From contig JAATGM010000028.1 in assembly GCA_015654675.1 (NCBI GenBank), positions 1 through 64,000 on the forward strand: a stretch of DNA of 64,000 nt. The letters are read 5' to 3'. The first letter of the stretch is position 1. Each line of letters opens with the position of its first letter. This stretch comes from Planctomycetota bacterium (lineage in GTDB: Bacteria > Planctomycetota > Phycisphaerae > UBA1845 > UTPLA1). The notes below the pieces were generated by a model. The model saw nothing but the letters and a program-made list of their open reading frames with translations. It had not been told where the DNA came from and did no database searches. This document shows, in pieces, positions 1 to 64,000 of the stretch. The position numbers and the translations under genes are program-made.

Positions 1-675
1 TCACGTTTCATCGTCGAACGTTTCCATCCTCTTCTTGGTGAGCGGGCCGGTGTATTCGATGGTCTGCTTGCCGATCTGTCCGGAGCGCGGATCGGCAGTG
101 GAGTCGTCTTACTCGGAGGCCTTGCACTTGCGTACGCCGCGCGGGCCGAACTTCCTCAGATAGGCCGGGTCCTTGGGGTAATCGGGGAGTTCGGGCTCTT
201 CCTCGGCGTTGAGGTGATAGAGATTGCCGAAGAATTCGTCGAAGCCGTTGACGGTGGGGAGCGACTCGTTGCGGTCGCCGACGTGGTTCTTGCCGAACTG
301 GCCGGTGACGTAGCCGAGGTTTTTGAGAAGGCCGCCGATGGACGGGTCGAGTTGGCTCATGCCCATCGGTGCGCCGGGGAAGCCGACTTTGGTGAGGCCG
401 GTGCGGAGGCCGTGTTGGCCGGTGAGAAACGCGGCCCGACCGGCGGTGCAGCTCTGCTCGCCGTAGTAGTGGAGGAAGCGGATGCCTTCTTTGCCGATGC
501 GGTCGATGTTGGGGGTTTCGTATCCCATCAGGCCGTCGCTGTAGCAACTGAGGTTGGTGACGCCGACGTCGTCACCGAAGATGACGAGGATGTTGGGCTT
601 GTCGCTTTTCGGAGCATCGGCCGCGATGGAAATCAGCGCCGTCGCCACGATGCAAGCTTTGATCGTGCGATTCAT
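1..675 (-). pseudogene. Sulfatase (arylsulfatase family) N-terminal half, interrupted by in-frame stops
   Basis: The product resembles a secreted alkaline-phosphatase-fold sulfatase. From the ATG at 675 (GGAGGAAA just upstream) it has a signal peptide, the metal-binding start NILVIFGDDVG and the formylglycine signature CTAGR followed by AAFLTGQ. The frame then meets TAA at 109-111. Beyond it, the same frame still reads family-like sequence ([21 protein letters not shown], then [12 protein letters not shown]) until a TGA at 1-3. Two stops in one frame with homology continuing past the first suggest a decaying gene, or less likely sequence errors. The rest lies outside the window. It starts 11 bases after the DUF502 gene, so it is the third gene of an operon led by the formylglycine-generating enzyme. 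Confidence 0.8.
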
Positions 676-686
676 CGTATTTCCTC

Positions 687-1343
687 CTATTCGGATTGGT
701 TCGCCACGCGAGCTTCCGTTCGGCGCGTGAGTGGTGCGGCTCCGGAATTCTGCGCGAGTGATGTCGGGCTCATGGCCTTGAGGAGCTCCGACGAACCAGA
801 GCCCCATTTCGAGATACACGATGCGGCTTTGACCAGCGACACATTTACTTCGTGAACTCGTTCAGGAGTCATGATATAGATTGCGCCGACGGCTGGGGTC
901 GGCGCGGAGGGGACGAAAACGGTCACGCGTCCGTCATCGTGGCGTTCGACGATGAAGGCGGGCACAAGGGCCTCTTCGATGATGACCAGAGCGGGAGCGA
1001 AGTTTTTTCCATGATGGGTGTTGTCCAGTCGCTCGGCCAGTCCGCGGAGGACTGAATAGCCGGGGACACGGTTCAGGACGCTGCGCTCCATTGCGTTTTG
1101 TACCTGTCGGCCGATGGCCGTGCGGATCAGCAGACCGGCCGCGAAGCAGGCGACAAGCAGAAGGGCCGCCGCCAGCAATTGTGGATGGCGGGCTTTTTCG
1201 GGCAATTGGGTGGCAATTGGATGGACGACCTGGGTGGCAGCGCCGAGCGACTTGAGCACCAGCAGAATGCTGAGCCAGACGGGCAGGACGATGACGAGTC
1301 CGCCGACGAGGGTTGTCTTAAGAAACCCGAGCAGCGACTTCAT
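687..1343 (-). CDS. DUF502 family membrane protein
   Basis: A 218-residue protein with two N-terminal membrane segments (about residues 10-32 and 50-72) and a soluble domain containing VPGYSVLRGLAERL, FVPSAPTPAVG and an ending around MTPERVHEVNVS. This pattern (two TM helices, then a small beta-rich domain with SxPTPxxG) is typical of DUF502 proteins, whose function is unknown. The ATG at 1343 overlaps the TGA of the preceding FGE gene (ATGA), so the two are translationally coupled. The sulfatase follows after 11 bases. The C-terminal 25 residues are rich in Ser, Ala and Arg and probably disordered. Confidence 0.85.
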   Translation of the reverse strand: MKSLLGFLKTTLVGGLVIVLPVWLSILLVLKSLGAATQVVHPIATQLPEKARHPQLLAAALLLVACFAAGLLIRTAIGRQVQNAMERSVLNRVPGYSVLRGLAERLDNTHHGKNFAPALVIIEEALVPAFIVERHDDGRVTVFVPSAPTPAVGAIYIMTPERVHEVNVSLVKAASCISKWGSGSSELLKAMSPTSLAQNSGAAPLTRRTEARVANQSE

Positions 1344-2431
1344 GGCTTTGCCGCCTTTGTTGTAGGGGTTGGAGCCGCGGGCACATCGGCGGCTTGCGGT
1401 TGCGGCGACTTGGCGCAGCGGAAGCCGACATGGGACATGCCGGTGTCGGGCGCGCCGCCGTGGCGGGCGCTGGGGCGGTAGCGCAGACAGTATGACTCGT
1501 GGCAGAGGAACGATCCGCCGCGCTCGACGCGCAGCGGAGTAAACGGCTGAGTCGGATCGTTGGATTTTGGCGGGCCGAGCGGATCGACCGTGATGCCTCG
1601 CCCCGCGCGGCTGCGATAGAGCGTTGCGTCGTACCAGTCGGAGCACCACTCCCAGACATTGCCGGCCATGTCGAAAAGCCCGTAGCCGTTGGGCGGATAT
1701 GAGCCGACCGGGGCGGTGCGGACGTAGCCATCCTTGGCGGTGTTTTTCCAGGGGAAAGAACCTTCCCAGATGTTTGCCTGCGGATGTGTCTCGGAGGGCG
1801 GATCGTCACCCCAGACGTAGTCTTTGCCTTCCAGTCCGCCGCGCGCGGCAAACTCCCATTCGGCCTCGGTGGGAAGGCGCTTGCCCGCCCAGGCGGCGTA
1901 AGCGACGGCGTCATCCCACGAGACATGCACGACCGGGTGTTTCATGCGATCGGCGATGTTGCTGGCGGGGCCTTCGGGGTGCCGCCAGTCGGCGCCGGGC
2001 GTCCAGGTCCACCAGTTTGAGATGTCATCAAGCGGAACAGGGTGATCGGGCGGCGTAAAGACGACCGATCCGGCCACGAGCATTTCCTTGGGCGGCGGCG
2101 GAGTGCCGGGCGGCACCTGTTTCATGATCTCTTCGAGTGTCGGGGCTTTCTCGGCGGTGGTGATGTAGCGAGTTGCCTTGATGAAGGCGTCAAACTGTTC
2201 GTTGGTGACTTCGTGGGCATCGAGCCAGAACGGCCCGACGCGGACGCGGTGGGCCGGGCCTTCGTCGGGGCGGGCGAGGCGCGAGTCGGAGCCCATGGTG
2301 AATTCGCCGCCACGTATCCAGACCATCCCGGGCGGTGCGGCGGCTGGGGCTGTGGTGGGAGGTGCGGCAAAAAGCGGGGCGTGGCTTGCAGCCAGCGCGA
2401 CCGAGACGGCGAGAAGACGACGGTATTGCAT
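1340..2431 (-). CDS. Formylglycine-generating enzyme (SUMF1/FGE family), secreted
   Basis: A 363-residue protein of the FGE-sulfatase fold with an N-terminal signal peptide (MQYRRLLAVSVALAASHAPLFA). FGE oxidises the sulfatase active-site cysteine to formylglycine. Family landmarks are GMVWIRGGEFTMGS, DEVTNEQF-like HEVTNEQFDAF, KRLPTEAEWEFAARGG, NVWEWCSDWY and GFRCA. Both catalytic cysteines of true FGE are present in GGSFLCHESYCLRYRP (Cys310 and Cys315), which many FGE-like paralogs lack. The start at 2431 was chosen over an upstream ATG at 2467 because it begins directly with the signal peptide. It heads an operon with DUF502 and a sulfatase that is now broken. Export suggests modification outside the cytoplasm, or a lipid-free periplasmic role. 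Confidence 0.88.
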   Translation of the reverse strand: MQYRRLLAVSVALAASHAPLFAAPPTTAPAAAPPGMVWIRGGEFTMGSDSRLARPDEGPAHRVRVGPFWLDAHEVTNEQFDAFIKATRYITTAEKAPTLEEIMKQVPPGTPPPPKEMLVAGSVVFTPPDHPVPLDDISNWWTWTPGADWRHPEGPASNIADRMKHPVVHVSWDDAVAYAAWAGKRLPTEAEWEFAARGGLEGKDYVWGDDPPSETHPQANIWEGSFPWKNTAKDGYVRTAPVGSYPPNGYGLFDMAGNVWEWCSDWYDATLYRSRAGRGITVDPLGPPKSNDPTQPFTPLRVERGGSFLCHESYCLRYRPSARHGGAPDTGMSHVGFRCAKSPQPQAADVPAAPTPTTKAAKP

Positions 2432-2512
2432 GGTAGACCTTGTCAGCGATGACGGAAGGCGGATCATAGCCGCGATTGGGGTGAGTATGCGAATGGGCGC
2501 GATGGTGCGGGC

Positions 2513-2848
2513 GTGGCGGAAGAGTTTGTTTCAGTGTGCGTGACGCCCGATGCGGGGACGTTTGACGCGGGGGCCATGGCGCGCGGCGAACCGGGATTGC
2601 CGGCGGGGTTCACGTGGGACGGGCGACATTACGCAATCGTGCGCGTGTTGGCGGATTGGAAGGAGAGCGAGCCGGACGGCCACCGCCGCGGGGCGGAGTT
2701 GTACTATCGCAAGCGATGGTTTCGCGTGCTGGTCGAATCGGGCGAGGTGATGACGCTTTACGCATTGCGACAGGTGAAGGCGAGCGAGAGCAATCGTAAA
2801 CGGTGGTGGTTGTATTCGGTTGAGCGGAGCGGCGAAACCAGCGGTTGA
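2513..2848 (+). CDS. DUF6504-like small protein
   Basis: A 111-residue soluble protein starting at GTG. It reads like the DUF6504 family: an N-terminal FVSVCVTPDAGTFDAGAM, then FTWDGRHYAIVRVLADWKE, ELYYRKRWFRVLVESG and EVMTLYALRQV. The repeated aromatic beta-strand pattern suggests a small beta-barrel. No function is known to me. It is divergent from the FGE operon and is followed by a strong palindrome, so it is probably transcribed alone. Confidence 0.7.
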   Translation: MAEEFVSVCVTPDAGTFDAGAMARGEPGLPAGFTWDGRHYAIVRVLADWKESEPDGHRRGAELYYRKRWFRVLVESGEVMTLYALRQVKASESNRKRWWLYSVERSGETSG

Positions 2849-2861
2849 AGCGTAGTTAGCT

Positions 2862-2910
2862 ATGAAAGCATGCGGTTAAATTACGCGGTAATCTAACCGC
2901 ATGCTTTCAT
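2862..2910. terminator. 49-base near-perfect palindrome (hairpin)
   Basis: Left arm ATGAAAGCATGCGGTTA (2862-2878) is the exact reverse complement of the right arm at 2894-2910. The 15-base centre holds a second inverted repeat (ATTAC GCG GTAAT) separated from the main stem by one A/C mismatch. The result is a 23-bp stem with a 3-base loop. There is no long T tract, so it is not a classic intrinsic terminator. It lies between a gene ending at 2848 and the esterase start at 2933, where it could end transcription or bind a dimeric regulator. Confidence 0.6.
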
Positions 2911-2932
2911 GGTCAGTCCGAGGAGTGTTTGG

Positions 2933-4009
2933 ATGACGAAGCTCATTCGATTGTTTGGTGTCATCGGGTATGTCGCGGTCTGCGCGGCGGCGGGCTGCGC
3001 TGAGTCGCGCGGTAGTCGCGATGCGCTGGCTTTTATTGACACCTATCCGGCCACGGCGGTTTCGCCGCTCAATCCGAAGATTGCAAAGCGGATGGAGGGC
3101 CGCAGCGGAGGTGGCGCAGACTTCACCAAAATGCCCGCGCCGGAGATGCGGGTGTCGTTCGACAAGTTGATGGCGGGAACACCAAAGCTGAACGAGCCCG
3201 TGGCGAATACGGTGAACCGCAAACTCAGCATCGGCGCCGAATGGAGTATTCCGGTCCGCACTTACAATCCGACCGGGACCGGCCCATTTCCAATCCTGAT
3301 GTATTTCCACGGCGGCGGTTGGGTGGTGGGCTCGCTGGATGGCTATGACGATCTTTGCCGGTCGTTGTGTCATCGGGCCGGAGCGGTGGTCGTGTCGGTC
3401 GACTACCGGCTAGCGCCCGAGCACAAGTATCCGGCGGCGGCCGAGGATTGCTACTCGGCGACCGCGTGGTGCGCGGCGCACGCCGGGGAAATCGGCGGCG
3501 ATGCGAAGCGGCTGGTGGTGATGGGTGACAGCGCGGGCGGGAATCTCGCGGCCGTCGTCGCCCTGATGGCACGTGACCGGAACGGGCCGGCGATTGCGGA
3601 ACAGGTGCCGATCTATCCGGCCACGAGCTGCGGCTACGAAATGGCTTCGTATCACTTCTTCGATTCGGGCTACGGCCTTTCGCGCGGCATGATGCGCTAT
3701 TTCTGGGACGCCTATCTGCGCGACCCAGCCGACGCGACGCAGCCCTACGCCGCTCCGCTGCAGGCGAGCAATCTTGCCAATCTGCCTCCGACGCTGATGA
3801 TCACCGCGCAATACGACCTGTTGCGCGACGAGGGCGAGGCCTACGCGGCCCGGCTCCAACGAGCGGGCAACCAGGTGCGCTGCACGCAATACCTCGGCAT
3901 GACGCACGGGTTCATCAACGGCGGGGCGATTTACCCGGAGGCCGATCAGGCCATATCGCAGGTGTCAAAGGCCGTTCGGCTGGCCGGGACGAGCGGCGCA
4001 ATTCATTAA
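2933..4009 (+). CDS. Alpha/beta hydrolase, hormone-sensitive-lipase-type esterase, probable lipoprotein
   Basis: A 358-residue carboxylic-ester hydrolase. The N-terminus (MTKLIRLFGVIGYVAVCAAAGC) looks like a lipoprotein signal ending at AAAGC, although position -3 is Ala, so the lipobox is weak. The HSL-family oxyanion motif HGGGWVVG, the nucleophile elbow GDSAGGN, the acid region DLLRDEGEAYA and the histidine of GMTHGFI are all present. VSVDYRLAPEHKYPAA is also typical. The start at 2933 was preferred to 2909 because GAGGAG lies 8 bases before it and 2909 falls inside the palindrome. It is a single-gene unit followed by the promoter of hpt. Confidence 0.9.
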   Translation: MTKLIRLFGVIGYVAVCAAAGCAESRGSRDALAFIDTYPATAVSPLNPKIAKRMEGRSGGGADFTKMPAPEMRVSFDKLMAGTPKLNEPVANTVNRKLSIGAEWSIPVRTYNPTGTGPFPILMYFHGGGWVVGSLDGYDDLCRSLCHRAGAVVVSVDYRLAPEHKYPAAAEDCYSATAWCAAHAGEIGGDAKRLVVMGDSAGGNLAAVVALMARDRNGPAIAEQVPIYPATSCGYEMASYHFFDSGYGLSRGMMRYFWDAYLRDPADATQPYAAPLQASNLANLPPTLMITAQYDLLRDEGEAYAARLQRAGNQVRCTQYLGMTHGFINGGAIYPEADQAISQVSKAVRLAGTSGAIH

Positions 4010-4062
4010 TCCACCGAAAGTTCAGGCGCCGAGGCCGGGCTTTCGCGCCGGTCGCATCCAGC

Positions 4063-4068
4063 TATAAT
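4063..4068 (+). promoter_or_regulatory. Perfect -10 box of a predicted leaderless hpt promoter
   Basis: TATAAT ends 6 bases before the hpt ATG, so the expected transcription start coincides with the A of the start codon. No Shine-Dalgarno is visible. The -35 region (TTTCGC about 16 bases upstream) is weak. Confidence 0.6.
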
Positions 4069-4074
4069 GGCCGA

Positions 4075-4617
4075 ATGGAAGCCGACATTAGTCGGATTCT
4101 GATTCCTCGCGAGACCATCGCGCGCCGGGTCCGCGAGTTGGCGGGGGAGATCGCGTCGACGTACGGGGACGAAGCCAGCGGGTTGCTGCTCGTGCCGATC
4201 CTATCCGGTTCGCTGATCTTTACCGCCGATCTGATGCGCGAGCTTCCGTTCGTCATGCGGATCGCGGTCCTGAGCGTCAGCAGTTATCGCGGGGCCTCGA
4301 CACAGGGCGGGACGCCGAACATCGTGCAGGACCTCAAGCTCGACATTCGCGGGCGGCACGTGCTGGTGGTGGACGACATCCTCGACACCGGCAACACCCT
4401 TCGCATGGTGATGGGCAAACTGGCCGAGCGCGGGCCGGCGAGTTTGCGAATGTGCGTATTGCTGCGGAAGAAGGACAAGGCGCCGAGCGATTTGAAGGCG
4501 GATTTCGTGGGGTTTGATATCGACGATGTATTCGTCGTGGGATATGGGCTGGACTACAACGACCAGTATCGCAACTGGCCGGAGATCGCGGTACTGAAGC
4601 CGGAGCTTTACCAGTGA
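4075..4617 (+). CDS. hpt: Hypoxanthine phosphoribosyltransferase
   Basis: A 180-residue type I phosphoribosyltransferase that salvages hypoxanthine and guanine to IMP and GMP using PRPP. The PRPP loop VVDDILDTGNT, the earlier LVPILSGSLIFTADL and the C-terminal DFVGFDIDDVFVVGYGLDYN with YRNWPEIAVLKP match HPRT closely, and the length is standard. Translation probably begins on a leaderless message, because a perfect TATAAT lies 6 bases upstream. The stop overlaps the GTG of the next gene (GTGA), giving a two-gene unit. Confidence 0.95.
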   Translation: MEADISRILIPRETIARRVRELAGEIASTYGDEASGLLLVPILSGSLIFTADLMRELPFVMRIAVLSVSSYRGASTQGGTPNIVQDLKLDIRGRHVLVVDDILDTGNTLRMVMGKLAERGPASLRMCVLLRKKDKAPSDLKADFVGFDIDDVFVVGYGLDYNDQYRNWPEIAVLKPELYQ

Positions 4618-5210
4618 CGCTGTTGGAAGCGGAACGGCCGCGGCAAGTGGGTGTTCGATCGGATTCGCCGGTCGAGCCGGCGACGGCCGCGGCGCTGGCG
4701 TCCGACGTGGTGCCGGCGCACCTGCTCGACGGCGGCGAGATCGTCGTGCTGGCGATCAAGCCGTCGCTGTGGTTCATCCTGCTGGTGAGCAAGCGGTGGA
4801 TCGCGGGAACGGCGCTCGTGCTGGCGGCCGCCTCCTTGGCGCCCAAGACGGGTCTGACGCTTCCGGCGATGCAACTGGCGGTGGGATTGCTGATTGCCCG
4901 CCTGCTGTGGGCCACCATGCAGTGGTCGACGCGGCTGTATGTCCTGACGAACCGGCGAATTATGTTAATTCGCGGGGTTTTCAACGTTCAATTGTTTGAG
5001 TGCGCGCTGACTCGCATACAAAATACCTGGATGACCTTCTCGCTGGCCGAACGAATTCTGCGATTGGGTTCGATCCACCTCAGCACCGCGGCCGGGGCGG
5101 ATGCGGGCGGCACGGCCACCTGGCGGACGGTGGCGCGGCCGATCGAAGTGCATGAGCAGATCCGCGCGGCGATCGGACGGGCTTCGAGTCGAGGCAATCA
5201 TGGTTTGTGA
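4614..5210 (+). CDS. PH-like (bacterial PH-domain) membrane protein
   Basis: A 198-residue protein with two membrane helices (about residues 60-78 and 85-102), then TRLYVLTNRRIMLIRGVFNVQ, a strand pair characteristic of bacterial PH domains (DUF304/YdbS class). The C-terminal part continues with LAERILRLGSIHLSTA. The function of this class is poorly defined. The start is GTG at 4614, overlapping the hpt stop. The next gene begins inside its last codons, so hpt, this gene and the secreted helical protein probably form one transcript. Confidence 0.75.
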   Translation: MTLLEAERPRQVGVRSDSPVEPATAAALASDVVPAHLLDGGEIVVLAIKPSLWFILLVSKRWIAGTALVLAAASLAPKTGLTLPAMQLAVGLLIARLLWATMQWSTRLYVLTNRRIMLIRGVFNVQLFECALTRIQNTWMTFSLAERILRLGSIHLSTAAGADAGGTATWRTVARPIEVHEQIRAAIGRASSRGNHGL

Positions 5211-6357
5211 TCGACGATGGTTGATGCTGGGCGCGATGAGCGTCGCGGCCGCGACGGGAACGGCCAGGGCGCAGTCGCCGGGCGACGCGATGCCCACGCG
5301 GCAGGAGCAGTCGAAGCAGTTTGACGATTTGCTGAAGCAGGCGCAGCAGATGGGGCCGTGGGATCGGCAATCGCAACTCAACGAGGAAGCCGTCGGGCTG
5401 GTGTTTCAGCGGCAGGGCTGGTCGAGCGAGCCGGATCAGTTCGCGCTCGGCATGTTGCGCGAAGTCGATCGGGTGCCGCCGTGGCAGATGCAGCAGCGAC
5501 AGGACGTCTTCCTGCGCTCGATGCAGTCGCGCTACAACCTGACCGAGGCGCAGAAGACGCTGCTGAACGGCAAGCTTCAATACGAGGGCATGCGTCTGAC
5601 ATTCAAGTATTTCAAGGACGCGACGCCGATCGCGATGGAAGCGATGAAGGCGCGAGCAGATGGCAAGCCCTTCACGCCCGAGCAGGTGGCGCGCTGGAGC
5701 CGGACCATGCAACCGATGCTCGACGACGGGCGACAGTCGATTGAGCGCGTGGCGGGCACGCTGAGTGAGACTATGACGCCCGAACAGCGGCGGCTGATGG
5801 ACACCGACCTCAAAGCGTTCCAGAAGCGACACGAAGACGTGGTGAAGATGGTCGGCAAGTGGGAGCAGGGCCAGTGGGACCCGCGCGACTGGGGGCTCGA
5901 CCACGATCCGGCCCACGCGGCGCTGGTGGCCTCGAAGCAGGCCGAACAGGCCCAGATGGCAGCGCTGCAGCAGATGCCGGGACTCGAACGGGCCGCCCGG
6001 CCGGACGACGAATCGAGCTGGGAGCGGTATGTGCGCGAATTCGGGGCCGCGCGGGGCTTTGACGCGGTGCAGACGAAGTCGGCCCGGGCGATCCTGAAGG
6101 AACAGGTATCGCGGGCGAAGAATTTTCGCGCGGCGCATTCGGCTCAGCTCGCGACGCTGCAGCGCGATCTGGCCGCGGCTTCCGATCCGGCGAAAAAGGC
6201 GGAAATTCAGAAAGACATGGACGGCGAGTTGGCGCCGATCGGGGATCTCTTCAAGGAGCTGTGCAACCGCCTGGAGGAGCTTCTGACGGCCGAGCAGCGT
6301 GAGCGAGCCGGGCCACGCGCTCCCGCCGCCGCAGGAGCCCGCGCTGGGTCGGGCTGA
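5200..6357 (+). CDS. Secreted helical protein of unknown function
   Basis: A 385-residue protein with an N-terminal signal-like stretch (LMLGAMSVAAATGTARAQ). The remainder is highly charged and Gln/Glu rich and is predicted to be helical (RQEQSKQFDDLLKQAQQ, TPEQRRLMDTDLKAFQKRHED, EIQKDMDGELAPIGDLFKELCNRLEELLTAEQ). No enzyme motif is seen. Its pattern resembles exported proteins in which TPEQR-like segments are common, but I cannot name a family. The ATG at 5200 overlaps the preceding gene by 11 bases; ATG 5224 is an alternative. Its last 107 bases overlap the convergent sigma-like gene. Confidence 0.7.
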   Translation: MVCDRRWLMLGAMSVAAATGTARAQSPGDAMPTRQEQSKQFDDLLKQAQQMGPWDRQSQLNEEAVGLVFQRQGWSSEPDQFALGMLREVDRVPPWQMQQRQDVFLRSMQSRYNLTEAQKTLLNGKLQYEGMRLTFKYFKDATPIAMEAMKARADGKPFTPEQVARWSRTMQPMLDDGRQSIERVAGTLSETMTPEQRRLMDTDLKAFQKRHEDVVKMVGKWEQGQWDPRDWGLDHDPAHAALVASKQAEQAQMAALQQMPGLERAARPDDESSWERYVREFGAARGFDAVQTKSARAILKEQVSRAKNFRAAHSAQLATLQRDLAAASDPAKKAEIQKDMDGELAPIGDLFKELCNRLEELLTAEQRERAGPRAPAAAGARAGSG

Positions 6358-7144
6358 GTGAAGCCAGGAAGGCGGCGCGCTGCCAGGTCGATTCGAGACG
6401 GGCGGGCAGCGCTGAGCGGCAGCCGTCCGGCACGCGCCGCGCAAAGCGGCGAATCCAGCGAAATGCGACGTCGCGACGGAGCCGGGCGCGGGTGGCCCGC
6501 AGGGCGCGGCGTTCGACACGAGCGACGGCGATGATGGCGAATTGGCCGTCGCGGGCGATGGCTCGAATGGGGGTTCGCAATTCGGGTTGGGGAATTTTCA
6601 AACGCTCGTCAAAGACGCGATCGATGAGCCGGACCATCCGCGCGCGGCGGGCATGATTGCACATCCGCCGGCGGGCGCGCGTCATGGCGCGATCGATGCG
6701 GGCGCGAATCAGATCGGCAATGCTCGTCCCGGCAACCGTGACGACAGACGGGGCGGGTAGCTCATCAAGGCGGATCGGGCGCTGCGGCCGGTGGACTGTC
6801 GGCGCGGCGCTGGGGTCGTGGCGCGAGCGGGATTTCCGGGCACGTCGTTTTTGCGTGGCGCTGGGAATGCGCAACATGCCGCGCTCGGCCAGAAACTGCC
6901 CCATGGCGGCATGCACGCGTGCGAGCGCGAAAGGCGCGAAGTCGCCGTGCCGGTCCCGGTGGTGGTCGCGCACGGCGACGGTGAGGGCGAGACAGCCCTC
7001 CTGAAACAGGTCGTCGGCGAGCGCGGCGGCGCGACTTCCGCAACGGCGAAGCTGTTCGTTGAGCTTCCGTTGGACGAGCGGAATGTGACCGCTGACACGT
7101 TTTGACTGGGGCCCCGACAGGGCGATGATGCTTCGCTCGGACAT
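6251..7144 (-). CDS. Sigma-70 region-2-like protein, Arg-rich C-terminus
   Basis: A 297-residue protein. Residues 20-100 resemble sigma-70 region 2: LVQRKLNEQLRRCG, then LADDLFQEGCLALTVAVRD, FAPFALARVHAAMGQFLAERG and LRIPSATQKRRARK, matching the usual DLxQEGxxGLxxA, FxxxAxxxIRxAI and RIP order. No region 4 helix-turn-helix is recognisable. The C-terminal 180 residues are unusually Arg rich. The start at 7144 has GGGAG 8-10 bases upstream. It has its own promoter, overlapped by a LexA-like box, and converges on the gene ending at 6357 with a 107-base overlap. It may be a specialised sigma factor or a derivative that has lost promoter -35 recognition. Confidence 0.55.
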   Translation of the reverse strand: MSERSIIALSGPQSKRVSGHIPLVQRKLNEQLRRCGSRAAALADDLFQEGCLALTVAVRDHHRDRHGDFAPFALARVHAAMGQFLAERGMLRIPSATQKRRARKSRSRHDPSAAPTVHRPQRPIRLDELPAPSVVTVAGTSIADLIRARIDRAMTRARRRMCNHARRARMVRLIDRVFDERLKIPQPELRTPIRAIARDGQFAIIAVARVERRALRATRARLRRDVAFRWIRRFARRVPDGCRSALPARLESTWQRAAFLASLSPTQRGLLRRRERVARLAHAARPSEAPPGGCTAP

Positions 7145-7182
7145 GGCTGGGCTCCCTATGTGCTGGCCTTTTCTCGAATACC

Positions 7183-7212
7183 GAACATAGTACGAACATT
7201 TCGCTGAGTCAA
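7183..7212 (-). promoter_or_regulatory. Promoter with overlapping LexA-like GAAC-N7-GAAC box
   Basis: Reading the minus strand, TTGACT (7212-7207) and TATGTT (7189-7184) are separated by 17 bases, a good sigma70 promoter. The direct repeat GTTC-N7-GTTC (GAAC at 7183-7186 and 7194-7197 on the plus strand) covers the -10 box. The same spacing is the SOS box of alphaproteobacterial LexA. Confidence 0.6.
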
Positions 7213-7298
7213 CGCAGGCAAGCGGGCGGCGTGCGATAAAGGCGCGCAATCGCTGTTGAGTGAGTGGCTTATGATTTATCGCGAGATGGAAGAGCGGA

Positions 7299-8018
7299 TC
7301 AGACCAGCATAGGCAGCACTTCGTCGATGGAGCGCAGCGCGGCGCGGACTTGCTCGGGTGCGGCGGATCGAAGATCAACCGCATCTTCGGTCTTGAACGG
7401 CCCGACGGCCGAACGTGTGAGGGCGGTGCAGACGGCTCCGCAGCCGAGCGCAACGCCGAGGTCGCGGGCGATGGCGCGAATATAGGTGCCGCGGCCGCAG
7501 TGGATGACGATGTCGACGTCGGGCCAGCGGTAGTTTTTGATTTCGATTGAATCGATTCGGACCGGGCGCGGTCGGATGGGAAGCGGTTCGGTTGGTCCGT
7601 CCTTGCCCGCGGCGCGGCGCGCCCGCTCGTAGGCCGGTTTGCCCCGGATTTTCACGGCGCTGTAAACCGGAGGAATTTGTTCGATCTCGCCGACCATGGT
7701 GGCGAGCACCGCTGCGATGCGATCCATTCCCGGGTCGGCTGCGCCCGCCACCGGTTCCAGCGGATACTCGGGGTCGAAGGTGGCATTGGTGACACCGAGG
7801 CGAAAGGTGGCGGCGTACGTCTTGGGGAGGGCCATGAGCCGTTCGACGAGTTTGGTGGCCTTGCCGACACATGCGACGAGCACGCCGTCAGCGAAGGGGT
7901 CGAGCGTGCCGGCGTGGCCGACGCGTTTCTCACCGAGGATGGGGCGAAGGCGATAGGCGTAGCGTGCGCTGGTATAGACGGTGGGTTTGTAGAGGGTGAT
8001 GACGCCGTCGACGGGCAT
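7299..8018 (-). CDS. truB: tRNA pseudouridine(55) synthase TruB
   Basis: A 239-residue enzyme that isomerises U55 in the T-loop of tRNAs. The catalytic aspartate is D40 in GHAGTLDPFADGVL. Other family marks are the opening DGVITLYKP, the KTYAATFRLGVTN strand, QIPPVYSAVKIRGKPAYERAR and HCGRGTYIRAIARDLG. It lacks a long PUA domain, as many bacterial versions do. It begins 2 bases after the DsbD-type gene stops, so both are on one message. Its usual partner ribF is not adjacent; ribF lies at 47.5 kb as a fusion. Confidence 0.95.
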   Translation of the reverse strand: MPVDGVITLYKPTVYTSARYAYRLRPILGEKRVGHAGTLDPFADGVLVACVGKATKLVERLMALPKTYAATFRLGVTNATFDPEYPLEPVAGAADPGMDRIAAVLATMVGEIEQIPPVYSAVKIRGKPAYERARRAAGKDGPTEPLPIRPRPVRIDSIEIKNYRWPDVDIVIHCGRGTYIRAIARDLGVALGCGAVCTALTRSAVGPFKTEDAVDLRSAAPEQVRAALRSIDEVLPMLV

Positions 8019-8020
8019 TG

Positions 8021-10441
8021 CTATCGAGTGGGCTTGCTGGGTGCCGCGGTGACCTGGGCGGTGGGGGCAGCCGCGCTGCGACTGGGGCCGGCCTCGCGAA
8101 GACTATCGATCACCACAGCGGTTGATAGAATTTCCGGAAGCACCAGCGGCTTCTCGGGGTCTTTTCCGGGAATTACGACATACATCGGGACGCCGGCGCG
8201 GCCGTTCTTGTCGAGGTCTGCCTTGATCTCTGGATCATTGGACGTGTAGTCGGCCTTGAATGGGATCACGCCAAGGTCGCGCATGACGGTTCGAACGTCG
8301 TTTGTGTTCAGAATGAGTCTTTCGTTGGCTTTGCAGTTGACGCACCAGTCGGCGGTGTAGTCGATGAAGAGCGTCTTGCCGGCGGCGATCGCTTCCTCGG
8401 CGGCCTTGTGCGAATAGGGAACCCACGGGATTTCGTTGGCGTTTTTCCATTTGAAGTCGAGGACGGAGGCCATGCCGCCGCCCTTGCGGAGCAGCATCTG
8501 ATCTTCGACGAGTTTGTCGATTGGGGCGGCGAATCGGAAGCAAAATGCCCAGCCGCCGATGAGAAGAATTGCGACCATGACGAACGTTTGAAGTTTGCGT
8601 GCGAACTCTGCGCCGAACTCGAGACGCCCGAGCACCCACACCGCGGCGGCGACGAAGATGAGAAAGACGATGGTCCAGAGCAGGCCGTCCGGACCGAGCT
8701 GCGTGCCGAGCGGCTTGAGCAGCCAGACGACCGTGGCGAGCAGCAGGAAGCCGACGACGCGCTCAAACGTACCCATCCATGCGCCGGGGCGTGGGACAAT
8801 CGTGACCCAGGCGGGATGCGCCGTGAGGGCGATATAGGGCAGCGCCATTCCGATGCCGGCCGCGAGGAAGATTCCAAACGCGACGTTGGGCGGCTGCTTG
8901 ATGGCGAGTGCGACGACTGCGGAGATGAACGGCGCTGTGCAGGCGGTGCCGAGGGCAGTGGCGAGCAGGCCGGTGCCAAACGCGCTGGCGAGGCCTTCGC
9001 CCTGTACCTTCTCACCAAGCTCGTTGATGGCGCGGGGTGGGTTGAGCGAGAACACGCCGAAGAGACTCATCGCAAAGGCGGTGACGACCGCGGCTATACC
9101 GATGACGAAGCGCGGGTTCTGAAACAGGCCGCCCCACTGGCCGCCGAATTGTCGGATGACGATTCCCAGTGCGGCGAATGAAACGATGATTCCGGCGCTG
9201 AATGCGAGGCCCAGTGCGAAGACGCGGAGGCGGTGTTCGTGGGCCTGGCGCACGAATGAGAGCACTTTGATCGAGATCACCGGGAGCACGCAGGGCATGA
9301 AGTTGAGCAGGAAGCCGCCCACCAGCGCCATCGCGAGGTATCCGATCACGCCGTACTGCGTAAACCAGTTCTGGGCACGCTCCAGCCAATGCGCCTTCGC
9401 AGGCGGTGCTGGTGGAGTTGGCGTCGAAGTGCCGGCCACGGCCGGGTTGGCGGCGGCAGCCGCGGCGGCCTTGGCGCCGGCGATCTTCAGCGGGATTTCA
9501 AATTCGACGGCGGTGGGCGGATAGCACGTGCCCGTATCGTTGCACGCCTGATAGCGGAGGTTCGCGTAGAGATTCATGGGCTTCAGCGCGATGTCCGGCT
9601 CGGTCTCGGCTGCGATGGTCAATGTGACGCCGCCCGAATACTCGCTGACCTTGCCGACGTCTTTAACCATTCGCTCCTTGCCGGGCGGATAGACCGGCTC
9701 CTCGAGCAGGACGCCGTTCGGCGCATCGAGGAAGAGCTGCGTCGCGACGAGTCCTTCGACGGTCGGCTTGGCCGATTGAATGTGGTATCCCCGCTCGACG
9801 TCGACCGTGACTTTGACCTCAAACTTCTTGCCCGGCTTGATTTCGGCCGGGGCCTGGACCGCGCGGACCTTGATGTACTTCGCGTCGGCCAGTGGCACCG
9901 GCAGCGCGTGGCGGGCGCGCTTGAACTCGGATTCATTGGCCGGGTCGGTTTTCGCGTTGGCGGCGACCACCGGAAGATCCAGCGACAGGTCGGCTTCGCC
10001 CGGGACGCAGATCGTCTTGCATACGAGCCACGATGTCTTGGCAGAGATCTTGACCGCTTGTCCGGGCTTCGCGTCGGCCGGGGCGGTGACCTCGGCCAGA
10101 ATCATCGGCGCCGGCCCATCGAGGATGAAGGTTAGGTCTTCAGGCGTATCGCCGTGGGCAATTGGAGCCGGGTATTGCAGCGGGCCGACCTTCCAGCCCT
10201 TGGGAAGCGTGAATTTCACGATGGTGGGGACGCCGGCGGCCGGGCCATTGTTGCGCCAGTAGATGTGCCATTCGGGGGCGACCGCGAACTGAGCCGCGAC
10301 GGTGATTTTTCCGCCGGGTTTGATGGCGGTAGCGTCGGCCAGCAGTCGGGCCTTGACGTTCTTCTGCAATACTTCGGGCCCGACTCCGGGCGCTCCAAGC
10401 ATCGCGAGAGTTAGCTGGGTGATGAGAAACGGTGCAATCAT
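8021..10441 (-). CDS. Thiol:disulfide interchange protein of the DsbD/ScsB type
   Basis: An 806-residue membrane protein that carries electrons from cytoplasmic thioredoxin to periplasmic thiol proteins. Order: a signal-like start; an N-terminal DsbD-alpha-like region (residues 25-330) with the pair in LVCKTICVPG; a transmembrane DsbD-beta block (about 360-620) with the buried cysteines of NFMPCVLPVISIKVL and GTACTAPF; and a C-terminal thioredoxin domain with ADWCVNCK followed by RAGVPMYVVI. GGAG lies 7 bases before the ATG. The neighbour truB is cotranscribed but functionally unrelated. The size and order fit ScsB-like proteins better than classic E. coli DsbD. Confidence 0.9.
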   Translation of the reverse strand: MIAPFLITQLTLAMLGAPGVGPEVLQKNVKARLLADATAIKPGGKITVAAQFAVAPEWHIYWRNNGPAAGVPTIVKFTLPKGWKVGPLQYPAPIAHGDTPEDLTFILDGPAPMILAEVTAPADAKPGQAVKISAKTSWLVCKTICVPGEADLSLDLPVVAANAKTDPANESEFKRARHALPVPLADAKYIKVRAVQAPAEIKPGKKFEVKVTVDVERGYHIQSAKPTVEGLVATQLFLDAPNGVLLEEPVYPPGKERMVKDVGKVSEYSGGVTLTIAAETEPDIALKPMNLYANLRYQACNDTGTCYPPTAVEFEIPLKIAGAKAAAAAAANPAVAGTSTPTPPAPPAKAHWLERAQNWFTQYGVIGYLAMALVGGFLLNFMPCVLPVISIKVLSFVRQAHEHRLRVFALGLAFSAGIIVSFAALGIVIRQFGGQWGGLFQNPRFVIGIAAVVTAFAMSLFGVFSLNPPRAINELGEKVQGEGLASAFGTGLLATALGTACTAPFISAVVALAIKQPPNVAFGIFLAAGIGMALPYIALTAHPAWVTIVPRPGAWMGTFERVVGFLLLATVVWLLKPLGTQLGPDGLLWTIVFLIFVAAAVWVLGRLEFGAEFARKLQTFVMVAILLIGGWAFCFRFAAPIDKLVEDQMLLRKGGGMASVLDFKWKNANEIPWVPYSHKAAEEAIAAGKTLFIDYTADWCVNCKANERLILNTNDVRTVMRDLGVIPFKADYTSNDPEIKADLDKNGRAGVPMYVVIPGKDPEKPLVLPEILSTAVVIDSLREAGPSRSAAAPTAQVTAAPSKPTR

Positions 10442-10613
10442 AGGGTCTCCGTGCGGCGATCTCCGTACATCGGTTGGATGCGGGACCGGGCCGGGGTGCG
10501 TCAGCCAAATGGCTCTGAATGATCAGAGATTAGCAAGCGGGAGGCGGGTTGTCAGTGTTGGGCGGCGGCGTCCGGAAAAAGGCCTTACGAACGAATTGAG
10601 GCGGAATTCAGCG

Positions 10614-10641
10614 TTGACGGAGTAGGGTGTGACTTTATACT
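10614..10641 (+). promoter_or_regulatory. Sigma70-like promoter upstream of rny leader
   Basis: TTGACG (10614-10619), a 16-base spacer and TATACT (10636-10641) form a strong promoter pointing toward RNase Y, about 590 bases ahead of its start codon. Confidence 0.6.
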
Positions 10642-11235
10642 GATGCAAATGGGAGCGTGTGCGTCGCTCCCGGAGCGATAACTTGTTTCGGGGCTTGTTG
10701 ATGCGATCGATTTGGTCGCGTCGGCCGGCTTCGTCGAAAGGAGATTCGTCACCCATCGCCTCGTGTTCGAGGCGGAGGCGGAACGAATAAGGCGTCGTGG
10801 CTGGAAGCCGGCCCATCCGCAGGCAGCGGAAGGGCGGCGCAGTACAGCCGGATTGACCCGCTGATGTTGAGAGTTCATCAAGCCGCGGCCTCGCAGATAC
10901 CGGAAGCGGCCGATCGTCGGAGTGGCATTCAGGATCATATCATTCATGTTTTTCGATTATTCATTCTTTCATCTGGCCACCTGCAATCGGACGAACACGA
11001 GGTCTTGCACGGCACGATCTGAATAAGCGGATCACCCTCGACTCGAACCGGGTCGATCGTCTGTTCTGACGCAGCCGGATCGGTTTCCACCGAGCGACTG
11101 TCCTTTCTTTGTTCCGTCTTTCCCAAGTGTGTGCGCGACGTCGCGCTTCGGCTGCGCAGTTCGCGGGCCGGTGTGCTCGGCGTCCGCCGTGTGGACTGAT
11201 GGTTCAATCATTTCAAGACAGGAAGGCATTGCGTC
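10642..11235 (+). ncRNA. Long structured leader or small RNA upstream of rny
   Basis: This non-coding stretch follows a strong promoter. Several compact inverted repeats are visible: GGGAGCG/CGCTCCC near 10651-10671, CGCCTCG-tgtt-CGAGGCG near 10758-10775 and GCCGC/GCGGC near 10883-10911. The section around 10940-10975 is AT rich and could end a small RNA. Motifs of RNase P RNA, tmRNA and SRP RNA were looked for and not found. It could be the 5-prime UTR of rny, an independent sRNA, or both. The remaining bases to 11235 hold only the rny Shine-Dalgarno (GGAAGG). Confidence 0.35.
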
Positions 11236-12822
11236 ATGGGATCTTCGATTTTGTCGGAGGTCTCGACCTTCACGTATCTGTACCCGCTCGTGGCGGGGAT
11301 CGCGGCCGGCGCCATCCTTTGCTATTTCGGCTTGAAGTTCATGGGTCGTCGGAACGTCCTTCTGGCGACGCAGGATGCGCAGAGGAAGCTGGACGAGGGT
11401 CAGAAGCGGGCCGACGAGGTCGTCCGGGCCGCTGAGGTCGAGGCAAAAGCACGTTTTCTGCGGGAGCAGCAGGAATTTGACAAGAGGACATCGGTCGCCC
11501 GGGATGAGTTGCGCGATGTCGAGAAGCGGCTGGATAAGCGTGACGATCTCCTCAACCTGAAAATGGAGACGCTGATCTCGAAAGAGAAAGCGGTCGAGGC
11601 GGGAGAGGGACGGATTCGCGAGGGGAACAAGGCGCTGGAGGGGCAGCGTGGCATCGTCGAGGAGACGATCCGCGAGCAGAAAACCCAGTTGCTGCGAATC
11701 TCGGGCATGTCGCGCGAAGACGCCAAACAGGCCCTCTTTCGTCAGCTCGAGCACGACCTGTCGAGCGAGACATCGCAAATCATCGAATCGGCCGTCACCA
11801 AGGCGCAGGACGAGGCGCAGAGCAAGTCGCGCGAGATTGTCATTACTGCGCTACAGCGGTACTCGGCGGAGCACACCGCGGCGTCGACTGTCAGCACGGT
11901 TGATGTTCCCAATGATGAAATGAAAGGCCGCGTGATCGGCCGCGAAGGCCGGAATATCCGCGCCTTCGAGCGGGCCACGGGTGTTGACGTGATCGTGGAC
12001 GACACGCCCGGCGTGGTGGTCGTCAGCGCGTTTGATCCGGTGCGGCGCGAAATCGCGCGGCGGGCGCTGGGCAAGCTGATTGAAGACGGCCGCATCCACC
12101 CGACGCGGATCGAAGACGTGGTCGGCGAGATTAAGCAGGAGGTCGAGCGCGAGATCCTCGAAATCGGCAAGAAGGCCAGCATCGAGGCCAACGTGCCGGG
12201 ATTGCATCGCAAGATGCTCGACCTGCTTGGGCGGTTGCACTATCGCACCAGCTACAGCCAGAACGTGCTGCGGCACTCGATCGAAGTGGCCTACATGTCG
12301 CAGATCATCGCCGACGAATTGAAGCTCGACGGGGCGCTGGCACGCCGCTGCGGACTGCTGCATGACATCGGCAAGGCCGTCGATCATGAGGTCGAGGGCG
12401 GCCACCCCGCCATCGGCGCCGAAATCTGCCGCAAGTTCAACGAGCCCGAAGAAGTGATGAACGCCGCCGCCGGACACCACGGCGATGTGCCCGCCACCAG
12501 CCCCTACACGCCGATCGTCGCCGCGGCCGACGCGATGAGCGCATCGCGGCCAGGGTCGCGTCGCGAATCGCTGGAGCGTTACATCAAGCGGATGGAGGAT
12601 CTGGAGAACATCGCGAAGGGATTTGGCGGTGTGCAGCAGGCCTACGCGATTCAGGCGGGGCGCGAAGTACGGGTGATTGTCGATGCGCACTCGGTCGATG
12701 ATTCGAATGCGATGCGCGTCGCACGCGAGATCGCGAAGAAGATCGAGTCGGACATGACATATCCCGGCGAGGTCAAGGTCACGTTGCTGCGAGAGGTTCG
12801 AGCGGTCGAATACGCGCGTTAG
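11236..12822 (+). CDS. rny: Ribonuclease Y
   Basis: A 528-residue membrane-anchored endoribonuclease that starts decay of many mRNAs. It has one N-terminal TM helix (residues 15-36), a long coiled coil (40-200), a KH domain with [15 protein letters not shown], and an HD domain with [18 protein letters not shown] and AAGHHGDVP. The length and domain order are standard. GGAAGG precedes the ATG by about 9 bases. It stands alone behind an unusually long leader, which may allow autoregulation of this RNase at the mRNA level (inference). Confidence 0.96.
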
Positions 12823-12846
12823 TTGTTCGCTTGGTTCAGCACCGGT

Positions 12847-13200
12847 TCACGCGGCCGGGCGGAGGGTGGTCGGGGCGATCATGCTCGTGATCTCGCGGCT
12901 GCGGCGGAAGAGCGAGGCGGTCGCGGCGGGCTGGCCGGCCAGTGACTCGACGTGGCAGGCGACATTCATCGTGCGGCCGAAGTCGATGATCATGGCCCAG
13001 ACAACCGTCCACTGCGGGCCGATCTGCTTCACGTCGCTGAAGTCGAAGATGATGTTCTGAACAGCGTTTGCACCCAGGTTCTTGCGGGCGGCTTCAAGGG
13101 TCGTCCGCAGGTTGGCGCTGGTGAGGATTTCGGCTTCGAGCTTGATCAGCAGGGTGTTGCTTCGGATCGCGTCGTTCGTGTTGTTGATCATCCGGCACAT
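12847..13200 (-). CDS. STAS-like domain protein
   Basis: A 117-residue single-domain protein. The central NIIFDFSDVKQIGPQWTVVWAMIIDFGRT has the strand-loop-helix shape of STAS anti-sigma-factor antagonists, but the phosphorylatable Ser/Thr of the DSSG loop is replaced by GPQW. The C-terminal SLFRRSREIT fits the last STAS helix. The start at 13200 has AAGGAAG upstream. No anti-sigma kinase is adjacent. It could be a non-phosphorylated STAS protein or a more remote relative. Confidence 0.5.
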   Translation of the reverse strand: MCRMINNTNDAIRSNTLLIKLEAEILTSANLRTTLEAARKNLGANAVQNIIFDFSDVKQIGPQWTVVWAMIIDFGRTMNVACHVESLAGQPAATASLFRRSREITSMIAPTTLRPAA

Positions 13201-13356
13201 GGTTCGCTTCCTTTGCACGCTGCGAGGCGTCACAGGAAGTACCCGCGAGCGGACCGGTTCTTAGGGGGCGGAATCAGAATTACCGTAAGTCGTTTGTTTG
13301 TATTGACTTGCAATTCACTCGTCGGGGCTGGCTTGGGTGGGTAATATCGGCCAATC

Positions 13357-13788
13357 ATGGCTTCTCGCGGGCGAATAGCGGCGTTTTTGGGGGCGGGGCT
13401 GCTATTCGCACTCGTGAGCCGGGTGGTCTGGGTTCGGGGGCAAATGGCCCGTGAACTGGCCGTGCGACACGCGCCGGCGCGGCCGACGGCCGAAGTAGCA
13501 CTGAATGATTTGTTCGCGCGCGTCCGGCGGGCCGTCGCTGGCCGACGGATGATCGGCTATGCCGCCACTCGGCCGCCGCTGGCGGGGTCGCGCGAGGACA
13601 TGATGTGTTACTACCTGGCGCAGTATGCGCTCGCGCCAGTGGTCGTGGCCGATCGGGCGGACGCGGATTTGGTGCTGGGGGCGTTTGACAACGATGCGGA
13701 CCTGACGCGCTTTGCGACGGAGGCGGGCTATCGCGCGGTGGCGCGGTACGCGGCGGGACTGGCGCTGCTCGAGAGGACACCGCATTGA
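13357..13788 (+). CDS. Small membrane-anchored protein paired with a glycosyltransferase
   Basis: A 143-residue protein with one N-terminal membrane anchor (AAFLGAGLLFALVSRVVWV) and a soluble remainder containing REDMMCYYLAQYALAPVVV and ADLVLGAF. The soluble part resembles the extracytoplasmic tail seen on some membrane glycosyltransferases, but I cannot assign a family. Its TGA overlaps the TTG start of the next gene, so both are probably needed together. A TAATAT box ends 9 bases before the ATG and no Shine-Dalgarno is seen. Confidence 0.6.
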   Translation: MASRGRIAAFLGAGLLFALVSRVVWVRGQMARELAVRHAPARPTAEVALNDLFARVRRAVAGRRMIGYAATRPPLAGSREDMMCYYLAQYALAPVVVADRADADLVLGAFDNDADLTRFATEAGYRAVARYAAGLALLERTPH

Positions 13789-15215
13789 GCGCGGCGGTCG
13801 TTGCAGCGGTTGCGATCTCGTTCCTCACCGCGGCGGGAGTTGTATTCGCGGCCTGGCCGGGGCGCGGCGATTGGCGTTCGAATTTCCTGCGGGCGTGTCT
13901 GGGGCTGGGTCTGGGAGTTGGCGTCAGCTCAGTTATTTACTTTGCCTGGTTGCTGCTGGGTTGCGGCGGGGGGCGAACCGGCCTCGCGGCGATGGATGTC
14001 GGCGTTGCGGCGCTGGCGGTGGGCTTTGCATGGCGGCGACGCGGCGTGGTTGGCGACGTGACGTTGACTGAGACCGGCGTGCCCGTTGGGCGATGGGTGA
14101 CGGCGGCATTGCTTGCAGCAGCGGCCGTTGTGGTTGGGCTGAGTATCTATTCGCAATTTGCATACGCTGCGGGCCGACCTCACGGCGAGTGGGATGCATT
14201 TGCGATCTGGAATTTGCGGGCGAGGTTTTTGTTTCGGAGCGGGACTGACTGGCGGGCCGGATTCGCGAGCGAGCTGGCCTGGTCGCACACCGACTATCCG
14301 CTGCTGTGGTCCGTCGCCGTGGCGCGGTTGTGGACCTATGCCGGCGGCGACGCGACGGCAATTCCGCAGGGGTTGGCGATCGGCGCCACGCTGCTGGTGA
14401 TCGCGACGCTCTTCGCGGGCTTGTGCCGGCTGTGCGGAGCGGCAGCGGGGGCGGTGGGGGTAATCGTGCTGCTGGCTTCGACGAGCTTCGACATTCTGGG
14501 GACGACGCAATGCGCGGACGTGCCGCTGGCGTGGGTAATGATGGCGACGCTGATTCTCCTGGCGACGGCGTTGCGCGGCGACCGAGTCGATGCCGGGTTA
14601 ATGCTCCTGGCAGGCGCGGCGGCGGGGTGTGCGGCGTGGACGAAGAACGAGGGCATCGTGTTCGCTGCGGCGGCGTGGCTGGCCACGGCGGGCTGGACGT
14701 GGCGAGCGGTTGGCTGGCGGCAGGCCGGCCGAGCATGCGGCGCGATGATGGCCGGGGCGGCGCCATGGCTTCTCTGCGCAGCCGTGCAGAAGTGGACCCT
14801 GGGCGGCGCGAGCGACTTCATCGCCGGCAATTCGGCGTCGCTGGTTCGAGCGAATACGTTGGACGCGTCGCGGCATGGGCAGATCTGGCGTGCGATGCTT
14901 TCACTCTGGGGTGAGCAGGTCGACGCTACCGCGCTCGGACTGGCGATCGGCTTGCTGATCGCATATCGGTTCGCTCGTAGGGGGAATGCGTCGCGCGGCA
15001 GCGATCGCCGAATCGGACTTGCGGTGATCGTGACCGCGCTGGGCCTGCAATCAATCGGCTGCTACGCGGCTTACCTGCTGACCCCACATGATCTTCAATG
15101 GCACCTCAAGACCTCGGTGCATCGGGTGTTCGTGCAGATGTGGCCGAGTCTCATACTTGCGGGGGGTTACTGGGCGAAGAACGCCGGTCTGTCGCGGGAC
15201 ACGGTTCGCGCATAG
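13785..15215 (+). CDS. Polytopic membrane glycosyltransferase-like protein (GT-C type)
   Basis: A 476-residue protein with around ten membrane helices. After the second group of helices comes an external loop with GRPHGEWDAFAIWNLRARFLF and WSHTDYPLL; acidic residues in such a loop are typical of dolichyl/undecaprenyl-phosphate-sugar-using GT-C enzymes. A later KNEGIVFAAAAWL is also common in that group. The start is TTG at 13785 overlapping the preceding stop. The sugar donor and acceptor are unknown. It is the second gene of a two-gene unit. Confidence 0.65.
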   Translation: MSAAVVAAVAISFLTAAGVVFAAWPGRGDWRSNFLRACLGLGLGVGVSSVIYFAWLLLGCGGGRTGLAAMDVGVAALAVGFAWRRRGVVGDVTLTETGVPVGRWVTAALLAAAAVVVGLSIYSQFAYAAGRPHGEWDAFAIWNLRARFLFRSGTDWRAGFASELAWSHTDYPLLWSVAVARLWTYAGGDATAIPQGLAIGATLLVIATLFAGLCRLCGAAAGAVGVIVLLASTSFDILGTTQCADVPLAWVMMATLILLATALRGDRVDAGLMLLAGAAAGCAAWTKNEGIVFAAAAWLATAGWTWRAVGWRQAGRACGAMMAGAAPWLLCAAVQKWTLGGASDFIAGNSASLVRANTLDASRHGQIWRAMLSLWGEQVDATALGLAIGLLIAYRFARRGNASRGSDRRIGLAVIVTALGLQSIGCYAAYLLTPHDLQWHLKTSVHRVFVQMWPSLILAGGYWAKNAGLSRDTVRA

Positions 15216-15278
15216 CATGCCGCCGAATTGAGCGAACGCGGCGCGCAGCGTCGCGGTGTCACGTCGAAGGAGTCGCAC

Positions 15279-15521
15279 ATGAATTTCTTGTGGTTTCTGC
15301 TGATTGGGCTGTGTGCCGGATGGCTGGCGGGTCAGTTTGTTAAGGGCGGCGGGTTTGGTGTGGTGGGGGACATTATTGTCGGCGTCATCGGTGCGATTCT
15401 TGGCGGATACCTGTTCGGCCTGATGGGCATCACGGCCGGCGGTCTGCTGGGGGCGCTGTTGATGGCGACGGTCGGCGCGGTCGTGCTGCTGGTGATCGTG
15501 CGAACGCTGAAGCGGGCCTGA
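15279..15521 (+). CDS. GlsB/YeaQ/YmgE family stress-related membrane protein
   Basis: An 80-residue, glycine-rich protein with three hydrophobic segments. GLCAGWLAGQFVKGGGFGVVGDIIVGVIGA is split here as GWLAGQFVKGGGFG and VGDIIVGVIGAILGGYLFG, the usual landmarks of this family, often annotated as transglycosylase-associated. AAGGAG lies 7 bases before the ATG. It ends just before a large hairpin shared with the convergent gene. Confidence 0.9.
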   Translation: MNFLWFLLIGLCAGWLAGQFVKGGGFGVVGDIIVGVIGAILGGYLFGLMGITAGGLLGALLMATVGAVVLLVIVRTLKRA

Positions 15522-15541
15522 GCGCGCGACGAAAAAATGGA

Positions 15542-15589
15542 CCCCCAAACCTCCCTCGCTGTTAACGAGGGAGGGAGTGCGCTTGGGGG
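15542..15589. terminator. Bidirectional hairpin terminator between convergent genes
   Basis: Outer arms CCCCCAA (15542-15548) and TTGGGGG (15583-15589), inner arms CCTCCCTCG (15550-15558) and CGAGGGAGG (15566-15574) with a 7-base loop. An A run at 15531-15537 gives a T tract for the minus-strand gene only. Confidence 0.7.
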
Positions 15590-15597
15590 CCGGTGAA

Positions 15598-18500
15598 TCA
15601 GCTACCGAGCAGCGCCGAGACGAAGCCCTGGACGTCGCGGCCGTTCGCCAGCGTGTCCTGGTTCATGTCGGCCCGCTGGATGTGCTGGGCGTTGGTGTCG
15701 GTGCCGAGCACAACGGCGATGAACGTCTGCAGGTCGACCGAGGTGATCTGGCCGTCCTCGTTGAAGTCGCCCTGGGCCGGCGTTCCGATTCGCAGCGTTG
15801 CAAGTGCGACGGCGGGCCAGGGAATCGCGCCGCGACCGTATGCGGCGACGCCGGTGTTACTCGGCAACAATTGATAGACGAGCAGCGACGGCGCGGATTC
15901 GGCAAACATCTGGACGCGAGCCACACGGACCCAGAGCGGGGCATTGCCGTTGTCGGCGTTGAGCGACGAACCACCCAGTTCGGAAACCACACCTGCGGCG
16001 TTCGATCCGGATGGGAACGACGTGAAAATGCTTCCATGCGAGATGCTCAGTACGCTCGCCGCCGATGACGGATATCCGAGGTTCACATAGGCAGAGGTCA
16101 GTCCCGTGTTGACATCGCCGAGGTCGCTGGCCCAGACTTCGACGTGATAGATCTGTCCGGCATTGATCGACGCGAGCGAATTCGGCACGGACGTACGGAT
16201 GTCGGACGACGATGGGCTCGCGAGGACGGCGAGTCGGAAGTCGACATCGACGGGAGTCGAGCCTCCGCGCAGAAGCGGCGCACCGCCGCCACACGGCGGA
16301 TACAGAATGGTGGGATCCGAAACGGATTTATTCCAGGCCGTGGCGAACCAGCTCAAATCGGCGACTCCAACGGCGTCGTCACAGTCGAAATCGTGAGCCG
16401 ACGCCGCCGGAGGAACCGTGTGCAACCACGAAGGCGCGAAGAGCGACAGATCGCCGACATTGACGACACCGCTGTTGTCGAGGTCGTAGGAGCGAGCCGG
16501 CGGCGTAATGAGCAGGTCGGCCGCGCCAAAGTTAATGAAGGCCGGATTGATGAGGCCGCGATTAAAGGCGGCGACGCCCCCGGCGGCCGGTGTGAGCGCG
16601 ATATGACACGCGGGCGTGTCGAGTGCCGCCGTCATGCGAATCCAGCCGATGCGGACCCACTGCGGCGTGATTCCGCCGCCGTTGGGCAGGGCCGAGCCGC
16701 CGAAGCCGGACACCTGGCCGGATTGAATGGTTCCGCCCGGGAATGTCGTGAACGTATTGCCGTGGTAGACCGAGTCGGCGGCGGTCTGTGTGCAAAAGCC
16801 GACATTGACGTAGGCGCCGGTCAGGCCCGTGTTGTTTGCGCCGAGGTCGGTCGCCCAGATTTCAACATAGTAATAGCTACTGCGCGAGACAGCGGTGAGC
16901 GATGTCGGCTCGGTGGTTCGCGTTTCAGTAGTCAGGCCCGGATCGATCATGGAGATGACCGGAATGATGCGGATATCTGGCTGGCAGGTATCCGGGACGC
17001 CGTCAGAGTTGACATCCGTGGCGCTGCCGGACGCGATGTCGCAGGCATCCGGGATGTTGTTGTGATTGCAATCGGGCACGGTGTGGGCGGCGACGTCGCA
17101 ATCATCGGGAACGCCGTTGCCGTTGCAGTCGGCCTCGCAGGAATCAGGGATGCTGTTGGAGTTGCAGTCGGCAGCGCCTGCAGCGATGTCGCATTCGTCT
17201 GGAATGCCGTTGCCATTGCAGTCGGACGGGCTGGGAGTTCCCGAGACCGCGGTGACCCACGTCGGATCATCTCCAGCGACCTGATTATTTCCGCCGATGG
17301 TGCCGTTGTTCCCATGCCCTGAGGCGTCGGCGACGACCTGGCCTGAGCCCTCGTCGAATCGCCAGTAGCCGACTAATCCGGGTTCGGATCCGGACAGTCG
17401 CTTCGACTTGTTGTCATTGAGCTGCTGTTGCGTCCGCGCGACATTCCAGACGCGCATCTCGTCGATGCGTCCATAAAAGGATTCGTTTCCATAGAACGAG
17501 TTTCCGATCGCGAACGCGCTGTTGGAGTAGACAAGCGTTCCGTTGGCGGTCTTGTTGTCTTTCAACACACCATTGACATACAGGCGGCAGAAATGCTGTG
17601 TCGCGGAATAGACGCCGGCGACATGGACCCACTGGCCGAAATAGGTGCTCGTGGGAACATTGTCGGCCGCGACGACCGCGTTACCGCCCTGATCCATTCG
17701 TAACTGGACGTGCCCGTCGCCGCTCTGCTGCCACGCGAGGATGTAGCCGGTCGCAACGGAGTTGCGGATGAGGCGGGCGTGGTACGCGCCGGCGGAATCG
17801 GCCTTCACCCAGGCCTCGACGGTGAGTTCGTTGGCCGGTTCGAGTGTCGGGGAACGGGGAACGACGACAATATCGTTGATTCCATCGAAATAGACGGCAG
17901 AGTTTCCGGCACCGATTTCGCAGGAGTCGGGTATGCGGTTGCCGTCGCAATCGGGCGCGCCGGCGGCCACCTGGCACCAATTGGTCACACCGTTGCCATC
18001 GCAATCGGCGGTGCCGCCGATCTCGCAGAGATCGCGGATACCGTTGGCATTGCAATCCTGGACGGGCTGGCATTCATCCGGAACGCCGTCGGCATTGCAG
18101 TCCTGGCTTGTTCCGGAACTGATATCGCAAGCATCGAGCGCGCCGTTGTGGTTGCAGTCGTTCGTCGGAATGATCTCCATGATTCCGAACCGCGGCTGGC
18201 TGATGTCAACCCATTGCCCGGCGGTGAATGATCCCGAATCCCGGACATAGAATTCGGCGTAGTCTTCGCCTCCCGCGGCATTGTTCGGCTCGCCGGCGGC
18301 CCAGTTGGAGTAGCCGACGGGCTCGCCGCTGGGCCAGACCCACGTGCCCTCGATGGCGATGTCGTTGATGCCGATGAACGCGGAGGCCGGAGTGAGCAGC
18401 GGTGCGAAAGTTGTAACGAGCCACTGGTTCTCGGCGGCGTTTCGCACGGTCGCGAGATGGCCGCCGGCGGCGACCGCTTCGGCCTCCTGAGCGGCCCAAC

Positions 18501-20847
18501 TGCCGGTCGAAGCCGTCAATCGATAGAAGTGGCCGTTGGCGGGGTTGCGAATCGTTCCGACGGGCTGGGTGGTCGGGCCGCCTGAGATGATCTCGCAGGA
18601 ATCCGGGATGGTATTGGCGTTGCAGTCCGCCGCGCCGGCCGTGATTTCGCACACGTCGGGCGTGCCGTCATGGTCACAGTCCGGCTGGCATGAGTCGAGG
18701 ACGCCGTTCGAATCGCAGTCGTGTCCGCTGATTTCGCACGAGTCCGGAAGGCCGTTCAGGTTGCAGTCGGCGCTGGTTCCGGCGTTGATGTCGCACGCAT
18801 CCGGAGTGCCGTTGTTGTTGCAGTCGGTGTCGGGCCGGATGTCGAAGGCGATGCCGGAGACTTTCGCGGAGGCCGGGACTCCGGGGCCGAAATCGACGGG
18901 GATCGTGTCGATGTAGGTCCCGTTGGCCGCGAATCGGAAGATATTGCGGGCCGAGCTGTTGGTCACCCAGATCACGCCGGTGTCATCGATGGCGATGCCG
19001 TTGGGACTGAGTCCCGGTGCGGCAAGCGGGGTGAGCGGCGCGCCGGCATGTGAGTACTTTTTGACCGAACCGGGAGTCGTGGCGTACAGGTTCTCATCGG
19101 CGTCGAAGGCGAGTTCGAGCGGGTGCGGGGCGAAATCGCCCTGGCCGAACGTCTGAACGACCTGAAGTTGCGCGTCGAATTGCCGGATGAAGCCTGAGCC
19201 GTTGTTTCGGCAGCCGACAAAGAGGTTGCCGGCGCGGTCATAGGCAAGACAGAGGGGGTCTTCTGTTCCGGAGAGGTTACTGAGGTAGGTTCCATCCGTC
19301 TTGTAGAACTTGATGCTGTCGGACAGGTAGCTGCAGACGGCGATGTCGCCCGAGGGCGTCAGGGTCGCTCCGCGCGGGCCGCTGAGTCCGCCGGCGGTGA
19401 GTGTGCGGACCAAGGTACCGGTCCTGCTGACAAGCGAGACTCTGTTTCGATTCCACTCGCTCACGAGCAGGTTTCCGGCCGAGTCGAAGGAGATCGGGGC
19501 ACCGGTGTAGTCCAACTGGCCTGGCAGCAGCACGCCCAGCGGCGACCCGCTTCGTGAGAAGATGTGAACGCCGTCGATGGCGCTCTCGGGGATCAGAAAC
19601 ATTCGTCCACATGGACGAACGCGCTCGGTGATCAGGAAGAATTCGCATTCGTCCGGGATTCCCGTCGAATTGATATCAACGCTCGTGCCGTTGGCGAGAT
19701 CGCAATAGTCGGGAATGCCGTTGTGATTGCAATCGACGTTCGTCGCCTCGCACAGGTCCAGCGTTCCGTCATTGTCGCAGTCGGTCGTTCCGCCGGGCTC
19801 ACAGGCGTCGGGTGTTCCGTTGGCATTGCAATCCGTCGCGGCGCCGGACGCGATTTCGCAGGAGTCGAGAACGCCGTTGATGTTGCAGTCGCCCGTGATG
19901 ATCGGGGCGCCGTTGGTAAGCCAGGCCGGGTCGGCTGAATCGCCGCCGGCTGCCGAGTCGGTGCCGCGCACGCCGTTGTTGTTGTGGCCAGAAGCATCGC
20001 CCACCACCTGACCCGAACCTTCGTCCATTCGCAGATAGGCGACCAGCCCCGACTCTGTGCCGAGGAGCTGGCGACCCATGTTGTCGTTGATTTGTTGCGC
20101 GGTGCGGGCAACGTTCCAGACGCGAACCTCGTCCATTTGACCCGAGTAAGCTTCGCTTGAGGTCATGTTTCCAATGAATAGATCGGATACAGAATAATTA
20201 AGCGTTCCACGAGCATTCTGCGATGCGCGGAGAACGCCATCCACATAGAGGCGGGCGAAGTCGCCTGGCGCGGAATAGACCGCCGCGACGTGATGCCATT
20301 GGTTGAGGTAGGTGGACAGGGTCACAGTATCGATGACGTTCACGTTGCCGAGCTGCGCGCTGTCGATTCGCAATTGAAGGCGATGGTCGCCGCCCTGCGA
20401 AGCGGCCAGGATGAAGCCGGCCCCGAAATCGGCGCTCTTGCGCACAATTCGATTGTGATATCCACCCAGGGCGTCCGGGCGAATCCACGCCTCGACCGTA
20501 AGCTCGGACGCCGGCTCAAGCGATGCCGATCTGGGCACGCGCACGACGTCATTCACTCCATCGAACGTGAGTGACGCGTTGGCTCCCACGAGCTCGCAGT
20601 CATCCGGAACGCCGTTGCTGTTGCAGTCCGATTTGGTGCCGCAACCGGGGACGTCACACGGCCCGCCTGGGGCGCCACAGGCGATATCGCAGGCGTCGGG
20701 TATTGAATTTGCATTGCAGTCGACGGCGCGAGCGGCGCCTACGAGTGATAGAACCACGACCGAGGCGATTACACATTGAACTGCATGATGGTTGATTCGA
20801 ACCCGAGACTGCGCAAGTAATTTCCTAGACATAGAACCGACGGACAT
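15598..20847 (-). CDS. Giant secreted multidomain protein: Ca-binding DCNxNG repeats, LamG, lectin, cohesin/dockerin-like
   Basis: A 1749-residue exported protein (signal peptide ending VVVLSLVGAARA). Approximate order: DCNxNGxPDxC calcium-type repeats (about 22 in all, scattered as linkers); LamG 1 (89-300); an NHL/SMP30-like propeller (402-660) with repeated DSAGNLLVSEWNRN and DRAGNLFVGC units; a C-type-lectin domain (764-892) with WPSGEPVGYSNWAAGEPNN; LamG 2 (980-1192); two cohesin-like beta domains (1289-1445, 1529-1686), each followed by a dockerin-like EF-hand pair (YDLDNSGVVNVGDLS; GDFNEDGQITSVDLQTF). The start at 20847 has GGAG 8 bases upstream. A role in adhesion, matrix or polysaccharide binding is inferred. 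No PEP-CTERM or LPXTG tail is present. Confidence 0.9.
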   Translation of the reverse strand: MSVGSMSRKLLAQSRVRINHHAVQCVIASVVVLSLVGAARAVDCNANSIPDACDIACGAPGGPCDVPGCGTKSDCNSNGVPDDCELVGANASLTFDGVNDVVRVPRSASLEPASELTVEAWIRPDALGGYHNRIVRKSADFGAGFILAASQGGDHRLQLRIDSAQLGNVNVIDTVTLSTYLNQWHHVAAVYSAPGDFARLYVDGVLRASQNARGTLNYSVSDLFIGNMTSSEAYSGQMDEVRVWNVARTAQQINDNMGRQLLGTESGLVAYLRMDEGSGQVVGDASGHNNNGVRGTDSAAGGDSADPAWLTNGAPIITGDCNINGVLDSCEIASGAATDCNANGTPDACEPGGTTDCDNDGTLDLCEATNVDCNHNGIPDYCDLANGTSVDINSTGIPDECEFFLITERVRPCGRMFLIPESAIDGVHIFSRSGSPLGVLLPGQLDYTGAPISFDSAGNLLVSEWNRNRVSLVSRTGTLVRTLTAGGLSGPRGATLTPSGDIAVCSYLSDSIKFYKTDGTYLSNLSGTEDPLCLAYDRAGNLFVGCRNNGSGFIRQFDAQLQVVQTFGQGDFAPHPLELAFDADENLYATTPGSVKKYSHAGAPLTPLAAPGLSPNGIAIDDTGVIWVTNSSARNIFRFAANGTYIDTIPVDFGPGVPASAKVSGIAFDIRPDTDCNNNGTPDACDINAGTSADCNLNGLPDSCEISGHDCDSNGVLDSCQPDCDHDGTPDVCEITAGAADCNANTIPDSCEIISGGPTTQPVGTIRNPANGHFYRLTASTGSWAAQEAEAVAAGGHLATVRNAAENQWLVTTFAPLLTPASAFIGINDIAIEGTWVWPSGEPVGYSNWAAGEPNNAAGGEDYAEFYVRDSGSFTAGQWVDISQPRFGIMEIIPTNDCNHNGALDACDISSGTSQDCNADGVPDECQPVQDCNANGIRDLCEIGGTADCDGNGVTNWCQVAAGAPDCDGNRIPDSCEIGAGNSAVYFDGINDIVVVPRSPTLEPANELTVEAWVKADSAGAYHARLIRNSVATGYILAWQQSGDGHVQLRMDQGGNAVVAADNVPTSTYFGQWVHVAGVYSATQHFCRLYVNGVLKDNKTANGTLVYSNSAFAIGNSFYGNESFYGRIDEMRVWNVARTQQQLNDNKSKRLSGSEPGLVGYWRFDEGSGQVVADASGHGNNGTIGGNNQVAGDDPTWVTAVSGTPSPSDCNGNGIPDECDIAAGAADCNSNSIPDSCEADCNGNGVPDDCDVAAHTVPDCNHNNIPDACDIASGSATDVNSDGVPDTCQPDIRIIPVISMIDPGLTTETRTTEPTSLTAVSRSSYYYVEIWATDLGANNTGLTGAYVNVGFCTQTAADSVYHGNTFTTFPGGTIQSGQVSGFGGSALPNGGGITPQWVRIGWIRMTAALDTPACHIALTPAAGGVAAFNRGLINPAFINFGAADLLITPPARSYDLDNSGVVNVGDLSLFAPSWLHTVPPAASAHDFDCDDAVGVADLSWFATAWNKSVSDPTILYPPCGGGAPLLRGGSTPVDVDFRLAVLASPSSSDIRTSVPNSLASINAGQIYHVEVWASDLGDVNTGLTSAYVNLGYPSSAASVLSISHGSIFTSFPSGSNAAGVVSELGGSSLNADNGNAPLWVRVARVQMFAESAPSLLVYQLLPSNTGVAAYGRGAIPWPAVALATLRIGTPAQGDFNEDGQITSVDLQTFIAVVLGTDTNAQHIQRADMNQDTLANGRDVQGFVSALLGS

Positions 20848-20966
20848 GGCGAGCTCCAATTTGTGCATGAGACCGAGTTGAACCCGTTTCCTTCCCGATT
20901 GGCCGGCTGAATCAGGCAATTGATTCCAACGCCGGCTCAAAGCGATTCATTTTTTGATACGGACTG

Positions 20967-20991
20967 AGGCGCTGCCGTTAAGGCAGCGCCT
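20967..20991 (-). promoter_or_regulatory. Perfect 10-bp hairpin in the leader of the giant secreted gene
   Basis: AGGCGCTGCC (20967-20976) pairs exactly with GGCAGCGCCT (20982-20991) around a 5-base loop, about 120 bases before the start codon at 20847. The rest of 20848-21095 shows no gene; the next feature is the terminator of the PEP-CTERM gene. The hairpin may regulate or insulate this very large gene. Confidence 0.45.
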
Positions 20992-21095
20992 ATTGTCGCA
21001 GAGAGAGTCGTAGACTCGCGGTCCGCGCAACAAGAATTCCCGCGAATTGGCGCGATTGGTCGCAACACACTGAAATGAAGAGACTTAGGCGCAAC

Positions 21096-21126
21096 AAAAA
21101 AGGACCGGCCATTCGGCCGGTCCTTT
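21096..21126 (-). terminator. Rho-independent terminator of the PEP-CTERM gene
   Basis: On the minus strand AAAGGACCGGCC (21126-21115), a GAAT loop and GGCCGGTCCTTT (21110-21099) form a perfect 12-bp stem that runs into a T tract. It follows the stop at 21157 by about 30 bases. Confidence 0.9.
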
Positions 21127-21156
21127 GAGGACCCGTTTCTAGTTTGTCAGTACCGC

Positions 21157-21786
21157 TTACTTGCGGCGGCGAAACGCCAGAGCGCCCAGGCCGAGGAGGG
21201 CCATCGTGGCCGGCTCGGGGATTGGGGCGAAGGTCGGGACCGTGGCGACGTAGCCATCGATGACCGACGCGGCGTTAATCGTATAAGCCGGAGCATTGGT
21301 CTGGACGACCATGAGAGCGCTGCTGGCGCCGGGCGTGATCAGGCCGGGGCCGATGACGTCCATGTACGAAAATCCGACGAAGTCGGCGGTGGGTCGGTTG
21401 ATCAGCGTCGCCGCGATGCCGGCAGCCGGAACCTGATAGCTGGCGTCGGTGAGCCAGCCGGTGTAGCCGTTCATCGTGACGCGGCTGAGCGGGTGGGCCG
21501 ACGTGCCATCGTTGAAGGCGCGATAAGCAAAGGTAAGTCCGCCGAGCGGATTGCTGACATCGCCGGAGATGACGTAGGTCACGAGCGTTCCGCTGAATGT
21601 CGGCGTCAGGAACGGCGAGACCATGCTGTCGATGACAACTCCGCCAACCGGATCGGGCTCAGCCGGCGCCGGAAACAGAGTTCCGCCGATCGGAAGCGGC
21701 GACGCAAGCGCCGCGGAAGTCGCGACGAACATGGCCGCTGCCGAAGCAGCAATTGAGAAACGCGCACGCTTGGAAATCATGGACAT
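21157..21786 (-). CDS. PEP-CTERM sorting-domain protein
   Basis: A 209-residue secreted protein. It has a signal peptide (FSIAASAAAMFVATSAALA), a beta-rich core (GTLVTYVISGDVSNPLGGLTFAY and similar) and a C-terminal PEP-CTERM signal IPEPATMALLGLGALAFRRRK, which is processed by an exosortase/archaeosortase-type system for surface sorting. ATG 21786 was chosen because AAGGGG is 7 bases upstream; an in-frame ATG at 21792 is too close to that site. A strong intrinsic terminator follows. No exosortase gene lies in the window. Confidence 0.9.
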   Translation of the reverse strand: MSMISKRARFSIAASAAAMFVATSAALASPLPIGGTLFPAPAEPDPVGGVVIDSMVSPFLTPTFSGTLVTYVISGDVSNPLGGLTFAYRAFNDGTSAHPLSRVTMNGYTGWLTDASYQVPAAGIAATLINRPTADFVGFSYMDVIGPGLITPGASSALMVVQTNAPAYTINAASVIDGYVATVPTFAPIPEPATMALLGLGALAFRRRK

Positions 21787-22044
21787 ATTCATTCCCCTTG
21801 GCTTCTCTTCCCCCTTCAGATGCGGCTGCGAGACATCTAACGGCCGCGTGCTGAAGCGTTATTTCAAACAATGCTATGGATGCGATCGAACGAATTTCGA
21901 CTACGGCTGAACAGAAATTCCGTTGTAATGAACAGGGTCCGGTATAGCGTGTTAGCAGGGTGTAAATGAGGTTGCGAGGCGCAGTTTTCGCGGACTTAAC
22001 GGATTTAACGTGTTAGTGGACTACAAAAAATTTTGAGTGGACTT

Positions 22045-23739
22045 TCAGAATTCAGCGCGGTCGAAGTGACGAACGCCTATCCGCATAGCTAGTGAGCCAG
22101 CGCCAAAGCCCAGCAGAATTTGCGCCAGATAGAGTGCGAGATTCACGGCGTCGAGTCGTGTGAGACTGTGCAGCACATACACATTGCGATAACAGAGCGC
22201 GCCCATAATAGCGATGCTGAGCATGACCAGAACCATCGAAGCGACCAGGTTGACGGTCCCGCCGAGCGACCCGGCGATGCGCGCGGCCGAGCGTTCTTCA
22301 AAACTGGGCAGGCGCGCGCCAAGACCGATGGCGAGCCCGCACAGGCCGACGCACACGGATAGCGTCGCAGCAACCTGAATGAGTCCGAGAGTGAGTGGGA
22401 GCTGCAGGGCGCGGATCGACAGTGCCGTGACGATCATCGCGGCGATGGCGGTCACGGCGAGCGCAAAATCAAACTTGGCCCACACGACGGCCGAGCGCGA
22501 GAGCGGCCAGAGCGAGACAAGCCACATCTGCCGGCCTTCGAGTGAGATCATTGGATAGACAAAGCGGCTGGTGAACGTGGAGAGAATGAGCGCCACCGCG
22601 CCGTAGTTGAGGAAACAGATGAGTCCCTGCCACGCCATCGAAAAGCCGCTCGGGTGCATGCGCGGGAGATAGGCAAGATAGAGCGCGAGCAGACCGAACA
22701 GAATGGCGAGCTGTGACCACTGCAGCGGGTCGCGGAGAAACGAGCGGAGATCCTTCAGCACAAGTCCGCGTATCTGGCGCGGGAGATAGCAGAATAGTAC
22801 GTTGGTCATCCACGCGGTGAGCGGTCCGCCGTATCGAATGGCGGTGGTGGGGGCCGAGCTGGCGCGAGCGTACGCCGTTTGAAGAAATCGCGCGACGACG
22901 ACGATGGCGAGCCAGCCAAGGAACGCGGCGTGGGCGGCGGTGATAAAGAGATAGCGCGCGGCAACACGCGGTTGCCCGTAGAGCGCATTGCGGATTGCCT
23001 TAGTGACCCAGGTGGATGGAAGGAATGCCCCGCGGAGCAATTGCAGTTCACCGAGGAATCGATCGAGCCAGCGATCGGGGTCGGACGACGAAGCGCCCCA
23101 GATGCGGGCCCACCAGAGCAGACCACCGATAAGCACGATCGCGGCGACGATGATCATGAAGCGTCGAGCCGAGCGCGGCATCCACATCGCGGCGGCCCAT
23201 GCGGCCAGCAGGCCCAGCGCGCCGGGAATGGGGACAAACGCCAGGAAAGCAGTGGCGAACGTGATGTAGAAGTAGGCCGGGAGGTGCTCAATGCGGCCGA
23301 CCGCCAGCATCATGGGCAGGCCGAGCAACAGTAGCGACCAGCTCGCGAAGAAAATGCTCTCCAGAAAGACGATGGCCACGATGCTGCGCGGTTGAATGGG
23401 CGAAGCCAGCAGCATGGCCGGCTCCTGCCGAATAAAGAGCCCACCGTAGGCGAGGATGGCCGAGGAGAAACCAAGCAGGATGGTCATGGCGACGAAAAAG
23501 ATATGGAAGATGTAGGGAATGATGACCACCGACTGCTCTCGAAACATATTGAGCGTGACAAAGATGCGATCGAAGAGGGCGTAGAGAGTGACCCAGATCC
23601 CGATGATGAAGGTGATGACAAGTACGACTCGCAGCGGGGCCGTCTCGGCGGTCTGTCGGACGCGGTTGCGAATCAGGCGGACACGATTGTCGAGCAGAAG
23701 GGCGAAGCCGTCGTTCGCGTTCGCGGCCGAAGCGCTCAT
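22045..23739 (-). CDS. ABC transporter permease, large polytopic
   Basis: A 564-residue membrane protein with roughly a dozen helices, for example VVLVITFIIGIWVTLYALF, IFHIFFVAMTILLGFSSAIL and LLGLPMMLAVG. The arrangement, with a LEGRQMWLVSLWPLSRSAVVWAKF segment preceding later helices, is like the putative ABC-2 or ABC exporter permeases of about 550 residues found in planctomycetes. It overlaps the ATPase gene by 4 bases and so forms its membrane partner. The substrate is unknown. Confidence 0.8.
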   Translation of the reverse strand: MSASAANANDGFALLLDNRVRLIRNRVRQTAETAPLRVVLVITFIIGIWVTLYALFDRIFVTLNMFREQSVVIIPYIFHIFFVAMTILLGFSSAILAYGGLFIRQEPAMLLASPIQPRSIVAIVFLESIFFASWSLLLLGLPMMLAVGRIEHLPAYFYITFATAFLAFVPIPGALGLLAAWAAAMWMPRSARRFMIIVAAIVLIGGLLWWARIWGASSSDPDRWLDRFLGELQLLRGAFLPSTWVTKAIRNALYGQPRVAARYLFITAAHAAFLGWLAIVVVARFLQTAYARASSAPTTAIRYGGPLTAWMTNVLFCYLPRQIRGLVLKDLRSFLRDPLQWSQLAILFGLLALYLAYLPRMHPSGFSMAWQGLICFLNYGAVALILSTFTSRFVYPMISLEGRQMWLVSLWPLSRSAVVWAKFDFALAVTAIAAMIVTALSIRALQLPLTLGLIQVAATLSVCVGLCGLAIGLGARLPSFEERSAARIAGSLGGTVNLVASMVLVMLSIAIMGALCYRNVYVLHSLTRLDAVNLALYLAQILLGFGAGSLAMRIGVRHFDRAEF

Positions 23740-24509
23740 GGCGAGACAGTTCCGGGTTGAATGACGTTCGTCGCGACGGCCGTATCCGGTTCGTCAGTGA
23801 GTTGCAGGAAGATATCTTCAAGCGTGTGTTGACTGGTGCGTTCCCGGCGAAGGTCCGCGAGCGTGCCTTGGGCGATGATTCGTCCACGATGAATGATGGC
23901 GATGTGATCGGCCAGAGATTCGGCGACTTCCAGCAGGTGAGTCGACAGAAAGACCGTGTTGCCGGCATCGGCGTGCATGCGGAAAAGGTCTTTGACCACG
24001 CGCATGCTGCGCGGGTCGAGGCCGATCATGGGCTCGTCGACCACCAGGACGCGCGGTTCGTGGAGCAGGGCAGCGGCCAGGACGAGCTTCTGCTTCATGC
24101 CGTGCGAGTAACCCTCAGCGAGCTGGTCGAGGAAGTCCTCCAGGCGAAGTGTTGCGACGAGTTCGGCGACGCGCCGGGCGGCGACGTCATCGGGGATGGC
24201 GTACATACGCGCGACAAACTGAAGGAACTCGCGACCGCTGAGCTTTTCGTACACGAAGGGTAGGTCGGGCACGTATGCGAGCTGGGCCTTGGCCTCGCGG
24301 CCGTTGCTGCCCATGACGTGACCGCAAATCCGTACCTCGCCGGCGTCGGGGCGGAGAAGGCCGACGATCATCTTGATGGTGGTGGTCTTGCCTGCGCCGT
24401 TCGGCCCAAGGAATGCAAAGACTTTTCCGGCGCGGATGTCGAGCGTCACATCATCGACAGCCAGCTTTGCGCCAAAGCTCTTTCGAACATGGTCAATGAG
24501 GATGGACAT
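23736..24509 (-). CDS. ABC transporter ATP-binding protein
   Basis: A 257-residue nucleotide-binding subunit of an ABC-2-type exporter. Walker A is GPNGAGKTTTIK, the Q-loop region precedes AYVPDLPFVYEKLSG, the signature is YSHGMKQK (a slightly degenerate SGGxxQ), Walker B is VLVVDEPMIGLDP and the switch histidine is in STHLLEVAE. It sits between a membrane-anchored protein (overlapping start) and the permease (4-base overlap), giving a three-gene exporter operon. Confidence 0.95.
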   Translation of the reverse strand: MSILIDHVRKSFGAKLAVDDVTLDIRAGKVFAFLGPNGAGKTTTIKMIVGLLRPDAGEVRICGHVMGSNGREAKAQLAYVPDLPFVYEKLSGREFLQFVARMYAIPDDVAARRVAELVATLRLEDFLDQLAEGYSHGMKQKLVLAAALLHEPRVLVVDEPMIGLDPRSMRVVKDLFRMHADAGNTVFLSTHLLEVAESLADHIAIIHRGRIIAQGTLADLRRERTSQHTLEDIFLQLTDEPDTAVATNVIQPGTVSP

Positions 24510-25363
24510 CAGTGCGCACCATTAGCGCTGGGCGGTCTGGGCTGCGATTCGGCGGAGACGCCGGAGGCGGATCGACGGGCGGCCGTGCGCGCCGCAATGC
24601 TGAACGGCTCGTCGCGGATCTCGAGCGGACCGAGCAGCGGAAGCTCGACGCGCTGCAACAGCACGCGGCCGGCCGGATCGGCCCAGGCGACGGCGTTGTC
24701 GCTCTCGATGCGGAAGCAGTTGACTGACTTGCCATGCAGTTGAATGTCTTCACGAGCGGTGACGCGGACCAACTGGGGAGTAATGGTCGCCGTCTGGTCG
24801 CGGAGGAGTTCGACAACGTCGAGCATGCGGATTCGCCAGGTCTGGCCGACGTGGAGATTGGGCAGATAGTTGAACGGCCGAAGCGAGTCGCTCAGGACGG
24901 CGCTGGCGCGGGCATCCAGACTGAAGTGTCGCTGAAGACCGCCGACGCGGGCGACGCAGGAATAATCCTGGCCGACCTGGTGAGCGTGCAGCTCCGCCAG
25001 CGTTTCGCCATGCTCGCGCAGAGAAACATCGAATCCCTGCAACCGCTCGTCGGGCAGTGTGATGGAGAGACTGGAGTCGATGACCATGGCGGGGACGCGG
25101 ACGAGGCCGCGCAGGGCGGCGAGATCGGACAATTCGGTGATGGACTGAATGGCGAGCAGGTCGGGCTGCGGACTGAGCGAAGTCCAGCAAGTGCCGACGC
25201 GGCGATTGGACTTATCGAAGATGCCAACCTGGTAGTCGCCCTCGGGCAGACGCCCGCGCGGCGGCTCCTGCGTGCGCCAGTAAGGCGCGACGTCGTAAGC
25301 GATGAGAGTGGTGAACGCGACGGCCCAGAGAGTGACGATGACGAGGCCCAACAATCGGCTCAT
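24509..25363 (-). CDS. Membrane-anchored protein of the ABC operon, unknown function
   Basis: A 284-residue protein with one N-terminal TM helix (LLGLVIVTLWAVAFTTLIAYDVAPYW), then a probable extracytoplasmic beta-rich domain that includes GDYQVGIFDKSNRRVGTCWTSL, LPNLHVGQTWRIRMLD and GKSVNCFRIESDNAVAWADPAGRVL. Such a domain resembles periplasmic DUF-type proteins that contact an exported substrate. It is the first gene of the operon and its last codon overlaps the ATPase start. I cannot name a family. Confidence 0.7.
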   Translation of the reverse strand: MSRLLGLVIVTLWAVAFTTLIAYDVAPYWRTQEPPRGRLPEGDYQVGIFDKSNRRVGTCWTSLSPQPDLLAIQSITELSDLAALRGLVRVPAMVIDSSLSITLPDERLQGFDVSLREHGETLAELHAHQVGQDYSCVARVGGLQRHFSLDARASAVLSDSLRPFNYLPNLHVGQTWRIRMLDVVELLRDQTATITPQLVRVTAREDIQLHGKSVNCFRIESDNAVAWADPAGRVLLQRVELPLLGPLEIRDEPFSIAARTAARRSASGVSAESQPRPPSANGAH

Positions 25364-25506
25364 GGTGAATGCGTCGCGGCCCAGCGCGATCGGTCGCGCG
25401 GCGGAGGATTCTATCTGTGTGCGGCGCGGCGGGTCAATCCGCGCTTGACTTTGTCATCATTCGCCAGTGTCGTGGCATCGGCTATCTTGTACCGCGGCGG
25501 AATCAA

Positions 25507-26364
25507 ATGGTTCGCAGTCGATCAAAAAAAACAGCAATTTGGACCGGCGTGGTGGTCGCGCCGGTCGCCGCGCTCCTGTTGGCGGCGATTCTGGCATTGT
25601 GGCGGCCGGGCTGGTATCGCTCTCAGCCGACGGCGGGCGTCGATGCACAATCTGTGCGAGATGATCTTAGCGCGTCGGCGCAGTCTTTCAGCGATGCGCT
25701 GATGCAGACGGGAGAATTCGAAGTCCATCTGCGCCAGGAACAGGTCAACGGCTGGGTCGCGCGACGGGCCGAGATATACCCGATGATCGAGCGCGAGACT
25801 CCGCGGCACTGGCAGGCGCCGGTGATCGCCTTTCGCGATGGGGCGATCCGGCTGGCGGCGACTTACGACGGCGCAGGTCCGGCCGTGGTCCTCTCGGTCG
25901 ATCTGGCGGTGACGATCGACGGAGACGACATCGTTCTAAAGGCCGACGGGTGCCGCGTCGGGGCGATGCGCGTGCCCATGTGGCTGGTGCGCGACAAGCT
26001 CGCGCGACACGTGGAAATCGGCGCGGGCAAGGCATGGCGCGGCAGCCCGGAGATCAGTGGAAGTCTGCGGGATGGATTGCGAGTAGGCACGCGCGCCGTG
26101 TGGCCGAATGGGGAACGCCTCTATGACGTGCTCGCGGTGACCGCCCGTCCGGGTGAGCTGACGTTCAAGATCGATTCGCTGGGTTCGGCCTATCGCGAGC
26201 GCGACAAGCGGCGGAGCAGCCAGGAGCCGGAGGACAATCCGTTCGTGGATGAAACGCCGGCTGCCCCGACGCTTCCACCAGCGGCAGCGTCGCGACCGGC
26301 GATGGCTTCACGGCCCGGCGCGACGACAGGTCCGGCCCGGGCCTCAGACGCGCACAGCGAGTAA
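25507..26364 (+). CDS. Membrane-anchored protein of unknown function
   Basis: A 285-residue protein with an N-terminal TM segment (TGVVVAPVAALLLAAILALW) and a soluble part with LRQEQVNGWVARRAEIYP, FRDGAIRLAATYDG and IVLKADGCRVGAMRVPMWL, likely beta strands. The last 50 residues are low-complexity (Pro, Ala, Ser, Arg). The start at 25507 follows a divergent promoter region shared with the ABC operon. Its last 175 bases lie antisense to the C-terminal part of a convergent gene. Confidence 0.65.
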   Translation: MVRSRSKKTAIWTGVVVAPVAALLLAAILALWRPGWYRSQPTAGVDAQSVRDDLSASAQSFSDALMQTGEFEVHLRQEQVNGWVARRAEIYPMIERETPRHWQAPVIAFRDGAIRLAATYDGAGPAVVLSVDLAVTIDGDDIVLKADGCRVGAMRVPMWLVRDKLARHVEIGAGKAWRGSPEISGSLRDGLRVGTRAVWPNGERLYDVLAVTARPGELTFKIDSLGSAYRERDKRRSSQEPEDNPFVDETPAAPTLPPAAASRPAMASRPGATTGPARASDAHSE

Positions 26365-26675
26365 TGTCCCGCGAGGTGCGTGCCGCGGAACTCGATCTCC
26401 CAGCGGTCGGGTTGGCTGACGATGACGGTGTAATTGCCGGCGTCGTGGCGATCGACGTGTCCGCGGTTGCCGGTGAGGGGGCCTTCGAAGTCGAGATATT
26501 CGCGGCGATGATCGCCGATTGGCTGGGCGGGAATGGGGTCGGGATCGTCAGCGATCGGGGCGCGGGCGAGTCGCCATGTGGCGAGGGTGGCGCCACGATC
26601 GAGCATGAGGTCCCAATGGACGCCGTCGGCGGTGGTGTGGCGGAGGACGACAAATCGTGCGGCTTCTTCGGTCAT
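26190..26675 (-). CDS. Stand-alone LigD 3-prime-phosphoesterase-like domain protein
   Basis: A 161-residue protein whose first 110 residues match the phosphoesterase domain of bacterial LigD: RFVVLRHTTADGVHWDLMLD (the FVxxxHxxxxxHxDLxL pattern), ATWRLARAP, DHRREYLDFEG and DAGNYTV. In the full NHEJ enzyme this domain trims 3-prime ends; single-domain copies also occur alone. The final 50 residues are low complexity and antisense to the neighbouring gene. No Ku or ligase gene is in the window. The start at 26675 begins directly with the domain. Confidence 0.7.
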   Translation of the reverse strand: MTEEAARFVVLRHTTADGVHWDLMLDRGATLATWRLARAPIADDPDPIPAQPIGDHRREYLDFEGPLTGNRGHVDRHDAGNYTVIVSQPDRWEIEFRGTHLAGHYSLCASEARAGPVVAPGREAIAGRDAAAGGSVGAAGVSSTNGLSSGSWLLRRLSRSR

Positions 26676-26737
26676 ATCGAGGCCTGATGGGGTCGCTTGC
26701 GGGTGCAGAATGCGACCGCTAGCATCGGCTTGCAAGT

Positions 26738-27553
26738 ATGTCTGCTTGGATTGTGAGGCACAGTTTGTCGGGCGCGCGGGTGAAAACACTTCAGATACTG
26801 GGATTAAACGGGCTGGCGTTCCTTCTCCTCGTGGCCGGTTGCGGGCCGAGCGCTGAGGTTCGCGAATGTAATCGCATCGGTCTCGAGCAATACAACAACG
26901 GCGACTACTACGCCGCCATCGGTCAGTTTGAAAACGCGCGAAAGCTGGATCGTGAGACGCCCGAGCCGTCGTACTATCTCGGGCGCTGTTACCTGCGAAT
27001 GGCCGAGCAGAAGATGCGCGAGGACAACCTCGTGGCGGGGATGCGGTTCTGCGATCACGCCGCGGCTGATTTTGAGCGGGCCTACAGCGCCTATCCGGGC
27101 TACACCAAGGCGATTCAGGGCAAGGGCGAGGCAATGAAGCTCCGCGGGCGCGGCCAGGTGGCGCTCGAGCTGGCCGCCTGGGCGTCGGCCACGGCAGCGC
27201 CGAAGGCGAAAATGCTCATTCTCGAGGCGCACGAACTGGCCCAGCAGGGCGACTTAGATCGTTCGCTGCGGAAGCTCAAAGAGGCAGTGGCGGTCGAGCC
27301 GGACAATGCCGCCACACATGCCGAACTGGGGCGATTTTATCTGCGATGCGGCAACGACGGACCGGCTGTGACGGAGCTGCAAAAGGCATATCGGCTCGAC
27401 CCGGGCGCGCCGGGCGTCGTGTCGGCTTTGTCGGAGTTGAACGCGCTGCCGGCCAAGACGGGCAGCGAAGGGCCGATCCGGACGACGCCGCGCAGCGCGA
27501 AGGAAGAAGCGGAAGACGAAGAAGGTCCGGGCGTGGAGAAGTCGTCGCCGTAG
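26738..27553 (+). CDS. TPR-repeat lipoprotein
   Basis: A 271-residue lipoprotein. The lipobox is LLVAGC near residue 35. Two groups of TPR-like helices follow (GLEQYNNGDYYAAIGQFENARKL; GDLDRSLRKLKEAVAVEPDNAATHAELGRFYLRCG), usually protein-protein contact surfaces. The C-terminal tail is acidic. An internal GTG at 26783 would give a more standard 21-residue signal (MKTLQILGLNGLAFLLLVAGC). The upstream promoter candidate is TTGCGG-17-TAGCAT, ending 12 bases before the ATG. The next gene (AmrA) follows after 23 bases. Confidence 0.8.
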   Translation: MSAWIVRHSLSGARVKTLQILGLNGLAFLLLVAGCGPSAEVRECNRIGLEQYNNGDYYAAIGQFENARKLDRETPEPSYYLGRCYLRMAEQKMREDNLVAGMRFCDHAAADFERAYSAYPGYTKAIQGKGEAMKLRGRGQVALELAAWASATAAPKAKMLILEAHELAQQGDLDRSLRKLKEAVAVEPDNAATHAELGRFYLRCGNDGPAVTELQKAYRLDPGAPGVVSALSELNALPAKTGSEGPIRTTPRSAKEEAEDEEGPGVEKSSP

Positions 27554-27576
27554 CGGGCTGAAGCGGAGAGCCGCCG

Positions 27577-28140
27577 ATGGATGATCGCGAGCGGCAGGAA
27601 TTATTGAGCATCGCGCGGCGGGCGCTGACGGCTGTACTGTCTGAGGGCGGGGCGCAACGGGGTTCTTTCAGTGTGAAATGGGATGATCCGACGCCGCGCG
27701 GCGTCTTTGTTACGCTGCGCAATGGACGGCGGCTGCGCGGCTGCATTGGAACTTTTGCGGCGGAAAAGCCGACGCCATGGAATGTGTGGACGATGGCGGC
27801 CGCGGCGGCGAGCGATCCACGATTTCTCGATCAGCCGGTGACGCTGGCCGAAGTGCCCGAACTTTCGATCGAGATTTCCGTGCTGTCGCCGCTGCAACGG
27901 ACGGATGATCCGCTTTCGCTGCGCGTCGGAATCGATGGGGTTCACATTCGCGCGCAAGAGGGCAGCGGCTGTTTCCTGCCGGAAGTCGCGAGCGAACACG
28001 GCTGGACCGCCGAGGAATTTCTCTCGAAGTGCTGCAGCGAGAAAGCCAGCATCGCGCCGGACGCGTGGAAAGACGCGCGAACCGTTGTTTCGCTCTTCAC
28101 CGTGGAAAAAATCGAGGATGGTCGCCCGGAAACGGCCTGA
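27577..28140 (+). CDS. amrA: AMMECR1 domain protein (AmmeMemoRadiSam system protein A)
   Basis: A 187-residue AMMECR1-domain protein. The signature LRGCIG is present as NGRRLRGCIGTF, followed by WTMAAAAASDPRF, LSIEISVLSPL and CFLPEVASEHGWTAEEFLSKCCSEK, a typical series. The biochemical role is not settled; the protein is often encoded with Memo and radical SAM partners, which are absent here. GGAG is 8 bases upstream of the ATG. The gene follows the TPR lipoprotein closely. Confidence 0.9.
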   Translation: MDDRERQELLSIARRALTAVLSEGGAQRGSFSVKWDDPTPRGVFVTLRNGRRLRGCIGTFAAEKPTPWNVWTMAAAAASDPRFLDQPVTLAEVPELSIEISVLSPLQRTDDPLSLRVGIDGVHIRAQEGSGCFLPEVASEHGWTAEEFLSKCCSEKASIAPDAWKDARTVVSLFTVEKIEDGRPETA

Positions 28141-28335
28141 TCAGGGGCCGGCGGCCGGCATCGGCGTGGTCGGCTGCGTCGTGCCCGGCGGCAGCGCCTC
28201 GTCCATCGAGGCGACATAGATGGCCATGGCGCCGATCATCAGCACGACGGCCACGATCAGGGTCCAGGGCTGCTTGTGTTTCTGGATATGGTGCTCGGTG
28301 TGGGTCTCGTGATGATGGGGTCGGTCGTGACTCAT
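28141..28335 (-). CDS. Small His-rich single-TM protein
   Basis: A 64-residue protein with a His-rich N-terminus (MSHDRPHHHETHTEHHIQKHKQ), a single TM segment (WTLIVAVVLMIGAMAIYVA) and a short Pro/Thr tail. The histidine cluster hints at metal binding or membrane anchoring near metal proteins. The gene is supported by a good promoter (TTGGCT-16-TATACT) that ends 7 bases before the ATG. It converges with amrA, whose stop abuts its own. Confidence 0.7.
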   Translation of the reverse strand: MSHDRPHHHETHTEHHIQKHKQPWTLIVAVVLMIGAMAIYVASMDEALPPGTTQPTTPMPAAGP

Positions 28336-28342
28336 GCGGCGG

Positions 28343-28370
28343 AGTATAGGGAATTCACGATGGAAGCCAA
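28343..28370 (-). promoter_or_regulatory. Leaderless-type promoter of the His-rich gene
   Basis: On the minus strand TTGGCT (28370-28365), a 16-base spacer and TATACT (28348-28343); the ATG follows after 7 bases, so the transcript is expected to start at or next to the start codon. Confidence 0.6.
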
Positions 28371-28452
28371 GTGGCGTGGCCGGCGGGACGGCTCGATCGC
28401 TTGGGGTTAGAATCAGCGGCGTCAGGTAGAGCCGGGAACGCCCGCCGAATAC

Positions 28453-29898
28453 ATGCCAAAACGCAATCTTGCCTGGATTCTGGTTGTCGCGCTGATCGCG
28501 CTCTTGTTCTGGCGGATGCCGCAGACGATTGCCGGCCGGGACGAGGTCTACACCGCGTTCGCGCCGCTGGTGGATGTGCGGGCGCAGATTTTGAAGCGAT
28601 CGGCCGAGCCGGTGGATGACGAAAAGCTGTCGGCCGCGGCCTCGCACGCGGGGATCGAGGCGATGGTGCGCTCGCTGAATGATCCGTACGCAACCTATCT
28701 GGATCGAGAAACCTATCCGGCGTTCAAGAAGCAGGCCGAGGGGGTATTCGGCGGAGTCGGCGTGGATGTGCAACTGACCCCCGAGGGGCTGCGGGTGTTG
28801 TCGCGCGTGCGTGGCAGCCCGGCCGCAAAAGCAGGGCTGATGCCGGGTGAGATCATCGCGGCGATCGACGACATCAAGGCCAGCGAATTGGGACTGGTGG
28901 ATGGCGTGAACCGGCTAAGCGGCGCGCCGGGCACGCCGGTGCGGCTGCTGGTGTTGGATCGGTCGGGCAAGTCGCGGACGTTGAAGCTCACGCGGCAGAC
29001 GATCGAGATCAACCCGGTCCGCGGCTGGTCGCGCCGGCCGGACGGGGCGTGGCGCTACTGGCTGGATGAAAAGGACAAGATTGCCTACGTGCGGTTGATC
29101 AAGTTCATGCCGAACGCGCTGCGGCAGCTTGATTCGGCGGTGGGCCCGCTATTGGGTCAAGGGCTGCGCGGGTTGGTGCTCGACCTGCGCGAAAACACGG
29201 GCGGATTGCTGCGGACGGCGATCGACGTGGCCGACCGGTTTCTCGACTCGGGGCTGATCGTGGCGACCCGCGGGCCGAAGATGGACGCGCGGCAGTGGGA
29301 CGCGACGCGCGAGGACACCTACAACCCGCCGTTTCGCGTGGTGATTCTGGTGAACGGATCGACCGCCAGCGCGGCCGAAGTGGTGGCCGGGGCGCTGCAT
29401 GATCATGGCCGGGCGGTCGTGGTGGGCGAGCGATCGTACGGCAAAGGAAGTGTTCAGGAGCTGATTCCGCTGGAAGACGGCCAATCGGCGATCAAGCTGA
29501 CGACCGGGCATTACTACCTGCCGAGCGGTATCTGTCTGCAGAAGCGGCCCGGGGCGGGGCCGAATGAGAAGTGGGGCGTCGAGCCGGACGTGGTGGTGGC
29601 GCTGAGCGAGGGCGAGCGGCGGCGCTGGCTCGAGGCGTGGTATCTGGCGGGAGCCGAATCGGCGGACGAGGCCGATGTATCGACTGAAGAGTCGGCGAGC
29701 GAGAGCCGGCCGGCGTCGCAGCCGACGATTGACGAGCTTGCCCTTGAGCGGGCGTTGGAGTCGGATCGTCATCTGGCCGAGGCGCTCAAGCTGCTGAGAA
29801 GTCCGGAGCGGACTTCGGGCGCGACCGGAGCGACGACGGCGGCGCGCGGCACGGCAAGCGAACATGCGGGCGATCGGCGGGCGGCGCGCTCGCCATGA
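28453..29898 (+). CDS. S41 family carboxyl-terminal processing peptidase
   Basis: A 481-residue periplasmic serine protease of the CtpA/Tsp type. It has an N-terminal TM/signal segment, a PDZ domain (GVFGGVGVDVQLTPEGL, PAAKAGLMPGEIIAAIDD) and a catalytic core with GLVLDLRENTGGLL, the nucleophile serine in NGSTASAAEVVAGAL and the general-base lysine in GERSYGKGSVQ. The C-terminal 90 residues are low-complexity. Its stop overlaps the tsaD start by 4 bases. Confidence 0.93.
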   Translation: MPKRNLAWILVVALIALLFWRMPQTIAGRDEVYTAFAPLVDVRAQILKRSAEPVDDEKLSAAASHAGIEAMVRSLNDPYATYLDRETYPAFKKQAEGVFGGVGVDVQLTPEGLRVLSRVRGSPAAKAGLMPGEIIAAIDDIKASELGLVDGVNRLSGAPGTPVRLLVLDRSGKSRTLKLTRQTIEINPVRGWSRRPDGAWRYWLDEKDKIAYVRLIKFMPNALRQLDSAVGPLLGQGLRGLVLDLRENTGGLLRTAIDVADRFLDSGLIVATRGPKMDARQWDATREDTYNPPFRVVILVNGSTASAAEVVAGALHDHGRAVVVGERSYGKGSVQELIPLEDGQSAIKLTTGHYYLPSGICLQKRPGAGPNEKWGVEPDVVVALSEGERRRWLEAWYLAGAESADEADVSTEESASESRPASQPTIDELALERALESDRHLAEALKLLRSPERTSGATGATTAARGTASEHAGDRRAARSP

Positions 29899-30911
29899 CG
29901 CTGGTTCTGGGGATCGAGACGTCGTGCGACGAGACATCGGCGGCGGTAGTGGCGAATGGGCGGGATGTTCGCAGCAACCTGATCGCGACGCAGTATGACC
30001 TGCATGCGAAATATGGCGGCGTGGTGCCGGAGATCGCTTCGCGCGCGCACATCGAGCGGCTGGATGGGCTGATCGTTGCGGCCCTGGACGAGGCCGGCAC
30101 GCGGGCGGAAGAGATCGACGCAATCGCGGTGACGCACACGCCGGGGCTGATCGGGGCGCTGCTGATTGGTGTCACGGCGGCCAAGACGCTGGCGTGGGCG
30201 TGGGATCGGCCGCTGGTGGGGGTGAACCATATTCATGCGCACGCCACCAGCGCGGCGATCGACGGGCCGGAAGAGATTTGGCCGGCCGTGGCGCTGGTGG
30301 TGTCGGGCGGCCATTCGTCGCTTTTTCATGTGCGTGATTTCGATTCGATCGAGCTGATGGGCCGCACGGTCGATGACGCGGCCGGCGAGGCGTTTGATAA
30401 GGTCGCGGCGATTCTGAACCTCGGCTATCCGGGCGGGCCGGTGGTCGATCGGCTGGCGCGACAGGGCGATGCCGCAAAGATCGCATTTCCGCGGACGATG
30501 CTGGCGGCGGGGTCACTCGATTTTTCCTTTTCGGGGTTGAAGACGGCCGTGTTGTATCACGTTCACGGCCCGGGAAAGACCAGCGGCGGGCTGGAAAAGC
30601 TCGTATCGGGCGATGTGGCCGACATCTGCGCCAGTTTCTCCGCGGCGGTAGTGGACGTGCTAGTCGCCAAGACAATGCTGGCCGCCGAGCGAGCGGGCGT
30701 AACGCGCGTGGTGGTCGGCGGCGGAGTGGCGGCCAACTCGATGCTGCGCGAGCGACTGACGACGGCCTGCACGAAACGCGGGCTGGACCTCGTCCTGACG
30801 CCGCCGGCATATTGCACCGACAACGCGGCCATGATCGCGGCGCACGGATATCAGCTATTGAAGCGGGGGCGAGTGAGCGATTTGTATCTGTCGGCGACAG
30901 CGAGCGGCTAG
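29895..30911 (+). CDS. tsaD: tRNA N6-threonylcarbamoyladenosine synthase subunit TsaD
   Basis: A 338-residue ASKHA-fold ATPase that transfers threonylcarbamoyl to A37 of ANN-decoding tRNAs with TsaB and TsaE. The metal ligands lie in NHIHAHATSA (residues 111-120); GIETSCDETS at the start, GGHSSLF, DDAAGEAFDKVA, FSGLKTAV and the C-terminal YCTDNAAMIA are diagnostic. It is translationally coupled to the S41 protease (ATGA). TsaB and TsaE were not seen in the window. Confidence 0.96.
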   Translation: MTLVLGIETSCDETSAAVVANGRDVRSNLIATQYDLHAKYGGVVPEIASRAHIERLDGLIVAALDEAGTRAEEIDAIAVTHTPGLIGALLIGVTAAKTLAWAWDRPLVGVNHIHAHATSAAIDGPEEIWPAVALVVSGGHSSLFHVRDFDSIELMGRTVDDAAGEAFDKVAAILNLGYPGGPVVDRLARQGDAAKIAFPRTMLAAGSLDFSFSGLKTAVLYHVHGPGKTSGGLEKLVSGDVADICASFSAAVVDVLVAKTMLAAERAGVTRVVVGGGVAANSMLRERLTTACTKRGLDLVLTPPAYCTDNAAMIAAHGYQLLKRGRVSDLYLSATASG

Positions 30912-30914
30912 CGT

Positions 30915-31304
30915 TCAGATGCGGGGGAGGCGGGGGATTCGGTCGAAGTGCTTGTCGCGCGAGTAAAGCACAAGATCGTGTTGCAGGGTCAGGGCGGCGA
31001 TCCAGACGTCATTGGTGGGAATCGGTGTACCGGCGGCACGCAAGTCGGCGAAGACGGCTGCATAGACGCGCGTGGTTCCTTCGTCGGCGAAGAGCACCTC
31101 GACTCGTGGGGAATGCAGGAAGCTGCTCATCGCTTGCTCATTCTTTGTGGAATTTCGCCCGAGGCGAAATCCGGCCCGAAGCTCGGCCAGCACAATGAAA
31201 GGCAGGGCAATGCGTTGCGCGGCGCGCAGCTTGGTAAGCGCATCGTCGTCGCCGCGACAGAGGTCCGTGTATCGATTGGCGTCGATCGCGATGCTCAGCG
31301 CCAT
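30915..31304 (-). CDS. vapC: VapC-family PIN-domain toxin ribonuclease
   Basis: A 129-residue PIN nuclease. Acidic residues are D8 (AIDANRYTD), E41 (VLAELRAG), D99 (TNDVWIAAL) and D117 (YSRDKHFDRIP), the usual DEDD quartet. Related toxins cut initiator tRNA or other RNAs. The start at 31304 lies 10 bases inside the antitoxin gene, the usual coupled arrangement. The gene ends 4 bases from tsaD, which is convergent. Confidence 0.88.
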   Translation of the reverse strand: MALSIAIDANRYTDLCRGDDDALTKLRAAQRIALPFIVLAELRAGFRLGRNSTKNEQAMSSFLHSPRVEVLFADEGTTRVYAAVFADLRAAGTPIPTNDVWIAALTLQHDLVLYSRDKHFDRIPRLPRI

Positions 31305-31561
31305 AGGTCTTCGTCGATGACGTCCTGGGCGGCGATGGCGGCATCGAATTCGGGGTCTTCCACCCACGTGCCAATGAGGTGATCGAGGTCGTGGTAGGTG
31401 CGGGGCGTGTCCGCCAGACCCGATCCGTTGCGAAGTGCGTCGAGAGCGACTTCATTCAGACTGCGGCGCTCGCGTTCGGCGCGATTGCGAAGCGCCCGGT
31501 CAACCTCGGGTGGTACGCCGCGAATGGTGTATTGTTGCCTCTTGGCCTCGCGCGACTTCAT
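31295..31561 (-). CDS. VapB/FitA-like ribbon-helix-helix antitoxin
   Basis: An 88-residue protein. The N-terminal half reads like a RHH DNA-binding domain (QQYTIRGVPPEVDRALRNRAERERRSLNEVALDALRNG, here a strand, two helices and the SLNE turn); the C-terminal half (HDLDHLIGTWVEDPEFDAAIAAQDVIDEDLW) is the toxin-wrapping tail. It precedes and overlaps the VapC gene. Its promoter gives an expected start exactly at the ATG. Confidence 0.85.
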   Translation of the reverse strand: MKSREAKRQQYTIRGVPPEVDRALRNRAERERRSLNEVALDALRNGSGLADTPRTYHDLDHLIGTWVEDPEFDAAIAAQDVIDEDLWR

Positions 31562-31567
31562 GTAGGC

Positions 31568-31596
31568 AGTATATGAATGCATGTGCAGGCAATCAA
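31568..31596 (-). promoter_or_regulatory. Leaderless-type promoter of the toxin-antitoxin pair
   Basis: On the minus strand TTGATT (31596-31591), a 17-base spacer and TATACT (31573-31568), then 6 bases and ATG. The spacer contains the palindrome ATGCAT flanked by GTGC, a possible operator for the RHH antitoxin. Confidence 0.65.
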
Positions 31597-31675
31597 GTAG
31601 GCGTGGCCCTTTGGCTGGCGACGGCGCATAGGCAGGCCTGCTAAACTGTGGCCCGACCCATTCAAGAGGTGATTG

Positions 31676-32584
31676 ATGCGGCTGTGCTATTTCTTCAACA
31701 GTGAGCGGGATCGAGACGAGGCGGCCATGCGGCGAGTGCCGCGCGGCGGCAAGCTGGGAGCGGTCGTCGGCGACGTGGTGCACGAGCTGGCCGTGCCGGC
31801 CGAGCTGCTGCGCGACGGATTCGAATGGGCCGACGGCGCCTTCGACGCACTGACGAAGCTCAAGCCCGGCCCGGCCGTCGGACCGCTCGACTCCGTGTGG
31901 CTCGGCGCACCGATGATCCGCCCAAGCCAGTACCTCGACTTCTACGCCTTCGAGCAGCATGTTAAGACGGCTCGCAAGCTGCGCGGCTTCGACTTCGTCG
32001 ACCCCGCCTGGTACGAGGTGCCGGCCTATTACAACTCGAACGCGACCACGCTCTACGGCCACAAGCAGACGGTTCGCTTCCCGGCCGACGAAGACAAGAT
32101 GGACTACGAGTGCGAAATGGCCTGCGTGATCGGACGGACGATCCGCAACGCGACCGAGGCGACCGCCCGCGAGGCGATCGGCGGTTACACCATCCTGAAC
32201 GACTTGTCGTCGCGCAGCCGGCAGCGAAAGGTGATGACCATCGGCATGGGACCGGCCCCAGGGAAGGACTTCGGCAGTTCGATCGGCCCGGTGCTGGTGA
32301 CGAAGGACGAAATGGGCGACCTCGCGGATGTCGGCATGCGGGCCTTCGTCAATGGCGAGCAGTGGACCAACGGCCGCTTCGGCACCATCCACTACAGCTT
32401 CGAGCAGATGATCGTCTTCGCGTCGCGCTCGCGGACGTTGTTCCCCGGCGATGTGCTCGGCTCGGGCACGGTGGGCGGCGGCTGCGGGCTGGAGCTGGGC
32501 AAGTTTCTCAAGCCGGGCGACGTGGTGCGGATGGAGATCGATCGCATCGGGGTGCTCGAGAATCGCGTCGAGCGCGATTCGTAG
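31676..32584 (+). CDS. Fumarylacetoacetate hydrolase (FAH) family protein
   Basis: A 302-residue enzyme of the FAH superfamily (hydrolases or decarboxylases of beta-diketo acids). Metal-site residues occur in MDYECEMACVIG (ExE) and later in GGYTILNDLSSRSRQ; the C-terminal pattern DVLGSGTVGGGCGLE is diagnostic. The substrate cannot be told. ATG 31676 has AGAGGTG just upstream. The gene is divergent from the toxin-antitoxin pair. Confidence 0.88.
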   Translation: MRLCYFFNSERDRDEAAMRRVPRGGKLGAVVGDVVHELAVPAELLRDGFEWADGAFDALTKLKPGPAVGPLDSVWLGAPMIRPSQYLDFYAFEQHVKTARKLRGFDFVDPAWYEVPAYYNSNATTLYGHKQTVRFPADEDKMDYECEMACVIGRTIRNATEATAREAIGGYTILNDLSSRSRQRKVMTIGMGPAPGKDFGSSIGPVLVTKDEMGDLADVGMRAFVNGEQWTNGRFGTIHYSFEQMIVFASRSRTLFPGDVLGSGTVGGGCGLELGKFLKPGDVVRMEIDRIGVLENRVERDS

Positions 32585-32712
32585 TCGTCGCAAAAGCTGC
32601 GCGGAAAATTAAATCGATTTTCAAAACGTTCGAACCGCATCGGCGCGCGGGCGTATCGGATGCAGCGGCTTCGTGACGGATCGCGAGGCCTGATCGAAAC
32701 AGGGAGGTTTTC

Positions 32713-33564
32713 ATGTCCGCGTTGATTCCAATATTGACCGTTCTCGCACTCGCCGCCCCGCCCGAGCCCAAACCCGTCGACGCCCCGGACCTCGGCCGCG
32801 TCAACTTCGCCGAACGCTTCAAGGGTTTCGAGGGCTGCTTCGTCCTGCGCCCGGTGGGCGGCGAGTGGACCGTGCGTTATCAGGACGCCCGCTGCGCCAA
32901 GCCACTCTCGCCCTGCAGCACCTTCAAGATCTTCAGCGCCCTCGCCGGCCTCGACTGCGGCGTCCTGGCCGACGGAAACACCATGTACAAATGGGACGGC
33001 AAGCCCAAGAGCCGCCCCGAATGGCAGCGCGACCACACCCTCGCCTCCGCCATTCAGGCCTCGGTCGTCTGGTACTTCCAGAAAGTCGCCGAGCAGATCG
33101 GCTCGAAGCGCATGGCCGCCTACCTCGCCGCCGCCGACTACGGCAACAAGGACAGCTCGGGTGGCCTGACGATGTTCTGGCTGAATTCGACGCTCAAGAT
33201 CTCCGCCGACGAGCAGGTCCGCTTTCTCGACAAACTCTACGGCGGCAAGCTGCCCTTCAGCGGCCGCGCGGTTGAAACGCTCAAGCCCCTGCTGGTCATC
33301 AAGCGCGGACCGGGCTGGGTCTTCGCCGGCAAGACCGGAAGCTGGGACAGTTCGCCGGCCACGAACGAAAAGAGCGGCGCGAAGCGGAATGACAAGAACT
33401 GGCTCGGCTGGTTCGTCGGCTGCGTCGAGTCAGGCGGCCGGCAGTACGTCTTCGCCGCCAACATTCGCGGCGCCACCGGCCGCACGCTCGAAGCCGCGGG
33501 CGGCCCGACCTGCCGCGAAATCGTCTTCAAAATCCTGGGCGACCTGGGGCTCGTGACGGAATAG
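32713..33564 (+). CDS. Class D beta-lactamase-like (OXA-type) penicillin-binding serine hydrolase
   Basis: A 283-residue exported protein of the class D beta-lactamase fold. All signature positions are present: STFK (69-72), SVV (117-119), the class D YGN (143-145) and KTGS (207-210), with FWLNSTLKIS between. A short signal peptide precedes (MSALIPILTVLALAAP). The catalytic lysine of STFK could be carboxylated as in OXA enzymes. GGGAGG lies 5 bases before the ATG. It could be a true beta-lactamase or a related sensor domain; no transmembrane receptor part is attached. There is no mobile element nearby. Confidence 0.85.
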   Translation: MSALIPILTVLALAAPPEPKPVDAPDLGRVNFAERFKGFEGCFVLRPVGGEWTVRYQDARCAKPLSPCSTFKIFSALAGLDCGVLADGNTMYKWDGKPKSRPEWQRDHTLASAIQASVVWYFQKVAEQIGSKRMAAYLAAADYGNKDSSGGLTMFWLNSTLKISADEQVRFLDKLYGGKLPFSGRAVETLKPLLVIKRGPGWVFAGKTGSWDSSPATNEKSGAKRNDKNWLGWFVGCVESGGRQYVFAANIRGATGRTLEAAGGPTCREIVFKILGDLGLVTE

Positions 33565-33708
33565 GGAACCGGACGGAGGGGAAACGCATCGGCCGCGCGC
33601 CGGCCGCGCCTTGTGGCGCGCCGCGCGCGGTCGTGCTATTTCCGGGCCGATCGAACATAGCGCCGGCCGCGCGGAGAGCGGAGCAGTCCGGCTTAGCATG
33701 ATTCTTTA

Positions 33709-33738
33709 TTGAGTCCCGTAAGATCTGCGGCGTAGAAT
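33709..33738 (+). promoter_or_regulatory. Promoter of PEP-CTERM gene at 33751
   Basis: TTGAGT (33709-33714), an 18-base spacer and TAGAAT (33733-33738). The ATG is 12 bases further, giving an expected leader of only about 5 bases. Confidence 0.5.
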
Positions 33739-33750
33739 GGGTCTACACCA

Positions 33751-34518
33751 ATGGAAACGACGTCATGGGGTCACCCGGTCGTCGTCTCCGGGAAGAGGTG
33801 GTTCTTGCACACAAGTTTTCGGCACTCGCCTTTAATCCTCATTTTGGCATCGCTCGCGGTGCCGGGTCATCCGCTGTCGGCTGGACAAGCGAACGCAGCG
33901 ACGCAAGCAGACGTACGGTTGTATCGCCAAGCGCCCGGACGAACCTTTGGCGTTGAATCCGACACGCTCGAATTGGATGACTTCGGAAATCCGACGAGCG
34001 AGCTCCTTGCTGACAAGTTCAGTCTTTTACAGCCAGCGCATTTGGGTCGTGTCCGTTTTTGGGGTTTCTATGGAAGTTCATTTGCGCAAGTGTTGGAACC
34101 GCCGCCGATCAGCGAAACCATGCGGATTCGAATCTACGGCGATGCGAGCGGCCTGCCGGGTGGTATTTTGTTTGAGAGCTTTCTTGTAAATCCAAGCCGG
34201 GTTGCCACCGGAATTTCGATCCCGACCGGCCTGGGCCCACCGGAATACTTGTACGATGTATCACTTCCAAACACTTTTGAGATTCCAGCCAATACAAACC
34301 TCTGGATAGAGATCGCCCAGCTTGGTGATATCAACAGTCGCTTTCGCTGGGAAAACTCGAATACGGCCGGCGAATTCGCCGTTCAGTTTCCGATAGGAAC
34401 ACCCTGGCATCTCAATTCGGACGGCCAGTTGGCCTATGAACTGTGGACCCCTGAGCCGTGCAGCGGCGGTCTGCTGGCTTTGGGCCTTTGTTACATGCTT
34501 CGGTGCCGTAAGCGCTAA
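33751..34518 (+). CDS. PEP-CTERM-like surface protein, Cys-containing variant tail
   Basis: A 255-residue exported protein. A hydrophobic segment (LILILASLAVPGHPLSAG) follows a short basic N-terminus; TTG 33805 would place the start closer to it. The middle is beta-rich (VRFWGFYGSSFAQVL, MRIRIYGDASGLPGGILFESF, NTNLWIEIAQLGD), similar to other planctomycete PEP-CTERM proteins with a choice-of-anchor region. The tail TPEPCSGGLLALGLCYMLRCRKR keeps PEP, a hydrophobic stretch and a basic end but has three cysteines. Sorting by an exosortase is inferred. Confidence 0.75.
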   Translation: METTSWGHPVVVSGKRWFLHTSFRHSPLILILASLAVPGHPLSAGQANAATQADVRLYRQAPGRTFGVESDTLELDDFGNPTSELLADKFSLLQPAHLGRVRFWGFYGSSFAQVLEPPPISETMRIRIYGDASGLPGGILFESFLVNPSRVATGISIPTGLGPPEYLYDVSLPNTFEIPANTNLWIEIAQLGDINSRFRWENSNTAGEFAVQFPIGTPWHLNSDGQLAYELWTPEPCSGGLLALGLCYMLRCRKR

Positions 34519-34557
34519 CGCCACCGCAGTCTTCGAATGACCAGCGCTGCAATCGAT

Positions 34558-34659
34558 CCGCTCCTCTCCCCGATTCAGGTTTGGGAGTCGCCGTGTCTCG
34601 GACTCGTCGCGACGAGGCGACGAGAGGCCGGGGGAGGGTCGAATGCACAATCCCAACGA
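34558..34659. repeat. Dispersed repeat copy A (REP-like)
   Basis: Begins CGCTCCTCTCCC and ends with GAGAGGCCGGGGGAGGG followed by TCGAATGCACAATCCCAAC. The middle of this copy is replaced by about 55 bases holding a perfect palindrome. Confidence 0.6.
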
Positions 34660-35155
34660 TATTCAAAATCGGCGATTTGCACGCTCCCGAAAAAAAGTCG
34701 TCTCGTCTAGTTGACTATGACAAACAAAAAACTAACATTTGCCGGATGCCCCCGCCCGTAATGTCGGCGGAGCGGGAAATCGAAACTCTTTGTGCGCAAA
34801 CCCCGGCAACCTCGGGACGCGCGAGCGGTGCGCCCACGACGGCTGATCTTTGAAAACCAAACACGTATCGCAACCCCGCGTGGCTTGCCTGGTTGCCGCT
34901 CAGGATCGGGGAGGTCGTCTCACTCGTCTCACGAGACGGCGTCACAGCAGGGTAAGCCGAATTCGCGCCGAACCCGTGCCGCAGCAGCGGTTTACGCGGC
35001 AATTCCGACCGGCGATGTCCAATGGAATCTCACGAATCTCATCGCGTCCCAAACGTCCGCATAACCAATTATCACTTTTATCACCGATACGGTAATCGCC
35101 TCGGTGAACGACGGAACACGGTGCAAGTGCAGCCGCGGGGGACTCGCTTCTTCTA

Positions 35156-35212
35156 CGCTCCTCTCCCTGAGAAAGGGAGAGGCCGGGTGAGGGTCGAATC
35201 CGCAATTCCAAC
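35156..35212. repeat. Dispersed repeat copy B (REP-like)
   Basis: Begins CGCTCCTCTCCC, folds with CTCTCCC/GGGAGAG around a short loop, and ends GAGAGGCCGGGTGAGGG then TCGAATCCGCAATTCCAAC. It shares both ends with copy A. Confidence 0.6.
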
Positions 35213-35320
35213 TAAGCCCCGTGTCTGCCCGCAGTCCCACAAGGCCCCAGTCCCCGACTTGTACCCCGCCGCCCCCCGACCTACCCTCTAGCTTTTCAGC
35301 GAGTCCCCGGAGTCGAAATC

Positions 35321-35842
35321 ATGCCGGCCAAGCTGCCCTGGTTTGAGCGGAAGTTCAATTTCGCCTACCCCGTTGAGCACTACCCGGACATCATCGAGCG
35401 CGTCCGCGGAACGCCCGCCCGCGTCGCCGAGCGCGTGGCCGGCCTGCCGCGCGAGGTGCTGATCCGCAAGGAAGGCAACACTTGGTCCATCCAGGAAAAC
35501 GTCGGCCACCTGATCGATCTCGACGAGCTGCACGCCGCCCGCATCGACGATTTCCTGGCCGGCGAGAGAGTCCTGCGGGCCGCCGACACCACCAACCGCC
35601 GCACCCACGAGGCCGGCCACAACCAGCGGCAGATGGTCGACATCCTGGCCGAGTTCCGCCGCGTCCGCTTCGGCTTCGTCGACCGAATCGAGAAGCTCTC
35701 GCACACTGATTTCTCGCGCGTCTCCGAGCACCCGCGCCTCAAGCAGGCCATGCGCCTGGTCGATTCGCTCTATTTCGTGGCCGAGCACGACGACTACCAC
35801 CTCGCCCGCATCACCGAACTGATCCGCCTTTTCTCGCACTGA
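35321..35842 (+). CDS. DinB-like four-helix metal-binding protein
   Basis: A 173-residue protein of the DinB/YfiT type. NTWSIQENVGHLIDLDELHAARIDDFLAGE contains the first histidine, and AEHDDYHLARITEL gives the C-terminal pair, a plausible three-His metal site. Many relatives are thiol-transferases using bacillithiol or mycothiol, so the thiol used here is unknown. CGGAG lies 8 bases before the ATG. Confidence 0.85.
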   Translation: MPAKLPWFERKFNFAYPVEHYPDIIERVRGTPARVAERVAGLPREVLIRKEGNTWSIQENVGHLIDLDELHAARIDDFLAGERVLRAADTTNRRTHEAGHNQRQMVDILAEFRRVRFGFVDRIEKLSHTDFSRVSEHPRLKQAMRLVDSLYFVAEHDDYHLARITELIRLFSH

Positions 35843-35873
35843 ACTCGGTGAATTCGTTTGTTCGCGTCAGGGG

Positions 35874-36935
35874 TCAGATGATCAGCATCGCGTCGCCAAA
35901 GCTATAGAAGCGGTAGCCCTGTTCGAGGGCGGCGGCATAGGCGCGTCTGGTCAATTCCACACCTGCGAATGCGAAGACGAGGGCCAGCAACGTGCTGCGC
36001 GGCAGGTGAAAGTTCGTGATGAGTGCATCGACCGCTCGAAAGCGGTAGGGGGGCTGGATGAGGAGTTTCGTCGATCCTGAGCGCGGGGCGACGGGACCGG
36101 AGCCAACTCCGGAAGTATCCGCCGCGCAGGATTCGAGTACGCGGACAGCCGTCGTTCCTACCGCCACGATGCGGCCACCGGCGGGTCGGGCGGCATTGAT
36201 CGTAGCGGCCGCCGCGGCCGACATTTCGAACGGCTCGGCGTGCATGGGGTGCTGGGCAAGCTCATCAACGGCGACGGGCTGAAACGTCCCGCGCCCGACG
36301 TGCAGCGTGACGTGGGCGGTGTTGACGCCGGCGGCGGCAATCCGCTCCAACAGCTCAGGCGTGAAGTGCAGCCCGGCGGTCGGCGCTGCCACGGCGCCGG
36401 GGTCGCGGGCAAAGACGGTCTGGTAGTCGAGCCGGTCGCGCAGGTCCTCGGAATAGCCAGCGTCGGCGGCCCGCTTGATGTACGGCGGAAGCGGAGGATG
36501 GCCGACCACGGCCAAAATTTGCGATGCCGGGTCGGCCGGCACGATCGAGACGTCGAACTCGCCGTCGTCACCCCGCCCGGCGATGGTCAGCGTCCATTTG
36601 CCGCGGTCGAACGTGAGCGCTTCGCCGGTCTTGAGCCGCCCGCCGGAGGTGAGCAGGACTCGCCATCTGCCGCGCCCGGTTTCATCGAGAAAGAGGCCGG
36701 AGAGCTTGCCGCCGGTGGCGCGGCGGGCATGGAATCGGGCGGGAATGACACGGGTCTGGTTCAGGACAAGGCAATCGTTCCGGTGGAGCGCGGCGGGCAA
36801 GTCGCGGAAATGGGAATGTTCGATCGTGCCGTTCGCGCGATGGACGATCATCAGGCGCGCGGCATCGCGAGGCGAGACCGGGTGTTGCGCGATGCGATCG
36901 GGCGGCAGTTCGAAGTCTAGATCGTCAACGCGAAT
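35874..36935 (-). CDS. queA: S-adenosylmethionine:tRNA ribosyltransferase-isomerase QueA, ATT start
   Basis: A 353-residue enzyme that makes epoxyqueuosine from preQ1-tRNA using SAM. Landmarks are RVDDLDFELPPDRIAQHPVSP, DCLVLNQTRVIPARF, GFxxRT-like GAVAAPTAGLHFTPELLE, LHVGRGTFQPV and ALITNFHLPRSTLLALV. No ATG, GTG or TTG occurs where homologues begin. ATT at 36935 lies exactly at the family start (IRVDDLDFELP, compare MRVxDFxFELP) and has GGAG 10 bases upstream, so it is proposed as the start. The only upstream ATG (37142) would add 69 residues without similarity and reach into the divergent gene. Confidence 0.85.
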   Translation of the reverse strand: MRVDDLDFELPPDRIAQHPVSPRDAARLMIVHRANGTIEHSHFRDLPAALHRNDCLVLNQTRVIPARFHARRATGGKLSGLFLDETGRGRWRVLLTSGGRLKTGEALTFDRGKWTLTIAGRGDDGEFDVSIVPADPASQILAVVGHPPLPPYIKRAADAGYSEDLRDRLDYQTVFARDPGAVAAPTAGLHFTPELLERIAAAGVNTAHVTLHVGRGTFQPVAVDELAQHPMHAEPFEMSAAAAATINAARPAGGRIVAVGTTAVRVLESCAADTSGVGSGPVAPRSGSTKLLIQPPYRFRAVDALITNFHLPRSTLLALVFAFAGVELTRRAYAAALEQGYRFYSFGDAMLII

Positions 36936-37115
36936 GGCGCGGGCACTCCGGACAAGCGCTTGCGCAGATTCCCGGCGGCGGCCGATAAACGCTGCCGGGC
37001 GCGCGCAGGGCTGCGACGCGGCGCGGCCGTCTTGGTAAATGATACTGTTGACTGGGCCAATGTGGGGCCGAAGAATCTTGCAGTAGTGGGGGTTCGGGTT
37101 CCTGGAGGTTCTACG

Positions 37116-37670
37116 ATGCAGGAGAGCATCCGCCAGGGTCATCCGCTGCGGCGGTTTTTCGCGGGGCTGATCGAAGACAGCTTGTACAGCCGCGTTGGAC
37201 TATGTGAGCCCAACGTCGTCGAGTACCTTGCCGAACTGCTGGTCGAGTTCGTGCATACCGATCACGTCTATCGGCTGCGCGATTCGGCCGGACAGCCGCT
37301 CGAACAGATCACTGAGATGATTTCCAACGCGGTGAGCCCGCCCGGCACGCCGGATAGCGAGCACCGCCGCACGGTCCATCGCCACATCGGCGACTTCGCC
37401 CTGTTCTGGTCCGGGCTTTATCCGGAATGCCTTGGCAAGATGCGCCGCCGCAATGCCGCGGACGGCCTGCTCGACTATCGCACGACCGGCAAGCGGTCGT
37501 ATCACATCGCGTCGGAGCTCTCGTCGGACGGGTCGCGGCCGCCGGCGCGCGTGCTGCGCTGCCTGAGCGAGGAGTTCGAGAGCTGCGCCTACGGGCTGAC
37601 GCTGGTCCGCGAGGGCTGGCAGAAAAAGGACCCGGACGGGTTCGCGCAGCGCGGAATGATCTGGGGATAA
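37116..37670 (+). CDS. Conserved-looking hypothetical protein
   Basis: A 184-residue soluble protein that I cannot place in a family. It is rich in charged helices; notable segments are NVVEYLAELLVEFVHTDHVYRL, HRRTVHRHIGDFALFWSGLYPE, DYRTTGKRSYHIASEL and LSEEFESCAYGLTLVREGW. Codon use matches its neighbours, and GGAGG lies 8 bases before the ATG. A promoter TTGACT-17-AAGAAT begins near 37048. It is divergent from queA and convergent with the Clp-N gene. Confidence 0.65.
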   Translation: MQESIRQGHPLRRFFAGLIEDSLYSRVGLCEPNVVEYLAELLVEFVHTDHVYRLRDSAGQPLEQITEMISNAVSPPGTPDSEHRRTVHRHIGDFALFWSGLYPECLGKMRRRNAADGLLDYRTTGKRSYHIASELSSDGSRPPARVLRCLSEEFESCAYGLTLVREGWQKKDPDGFAQRGMIWG

Positions 37671-37692
37671 AAAAAATTCAGGGACAGCCGCG

Positions 37693-38148
37693 TCAGGACG
37701 CCATCGGCTTCTGGCTGCTGAGGCGGTTCAATTCGGCGCGGACGCGCTCCGGCGTGCCGCCCAGTTCGGCCAGTGCCGCCTCGCCAACGCTGCCTTTTTC
37801 ATTCGCCAGCGCCAGCAAGACGTGCTCGGTGCAGACTTCGCGTGAGCGGAGCTTCTGGGCCTCTTCGATCGCCTTGGCCATGACGTTGCGGAAGTGCGGC
37901 GTGCCCGGCAGCCGGCCGAAGACCCACGTGTCTTCCATCGACTTCTTCATGAGCTTGTCGACGGCGTTCTTGAGTTTGAATTCGTCGATCTTCAGCGCCT
38001 GCAGAATCTTCCCGCCGACGCCAGTCCCCTCGCGGGCGATGGCCAGCAGGACATGTTCGGTGCCGACGTAGTCGAGCTCGTATTCGCGGGCGACTTCGTT
38101 GGCCACCTTGATAACGCGTTCGACGTTTTTGCTGAGTTGCTCGTACAC
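37693..38148 (-). CDS. Stand-alone Clp N-terminal repeat domain protein
   Basis: A 151-residue protein composed of a Clp-N double repeat only: VYEQLSKNVERVIKVANEVA, LDYVGTEHVLLAIAREGTGVGGKIL and, in the second half, EVCTEHVLLALANEKGSVGEAAL. These domains bind adaptors or substrates in ClpA/ClpC. No AAA+ module follows, as in ClpS-like or adaptor-like single domain proteins. GTG 38148 was chosen because TGGAGG is 10 bases upstream and the domain begins there. It may deliver or shield substrates for a Clp protease (inference). Confidence 0.8.
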   Translation of the reverse strand: MYEQLSKNVERVIKVANEVAREYELDYVGTEHVLLAIAREGTGVGGKILQALKIDEFKLKNAVDKLMKKSMEDTWVFGRLPGTPHFRNVMAKAIEEAQKLRSREVCTEHVLLALANEKGSVGEAALAELGGTPERVRAELNRLSSQKPMAS

Positions 38149-38195
38149 CGCGACAAAACCTCCACAGGCGAGGCCATGGCCGACATGCAGCCAGT

Positions 38196-39065
38196 TTAGG
38201 GAGACCGTGACTCGACTTGGCGCGCCGGCTGAGTCGGGGAGGAGCCCGACGCGGCGTCGCTCGTCCGCGTAACCAGATGATACCCCAAACTGAGGATGGC
38301 GAACAACACGGAGGCGATGAGGGTCAGCTTCAGGATGCGCAGGCGGTTGGCGACTTCCTGATCGCGCCACTCGCTGAGCCGGCGATCGATGTCGTCGAGC
38401 TTGCGATCGATGCGGGCCTCGATCTCGTCCATCTTCTCGCGGAGATAGTCGTCGGCCGCGCCGCGCAGCCGGCTGGCGAGTCCGCCGACGATGCCGCGAT
38501 CCTGGATTTCGTGTTTGAGCGAGACCTTCCGGTTGGCCTCGTCCTCCGGCAGAAACTGGTAGGTATCCGGCGAGTCGGAGGTCTGAACATCGAGCATCTT
38601 GCTCAGGGCGCTGCCGATGATCGCGCGCCGCGCGCGGCTGATGCGATGCCAGAACCCGTCGGCATGCCGCAGACGCCGAGCGATCTTCTCGGGCGAATCG
38701 CCCGGTTCGAGCGCGACACCGCGCAGCGCCGCGAGGACGCGCAGTCCGCGCTCTGAAAGCCCGTCGTAACCGCTGACGTCGATCGAGGCGATCTGCCGCG
38801 CCAGCGATTCCTTGCTGGCCGACTGCCGGACCGGGCGGCGGGCCCAGACGACGACGTCGAGCATGGCGTCGCGGTCGAGCTGAACGAGGAGTTCCTGTCG
38901 GTCCCGAACGAGGCGAATCAGTTCGACGCGCGGCGTAGCGGGTCCGAGGTCAAGCCCGAGCTCGCTGCCGTAGTGGCGCAGCTCGTCGTCGGGCATGTCG
39001 CTGAGTGATGCGGCGCCACTGCGCGGGACCGTCTGCGAGGATTGGGGTGCGTCCATCGCCTGCAT
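38196..39065 (-). CDS. Membrane-anchored protein of unknown function, C-terminal TM
   Basis: A 289-residue protein. The N-terminal part (MPDDELRHYGSELGLDLGPATPRVELIRLVRDRQELL) resembles a SAP/Rho-N-like helical domain. A central helical region follows (SGYDGLSERGLRVLAALRGV, KIARRLRHADGFWHRISRARRAIIGSALSKML), then a coiled-coil-prone stretch (EKMDEIEARIDRKLDDIDRRLSEW) and one TM helix near the end. Function unknown. It is divergent from the exonuclease gene and close to the Clp-N gene downstream. Confidence 0.65.
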   Translation of the reverse strand: MQAMDAPQSSQTVPRSGAASLSDMPDDELRHYGSELGLDLGPATPRVELIRLVRDRQELLVQLDRDAMLDVVVWARRPVRQSASKESLARQIASIDVSGYDGLSERGLRVLAALRGVALEPGDSPEKIARRLRHADGFWHRISRARRAIIGSALSKMLDVQTSDSPDTYQFLPEDEANRKVSLKHEIQDRGIVGGLASRLRGAADDYLREKMDEIEARIDRKLDDIDRRLSEWRDQEVANRLRILKLTLIASVLFAILSLGYHLVTRTSDAASGSSPTQPARQVESRSP

Positions 39066-39152
39066 CGTACCGCGCGGCGGCTTGGCGGGGGCGGGGCGCG
39101 GGAGTATCCTGCGACTCGAAAGATCACCGATTGACACCAGCACGGAGCCGCC

Positions 39153-40205
39153 ATGCCAGCACAATCCGCAAAGGGGAGCGACGCGAAATCGCGTCTGTGG
39201 GTCGAGAATCTCATGCCCGGGCAGCGGATCGATGACGAGATTTTTCTCGTCAATAAAAAAGACCTCCGCTCGACTTCCAGCGGGGGCCTTTATATCCACA
39301 TGATTCTTTCAGACCGCACTGGACAGCTTCTCACGCGGCTCTGGCAGGCCACGCAGCAGCAGTACGAGACCATCCCAGACGGTGGGTTCATTCGCGTCCG
39401 CGGCCGGACGGAGAGCTACAAGGGGGCGATGCAGTTCATCGTCGAGGGCATGCGGCCCGTCCCGCAGAACGAGATCAATCTGGGGGACTTCATCCCGCGG
39501 ACGAAGTATGACACCGAGGACATGTGGCAGAAGGTGCTCGCGATTCTCAACACGATCGAGAACAAAGATCTTCGGACGCTCCTGAAACGCTTCGTCGATG
39601 ACAAGGCGCTGGTGGAGAAGATCAAAGTCGCGCCGGCAGCGGTCAGTCTGCATCATGCCTACGTCGGCGGATTGCTCGAGCACACGCTGAGCGTGTTGCA
39701 ACTGGCGTGCAAGATCTTCGGTCAGGAAGACGCATCGACGAGCCAGTACCCCGAAGTCAGCCGCGATCTGGTGTTGGCCGGAATCTTCCTGCACGACCTC
39801 GGCAAGACGTCCGAGTTCACGTTTGAGACCAATTTCACCTACACCGATAGCGGCCAGCTGGTCGGTCACATCGTTCAGGCCGCCATCTGGATCGACCAGA
39901 AAATCGCCGACGTCGAGGCCGAAACGAAGCAACCGTTTCCCGGCGACATTCAAAACGTGCTGACGCACATCGTGCTCGCCCATCATGGGACGTACGAGTT
40001 TGGCAGCCCGCGGCTCCCGTCGATTCCCGAGGCCGTGGCAGTCCACTACCTCGACAATCTGGACGCGAAGCTGCACATCTTCCTGCGACAGATCGACACG
40101 GACGCCGATGCCGAAGCGCGCTGGACGCAGTTTGTGCCGTCAATCGGAACGCGTGTTTTCAAACCGGACGTGATGGGGATTCGCAAGCACGACCCGGCCG
40201 AGTGA
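39153..40205 (+). CDS. YhaM-type 3-prime to 5-prime exoribonuclease (OB + HD domains)
   Basis: A 350-residue enzyme. An N-terminal OB-fold (GQRIDDEIFLVNKKDL, ... GQLLTRLWQAT, GGFIRVRGRTESYKGAMQF) is followed by an HD hydrolase with SLHHAYVGGLLEHTLSVLQL, GIFLHDLGKTSEF and VLTHIVLAHHGTYEFGSP. This architecture is that of YhaM/Cbf1-like nucleases that degrade RNA and ssDNA. GGAG lies just before the ATG. It is divergent from the membrane-anchored gene. Confidence 0.9.
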   Translation: MPAQSAKGSDAKSRLWVENLMPGQRIDDEIFLVNKKDLRSTSSGGLYIHMILSDRTGQLLTRLWQATQQQYETIPDGGFIRVRGRTESYKGAMQFIVEGMRPVPQNEINLGDFIPRTKYDTEDMWQKVLAILNTIENKDLRTLLKRFVDDKALVEKIKVAPAAVSLHHAYVGGLLEHTLSVLQLACKIFGQEDASTSQYPEVSRDLVLAGIFLHDLGKTSEFTFETNFTYTDSGQLVGHIVQAAIWIDQKIADVEAETKQPFPGDIQNVLTHIVLAHHGTYEFGSPRLPSIPEAVAVHYLDNLDAKLHIFLRQIDTDADAEARWTQFVPSIGTRVFKPDVMGIRKHDPAE

Positions 40206-40220
40206 GCCGGGTCAGCGCGG

Positions 40221-41342
40221 TCAGGTCCGCGCGACCGTTGTGCGTTTCTCAAGTTCTTCCAGCGCCCATTTCGAATCGACCACCTGCTGCGGCGGCAGGC
40301 AGCCCTTGGGCAGCTTCGCGGCCGAATCGCCTGCGGCTTTCGCGATCCAGTAGGCGGGAATGGTCACGCCCCAACTGGTCGTCAGCTCCATGGCCGAGAA
40401 TTGCGGATTGCCGAAGACGGTAATCGCGACGGCGTGCTTCTTTCCCGCGTCATCCGTGCCCTCGACGCGAAGGAAGACCTCGTCGATGTCGCGTCGGCGG
40501 TCGAAGCGCAGCCACTCCTGTGCCGCGATGCCGGCGGCGAGGGCTTCGTCCTGGGTGCGGTTTCCGCTCAGGAAGCCGAAGGCCTTGAGCACCAGCACCT
40601 TCTCGAGGTGGCCGCGCCATCGCACCGTTTTGTATTCGTAGTCGCGCAAGCCGATCTGGCTCAGATACTCGAACGATTGCGGAGCGTTGTTGGACGTGTA
40701 GAACGCCTCGCGCTCATTGGGCAGCTCTTCGCGACCAGTGAGGGCTTCGACGAGTTCGACGCGGCCGTTTCGCAGCACGGCGCACTGTCCGGAATATTCG
40801 CTGATGAGCCCCCACGGGCTGAAGAGCAGCTTGTATTGCAGCGAATTGGCCGGGTCTTTCTTTGCCGGGATGCCGCCGCAATAGGCCTTTGCCGCGGTGC
40901 AGTTGAAGGCGCGGCGGAGATGGACGGCCATGATGTTGTTGAGACCCGGGGCGAGTCCGCAGTCGGGCAGGACCAGCAGCGAGTTGCCGCAGATGCGCGT
41001 CTGCTCGGCGACGACGTCGGGATTGCCGCCGAGGTCTGCCAGCGGGACGTTGGCACGGATGCAGAGCTTCGTCGCGGCCGGATTGAGGGCGTAAGGCAGC
41101 GCCGAGATGGCGCAGGCCGAGCCGCGGATGAAATCAATAATTCGCTCGGCGTGGGCCGGATCGGCCGGACTGAGCTCGTGAAGTTCGACGAGTTTGGCAC
41201 GGTCCCCCAGCGTTTCGCGCAGGCGCTCGGCGACCTGCGCAGCGACGTCAAATGCGATGACGCGCGTCGCACCGCACCGTTCGATGAGATCATAAATGAC
41301 GGCGACACCCTGTCGGCCGACGCCGAAAACGCTGTAAATCAT
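40221..41342 (-). CDS. Saccharopine dehydrogenase / lysine 6-dehydrogenase family oxidoreductase
   Basis: A 373-residue NAD(P)-dependent enzyme. The Rossmann start is MIYSVFGVGRQGVAVIYDL, then SALPYALNPAATKLCIRANVPLADLGGN and VLPDCGLAPGLNNIMAVHL, both characteristic of the lysine 6-dehydrogenase/saccharopine reductase group. Whether it acts on lysine, saccharopine or carboxynorspermidine is unknown. A promoter TCTACA-17-TAGAAT ends 6 bases before the ATG and no Shine-Dalgarno is visible, so the mRNA is probably leaderless. Confidence 0.88.
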   Translation of the reverse strand: MIYSVFGVGRQGVAVIYDLIERCGATRVIAFDVAAQVAERLRETLGDRAKLVELHELSPADPAHAERIIDFIRGSACAISALPYALNPAATKLCIRANVPLADLGGNPDVVAEQTRICGNSLLVLPDCGLAPGLNNIMAVHLRRAFNCTAAKAYCGGIPAKKDPANSLQYKLLFSPWGLISEYSGQCAVLRNGRVELVEALTGREELPNEREAFYTSNNAPQSFEYLSQIGLRDYEYKTVRWRGHLEKVLVLKAFGFLSGNRTQDEALAAGIAAQEWLRFDRRRDIDEVFLRVEGTDDAGKKHAVAITVFGNPQFSAMELTTSWGVTIPAYWIAKAAGDSAAKLPKGCLPPQQVVDSKWALEELEKRTTVART

Positions 41343-41348
41343 GTCAGG

Positions 41349-41377
41349 ATTCTACCGTCGCTTTCCAAGAATGTAGA
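41349..41377 (-). promoter_or_regulatory. Leaderless-type promoter of the saccharopine-dehydrogenase-like gene
   Basis: On the minus strand TCTACA (41377-41372), a 17-base spacer and TAGAAT (41354-41349); 6 bases separate it from the ATG at 41342. Confidence 0.6.
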
Positions 41378-43043
41378 AGGTGCCAGCGGGCCCAACTGGC
41401 TGGGCAATTTCGGGCGGGTAGGCGGGCGGGTCGGAATCAGGAACGGGGGTGTTGGCAATTTTTTCAAAGACAAAGAAGTCGGGCGACCCGGCGGCGCATG
41501 TGTAGACCTGCATCGTGTTTGAGTCGACTGGTGTTGGCACTGACTGCCCAGTGTGCCATGCGGCAAGCAAGCGGTAGGCAGAATTATCGCCGAACTCGTT
41601 TAGACCGAGGCGATGGTAGTCACTCGGACAATATGTTCGATCCCAGATGATTATCGAACCGACTGGCATCGATGCGACCAGTCGCCGTGACTTTCGGACC
41701 CGCGGCATCTCAACCAGGTCGCGCTCGTAGGCCAGCCAAGGAGATGCGGAAAACGTCGGACGGATCGCGAATCCTCGGCCATCAAGCCATCCGAGAACGG
41801 TTCGAATCGTGGCTGGGGTCGGGCCGATTCTGAGCGGTCGAACGATGGCGAAATCCTGCCCCGCCACCGTTAGTGCCAGTAGCACGCCGACGAACGCGGC
41901 CAGCCGGCGGCGGAAGCGGCTGGCGGGCCAAAGTGCGACGAGCAGACAACCGCCCGCCAGTGAAAGGGCAATGGCGATGGCGGCGACATACGGCCGCCAG
42001 TCGTGCAGCGGGATTCTGCCGGCGTGGGCCTCCGAGCGAAGGGCTAACACACCGACACAAAGCACGGCCGCGGTTGTGAGCCAGAGTCCGTTGCGGCGAT
42101 GGGCGTCGTAGCCGGACATGGTCGGCTTGGCGATGGCCGCCGCGGCACAGATGGCGACGAACGGCGCGACGGCGACCAGAAAGCGAGCGAATCCGCCGCT
42201 GGCGTACATTCCCCGCGCGCGGAGGACGACGTGAGCAAGGATGAACGTTCCAGCCATGAGGGGAACCAGCCACTTGCCCGCCGCCGCCAATCGTGCGCCG
42301 CCGACGATCGCGAGGGCCAGCACGGCGGGCGGGACCGCCAGCATGAGTTGCGGGATATAGACCAGCGGACCGGCGGGCGCGTAATCGGTCGAGCCGGCCG
42401 GGCTGGCGAAATAGACCCACGGCTTAGCATTGAGCAGAATGATGAGCAGGAACTGATGAACGGCGGGCGCCCACAGCGCAGCCGCGCAGGCGGCTAGCCG
42501 GATGGGCGGGGCGATCGTGCGGCGCGATGAACTGAACCGTCCGAACCAGATGGCGAGCCACCAGATCGGCAGCAGGATCAGCGTGTCGTAACGCGTAACC
42601 AGCGCGACGGAGAATATGGCCGAAGCGAGGATCGGCCGCGACGCCAGCAGGAGCGCGACAGCGGCAATGAGATAGAGCGAGGCGACGTTTTCGACCAGCG
42701 TGGTGAACGAAAGCAGTGTGGCGATGGGCTGCAGCAGACATGCCAGCGCCACCGCCCACAGCGGGCGGACGGCCAATCGATCGGCCACGCGAATGGCGAG
42801 CAGCGTGGCCGCAAGCGTGACCAGCGCGGATGCGATTCGACAAAGGTGCCACGCAGTTTGCGGAGAGCCGATCCATGCGATGGCGGACATCGGAACGGTG
42901 AAGCCGGGACGGGCCCAGAAATTGAGCAGGTATTCAGGAAACGTGGCCGACCAGCGCGCCATGAGGAAGTGGGTGAGGTCATCGTCGTGATGGACGCCGT
43001 CGGAGAGGAATCCGAGGATCAGGGCGAGCAGAAATGCAGCCAC
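41352..43043 (-). CDS. Polytopic GT-C-like membrane glycosyltransferase
   Basis: A 563-residue protein with about ten helices. The first external loop holds DGVHHDDDLTHFLMARWS, an acidic HDD pattern suited to a GT-C active site, and a periplasmic C-terminal domain follows the last helix (about residues 395-563). It starts at GTG. The donor (probably a lipid-linked sugar) and acceptor are unknown. It lies 84 bases behind the TrkH-like gene on the same strand. Confidence 0.65.
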   Translation of the reverse strand: MAAFLLALILGFLSDGVHHDDDLTHFLMARWSATFPEYLLNFWARPGFTVPMSAIAWIGSPQTAWHLCRIASALVTLAATLLAIRVADRLAVRPLWAVALACLLQPIATLLSFTTLVENVASLYLIAAVALLLASRPILASAIFSVALVTRYDTLILLPIWWLAIWFGRFSSSRRTIAPPIRLAACAAALWAPAVHQFLLIILLNAKPWVYFASPAGSTDYAPAGPLVYIPQLMLAVPPAVLALAIVGGARLAAAGKWLVPLMAGTFILAHVVLRARGMYASGGFARFLVAVAPFVAICAAAAIAKPTMSGYDAHRRNGLWLTTAAVLCVGVLALRSEAHAGRIPLHDWRPYVAAIAIALSLAGGCLLVALWPASRFRRRLAAFVGVLLALTVAGQDFAIVRPLRIGPTPATIRTVLGWLDGRGFAIRPTFSASPWLAYERDLVEMPRVRKSRRLVASMPVGSIIIWDRTYCPSDYHRLGLNEFGDNSAYRLLAAWHTGQSVPTPVDSNTMQVYTCAAGSPDFFVFEKIANTPVPDSDPPAYPPEIAQPVGPAGTFYILGKRR

Positions 43044-43127
43044 CGCGATGAGCCGAGCGCGGGCGCGGTCGTCGGCGGTGCTATGGGACGCGGGCGCGAT
43101 CGTTGAACTCCTGCCGTTGTTGAGCGG

Positions 43128-44921
43128 CTATTTTTTGCGACGGGCGGCGCGGTCGGGCCGGGGCGAAGCCACAGGGATTGCCGGCTCAGCGGGTGGCGCC
43201 GGGTTGACGAGCAAGGCGATGCGGCACCACCAGATCAGCGGCAGCAACCGGCCGGCGATCATGATGACGATCATCAGACAGCGCGCGATGGGGGTCAAAT
43301 GCGGAGCGAGTCCGCCCGTCCAGCCGACGCCGGATGCGACGGCGACGCCTTCCAGAATTCGCTCCCAGGCGCTCGCTTCCTGCGTGAGGACAAGCGCGAG
43401 GACGGCGACCGCGTTGAGACCCAGGACGATGGCGACGAGCTGCAAGAGGCGGCGTCGAACACTCTTTCGGAGCGCGATCGATTCGTCGTCGGCCGCAGTT
43501 TTTCCGAGCGAGGCGAAGAAAAGCGTGGCCAGCGCGATGAGCGTCGTGGTGCGCATGCCGCCGGCGAACGATCCGGCCGCGCCGCCGATCATCATCCAAA
43601 CGCAGAGCACTGCGAGGGTAATCCAGTTGATCGCGCCCTGCGCGAGCGGCAGTCCGGCGAATCCGGACGATCGGGCGGCGGTTGCCAGGAAGACCGCCGC
43701 CTGCCAGCGCGGCCCGACAGCCATTTCGTGGAGCGGCACCTGTTTGGGGCCGAGGTCGACCGGGCGGTCCGAGATGAAGAGCTTCGGGATTGCTCCGGGC
43801 GTCTCGCAGACGAACAAAATGATGGCGCACAGGAACAGCAGGCAGAACGCAACCGCGAACTCATGATTGACGACGCGTTGCAACGGCGAGCGCGACAACG
43901 CGGCGTCGCCCGGCGAGCGTTTCACCGCGGCGAGCGCGGCCGCGAACGTCGGCAGGCCGATCGAGCCGATGATCGCCAGCGCCGTGGTCACCACAAAAAT
44001 GGAGCTGCTGGATAGATAGGTGGCCAGCCCGTCGGCACGCAGGGCGAAGCCGCAGTTGTAGAGCGATGCCGCTGCGTGAAACAGACTCCAGCCGGCACGC
44101 GCGGCCGCGTCCGGCGTATCGGCCGCGCGCCACGCCGGATAGATGACAGCGGCCGCCACAAGCTGAATGACCACAGCCGCCGACATGACAGTGCGAAGGC
44201 GGATGACCGCCGACGTCATCGCACGAATGGCGGCCACCGCCAGCGCCGCGACACCCAGCGCCCCGATCTGCATGAGGGCGTAGATGACGAACCGCCCGAA
44301 CGGCGAGAAATCGGAGCCGATGTCGTAGCCGGAACTGCCGACCAGGCACGCCGCGCTGGCCGCCGATTGAGCGCAATAACCGACATGCAGCCAGAAGTTG
44401 TAACGATAGTCCGGCACGGCGGAGTCGGTGGAAAGCGGCGCAGCGAGAACAGCCGTTCCGATGACGATGATGACGAGCCACCCGGCCACCGCCGCCCTGA
44501 CCAGCTCTCTGATGTTGGGTTCGGGCGATGCCAGTCGTGCGACCCATACGGTAACAAGGTCGGCTGCAACCATGGCGGCCACGTAGAACGTGAGAATGGC
44601 AAAGAGAATGCCGGCGCGCCCCGCGAGCGCCGCAGCCGCGCCCGCCACGAGGAAAACCACGGCGGTTATGGTCAGAGCCGAGCCGGCCGAACGGTCGGTC
44701 GCACCGTCGGGCTCCGACGATTTGAAAATTCCACAGCGCTGCACGAGCCAAAGGACGATGGCGGGAAGCTGAAGCACGATCAAAAGGAGCGACGGGGCAA
44801 ACGGGTTGCCGCGCGCGTCACGCGAGAGGACGGCGCCCAGTCCGAGAAGGGCGGTGATCGCTAGGGCGGCGTGGCTTCGCAGGAGACTGCCGGATGCGGA
44901 GCGGCCGGGCGGGTTGGGCAT
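43128..44921 (-). CDS. TrkH/KtrB-like potassium transport protein, divergent
   Basis: A 597-residue membrane protein with the four pore-repeat plan of TrkH/KtrB. Candidate selectivity loops contain GSSGYD, NCGFALR, RSSGFAG and VGWTGG, and the typical IGGAAGSFAGGMRTTTL follows the third repeat. The loops depart from the usual NAGF/TAGF/TVGL pattern, so ion selectivity may differ. No TrkA/KtrA RCK partner is encoded nearby. A TTGCAA-17-TAAACC promoter candidate ends 9 bases before the ATG. Confidence 0.75.
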   Translation of the reverse strand: MPNPPGRSASGSLLRSHAALAITALLGLGAVLSRDARGNPFAPSLLLIVLQLPAIVLWLVQRCGIFKSSEPDGATDRSAGSALTITAVVFLVAGAAAALAGRAGILFAILTFYVAAMVAADLVTVWVARLASPEPNIRELVRAAVAGWLVIIVIGTAVLAAPLSTDSAVPDYRYNFWLHVGYCAQSAASAACLVGSSGYDIGSDFSPFGRFVIYALMQIGALGVAALAVAAIRAMTSAVIRLRTVMSAAVVIQLVAAAVIYPAWRAADTPDAAARAGWSLFHAAASLYNCGFALRADGLATYLSSSSIFVVTTALAIIGSIGLPTFAAALAAVKRSPGDAALSRSPLQRVVNHEFAVAFCLLFLCAIILFVCETPGAIPKLFISDRPVDLGPKQVPLHEMAVGPRWQAAVFLATAARSSGFAGLPLAQGAINWITLAVLCVWMMIGGAAGSFAGGMRTTTLIALATLFFASLGKTAADDESIALRKSVRRRLLQLVAIVLGLNAVAVLALVLTQEASAWERILEGVAVASGVGWTGGLAPHLTPIARCLMIVIMIAGRLLPLIWWCRIALLVNPAPPAEPAIPVASPRPDRAARRKK

Positions 44922-44968
44922 GGTCGGAAAGGTTTAGCACAGCCCCGGCGGCCTTGCAATCAGCCCGG

Positions 44969-46213
44969 TCAGTTGGGCCGCGGCGGCGCGCTCCGGACGG
45001 GTTGCGACGTGGGGATCGGCCGCGGCGCAATGCCGATCGGCGCGTGCGGCTGGGTGGTTTGCGGCCGATAGGGCTGGGGCGGTCGTACCATCACCGGCGC
45101 CGACGTGGGCGGCGGCGAATTGACGACGATGGGTTTCTGCGGCGGTGTCTTGCTCACCGAGAACTGAGCCCGGCGAGTTTCGGCCAGTTGGAAGGTGTAG
45201 GAAACCGGCTTCGGCGCGGCCGGTGCCGCCGGCGCGGCCGGTTGTGATGCGGCCGGCTGTGCCCCGGGCTGGGTGGCGGCCTGCGACGCGGCTGGTTTTG
45301 CTGCGGGTGGCGCGGCGGGTTTCGCGGGCTGGGCCGTCGCGGTCATGATCAGGTTGAGCTTCAAGTCTTCGCGCGCGTCGGCGGCAAGCGGCATGCCCGC
45401 ATCGATGTCGAACTCGACCCAGCCGTCGTACGTCGCCGTCTTGACCTCATGGCGTTTTTCGTCGGCGCCGGGCCGGGCGGGCTGCGTGGCGGGGACGAGC
45501 GTCAGGTTGCCGCCAAACTCGATGCGTGCAACGTTCTGATCGGCGCGCTTATCGACGCTTTTCAATGTGTACGTAATGGTGCCATCGAGCGTGCCGTACG
45601 GGTCGCGCTTGACCGAGTAGGGACGAGTCCACTTGTCACCCACGTTCACGGGCTTCTCGGGCAGGTAGAGTCCGTAGAAGGCGCTGGCGAAGTGGCGGAA
45701 ATCATCGGCGCTCGGGGCTTCCGCCTGCGAGCCGGTCGGCATGTGGTTCAACGGCGGTCGGGTCGAGGGCGGATCGATCAGTTGATCCACTTCACCGCGC
45801 GTATCGAGCCAGAAAAGCAGCGAGCGATCGGTCCAGGGGCCCAGCGAACCCACGAGCGGCGAACCGCCGGGGCGAAGCGAATCGAAAACCTGATCCGGCT
45901 TGCGCTCGCGGCCAAACATGTCGCGATGCTTGCCCTGCAGGCGATCGATCTTCCACGTCACGGCCGTCAGGCCGGGCTTGGGTGCCTTGCCTTCGGTGGC
46001 GATGATCCACCATTCGCGCTCATCCACCGACGCGATCGGGTCGGGAAAAAACGAGACGATGGTGTTCTTTTCGTTGGAGGTCTTGATGTCGATGTAGCGA
46101 ACGCGGCCGTCCTTAAACGTCTCACGCAGCGTTACCGGATCGGCGGCGCGTGCAGCGCCGGCGGCGACGAATATGAGCAGGCAGATCCGCGCGAGACCGA
46201 CGGGGCGGGCCAT
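44969..46213 (-). CDS. Secreted protein with proline/alanine-rich tail, unknown function
   Basis: A 414-residue exported protein (signal peptide MARPVGLARICLLIFVAAGAARA). Residues 30-290 form a probable beta-rich domain (KDGRVRYIDIKTSNEKNTIVSFF, YGLYLPEKPVNVGDKWTRP, TLDGTITYTLKSVDKRAD). The remaining 120 residues are low-complexity, rich in Pro, Ala and Gln. The family resembles planctomycete exported proteins of unknown role. It follows rplU after 27 bases, an unusual neighbour for a ribosomal protein gene. GAGGA is about 10 bases upstream of the ATG. Confidence 0.65.
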   Translation of the reverse strand: MARPVGLARICLLIFVAAGAARAADPVTLRETFKDGRVRYIDIKTSNEKNTIVSFFPDPIASVDEREWWIIATEGKAPKPGLTAVTWKIDRLQGKHRDMFGRERKPDQVFDSLRPGGSPLVGSLGPWTDRSLLFWLDTRGEVDQLIDPPSTRPPLNHMPTGSQAEAPSADDFRHFASAFYGLYLPEKPVNVGDKWTRPYSVKRDPYGTLDGTITYTLKSVDKRADQNVARIEFGGNLTLVPATQPARPGADEKRHEVKTATYDGWVEFDIDAGMPLAADAREDLKLNLIMTATAQPAKPAAPPAAKPAASQAATQPGAQPAASQPAAPAAPAAPKPVSYTFQLAETRRAQFSVSKTPPQKPIVVNSPPPTSAPVMVRPPQPYRPQTTQPHAPIGIAPRPIPTSQPVRSAPPRPN

Positions 46214-46240
46214 CCGTGGAGTTCCTCGGCCGGGCCTGGA

Positions 46241-46555
46241 TCAGCCAGTGATCTTGTCGATGGTGACCTTGACGTATTTCTGGCGGTGGCCCTTGCGGAG
46301 GTGGTAGCCCTTCCGTCGCGTGTACTTCTCGATGAAGAGCTTGGGGCCTTTGATTTCGCCGTCAATCTTGGCGGTGACTTTCGCGCCGGCCACGGCGGGG
46401 TCGCCGATGCGGCACTTCTCGCCTTCGCCGAGCATGAGGACGCGCTCAAGGGTGAGGGTCTTGGCGTTTTCCGGCAGATCGCGGGTATCGAGGAAGACGG
46501 TGTCGCCTTCTCTGACCATGAATTGCTTGCCGCTGTCTTCGACGATGGCGTACAT
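46241..46555 (-). CDS. rplU: Ribosomal protein L21
   Basis: A 104-residue 50S subunit protein: MYAIVEDSGKQFMVREGD at the start, KVTAKIDGEIKGPKLFIEKY and the C-terminal RRKGYHLRKGHRQKYVKVTI are diagnostic. The start at 46555 has AGGAG 9 bases upstream. rpmA (L27), usually the next gene, is not here; the following gene encodes an exported protein. Confidence 0.96.
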   Translation of the reverse strand: MYAIVEDSGKQFMVREGDTVFLDTRDLPENAKTLTLERVLMLGEGEKCRIGDPAVAGAKVTAKIDGEIKGPKLFIEKYTRRKGYHLRKGHRQKYVKVTIDKITG

Positions 46556-46654
46556 GAAGCTGACTCCTGACACAGTTCCGAGTCGGGCCAGTATGGGGCA
46601 AGTCGGTGGATTTCGCAAGCCCGAAATTGGCTGCGAGGCGGGCGGGAGCCGGTG

Positions 46655-47503
46655 CTAAGTGGTGGTCGGCGATTGATTTGCGGGCGGTCGGCGCCATGTG
46701 GCGTACGCAATCGACAGCAACTGCAGGCCGAACGCGCTGCCATAGGCCGCCCCGGCTGCCGCGATCACGTAGATGGCTCCGGGTGCGACGCGGGCCAGCC
46801 ACCAGCTCGAGAAGTCGAACACCAGCGTGAGCATCGGAATCGGCGCGACGATTGCCCGGAAGCCGCGCGGCAGGGGGGTGAGCCAGAACAGGAATGCGAC
46901 GATCAGGGTGAAGATCGGAATCGCGAGCATGTGCGCATGCGTGATCAGGATCAGGTGCGGGGCCGACTGCGGGCCGATGCGCACTGTGCCGGCCTCGGTC
47001 GCCGTGCCGGGCGTCGTGAACTGGCTGATCATTTTGTAATCGACCGTGAGCTGGTCGGGGCCGAAGGGGGCCTTCGTGCCGATCAACTCGCCGCTGTCGG
47101 CCGCGTGGCAGCGCAGGCAATTGAGCGTGATGACGCGCCGCGGGGTACGGCCGTCCCGTTCTTTTTCGAGGCCGGGCTCGCCGTTGCCGTCCGCCAGCCA
47201 GTCGTGCAGGACGAGAAAGTCGGCCGAATCGGACACGTATTGCCGCATCGCGCCTTCGATCATTTTCAGCATGATCGACGGAGCGGACTTCGCCGACGAT
47301 TTCTCGACAGTGACACCGCTGTAGACCGCCTTGAGGTCGTCGATCGTCAGGCCGGGTTTTCCGTCGGCGCCGCTGTGCGAGGCGTAGATATTGGCGATGG
47401 CGAACAGGTAGCCGGCGCCGAGCATGGCGAGGAATGCGGTCAGGACGAGTTTGAGCGGCGTGGGCAGGCGGTGCAGGGCGAGGTCGATCATCGGCATTGG
47501 CAT
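46655..47503 (-). CDS. Membrane protein with single c-type heme motif
   Basis: A 282-residue protein with one N-terminal TM helix, an external part containing the heme-binding LNCLRCHAADSG (CxxCH) and about four further helices from SAPHLILITHAHMLAIPIF onward. Conserved histidines in that helix could be distal heme ligands or quinone-site residues. It is probably an electron-transfer protein that I cannot assign. It begins right after the RibF-NrnA gene and ends before rplU. Confidence 0.7.
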   Translation of the reverse strand: MPMPMIDLALHRLPTPLKLVLTAFLAMLGAGYLFAIANIYASHSGADGKPGLTIDDLKAVYSGVTVEKSSAKSAPSIMLKMIEGAMRQYVSDSADFLVLHDWLADGNGEPGLEKERDGRTPRRVITLNCLRCHAADSGELIGTKAPFGPDQLTVDYKMISQFTTPGTATEAGTVRIGPQSAPHLILITHAHMLAIPIFTLIVAFLFWLTPLPRGFRAIVAPIPMLTLVFDFSSWWLARVAPGAIYVIAAAGAAYGSAFGLQLLSIAYATWRRPPANQSPTTT

Positions 47504-47510
47504 GTTGCGT

Positions 47511-49517
47511 TCAGTCTTTGAGTTCGGCGATGACGGCGTCGACTACTTTTTTCGCGACTTCGTCCAGCGTTCCGGGGATGCGTGCGCCGGCGGCGCGTTC
47601 GTGGCCGCCGCCGCCGAATTGGCGCGCCAGGGCGGCGACGTCGACGCCGTGTTTGCTGCGCAGGTTGACGCGGACGGGGCCGTTGTCGGCCGCCTCGGAG
47701 CAAAAAACGGAGACGTTGACCGTGGCGATGCGCATGGGTTCGTTGACGATTTCCTCGGTCATGGCATCCGTCGCGCCGCACTCAGCCAGCGTCTTGCGGC
47801 TCAGCGTCTGCAACGCCACGCGGTCATCGGCAAACAGCTTGAACTCGCCCAGCACGCGGGCGAGCAGCCGCACGCGGGCGGCCGGGTCGCTCAGGTAGAT
47901 ACGCTGGTAGAGCTCGGCCGGATTCACGCCCAGTTCGGTCATTTCGGCGGCGGCCGCGAGGGCCTCGGCATTGGTGTTCGAAAAGCGGAACCAGCCGGTG
48001 TCGGTTGCGAGGCCGACGAACAACGCCTCGGCGGCCTCCTTGCTGACCGGCCACCCGGCCGCCTTGCAGATTTTCCAGACGATGAGGGCGGCGGCGGGGG
48101 CGTTCTCATCAATCAGTTCGATGTCGCTGACCCGGTCGCGGGTTTTGTGGTGGTCGATGACGAACTTATGGGGGTGGCCCTTCAGGAACGGCGCCACCGG
48201 TTCGAGTTGCTGCCAGGAAGATGTGTCAACGATGACGATCTGTCGGTCGGCCTCCACATCGGCAACGTTGATGTCCTTGCCCCATCGACTGTACGGAACG
48301 CCCTCCACAACAAAGGCATATCGGGGCGGAACATCTTCGTATAGCACGATTTTGACGTCGCGGCCGAGCTCGGTCAGGACGCGGTAGAGCCCGACGGTGC
48401 TGCCCAGTGCGTCGCCGTCGGGTCTGGCATGCGTGACGATCATGTGTTTAGTCTTGTAAAGCGGATTGTGAAGGAATCGAGCGGCGAACTCGTAGCGCGA
48501 CGTCGGCGCGAGACCCGGGACTGCAGGATTTGTGTACATATCCATCGTTGACTCGCGAACCTGCTGGACATCCTTAGCGATCTGTTCCTTTAGTTCGGAG
48601 GCGTGATCGAATCGCTTCTGATCGCGAATCCTCTTGCGAAAATCCAACTGCACGACCTTGTCGTAGAGATCCTGCTGAACATCCAGGAGAAACGCCTCGA
48701 CGACGAGCTTGTGTTGACCGAAAGTCTCGCGGCGGCCAATGCTGATCGCGGCGCGCGAGATAACGCGGCCGCCCATCGCGAATCCCACATAGACGCCTTC
48801 GGCGGGGATTTGCTGCGCGGTGACGTCAAGGTTAATCGTCGGGTAGTCGAGTAAACGCCCGACGCCTGCACCTCGAATGACTGGGCCTGAAAGCTGGTAG
48901 TGGCGGCCGAGACAGCGGCCGGCGTCTGCAACATTTCCGGCGGCCAGGAGCGAGCGAATCGTGCTGCTGGAAACAGTGAGTTGTTTGCCATCAGCCGTTT
49001 TGATCTGCTTTGCCTCGACAATATCGACTTCGTAACCGCCTTCCTTCGCAAACTGCCGTAAGGTCTCGTTCGATCCGGCCCGATCCCGCCCAAAATTGAA
49101 TGTCGGTCCCTCGACGATCGCCTTTGGAGCGAATTGCTGAATCAGTATTTCCCGGACGAACTCCTCCGCCGTGATGTCGAGGAAATTCCGGTCGATCGGG
49201 ATCACAAACACGGCATCGGCCCCATACAGGCCGCCCTGTTCAAAGCTCCACTGAAGTAGCTCAAGCTTTTTTTCGAGTGGCGTCAGCGTCGGAGGCGCTC
49301 GATCCGGCGCGAGGATCGCAATCGGATGCGGTTCAAATGTCATCGCTACGACCTGCGTGTTCAGGCGTTTCGCCGTCTCGCGCGCCCTCGCGAGAATCGC
49401 CCGATGCCCCAGATGCACCCCGTCAAAGTTTCCGATGGTCAGAACCGCTCCGCGCCAGGCCTCGCCGACGTTCTCAAGCACGCGCGGGAGATGAAGATTC
49501 CGGCCGGTTGATGACAC
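47511..49517 (-). CDS. RibF-NrnA fusion: riboflavin kinase/FAD synthetase + DHH nanoRNase/pAp phosphatase
   Basis: A 668-residue fusion. Residues 1-320 are RibF: an FAD-synthetase nucleotidyltransferase domain (GNFDGVHLGHRAIL, 29-42; TFNFGRDRAG) and a riboflavin kinase domain (GAGVGRLLDYPTINL, 216-230; VEAFLLDVQQDLYDK). Residues 340-668 are an NrnA-type DHH-DHHA1 enzyme: HARPDGDALGS (363-373), DTSS, VIDHHKTRD (453-461) and the DHHA1 GGGGHERAAG (635-644). NrnA degrades short oligoribonucleotides and removes the 3-prime phosphate of pAp. GTG at 49517 is preceded by GGAG 6 bases before. No stop or frameshift divides the two halves. RibF and NrnA genes are often neighbours in other bacteria; a true fusion is unusual. 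Confidence 0.92.
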   Translation of the reverse strand: MSSTGRNLHLPRVLENVGEAWRGAVLTIGNFDGVHLGHRAILARARETAKRLNTQVVAMTFEPHPIAILAPDRAPPTLTPLEKKLELLQWSFEQGGLYGADAVFVIPIDRNFLDITAEEFVREILIQQFAPKAIVEGPTFNFGRDRAGSNETLRQFAKEGGYEVDIVEAKQIKTADGKQLTVSSSTIRSLLAAGNVADAGRCLGRHYQLSGPVIRGAGVGRLLDYPTINLDVTAQQIPAEGVYVGFAMGGRVISRAAISIGRRETFGQHKLVVEAFLLDVQQDLYDKVVQLDFRKRIRDQKRFDHASELKEQIAKDVQQVRESTMDMYTNPAVPGLAPTSRYEFAARFLHNPLYKTKHMIVTHARPDGDALGSTVGLYRVLTELGRDVKIVLYEDVPPRYAFVVEGVPYSRWGKDINVADVEADRQIVIVDTSSWQQLEPVAPFLKGHPHKFVIDHHKTRDRVSDIELIDENAPAAALIVWKICKAAGWPVSKEAAEALFVGLATDTGWFRFSNTNAEALAAAAEMTELGVNPAELYQRIYLSDPAARVRLLARVLGEFKLFADDRVALQTLSRKTLAECGATDAMTEEIVNEPMRIATVNVSVFCSEAADNGPVRVNLRSKHGVDVAALARQFGGGGHERAAGARIPGTLDEVAKKVVDAVIAELKD

Positions 49518-49547
49518 ACAGGGCTCCAGGACAATCGATTTGAGATT

Positions 49548-51794
49548 CTACGCGGACGTCGCCGGACCGTCGCCGGGCGCTGCCGCCGGCCGCCAGCGCC
49601 GCAGCCGCAATGCGTTCAGCACCACCGTCAGCGAGCTGAGCATCATCGCCCCCGCCGCGATCGATGGCGGAAGGATCGCCACCGCCGCCAGCGGAACCAT
49701 CAACACGTTGTAGCCGAACGCCCAGAACAGATTCTCGCGAATGATCCGCGCCGTCGCCCGTGACAACTCCACCGCGTCGGCCACCAGATGCGGCGTCGAG
49801 CCGATCAGGTTGATCGCCGCCGCCTCGGTGGCCACGTCGGCCCCGGTCGCGAACGCCACACCCACGTCCGCCGCCGCCATCGCTGCCGCGTCGTTTACGC
49901 CGTCGTCCACCATCGCCACGCGCCGGCCGGCCGCCCGCAGCTCGCGCACGAATGCCACTTTGTCCGCCGGGCTGGCCGCCGCCCGAACGGTGTGAATGCC
50001 AACCTCGCCCGCCACGTGCTCGGCCGCCGGCGCGGCGTCGCCCGTCAGCAGATAGCTCTCGATCCCCGCCGCGGCCAGCCGCGACACCGCCCCGGCCGAC
50101 GAAGGCCGCAGCTTGTCCGTTAGCTCGATCAATCCGGCGAATCGTCCGTCGACCGCCACGGCCACCCGCTGCGCCCCGGCCGCGATTGCCGGCAACCCTT
50201 CCGCCGGCGGAGCCGCGCCGCGCGAGCCCAGAAACGCCGCCCTACCGACAACGACTGCCGACGAACCCAACCGCGCCACGATCCCGCCGCCCGGGATGCT
50301 TTCGAACTCATCCGGCTCGGCAAGCGCCAGATCATTCCGCCGCGCGTGCGCCACAATCGCCTTCGCAAGCGGATGTGGCGAATACTGCTCAGCCGACGCC
50401 GCCAGCCGGATCAATTCCGGTTCGCTCTCGCCGGCGCCGCCGGTCATCATCACCCGCGACACGATCGGCCGGCCTTCCGTCATCGTTCCCGTCTTGTCCC
50501 ACACGACCGCGTTGATCCGTCCCAACCCCTCCAGCGCCGCCGCGTCGCGCGCCAGAATGCCGCGCAGCGCCGCCACACCGGTCGCCACCGCGATCGCCGT
50601 CGGCGTTGCCAGCCCCATCGCGCACGGACACGCGATTACCAGCGTCGCGATCGCCGCGCTCATGGCGGGCGCGACTGCGCCGGTCCCCTTCACCGCCAGC
50701 CAGCCCAGAAAGGTCGCGATCGAAACCACGATCACGATCGGTGTAAACACCGCCGCCACGCGATCGGCCATCCGCTGCAGCTCGGTCTTGCTCGATTGCG
50801 CGTCGCTCACAAGCTGCATGATCCGCCCGACGGCCGCCGCCGCCCCGGTCTTAGTCGCTCGAACGAGGATCGTCCCGTCGGCCACCAGCGTGCCCGCCAG
50901 CACCGCGTCGCCCGCCTTCCGCCGTACCGGCAGCGGCTCGCCCGTCATCAAGCTCTCGTCGACCTCGGCCGTCCCCTCGACCACGACGCCGTCGGCCGCG
51001 ATCGCCGAATGCGGCGGGATCGAAACCAGGTCACCCACGACGATCTCAGCCGACGAAACCTCCACAAGCTGATCGCCGCGCCGCACCAATGCCGTCCGCG
51101 GTGCACGCCGCGCCAGCGCCGCAACAGCCGCCGACGTCCGTCCCTTCGCCTTCGTCTCGAGGTATCGCCCGACCGCCACCAGCGTCAGGATGATCGCTGC
51201 CGCGTGAAAATGGATGAACTCGGGTCGCATCGCGAACGTCCCGTAGATACTGCTGACGTACGCCACACTCACGCCCAGCGCCACCAGCAGGTCCATGTTG
51301 CCGCTGCGATGCCACAGCGCCCGCGCCCCGCCCGCCAGAATCGGCCCGCCGGCCGGTCCGGCCAACATCAGCGTGAGCAGCAGCCCCTCGATCAGTCGCC
51401 AGCCGAACTCGCCCGCTTTGTGCGTCGCCTGCAGCGAGTGCCCGAAGTGATCGAGAACCAGAATCGGCAGCGTCAGCCCGATCGCCAGGACCATGGCCTG
51501 CCGCTGCCGCCGAAGCTGCTCGCGCCGCCGCGGATCTTCCTGATCGGCCGCCAGGTCGCGCTGCGCCGGCAGCACCTCGGCGTCGTAGCCGGTTGCGCGC
51601 ACGGCTTCGATCATCTTGCCCTTGTCGGCCCCGGGTCCGGCCCGCACGCGCGCCGATTCGCCCAGCAGGTTGACGCTCACGTCGGTCACGCCCGGCGCGG
51701 AGCGCAGCGCCTTGTCCACCCGCGCAACGCACGCGCCGCAGGTCATGCCGTGAATCTGAAGATCAATCGCTTGTTCGGCCGGGGGAGTGTTCAT
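49548..51794 (-). CDS. copA: Copper-translocating P1B-type ATPase
   Basis: A 748-residue copper exporter. It has one N-terminal heavy-metal domain (GMTCGACV), the TM CPC motif (ACPCAMGLATP, about residue 389), the phosphorylation site DKTGTMTEG (Asp433) and the C-terminal ATP-binding GDGVND-like VDDGVNDAAAMA. The start overlaps the CopZ stop (ATGA). The copZ, copA and nucleoside hydrolase genes form one minus-strand unit. Confidence 0.93.
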   Translation of the reverse strand: MNTPPAEQAIDLQIHGMTCGACVARVDKALRSAPGVTDVSVNLLGESARVRAGPGADKGKMIEAVRATGYDAEVLPAQRDLAADQEDPRRREQLRRQRQAMVLAIGLTLPILVLDHFGHSLQATHKAGEFGWRLIEGLLLTLMLAGPAGGPILAGGARALWHRSGNMDLLVALGVSVAYVSSIYGTFAMRPEFIHFHAAAIILTLVAVGRYLETKAKGRTSAAVAALARRAPRTALVRRGDQLVEVSSAEIVVGDLVSIPPHSAIAADGVVVEGTAEVDESLMTGEPLPVRRKAGDAVLAGTLVADGTILVRATKTGAAAAVGRIMQLVSDAQSSKTELQRMADRVAAVFTPIVIVVSIATFLGWLAVKGTGAVAPAMSAAIATLVIACPCAMGLATPTAIAVATGVAALRGILARDAAALEGLGRINAVVWDKTGTMTEGRPIVSRVMMTGGAGESEPELIRLAASAEQYSPHPLAKAIVAHARRNDLALAEPDEFESIPGGGIVARLGSSAVVVGRAAFLGSRGAAPPAEGLPAIAAGAQRVAVAVDGRFAGLIELTDKLRPSSAGAVSRLAAAGIESYLLTGDAAPAAEHVAGEVGIHTVRAAASPADKVAFVRELRAAGRRVAMVDDGVNDAAAMAAADVGVAFATGADVATEAAAINLIGSTPHLVADAVELSRATARIIRENLFWAFGYNVLMVPLAAVAILPPSIAAGAMMLSSLTVVLNALRLRRWRPAAAPGDGPATSA

Positions 51795-52027
51795 TCGACC
51801 GCTTCGGTCGCGGCCGACTTCTTGAAGCCGCCGATGGTATAGCCGGCCGATTTGACAGCTTCGATGATCGCAGGAACCTTCGCGACGGCTTCGTCGAACA
51901 CGACCGACGCGGAACCGACCGCCACATCGGCCTGCTTAACACCCGGAACAGCGCGGACGCCCTTGCTCACGCTCGCTACGCAGTGCGCGCAGATCATGCC
52001 GCCGATGCTCAGATCGATGCGTGTCAC
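51791..52027 (-). CDS. copZ: CopZ-like copper chaperone (heavy-metal domain protein)
   Basis: A 78-residue HMA-domain protein with IGGMICAHC as metal-binding loop (the usual TC replaced by IC) and VPGVKQADVAVGSASVVFDEAV as the conserved strand-helix. It delivers copper to CopA. GTG 52027 overlaps the stop of the upstream nucleoside hydrolase (GTGA) and has AAGGAA 9 bases upstream; an upstream ATG at 52051 would run into that gene. Confidence 0.85.
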   Translation of the reverse strand: MTRIDLSIGGMICAHCVASVSKGVRAVPGVKQADVAVGSASVVFDEAVAKVPAIIEAVKSAGYTIGGFKKSAATEAVE

Positions 52028-52950
52028 GTCACAAATTCCTTTTCCTCGCACAGGCGTTCGAGCATGTTTTCGAGGAAGTCCACCGCGTTGATGGCGGTCA
52101 GCACATCCACCTGCGGCCCGCCGTGGGCCAGCGTCGGCCGCGACTGGCCGGGGTGCTCGCCCGCTGTCGCGACCTCCACGGTCATCTGCGTTCGAACAAA
52201 CAAGTCCGGCCAGATCATAGCGCCGACCGCGAGGGCGTCGTGCACGATGAAGCGTCCCTTGCCGGCCTCGCTCGAATGCTGCATGGGAAATGCCATGATC
52301 TTCGCGAGAAACTCGCCGGCGCGGGTCTCGCTGGCGGCGAAATGCGCCAGGTTCGATTCATCGAGCGTGACGAACTTTGTGACATCCAGCGGGACGAGCG
52401 AAATCGGCAGGCCCGACGTCAGCACGGCGGCGGCGGCGGCCGGGTCACGATAGAAATTGAATTCCGCAACGCCGCGGATGTTGCCTTTGCACCACAGCGC
52501 GCCGCCCATGATGTAAATGTGCTTGATGCGCTTGCGGGCCGTCTTGTCGTCGCGGAGCACGGCGGCGAGCGTCGTCAGCGGGCCGATGGCGACAATATTC
52601 AGTTCGCCGCTACCGGATAGAAACTCGCCGTACGCGTCGCGATAGCCGCGGACTTCGACCTCGCCCGACTCCGGAATGCCGCAATCGCCCAGCCCATCCA
52701 TGCCGAAGACATGCGTCGCGTCGTGCAGCCCGGGGCCTTGCTGATCGAGCCCGCGCCCGACCACGGGCCAATGCCCCGGCCGAATCGCATGCAGCAGTCG
52801 CGCGATGTTCTTCGTGGCCTGTTCAAGCGGCACATTGCCGCCGGTCGAGACAAGTGCGCGGAGGTCGAGCTCGGGCGAGGCAAGCGCCAGAGCAATGGCG
52901 ACGGCATCGTCGACGCCCATGTCGGTATCAATCAGCAGCGGAATTGGCAT
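52024..52950 (-). CDS. Inosine-uridine-type nucleoside hydrolase
   Basis: A 308-residue nucleoside hydrolase. The Ca-binding motif [17 protein letters not shown] at the N-terminus and the later [15 protein letters not shown], plus the C-terminal [10 protein letters not shown], are diagnostic. It releases ribose from nucleosides. The start at 52950 precedes the motif. It is translationally coupled to copZ (GTGA), an unexplained combination. Confidence 0.9.
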
Positions 52951-53009
52951 AGGGTTCTCGTCCGCGACGCTCCCATTGTCGACGCGGCGCGAGGCGCGGT
53001 CAAACCGCG

Positions 53010-53516
53010 TCAGGGTTTGTCCGAGACTTCCCAGCGCCCGCCGGGGCTGCGGACAAACGTGAGTTGCTTCCCGCGCCGGCCAGTCAGCTCGAACGCCTGC
53101 TCGTCGATCGTCAGGTTCCACGGGCCGCGCTCGGCCGAGCCGGTCGGGAGTTTCGTCAGGTCGAGCCGCAGGATCCGAATGTTGTCCGACTTGATGCGAA
53201 GCCGGTTGCCATCGGTGACGGTGGCCTTAATGGTGGCGTCGAGATCGGGGTCCGAGACGTCGGTCACGTTGGCCCAATCCGGGCCGCGGGGCCGCGCCGG
53301 CGATTTCGGTTTGGGAGTCTCGTCGGGCGGAGGCAGCGGCGGCTTTTCAGCGCGGGCCGAGGTCACCGGTGGGTTGGCGGGGGCAGACGTGGCCGGGGCG
53401 GAGGTCGAGGTCGGCTTCGTCGGCAGAGGCCCGGCCGACTTCTTCTCGCAGCCGGCGACGAAGAGCGCGATGGCCGCGCCCGCAATGATCCAACAGCAGT
53501 TCTGTTTGACCGTCAT
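53010..53516 (-). CDS. Small lipoprotein, unknown function
   Basis: A 168-residue lipoprotein (lipobox LFVAGC) with a Pro/Ala/Ser spacer and a 90-residue C-terminal domain of beta character ([38 protein letters not shown]). No family was recognised. It is divergent from hslV with a shared intergenic region of 37 bases. Confidence 0.65.
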
Positions 53517-53553
53517 GCTTGCTCAAAGGATGATACAACGATCGAGGAGTTCG

Positions 53554-54111
53554 GTGGCTAAGAATCGCAGAGATATGGACCAGCGCATACGATCGACAAC
53601 GATTCTGACCGTGCGGCGTGACGGAAAGGTGGCCCTCGGCGGCGACGGCCAGGTCACCCTCGGCGATGCGATCGTGAAGAGCGACGCAAAAAAAGTCCGC
53701 CGCCTGGGCGACGGCAAGGTGCTGGTGGGTTTCGCCGGCTCCGCCGCCGATGCCTTCGCTCTGCTGGAGCGATTCGAATCAAAGCTGGAGCAGTTCAAGG
53801 GCAGCACGCGACGTGCGGCCATTGAACTGGCCAAGGAATGGCGGACCGATCGCGCCCTGCGCCGGCTGGAGTCGATGCTGCTGGTGGCCGACGCGGAGGT
53901 GTCGCTCATGATCGGCGGCAGCGGCGACGTGATCGAACCGACCGACGGCATCCTCGCCATCGGCTCGGGCGGCTCGCTGGCGCTCGCGGCGGCGCGGGCA
54001 CTGGTGGCACACTCGACGCTGCCGGCCAAGCGCATCGTGGAAGAATCACTTCGAATCGCCGGTGCGATCAACATCTACGCCAACCAGAACATTGTCGTTG
54101 ACGAACTCTAG
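53554..54111 (+). CDS. hslV: HslV (ClpQ) protease subunit, propeptide form
   Basis: A 185-residue threonine protease of the HslUV complex. The catalytic Thr is the first of [23 protein letters not shown] after a short propeptide [31 protein letters not shown] and [15 protein letters not shown] are conserved. GTG 53554 was chosen because GAGGAG is 4-5 bases upstream; ATG 53575 would give a shorter propeptide. The HslU ATPase is not in the window. Confidence 0.85.
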
Positions 54112-54137
54112 CGGCCGGGCCGCCGGAGGATGCTCCC

Positions 54138-54554
54138 ATGGACGCAGCCAGAGCAGAAATCGTCGAGCAGAGCTTAATGCGCTGCCTGAAGCATGACGCG
54201 GCCCGCAAGGAGTTCATGGACGCCTTCTACGATGAATTTCTCGCGAGCGACCCCCGCATCCGCGCCAAATTCGTCAAGACCCACATGCACCGTCAAAAGG
54301 AGATGCTCCGAGCCGGACTGGTAAGGCTCATCATGTTCGCCAGCGGCTCGGCCTCGGGAAGGGCGACAGTGGACGATCTTGCAAAGCTCCACAGCCGCAA
54401 CTACTTCAACATCGAGCCGGATATGTACGATCAATGGCTGCGCAGTCTGCTCACCTGCGTCCGGCAATACGATCGGCAATTCGATTCCGCTCTCGAAAAG
54501 CTATGGATCGAACTGTTTACCGAAGGCATCGCCGTGATGAAAAAGGCGTACTAA
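54138..54554 (+). CDS. Single-domain globin
   Basis: A 138-residue all-helical protein of the globin fold. FMDAFYDEFLASDPRIRAKF resembles the A-B helices and LAKLHSRNYFNI holds the proximal histidine (His85). No reductase domain follows. GGAGG is close to the ATG. A role in oxygen or NO sensing or detoxification is inferred. Placement after hslV is unexplained. Confidence 0.8.
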   Translation: MDAARAEIVEQSLMRCLKHDAARKEFMDAFYDEFLASDPRIRAKFVKTHMHRQKEMLRAGLVRLIMFASGSASGRATVDDLAKLHSRNYFNIEPDMYDQWLRSLLTCVRQYDRQFDSALEKLWIELFTEGIAVMKKAY

Positions 54555-54557
54555 CCC

Positions 54558-55346
54558 TTACATCAACCCCCGCGTCGCCCCGCCGTCCACTGCGATTGTC
54601 GCTCCCGTGATGAAGCTGGCCTTCTGGCTCGCCAGAAATGCGACCACAGCACCGAGCTCGGCCGGGTCGCCCATGCGCTTGAGCGGAATGGCCGCTGTCA
54701 TCTCGGCCAGCACCTGGTCACGCGATTTGCCGCCGGTGCTGCGCGATTCGACCAGCTCGTCCATGCGATCGGTGCGATGGATGCCCGGGCAGACGTTGTT
54801 GACCAGAATGTTGTCCGCCGCCAGCTCCACTGAGAGCGTCTTCGCAAAGCCGATGACCGCCGGCCGCACCGTGTTCGACAGCATCAACCCGTCGATCGGC
54901 TGCTTGGCCGAAATGCTGGTAATGTTGATGATGCGTCCCCAGCGATTGGCCTTCATGAACGGCAGCACTTCGCGAACCAGCCGCACGACGTTCATCAACG
55001 TCGATTGAAACGCGGCCAGAAACTTCGCGTCATCCAGCGTCTCAAACGGACCGGGGCTCGGACCGCCGGTGTTGGTGATGAGAATGTCGACCCGGCCGAA
55101 TCGAGCGACGGTCTGCTCCACCAACCTTTGGCAGTCGTCGGCCCGCGTCACGTCGCAGGCGATGCCCAGCGTCTGCACGCCGTGCTTGAGGGCAATCTCG
55201 TCGGCCGCCCGCGCCAGCGTATCGGCTGAGCGCGCGGCCAGCGCGATCCGCGCCCCGTCGGCGGCCAGCGCTTCGGCGCAGGCGCGGCCCAGGCCTTTGC
55301 TGGCGCCGATGACGATCGCCACTTTGTCTTCAATGCCCAGATCCGT
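54558..55346 (-). CDS. Short-chain dehydrogenase/reductase, ACG start
   Basis: A 262-residue SDR. Cofactor motif GASKGLGRA, the NNAG-like TNTGGP, a catalytic Ser in TSISAK (without the usual YxxxK; SNTVRPAVIGFAKTL replaces it) and the C-terminal FITGATIAVDGG. The lack of Tyr makes its activity uncertain. The family start MDLGxxDK aligns with TDLGIEDK, whose Thr codon is ACG at 55344-55346, with AGGAG 7 bases upstream. The only other in-frame ATG is at 55697, inside the next gene. It follows the GHMP kinase by 46 bases. Confidence 0.82.
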   Translation of the reverse strand, partial: TDLGIEDKVAIVIGASKGLGRACAEALAADGARIALAARSADTLARAADEIALKHGVQTLGIACDVTRADDCQRLVEQTVARFGRVDILITNTGGPSPGPFETLDDAKFLAAFQSTLMNVVRLVREVLPFMKANRWGRIINITSISAKQPIDGLMLSNTVRPAVIGFAKTLSVELAADNILVNNVCPGIHRTDRMDELVESRSTGGKSRDQVLAEMTAAIPLKRMGDPAELGAVVAFLASQKASFITGATIAVDGGATRGLM

Positions 55347-55392
55347 GGGAATACTCCTGGAAAATGTCGAGCGGCAAACGGAAGCGTGTGTC

Positions 55393-56820
55393 TCAGCCGG
55401 CGACGGCTTCGGCCAGCGGCTTCGCGCCAAAGCGGGCCGCGCCCGATGCGGCGCCACGAAAGACGCGAATGCGCCGCTCGGTCCGCTTCGATAGATCGCC
55501 CAGCAGCAGGGCCAGCGCGTCGTGGCACTCGTGCGTATCGCGCATGAGGACAACGACTCCGCCCCCGGTGCCAAAGCCGGTCGACTTGGCCCCGAAGAAA
55601 CCGCGTGTCGGGCCGCGCTCGCGCAGTGCCGCGATGATGAGGTCGGTTTCGAGCGTGCCGACGCCGCAGCGCTGGCTGTGGCTCCAGTGCGAGGCATACA
55701 TCAACTCGCCGGCGGTGGACAGATCAGTGTCCTCGCCCGTTCGCCGCGCCTTCGAAACGAAGCTCGCGAACTCATGCACGCGTTTGTTCTCGTAGATGAT
55801 GTGCTCGGCTCGCGAACGCACCTTGTAAGTCCGGGCCGGATCGACGGCCAGCGTCTCGTGCTTGAGCTTGCCGTGCTTCTCGCCGAACGCCTTGCCCGTC
55901 AGCTTGGTTGGCATGCGATTGCGGAACCGCTCGACGAAATCGGCCGGCGTAATTCCCGCCAGGTGGTTCGCGTCAATGTTGTCTTTGCGACCGTCGGCCT
56001 TGATCAGATCGCGGATAATCGCGTGGCCCATCATCGCGGCCACGCGCGAGTCATAGTGTCGCTGATCGGCCACCGGCCGTCCGACTTCGGCGTCCAGCGC
56101 AGCGATCGTGATTCCTTCGGGCAACTCAAGCGCGCTCGGGCTGGGCTGCGAAGCGGCCCGCAGCAGCAGCAGACTTCCGGGTTCGCCGAGCAGCGCGGCA
56201 AGCGGCACGCGCCGGCTGGGGTCCGGCGAGCCGGCGGCCTCGCAGGCCACGCGACACGCCTCGGCCTTTTTCACCACGTCAAGATTCAGCGCGCACGCGG
56301 CCGAAATCGCCTCGGCCACTGCAGCGGCGATCACGCCGACCAGATCGATCTGCGCATCCAGCGGCCAATCAGACTGAAGGATGACCGTCGCACCCGAGCG
56401 CAGCGCATCCGCCGCGCCCGCCGCAGCGAGTTGCTTGATGAGCAGCAGGATCACCCGCGCGCCCTGCGCATGCAGCGCCGGCGCCGCCCCCAACGGCGCG
56501 AGATCGAGCGACCCGTTCCCGGACAGCACGGCCGGGGCGGCAAAACTGTATTCAATTGGCCGATCGCGGTCGCCCATCCAGCAGATGACGACCTGGCCAT
56601 CAGCCCGCAAAGCTACGGCCGCCGCCACCGCCACGTCGAGCGCGCCCGCGAGCACCAGCCCGCCGCACTCTTCGCCGCAGCCGCCCATGACGTCAACGAC
56701 GGCCGGGGCCCGGGTGACCACGACGGTCTGGGCCGAAGCCGCCTGGGGGCCTAACCATTGGGGTAGCCGCGAGCAGAAACGCTCGACGTCCGTCCGACAT
56801 GCATTTTGAGTCATATGCAT
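55393..56820 (-). CDS. GHMP kinase, galactokinase/L-arabinokinase-like
   Basis: A 475-residue sugar kinase of the GHMP family. Motif 1 is TRAPAVVDVMGGCGEECGG, close to the APGRLDVMGG form of arabinokinase; motif 3 is GFFGAKSTGFGTGGGV. The core contains GVIAAAVAEAIS instead of the usual GSSA-like ATP loop, which is unusual. The exact sugar is unknown. It is on the same strand as the SDR; both could act in a sugar-modification route. Confidence 0.7.
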   Translation of the reverse strand: MHMTQNACRTDVERFCSRLPQWLGPQAASAQTVVVTRAPAVVDVMGGCGEECGGLVLAGALDVAVAAAVALRADGQVVICWMGDRDRPIEYSFAAPAVLSGNGSLDLAPLGAAPALHAQGARVILLLIKQLAAAGAADALRSGATVILQSDWPLDAQIDLVGVIAAAVAEAISAACALNLDVVKKAEACRVACEAAGSPDPSRRVPLAALLGEPGSLLLLRAASQPSPSALELPEGITIAALDAEVGRPVADQRHYDSRVAAMMGHAIIRDLIKADGRKDNIDANHLAGITPADFVERFRNRMPTKLTGKAFGEKHGKLKHETLAVDPARTYKVRSRAEHIIYENKRVHEFASFVSKARRTGEDTDLSTAGELMYASHWSHSQRCGVGTLETDLIIAALRERGPTRGFFGAKSTGFGTGGGVVVLMRDTHECHDALALLLGDLSKRTERRIRVFRGAASGAARFGAKPLAEAVAG

Positions 56821-56862
56821 CGCTGTCCCGCCGCGCCGCGGGCCGAATCGATTGCCGAGGGT

Positions 56863-57264
56863 TTATCCGCAAACTTCTCTCAGGACCGACTCTTCCACAT
56901 AGAAGGGAGTTTCCGATTCGCCGCCGACGGCGAGTGCGATCGCGTCGGAAGGCCTTGAATCGATCTCGACCATTCGCCCATTCTGGCGGATGACGAGTTT
57001 GGCGTAGAAGGTGTGGTCCTTGAGGTCGTGAATCACGATTTTCTCGATCTCGCCGTCCATCTTATCAATCACGTTGGACAACAGGTCGTGTGTCATCGGC
57101 CGCGGCAGTTTCACGTTCTTGATGCGCCGGTCGATGGCGTTGGCCTCGTTGTCTCCAATGACGATCGGAAAGCTGCGCTCCCCGTCCCGCTCCTTGAGGA
57201 CGATGTACTGCTGGTCCGAGTTGTCGTGGATAATGATCCGCGCCAGATCAACGCGAACCTCCAT
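56863..57264 (-). CDS. BFN-domain bifunctional nuclease family protein (DUF151)
   Basis: A 133-residue protein of the bifunctional-nuclease (DUF151) family, starting MEVRVDLARIIIHDN and including QQYIVLKERDGERSFPIVIG, MTHDLLSNVID and IDSRPSDAIALAV, all conserved. GGAGAAG is a few bases before the ATG. In other bacteria the domain has RNase and DNase activity; in this organism the role is unknown. Confidence 0.9.
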   Translation of the reverse strand: MEVRVDLARIIIHDNSDQQYIVLKERDGERSFPIVIGDNEANAIDRRIKNVKLPRPMTHDLLSNVIDKMDGEIEKIVIHDLKDHTFYAKLVIRQNGRMVEIDSRPSDAIALAVGGESETPFYVEESVLREVCG

Positions 57265-57355
57265 GACTTCTTCTCCACAAGCCGCGCCGAGACTAACGCT
57301 CGCGCCGCGGCGCTGTCAAGCCGGGGTAATTCCCGCGCGTCCAAACGCGCGGGCG

Positions 57356-60349
57356 TCAATTCAAATCTGTCAAGTGTTGCCTCAGCAAATCGACCTGCGT
57401 CTGCAATTCCGCCGCGCGAGCACGGGCTTTTTCGACGACGTCCGCCGCCGCACGCGATACAAACGCCTCGTTCGAGAGCCGATCGGCTTCGCGCTGCCCC
57501 GCCGATTGCTTTTCGGCCAGCTCGCCTTCGAGCCGTTTGCGTTCCGCCGCGAGATCGACGAGGTCGCCCACCGGCACAAACACCTGGGCCGATTCGTGCA
57601 CGTGCGTCATCGATCCGGCCGGCTTTGCAATTTCCGGGCCGAACTGCAGGTCGTCGCAGCCCGCCAGCAGTTTCACGAAAGCGGCCTGCTTTTCAAGCAG
57701 CTCACAGCACCGTGCCGACCCGCGCACCACCGCCTTCGGCAGCGTCCGCAGGGCCGGCTGGCCCGGACGTAAAGCGTTGACCCGCGTGCGGATATCGCGA
57801 ATTGTGCGGATCACGGCCTTGAGGATTTCCATGTCGGCTTCGACCGGCTCATCGCGCTCGGCCGGGCAGCGAGCGGGCCAGGCGGCCGTGGCCAGCATCG
57901 GCTCGGCGGCGAGCACGGCGCCCACCCCGCGACGGGGTGCGGCGGTTGCCAGTTGCTCCCAGATACCCTCCGTAACAAACGGGGCCACCGGGTGCAGCAA
58001 TCGGACAAGATGGTCGAGGCACCAGACCAGCATCCGCGTCGCGACAACGGCGGTCGTGCCGCCCTCGCGCAGCCGCGGCTTGACCATCTCGACGTACCAG
58101 TCGCAATAGTCGTTCCACATGAACTGGTAAAGCGTCTGGACGTAGTCGCTAAAGCGGTATTGATCGAGGGCCGTGTTCACGCCGTCGATGCACGCCGCCA
58201 GCCGCGAGAGGATCCAGCGATCTTCGAGTCGCAGATCGGCCGGCGCGATCGGCTGCGGCATCGACTTGTCGATGTTGGGAATGACCAGCCCGGTGGCGAC
58301 CTGCCACAGCTTGTTGCAGAAGTTGCGGCCCTTCTCGAATCGCTCCGACGTGTTGACCTGCCGGCCGTCGGGCAGCTTCATCGGCTTGACGGGAATGCGG
58401 ATGTCCTGCGTCTCGGTGGCCAGCTCGGCCAGCGTGTAGCGCAGCGCGTCGGCCCCATAGGCGTCGATGATGTCCACCGGGTCGACGCCGTTGCCAAGCG
58501 ACTTGGACATCTTGCGGCCCTGGCCGTCCTGGATGACGGCATGGATCACGACGTCGCGGAACGGCACGTGGCCGGTGTTGAAGAGGCCGGACATGACCAT
58601 GCGGGCAACCCACAGCGTGATAATCTCGCGCGCCGTGGATAGGGCGGTGGTGGGGTAGTAGAACTGAAGCGCGGGATCATCGCCGTTGGGCCAACCGAGC
58701 GTGGAAAGCGGCCAGAGGGCGGACGAAAACCAGGTGTCGAGGACGTCGGGGTCCTGCTGGAATCCGGCCGCCTCAATCTCTAAACGCACTTTCTCGCTCA
58801 CTGCGTCCGCATTCGGCAGGCAAATGAATGCCTCGATCGCTTGCTCCGCATCGTCGCCTTCGATCCCATGGAAAAGCGTTTGGTCGTCCCAGGGAATCGG
58901 TTGCCATCGACCAGTCCGTGTTAACACGACTCCGTCTAGTCCGGCGAGTCGTGCACCGTCCGCTTCATTCCAGCCCGGTCGACCGGGTTTTCCGAAAGTC
59001 GGCTCATCGAATCGCTTGTGCCAGACCGGAATCCGATGTCCCCACCAAAGCTGCCGGCTGATGCACCAGTCGCGCTTTTCGCTGAGCCAGTCGATGTAGG
59101 TCTGCACATAACGGGCGGGGAAGAAGCGGACGCGGCCATCGTTGACCGCGTTGATGGCGAGTTGGGCGAGGCCCGGCGCGCCGCGTAGCGCGGGAATCTT
59201 TGCGGCCTCTTCTGGCGGCAGGTCGCCCATCTTCACGAACCACTGGTCCGAGAGGTAGGGCTGGATCGCAACCTTGCTCCGATCGGAGTGGCCGACCTGC
59301 GTCTCGTAGTCCTCCACTTTTTCGAGCAGCCCGGCCGCTTCGAGGTCGGCCACGACCTTCTTGCGGGCGTCTTCCAGTTTCATCCCGGTGTACGCGCCGC
59401 CGTTTTCATTCATGCGGCCGTCGGGCGTGAGGACGTTAATCATCGGCAGCGCCGGGTCCTGCCGCAGCGCGCACTGATAATCGTTCGGGTCGTGGGCTGG
59501 CGTGACCTTCACGCATCCCGTCCCGAACTCGCGCTTCACCAGCAGGCCGTCGCCAACGATCGGAATCTCGCGATTCGTGAGCGGTAGCTTGATTGTGCGG
59601 CCGATCAGTTTTGCGAAACGTTCGTCGTCCGGGTGAACAGCAACGGCGGTATCGCCGAGCATGGTCTCAGGCCGCGTCGTCGCGACGATCAGGTGCGTTA
59701 CGCCTTCGGCCGGCTGGGTCAGCGGATAGCGGATGTGCCAGAGGTGGCCTTTGACGTTCTCGTGATAGACCTCGTTGTCGGCCACGGCGGTCTGAAGCTG
59801 CGTGTCCCAGTTGACCAGTCGCTTGCCGCGATAGATCAGCCCCGCCTTGAACAGGTCGAAGAAAAACTGCCGCACCGCCTTGGCGCATTGCTCGTCAAGC
59901 GTGAACCGCGTCCGCTCCCAATCGCACGAGCAGCCCATGAGCTGAAGCTGCTCGATGATGCGGTTGCCGTATTTCTCCTTCCACTCCCAGATGCGGCGGA
60001 CGAGCTCGTCGCGCCCCAGGTCGTGGCGGGTCTTCTTCTCCGTCTTCTGGATGTCTTTCTCGACCGTGGCCTGCGTGGCAATGCCGGCATGGTCGGTACC
60101 GGGCATCCACAGCGTGTTCTTCCCGGCCATGCGGCTGCGGCGGATGAGGATGTCCTGCAAAGTGTTGTTCAGCGCATGCCCAAGATGCAGCGCCCCGGTG
60201 ACATTAGGCGGCGGAATAACCATGCTGAACCGTTGATCGGGCGGGCGCTCGTCGGGCGTCGCATGAAACGCGCCGCTATCGAGCCACTTACGATAAATCC
60301 GCGCTTCAAGTTCGCGCGGCGAATACGCCTTGGATGGGGTGTCGCTCAT
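57356..60349 (-). CDS. valS: Valyl-tRNA synthetase
   Basis: A 997-residue class I synthetase. HIGH appears as PPPNVTGALHLGHAL (46-60), KMSKS as GRKMSKSLGNGVDP (about residue 613), with the editing CP1 insert and a C-terminal coiled coil (VDLAAERKRLEGELAEKQSAG). GTDHAGIATQATVEKD is also typical. The promoter (TTGGCG-17-TCTAAT) ends 9 bases before the ATG and no Shine-Dalgarno is seen, so the leader is very short. The promoter segment is repeated at 61426-61488. Confidence 0.97.
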   Translation of the reverse strand: MSDTPSKAYSPRELEARIYRKWLDSGAFHATPDERPPDQRFSMVIPPPNVTGALHLGHALNNTLQDILIRRSRMAGKNTLWMPGTDHAGIATQATVEKDIQKTEKKTRHDLGRDELVRRIWEWKEKYGNRIIEQLQLMGCSCDWERTRFTLDEQCAKAVRQFFFDLFKAGLIYRGKRLVNWDTQLQTAVADNEVYHENVKGHLWHIRYPLTQPAEGVTHLIVATTRPETMLGDTAVAVHPDDERFAKLIGRTIKLPLTNREIPIVGDGLLVKREFGTGCVKVTPAHDPNDYQCALRQDPALPMINVLTPDGRMNENGGAYTGMKLEDARKKVVADLEAAGLLEKVEDYETQVGHSDRSKVAIQPYLSDQWFVKMGDLPPEEAAKIPALRGAPGLAQLAINAVNDGRVRFFPARYVQTYIDWLSEKRDWCISRQLWWGHRIPVWHKRFDEPTFGKPGRPGWNEADGARLAGLDGVVLTRTGRWQPIPWDDQTLFHGIEGDDAEQAIEAFICLPNADAVSEKVRLEIEAAGFQQDPDVLDTWFSSALWPLSTLGWPNGDDPALQFYYPTTALSTAREIITLWVARMVMSGLFNTGHVPFRDVVIHAVIQDGQGRKMSKSLGNGVDPVDIIDAYGADALRYTLAELATETQDIRIPVKPMKLPDGRQVNTSERFEKGRNFCNKLWQVATGLVIPNIDKSMPQPIAPADLRLEDRWILSRLAACIDGVNTALDQYRFSDYVQTLYQFMWNDYCDWYVEMVKPRLREGGTTAVVATRMLVWCLDHLVRLLHPVAPFVTEGIWEQLATAAPRRGVGAVLAAEPMLATAAWPARCPAERDEPVEADMEILKAVIRTIRDIRTRVNALRPGQPALRTLPKAVVRGSARCCELLEKQAAFVKLLAGCDDLQFGPEIAKPAGSMTHVHESAQVFVPVGDLVDLAAERKRLEGELAEKQSAGQREADRLSNEAFVSRAAADVVEKARARAAELQTQVDLLRQHLTDLN

Positions 60350-60391
60350 GTTGAGAACATTAGACGCGCAGCCGGGAGAAACGCCAAGCGG
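60329..60391 (-). repeat. Direct repeat copy A, spanning the valS promoter and start
   Basis: Matches 61426-61488 at 55 of 63 positions. Copy A contains the valS -35 (60382-60387), -10 (60359-60364) and start codon. Confidence 0.8.
60359..60387 (-). promoter_or_regulatory. valS promoter
   Basis: On the minus strand TTGGCG (60387-60382), a 17-base spacer and TCTAAT (60364-60359). The ATG begins 9 bases downstream, leaving a leader of about two bases. Confidence 0.6.
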
Positions 60392-60414
60392 TGGGATACG
60401 CGTTGCTCTCGTAC

Positions 60415-60618
60415 CTATTTCGTGTTGCTGAGGGAGTTTGTGTAAACTGAGCGAGCGAGCGCTACCAAGGCCAGTCCACCGCCGATTCCGGCGATCGCCC
60501 CAAGCCAGCTAACCCCAGGATCAAGGCCCAACGCCCTGGCAACGCAGACGTAGCCTCCAAGAGTTGCTTGGGCCGAGCCCACGATCAAGAGCGTGCGTCT
60601 TGCGGTTTCGCGATTCAT
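60415..60618 (-). CDS. Small two-TM protein
   Basis: A 67-residue protein with two membrane helices (TLLIVGSAQATLGGYVCVARAL and WLGAIAGIGGGLALVALARSVY). No family is recognised. It lies inside the module bounded by the duplicated valS promoter, downstream of the zinc-ribbon membrane gene. Confidence 0.5.
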   Translation of the reverse strand: MNRETARRTLLIVGSAQATLGGYVCVARALGLDPGVSWLGAIAGIGGGLALVALARSVYTNSLSNTK

Positions 60619-60767
60619 CAATTCGCCATTATCAATGTCTGCGTCATTCTATCAAACGGCGGTCTAATTTGCGATTGGTTGGATTTTGCGACCCGCTACC
60701 TGCAGCGCGTCTGAGATCCTGTGGAACAAGCCTCTGCCAGCCCAGTCGAACCATGGTGCCGTGCCGA

Positions 60768-61397
60768 CTAGATTAGGCCGAGCCAGCGCAAGGCGGCCAG
60801 CGATCCAACAACTGCCCCCAATGCGATGTACGTGGCGCCGCAGATCTTGCACCAAATGCCGGTCAGCACTGGAAAGCCGGCCTTCGGCGACAGCGAGATT
60901 CGACCGCTTAGGATGCCCTCGATTCCATAACTTACCGCACCGATTGCCAAAAAGAGCAGGAAAGGTTCAATCCGGCGTTGCGACCGAAACGCTGCGAACA
61001 TAACCACAAGCAGAATGAACCCGCTGATGTAGGCCCACTTCAGGCGGCGCCAAAGGCGAATTCGCTCGACCCGTGGCCCAACCGACGCGAACCGCATGGT
61101 TTGGATGGACTGACCGCATTCCGGGCACTTGCCGTTCGCTGACAGCCCGCGCAGGTTGTATTTGCAATACGGGCAGAACGAGTCTGTTTGAATGACGCCG
61201 CGACGCTCGCCAACCGCTTGAAGGGATGGAATCAGCCGCTTGGGAACCGCGCATGTATCGCCGCAGTCGACACACTTCATGAGGACATGATTCGAAGTCT
61301 CGACCAATTCTCCCGGCCGCTTGCCATATACCAGGTTGAGATTTGGCGATTCGCACGCACGGCAACGTGCTATTTCATTCAGGTCCGGTGACGTCAT
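60768..61397 (-). CDS. Zinc-ribbon membrane protein
   Basis: A 209-residue protein. The N-terminus has CxxC pairs (ARCRACES, MKCVDCGD), then a zinc ribbon CPYCKYNLRGLSANGKCPECG, a form common in planctomycete membrane proteins. Four TM segments follow. The function is unknown. The duplicated valS promoter lies just upstream (61456-61484), so it probably drives this gene. It is the first gene of the module. Confidence 0.75.
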   Translation of the reverse strand: MTSPDLNEIARCRACESPNLNLVYGKRPGELVETSNHVLMKCVDCGDTCAVPKRLIPSLQAVGERRGVIQTDSFCPYCKYNLRGLSANGKCPECGQSIQTMRFASVGPRVERIRLWRRLKWAYISGFILLVVMFAAFRSQRRIEPFLLFLAIGAVSYGIEGILSGRISLSPKAGFPVLTGIWCKICGATYIALGAVVGSLAALRWLGLI

Positions 61398-61425
61398 GCG
61401 TCTAAGACTCGCGCAGGGAACGTCT

Positions 61426-61488
61426 CTTAGATGGGTTATCGCTTATGTTGAGAACATTACACGGGCAGCCGGGGCAAACGCCAAGCGG
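61426..61488 (-). repeat. Direct repeat copy B of the valS promoter region
   Basis: 55 of 63 bases match copy A. It retains TTGGCG (61484-61479), a 17-base spacer and TGTAAT (61461-61456), but the valS start codon is changed to ATA. It lies about 30-90 bases before the zinc-ribbon gene start. Confidence 0.8.
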
Positions 61489-61646
61489 CGAGCGAGATTC
61501 CGCCTGAATCCCGATTCCGACTAGGCCAGTGGCGACATCACTTATCCCGGTATTCGCGCCATTGCATCGATCGTCGTGCCCACATCGGGCCGTGCTTATG
61601 TAATCTTGCCGTGGCCGCAGGCGTTCACTCCATTTAGGATTCATTC

Positions 61647-63584
61647 ATGTGCGGCATCGCCGGCTACATCCGACCGTCCGGGCTGCTTGATGCGGCCGTT
61701 CTCGAACGCATGACGGCTGCGCTGCATTGCCGTGGGCCCGACGGCCACGGCTTCTGGACTGATCCTGCGGCCGGGGTTGCCTTTGGGCATACGCGACTGG
61801 CCGTGATCGACCTGTCGCACGCCGCCGATCAGCCGATGATCGAACAGGCCGGGCCGCTTGCACTGATCTACAACGGCGAGCTCTACAACTTTGCCGAGCT
61901 TCGGGCGGAACTTGTCGCGCAGGGTGCGACTTTCAAATCGACCGGCGACACGGCAGTGCTGTTTGAGCTGTGCCGCCGCGATCCGGAGTTGCGATTCCTT
62001 CCACGACTCAATGGGATGTTCGCGTTCGCATTCTGGGATGGCCGGACGCAAATGCTTTCGCTGGTTCGCGATCGCACCGGTGTGAAGCCGTTGCTGCACG
62101 CACCGATCGACGGCGGCGGTATCGCGTTCGCGTCCGAGATGTCGGCGCTTCGACCCGTCTTGCCCGATCTTTCGATATCACCCGCTTCCGTCATCCAATT
62201 GCTGACATTGGGCTTCATTGGCGCGCCCGCGACTATTTTCGAGCGCGTCTTCAAGCTCGAGCCCGGCCATCTTCTGCGGTGGAACGCGGGGCACTCAGAA
62301 ATTCGCCGGTGGGCACCGGGTGTTGCGGCGACGCCTTCGGTTGGGAGTTTCGGCGATGCCAAGGTCCGGCTGCGCGATACGCTTCGTCGGGCCGTCTGCG
62401 ATCGTCTTGTGGCCGATGTCCCGGTGGGTGTCTTTCTTTCAGGCGGCATCGACTCGTCCATCGTCACCGCGATGGCTGCTCAATACGGCGGCGGGACGAT
62501 CAAGACGTTTTCCGTCGGCTTCCCCGGCGAGCCGGCATTCGATGAGACGCGCTACGCGCAAGCCGTGGCCGATCGCTACGCCACGCAGCACACCATCCTG
62601 CCGCTTTCGCTGGAAGACATTCGAAACGCCATCCCGGCTGTCTTCGATCATCTGGGCGAGCCGTTTGCGGATAGTTCATCGCTGCCCACCTACCTCTTGA
62701 GTCGCCTGACACGACAGCACGTCACGGTCGCGCTCTCCGGAGATGGCGCCGACGAACTCTTTGCCGGCTATCGGCGGTACGTTGCGGTGCGGCTCATTGA
62801 GCGTTTCGGTTGGCTGGCGAACTCACCGCTGTACGCGCCGCTTCGTCGTGCAGTCGAGATGCTTCCGACGCGGCGCGAGACGCGCGTCGGTTCGAAGATC
62901 AGCCAGCTCAAGCGCGCCTTACGCGGCCTCGATGCCCGCCGCGAATCGCGCTATGCCAATTGGATGCGAATCACCGACGACGCCACGCTCGCCCGATTGC
63001 TCACCAACGGCGATGCCGCCCAGTTCGCTCGCGGCATTGAGAAATACCTCTGGTCGCATCGTGGCCTCCCGCGAGACAGCGACGAGCTCAACGCCCATCT
63101 TCTGACCGAGTGGACGACCTCGCTGCCCGATGACATGCTCACGAAGGTCGATCTCATGAGCATGGCCCACTCGCTTGAAGTGCGCTCGCCGTTCCTCGAT
63201 TTCCGGGTGGTCGATCTGGTTGCTCCACTTCCGGCCGAATGGAAGCTGGCGGGCTGGCGGAAGAAGCACCTGCTGATCGAGGCGTTCACCGGCGACCTGC
63301 CGCCGCTGCTGCACCACCGCCCCAAGCAGGGATTTGAGGTGCCGGTCGGTCCATGGCTGCGTGGCCCGCTTTATCAGTTGGCCCGCCGACTCATCGAGGA
63401 TGATCGTGCCTTTTTCGGCCCGCTCCTTTCGCGGCCCGGCGCCCTGGCGCTGCTTGAGGATCACCGAACGGGTCGGGCCGACCATACCTCCACGCTTTGG
63501 TCGCTGGTTGCCTTGCTGAGCTGGCATGAGCGGCATGCAGCCGGCGTCTCTCTGGCGGCCAGCCAGCCGGCTAACGCGTGGTGA
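61647..63584 (+). CDS. asnB: Asparagine synthase (glutamine-hydrolysing)
   Basis: A 645-residue class B asparagine synthetase. The N-terminal glutaminase has Cys2 in MCGIAGY and the glutamine-binding YNGELYNFAELR and NGMFAFAFWD; the synthetase domain contains VFLSGGIDSSIVTAMAA. EVRSPFLDFRVVDLVAPLP near the C-terminus is typical. The TAGGAT upstream could be a Shine-Dalgarno (AGGA) or a -10 box. Confidence 0.95.
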   Translation: MCGIAGYIRPSGLLDAAVLERMTAALHCRGPDGHGFWTDPAAGVAFGHTRLAVIDLSHAADQPMIEQAGPLALIYNGELYNFAELRAELVAQGATFKSTGDTAVLFELCRRDPELRFLPRLNGMFAFAFWDGRTQMLSLVRDRTGVKPLLHAPIDGGGIAFASEMSALRPVLPDLSISPASVIQLLTLGFIGAPATIFERVFKLEPGHLLRWNAGHSEIRRWAPGVAATPSVGSFGDAKVRLRDTLRRAVCDRLVADVPVGVFLSGGIDSSIVTAMAAQYGGGTIKTFSVGFPGEPAFDETRYAQAVADRYATQHTILPLSLEDIRNAIPAVFDHLGEPFADSSSLPTYLLSRLTRQHVTVALSGDGADELFAGYRRYVAVRLIERFGWLANSPLYAPLRRAVEMLPTRRETRVGSKISQLKRALRGLDARRESRYANWMRITDDATLARLLTNGDAAQFARGIEKYLWSHRGLPRDSDELNAHLLTEWTTSLPDDMLTKVDLMSMAHSLEVRSPFLDFRVVDLVAPLPAEWKLAGWRKKHLLIEAFTGDLPPLLHHRPKQGFEVPVGPWLRGPLYQLARRLIEDDRAFFGPLLSRPGALALLEDHRTGRADHTSTLWSLVALLSWHERHAAGVSLAASQPANAW

Positions 63585-63727
63585 CGCCTCCAAGTCGCCG
63601 ACGTTCAACAGGTTACGTTGGCCTCCCAGTCGCACTTGCGAGCTTTGGCGGCTTCCTGTAATCTTCCCCCTTCGTTTATTAGGACGATCTGCGCGTCAGT
63701 TCGGCGGCGCGGTCGGAACCGACGCCC

Positions 63728-64000
63728 ATGAAGTTCGTTCTATTGGACCGGATTGTCGCCTTGGAGCCGCAGCGCTCCATCGCCACGCGAAAAGCACTGA
63801 CGCTGGCCGAGGAATATCTCGCCGACCACTTCCCCACATTTCCGGTCATGCCGGGTGTGATGATGTTGGAGGCGATGGTTCAATCGGCGGCCTGGCTCGT
63901 GCGGGCCTCGACCGGCTTTTCAGCCAGTCTGGTGACGCTCGAGGAAGCCAAGAACGTCACATACAAGAGCTTCGTCGCCCCCGGGCGCGTGCTCGAACTC
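63728..64000 (+). CDS. FabZ-like 3-hydroxyacyl-ACP dehydratase, partial
   Basis: The first 91 residues of a hotdog-fold dehydratase. EEYLADHFPTFPVMPGVMMLEAMVQ is split as ADHFPTFPVMPGVMMLEAM, with the catalytic His of the HFPxxPxMPG motif and the Glu of LEAM. The gene continues beyond the window end. The family acts in fatty-acid elongation; some copies serve other acyl pathways, which cannot be told here. Confidence 0.88.
   Translation, partial: MKFVLLDRIVALEPQRSIATRKALTLAEEYLADHFPTFPVMPGVMMLEAMVQSAAWLVRASTGFSASLVTLEEAKNVTYKSFVAPGRVLEL

Follow-up and report, generated by a model that had tools for sequence, protein, structure and literature searches.

Candidate leaderless promoters at hpt and a minority of other gene starts in a planctomycete genome

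Leaderless mRNAs transcribed from sigma-70 promoters are a known class, and they have been suspected for Planctomycetes by Nakagawa 2017 (PMC5397173), where the non-Shine-Dalgarno genes of one planctomycete were predicted to use leaderless mRNA and/or S1. TA-led genes, which Zheng 2011 (PMC3160421) described as lacking a Shine-Dalgarno (SD) sequence and having a TANNNT some 12 bp ahead of the start codon, are reported there to be widespread but not dominant in bacteria, exceeding 20% in Actinobacteria and Deinococcus-Thermus; the main text of that study does not mention Planctomycetes. According to the account of Shell et al. 2015 given in PMC5397173, mycobacterial mRNAs start with AUG or GUG, with the -10 directly before the start, and leaderless starts proven by mapping make up about a quarter of transcripts.

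We analysed 64,000 nt of contig JAATGM010000028.1 (the window), from a planctomycete genome of 4.93 Mb in 62 contigs with 64% G+C. An initial annotation had proposed that several genes in the window are leaderless, with a promoter form known from Actinobacteria and Deinococcus; the host is a planctomycete, and it uses mainly SD sites. The arrangement shares with TA-led genes both the TANNNT distance and the absence of an SD, but it would concern only about 2-5% of genes, and its box is nearer to the full TATAAT than the degenerate form of Zheng 2011 in high-G+C genomes. It likewise has the -10-before-start layout that PMC5397173 relates for mycobacteria, although here it accounts for a small share of genes and is known from sequence alone. 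As regards the two mechanisms left side by side by Nakagawa 2017, the -35 conserved at 16 bp, together with conservation at individual genes, favours promoters over S1. A literature search with most subscription journals outside its scope returned no transcript-start map for this planctomycete group.

We consider ordinary sigma-70/RpoD-type promoters giving leaderless mRNAs to be the best explanation, with a probability of about 0.87. The -10 box of such a housekeeping-sigma promoter would end 6-8 bases before the ATG, and RNA polymerase, starting about 7 bases past the -10, would begin the RNA at the A of ATG or within 1-2 bases of it. An mRNA of this kind has no room for an SD and must therefore be translated leaderless, with ribosomes presumably recognising the 5' AUG directly, while most of the remaining genes use SD sites or sit inside operons. 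Where exactly the RNA begins, and that it is translated without a leader, we infer from the position of the boxes.

Promoter-like sites in the window

Five genes carry a promoter-like hexamer close to their ATG. Read directly from the sequence, all five hexamers and their spacers are as the initial annotation described them, and its statement that these genes have no SD agrees with the absence of AGGA, GGAG and GAGG within -17 to -4 (0/5 sites). The -35 boxes that it placed at 16-17 bp are present for vapB, the His-rich gene and valS, whereas the corresponding sequences of hpt and the saccharopine-dehydrogenase gene (TCTACA at 17) are poor matches. The features are as follows.

4041-4046, forward strand: candidate -35 of hpt, TTTCGC (poor match), 16 bp gap to the -10
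4063-4068, forward: -10 box of hpt, TATAAT (TATAAT-N6-ATG, 4063-4077); spacer of 6-8 kept in 24/29 orthologs
4075-4617, forward: hpt, phosphoribosyltransferase (PF00156), predicted leaderless
28141-28335, reverse: gene for a small His-rich protein, probably with a single membrane helix; no Pfam match
28343-28348, reverse: -10-like TATACT of the His-rich gene, 7 nt before the ATG (TATACT-N7-ATG, 28348-28333)
28365-28370, reverse: -35 of the His-rich gene, TTGGCT, 16 bp gap to the -10
30915-31304: PIN-domain gene, after vapB
31295-31561, reverse: vapB-type antitoxin, FitA-like ribbon-helix-helix (PF22513)
31568-31573, reverse: candidate -10 box of vapB, TATACT, 6 nt before the ATG (TATACT-N6-ATG, 31573-31559)
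31591-31596, reverse: -35 of vapB, TTGATT, 17 bp gap to the -10
40221-41342, reverse: saccharopine dehydrogenase-like gene (PF16653)
41349-41354, reverse: -10-like TAGAAT of the saccharopine-dehydrogenase gene, 6 nt before the ATG (TAGAAT-N6-ATG, 41354-41340)
57356-60349, reverse: valS, with a probable 2-3 nt leader
60359-60364, reverse: -10 box of valS, TCTAAT, 9 nt before the ATG (TCTAAT-N9-ATG, 60364-60347)
60382-60387, reverse: -35 of valS, TTGGCG, 17 bp gap to the -10

The recurrence of such sites had been put forward as an argument against chance, that is, against TA-rich hexamers near starts in a 64% G+C genome having been picked by eye. With the loose pattern TANNNT-N6-ATG, proposed for counting against shuffled sequence, this argument fails: there is no excess over shuffles, the window containing 7 matches vs 5.07 expected (26/100 shuffles reach 7), and the genome-wide count of 357 is below the 460 of a reversed-pattern control. 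It holds for gene-anchored patterns (see below) and for the strict pattern TATAMT-N6/7-ATG (M = A/C), found 4 times in the window vs 0.08 expected, with 0/100 shuffles reaching 4, although these odds are somewhat flattering since the strict pattern was devised after the sites had been seen. The lack of conserved counterparts for the saccharopine-dehydrogenase, vapB and His-rich sites also speaks for chance, but the gene-start excess in three genomes does not, and chance is already refuted for hpt by conservation of its arrangement across the order. As an account of the whole set chance is very unlikely, but it may explain a site or two among the five, control rates predicting about 0.6 chance matches among the 55 genes of the window.

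The strict matches are those of hpt, vapB and the His-rich gene and one at 10636. This last site (TATACT-N7-ATG, 10636-10651, forward) has no called gene and lies between genes at 8021-10441 (reverse) and 11236-12822 (forward).

Conservation at hpt, purQ and guaA

We compared the hpt upstream regions of 29 order-level orthologs, bearing in mind that relatives are non-independent samples. In 24 of them a TATAAT-like box (at least 5/6 matches) precedes the ATG at a spacer of 6 (n=18), 7 (n=4) or 8 bases (n=2), and just one match of this quality occurs at any other spacer in the range 0-60. Within the family, TATAAT or TACAAT is found at spacer 6 or 7 in each of the 17 genomes, while the bases separating box and ATG vary and the proteins are 60-71% identical to that of our genome. 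The poor TTTCGC of our hpt has its counterpart in a TTG-type box at the same distance in the relatives. The box just before the hpt ATG is thus kept in most genomes of the order, making hpt the strong case of the set, with a predicted RNA start at A4075 or one base before. Among orthologs elsewhere in the phylum the arrangement is rare, and SD or other leaders predominate.

Two further genes have a similar organisation. The purQ gene is leaderless-like in our genome, with TANNNT at spacers 6-9 in 18/30 orthologs. For guaA, found in G002, inspection reveals in many orthologs a TANNNT-type box that ends 6-8 bases short of the ATG and is often accompanied by TTGAC some 17 bp further upstream; a strict count gives only 6/29 orthologs. 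When 41 hpt and purQ promoters from orthologs were scored against TTGACA, the match was sharply highest at a gap of 16 bp (mean 2.98/6 vs about 0.8-1.6 at other gaps), and at least 4/6 positions matched in 26/41 promoters at this gap vs 1-5/41 in shifted windows. As a set, hpt and purQ orthologs carry a TTGACA-like -35 at a gap that lies in the 16-18 bp range expected of a sigma-70-type promoter, and comparison of orthologs establishes that the putative promoter arrangement is conserved at hpt, purQ and guaA.

These observations bear on the possibility that the A/T-rich hexamer is a translation element (an S1 site or an unstructured start region) and that transcription starts further upstream. 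An A/T-rich bias at -20 to -10 was reported by Nakagawa 2017 in several phyla including Planctomycetes, with leaderless and S1-dependent initiation inseparable. S1 sites, however, lack the properties seen here, namely a defined hexamer in which positions four and five are conserved too and a second conserved box peaking exactly 16 bp upstream; moreover, the -10 is kept while the spacer sequence differs. We regard a translation element as quite unlikely.

Misplaced start codons, with true starts downstream and leadered transcripts, are an extremely improbable explanation. Such an error is conceivable for vapB, whose start is not fixed (see below), but alignments of the hpt, purQ and guaA orthologs begin at about the first residue, with approximately 50-80% identity. 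Translation of hpt is unable to start upstream in G003 and G005, where the ATG follows directly on a TGA in the same frame, and an in-frame stop within the -10-like box of the saccharopine-dehydrogenase gene (the TAG of TAGAAT) also argues against misplacement.

With the promoter reading, what was a statistical hint of leaderless transcription in this planctomycete group becomes a set of conserved candidate promoters at named genes (hpt, purQ and guaA). That these three genes are kept leaderless across the order in order to couple purine supply to transcription is quite unlikely. If it were true, an AUG start, which needs ATP, would let promoter output track the ATP pool without a regulator or a leader, but control of purine genes by the initiating ATP is weakly supported. 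Both purQ and guaA were picked for being purine genes and so provide no evidence of functional enrichment. A general rule for purine genes was rejected, as purB and guaB of our genome have no such promoter.

A minority class of gene starts

Gene starts were taken from a simple codon-based caller in samples of 1.25 Mb from our genome and 0.4 Mb each from G013 and G002, and strong -10 boxes at spacer 5-9 were compared with the number expected from spacers 14-59. Our sample has 18 such boxes among 729 ATG starts vs 8.0 expected (p = 0.0017), a modest excess that is smaller than those of G013 (12/222 vs 1.2) and G002 (10/218 vs 1.2); internal ATGs have almost none. The excess is probably conservative, because the expected values may contain real promoters of leadered genes. 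Among 191 ortholog pairs of G002 and G013, a conserved -10 is found in 8/191 leaderless windows vs 7/1146 upstream windows, a sevenfold higher density (p = 0.0004). A matrix trained on the hpt, purQ and guaA promoters of other genomes gave 38 vs 15.8, 13 vs 3.0 and 16 vs 3.0 in the three genomes, an excess estimated at about 2.5% of the genes of our genome and 4-5% in G013 and G002. Together with the ortholog comparisons, these counts reveal a two-box, promoter-type signal whose distance to the start codon is fixed and which is enriched at gene starts, and they suggest that the leaderless class is a minority of roughly 2-5% of called genes.

A count over the whole of our genome gives 28 instances of TATAAT-N5-8-ATG, compared with 10 at N15-18 (p = 0.005). 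Across the phylum, in a table covering 84/118 genomes (most of those omitted have counts of 0-3), genomes with few chance matches total 866 vs 543, with 46 genomes up and 7 down, while the remaining genomes have almost no excess (5288 vs 5000). Of the features that describe TA-led genes, we find the -10-like TANNNT some 12 bp ahead of the start codon, the lack of an SD, and a gene-start signal above genomic background, the last not with loose TANNNT-N6-ATG.

Bacterial transcripts usually start at a pyrimidine-purine step. A C stands directly before the ATG in 29/39 leaderless-like genes vs 47% elsewhere (p = 0.0009), which fits such a start. SD sequences are absent from leaderless-like genes (0/40, vs 40% with an SD), a difference that is in part trivial, since the SD position is filled by the -10 box itself. 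SD cores are most frequent 6-9 bases before starts, indicating that SD initiation is used too, and it is the main mode in our genome. Gene callers that expect an SD may misplace starts in these genomes. The high-scoring leaderless-like genes are mixed housekeeping genes, which from their N-termini, read by eye, we take to be GcvT-like, LptF-like, RuvB, AlaS, LpxD and NadA. Pooled over the three genomes, leaderless-like genes have spacers of 6 (17/39), 8 (13) and 7 (4), a distribution that double-counts G002/G013 orthologs and may be due to chance.

The other sites of the window

The proposal that RNA starts on or beside the ATG, which fits hpt and the genome-wide minority class well, holds fairly well for valS. 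This protein is 71% identical to that of uncultured Phycisphaerae MAG.52 (JAKLKO01), followed by other planctomycete records, which makes the host an uncultured planctomycete and probably a member of Phycisphaerae. The nearest relative has TTGACA-17-TCTAAT-N9-ATG and two genomes (G001, G012) have GATAAT-N6-ATG, while other relatives have long leaders. Given the spacer of 9 bases, the valS mRNA is predicted to have a leader, probably of 2-3 nt.

The proposal has no independent support at the three remaining genes, whose sites have the local match only. The promoter of the saccharopine-dehydrogenase gene has no conserved counterpart, the nearest relative having an SD-led leader. Conservation was not found for vapB or the His-rich gene in the single distant homolog available for each (G021), both of which have SD-like sequence in the leader before the start. 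A second in-frame ATG lies 21 nt upstream in vapB (31561-31582), with open frame beyond, so the vapB start is not fixed, and TATACT would be coding if the upstream ATG were used.

Elsewhere in the window, an inverted repeat at 2862-2910, with 23-nt arms that are 96% complementary and 3 nt apart (ATGAAAGCATGCGGTTAAATTAC / GTAATCTAACCGCATGCTTTCAT), just precedes an alpha/beta-hydrolase gene (2933-4009) and could be an operator or terminator. As for the 3' end of the 16S gene of our genome, the gene is cut at a contig end.

Follow-up and report, generated by a model that had tools for sequence, protein, structure and literature searches.

The core of the SOS regulon consists of lexA, recA, imuA-imuB-dnaE2, and genes for Y-family polymerases. 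The place of ImuA-ImuB-DnaE2 in this core is described in published work (PMC6511836), and the LexA box of alphaproteobacteria is given as the direct repeat GTTC-N7-GTTC (PMC8565304, PMC3323433). Two sigma factors are described in connection with DNA damage. The gene of SigN, an alternative sigma factor carried by plasmid pBS32 of Bacillus subtilis, has a LexA-repressed promoter that is derepressed by DNA damage (PMC10601692). SigG of Mycobacterium tuberculosis is also damage-induced, its dominant promoter being assigned to a RecA-independent damage pathway and not to LexA (PMC3776920). The LexA of planctomycetes is said not to recognise the Escherichia coli motif (PMC3108266), and in the literature that we searched we found no LexA-binding motif described for the Planctomycetota.

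Here we analyze a box at the promoter of a sigma-like gene in a stretch of 64 kb (the window) from a member of the Phycisphaerae. We estimate at about 0.83 the probability that this box serves as LexA operator (SOS box) in this order of the Phycisphaerae, its structure being a direct repeat of GTTHGG half-sites with an 11-bp period.

The promoter of the sigma-like gene and its conservation

The starting point was an earlier note on this DNA, according to which an exact GAAC-N7-GAAC repeat covers the −10 element of a TTGACT-17-TATGTT promoter. Such a repeat is indeed there (GAACATAGTACGAAC, positions 7183–7197 of the forward strand), and the promoter lies on the minus strand. Read on that strand, the −35 element TTGACT (7212–7207), of the TTGA type also found in relatives, is separated by 17 bp from the −10 element TATGTT (7189–7184). 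The latter falls within the presumed operator, GTTCGT-N5-GTTCGG (7178–7197, minus strand). Some 40 bp past the box and the −10 element, at 7144, is the ATG of the sigma-like gene (6251–7144 with the stop codon, minus strand), which codes for 297 amino acids. The upstream neighbor, outside the operator, is a gene at 7299–8018 (minus strand) that from its sequence we take to be truB-like; a homolog of it is close to the sigma-like gene in five of the 29 loci of relatives.

The exact repeat was rejected as stand-alone evidence because it is too common. It has 128 copies (69 + 59) in the 4.93-Mb draft genome, against 66 (36 + 30) for a reversed control, and matches with at most one mismatch are not above expectation in the window (47, two of them exact, versus 53.7 expected). 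Much more information comes from the relatives. Homologs of the sigma-like protein are present in 74 of the 114 genomes of the order, this genome included, and a direct repeat of 11 bp, GTTYGGTATATGTTAGG, is conserved in the promoters of the relatives. In the upstream DNA of 29 relatives and of the window's own gene, a motif near GTTYGGTATATGTTAGGTAT recurs at the −10 element. The clade motif is a direct repeat with a period of 11 bp, GTTHGG-N5-GTTAGG (also written GTTYGG-N5-GTTAGG), which 26 of the 29 promoters of relatives match at 14 or more of 20 positions. Judged by these matches, the box of the window is a diverged copy of the clade repeat, at the homologous place. As its second half is GTTCGG, the pattern GTTC-N7-GTTC arises in the window copy. 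In G105, the relative that matches best (42% identity), the distance from the box to the −35 element equals that of the window. A TTGA-type −35 element (at least five of six positions) lies exactly 17 bp from the −10 element in ten of the 29 relatives, and 17–19 bp from it in 13. The box points toward the gene in 29 of 30 loci, the remaining one having no box; in one relative (G032, locus L043) it is 358 bp upstream of the protein match, beyond the stretch scanned for promoter layout.

A 20-bp weight matrix was trained on 26 sigma-like promoters of relatives, leaving out this genome and three weaker promoters (L027, L037, and L043). Scores on the 26 training promoters are circular, and the loci of lexA, recA, the Y-family genes, and the window's own genome are outside the training set; the score thresholds, 12 and 16, were picked by eye. 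The window box scores 16.1, the highest value of all positions on both strands of the 64 kb, and none of 40 simulated Markov-1 windows contains a score of 14 or more. The richer conserved motif in the window is thus more than chance. The same score is lower than that of every one of the 26 training sites (at least 20.2). A second matrix match in the window (34717–34747, minus strand, 14.2) overlaps a third half-site and has no clear gene after it.

The earlier note had also spoken of an unusual sigma-region-2 gene. The window protein matches this region with 22.1 bits, below the Pfam cut-off of 24, yet all 26 aligned members of the family match it (E ≤ 0.01). The profile of the family matches SigA at 6.2e-18, and residues 8–89 of the structural model superpose on region 2 of SigE (Z 12.4, rmsd 1.8), the whole-chain rmsd being large. 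Pfam region 4 gave no match in the 26 aligned members. The C-terminal half is conserved, with helices predicted with high confidence; the alignments of the family profile to RpoH, SigB, and RpoD extend into it, and TIGR02937 covers positions 16–228 in the protein of one relative. By these profiles and predicted helices, this half looks like region 4. A Foldseek search of the PDB with the model returned nothing at E ≤ 0.001 (best 0.011), so that the sigma assignment rests on the profiles and on region 2. Given region 2 in all 26 members, the match to SigA, and a C-terminal half that resembles region 4 while lacking a family match, the protein is likely to have sigma activity.

The same motif at SOS genes of the order

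As a 17-mer with at most one mismatch, the motif is rare, occurring 21 times in 17 genomes of the family, the reversed control giving no occurrence. Beyond the sigma-like gene, imuA-imuB, a Y-family polymerase, and dnaE2 are among the places found, these names being based on sequence and on Pfam matches in relatives. The sigma-promoter matrix (score of at least 12) was then applied to 1.5 kb upstream and 1.5 kb downstream of genes, omitting three loci shorter than 2.9 kb (L127, L081, and L096). A box is present upstream of lexA in 22 of 28 loci, of recA in 12 of 16, and of Y-family/imuB genes in 13 of 15, versus none downstream (0/28, 0/16, and 0/15). The lexA gene is usually not the first one, the box being about 0.4–1.1 kb upstream, ahead of another ORF. 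At L013:97-904 and in the lexA loci L068–L096, an ORF ending in LxxLGPxGL reaches or overlaps the start of lexA, and the box precedes that ORF. The spacing of the half-sites varies: among the lexA loci, spacing 11 scores at least 15 in 17 of 29 and spacing 12 in eight of 29, and at recA spacings 10 and 12 score too. The box points away from recA in 11 of the 12 boxed loci and away from the Y-family/imuB genes in eight of 13. Such use in either orientation is compatible with an operator but not with a promoter element.

A looser pattern has 251 matches in the 114 genomes of the order versus 89 for the control; among the 150 places listed, 24 are upstream of lexA and 18 upstream of the sigma-like gene. 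At the scale of the class, the strict motif with at most one mismatch is found in 99 of 397 sampled genomes. The genes beside the box were clustered from 90 loci (30 + 60), using a longest-ORF rule that left 110 singletons, many of them spurious. The clusters are an imuA-like gene (13 loci), an ABC-ATPase with a GNAT-like part (nine), the Y-family polymerase (seven), the sigma-like gene (five), a gene of the lexA operon (three), dnaE2, DUF1579, and DUF5131 (two each), two groups without Pfam match (three and three), and two further pairs. The ABC-type ATPase/GNAT-like gene has the box at its promoter in L174, L175, L182, L183, L203, L211, L215, L233, and L243, and by eye also in L060 and L065; we know of no role of this gene in DNA repair. 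The DUF5131 genes are those of L236 and L241, and the two groups without Pfam match those of L188, L223, and L225 and of L198, L202, and L210.

The distribution has two exceptions. The family f3 has LexA and few boxes, and the sigma-like protein was not found in any of its genomes (none is among the 74 positive of 114). Four of its lexA loci (L079, L081, L084, and L085) have promoters with a shifted variant that has a GTTAGGTTAT-like start; the LexA site may have changed in this family. In the genome G001, a draft in 470 contigs that is 94% complete, boxes are present and a match to LexA was not found.

DNA-damage control of the sigma-like gene, which the earlier note had offered as an inference, is now the best reading, because the box overlaps the −10 element, is found again at the corresponding position in relatives, and belongs to a motif that marks lexA, recA, imuA, imuB, dnaE2, and Y-family genes. 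The sigma-like gene is accordingly best read as a predicted, conserved member of the SOS regulon of the order, probably switched on upon DNA damage. LexA bound to the box over the −10 element would keep RNA polymerase off the sigma-like promoter. Upon DNA damage, RecA-stimulated self-cleavage of LexA would free the promoter, the sigma-like protein would be made alongside RecA and the ImuA/ImuB/DnaE2 mutagenesis proteins, and it could then launch a second wave of transcription.

LexA and the boxes of the window's own genome

The LexA of this genome matches PF01726 and PF00717 (the LexA DNA-binding domain and the S24 peptidase), and with TIGR00498 it scores 173.2 bits, passing the NCBIfam equivalog cut-off of 110.95. 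It aligns to solved LexA over its length, and by eye the Ala-Gly cleavage site, the Ser, and the Lys are kept. Among named records, a set that may omit those of this genome, the closest is the LexA of a Phycisphaerae MAG (72%). By all these matches, the gene is a complete and standard lexA.

With the 20-bp matrix, the scores in this genome are 19.1 for imuA, 16.9 for recA, 16.2 for imuB, and 16.1 for the sigma-like gene. The promoters of imuA, imuB, and the sigma-like gene have a common TTGACT/TTGATT-17-TATGTT layout with an equal offset of the box; only part of imuA is present, at the end of a contig, and it was recognized from its 44% identity to the imuA-like protein of a relative. Divergent from recA is an ECF-like gene (L014:1464-2048) that has sigma regions 2 and 4 and whose promoter region, common to both genes, contains the recA box. 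At lexA there is a weak repeat over the −10 element (6.5 on a half-site score), and a better-scoring repeat is nearby, away from the homologous place. A copy of GAAC-N7-GAAC at lexA (C5:92924) was rejected as the predicted box because it sits within codons 7–12 of the gene. The earlier note had proposed to look for the same box at recA and lexA and would have counted a different one against its reading. No exact GTTC-N7-GTTC was seen upstream of either gene, although the box at recA is a variant form of the 11-bp repeat found at the sigma-like gene, which makes this a near miss. The box does have the alphaproteobacterial spacing that the note had attributed to it, with a period of 11 bp, but the clade motif, GTTYGG-N5-GTTAGG, has a half-site of its own; it is not an alphaproteobacterial LexA box, and to label it so is no more than an analogy.

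In this genome, the loose pattern shows no enrichment (47 matches versus 76 for the control) and for this reason was rejected as a definition of the regulon. Twelve loci with this pattern were read, and only imuA (L102), imuB (L109), a DUF1579-like gene (L118), and the gene of the window (L098) are backed by relatives. The DUF1579-like gene (C21:3540-3556) scores 26.8 and has boxed homologs in two relatives (L167 and L169). Stronger sites than that of the sigma-like gene also precede genes without known SOS link (L097, 27.3; L100, 23.4; L099, 19.9). By their scores, the boxes of this genome have drifted. A clean genome-wide motif does not emerge, and within this genome the argument is carried by positional homology and by the common layout. 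The low score of the sigma-like site, the loose pattern without enrichment, and the strong sites at genes without known SOS link speak against a LexA operator.

It is improbable, if the least so among the alternatives, that the box is an inherited SOS box which has decayed and is non-functional in this species. The sites of this genome score under those of the relatives, the left half, GTTCGT, departs from the consensus, and the lexA site is weak; against decay, the imuA, imuB, and sigma-like promoters hold one exact layout and recA is still boxed.

Slightly less probable still is a DNA-damage regulon whose box is bound by a protein other than LexA, such as an OmpR/PhoB-type regulator or a PafBC-like activator. 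Many OmpR/PhoB-type regulators bind 11-bp direct repeats, which is what the box is. The weak lexA site of this genome, the variable spacings, the family f3, and G001, boxed without a LexA match, point against LexA as the binder. However, G001 is a draft in many contigs, the LexA of the window's genome is complete, and the lexA operon is boxed in 22 of 28 loci, as autoregulation predicts. LexA is the economical answer, since the lexA operon is boxed in most relatives, the protein is complete here, and the box is used in either orientation.

That orientation also disfavors a promoter element recognized by a sigma factor of its own, for which the sigma-like protein would be a candidate. Such an element, which we consider very unlikely, would fit a box that overlaps the −10 element and points toward the sigma-like gene in all boxed loci, but not the opposite direction at 11 of 12 recA and eight of 13 Y-family/imuB loci, and the TTGA-type −35 element suggests the housekeeping sigma factor. 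A chance match, for which the 128 exact copies in the genome and the 47 near matches against 53.7 expected could be invoked, is the least credible of all; the comparative data already contradict it, with the box at a matching position in relatives and the motif recovered independently at lexA, recA, and imuB.

Comparison with described systems

Taken as a LexA operator, the box would provide a testable LexA motif for a planctomycete order and a case of a direct-repeat LexA box outside alphaproteobacteria. The regulon flags unstudied genes, such as that of the ABC-ATPase/GNAT protein, as candidates for the damage response. With a widespread sigma-like gene as predicted SOS target, DNA damage may set off a cascade of sigma factors; if so, the SOS response of the order would have a built-in second tier, a sigma factor by which RNA polymerase is redirected once DNA has been damaged. 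A broader proposition has, in our view, slightly less than even odds: that the direct-repeat LexA operator of this order and part of the class arose apart from the alphaproteobacterial one, and that the SOS response has a second tier through a LexA-repressed chromosomal sigma factor.

Compared with the alphaproteobacterial LexA box as published, the box described here is also a direct repeat at SOS genes, with a half-site starting with GTT and an 11-bp period. It differs in the planctomycete half-site, GTTHGG, in the A favored in the second half, and in a TATAT-like spacer, and the exact GTTC-N7-GTTC of alphaproteobacteria is found only in the window's own copy. The genes of the SOS regulon core are boxed here as well, the sigma-like gene, the ABC-ATPase/GNAT gene, and others being added. 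As in SigN, the predicted arrangement is a sigma or sigma-like gene with a LexA-repressed promoter. As described, SigN is plasmid-borne and has further promoters and a different LexA box, whereas the gene analyzed here is chromosomal and present in 74 of the 114 genomes of the order. The parallel with SigG is that of a sigma gene induced by damage, here by prediction, but the dominant promoter described for SigG is not controlled by LexA. A sigma-like gene on the chromosome that is predicted to belong, as a conserved member, to the SOS regulon of an entire order appears to extend these known arrangements.
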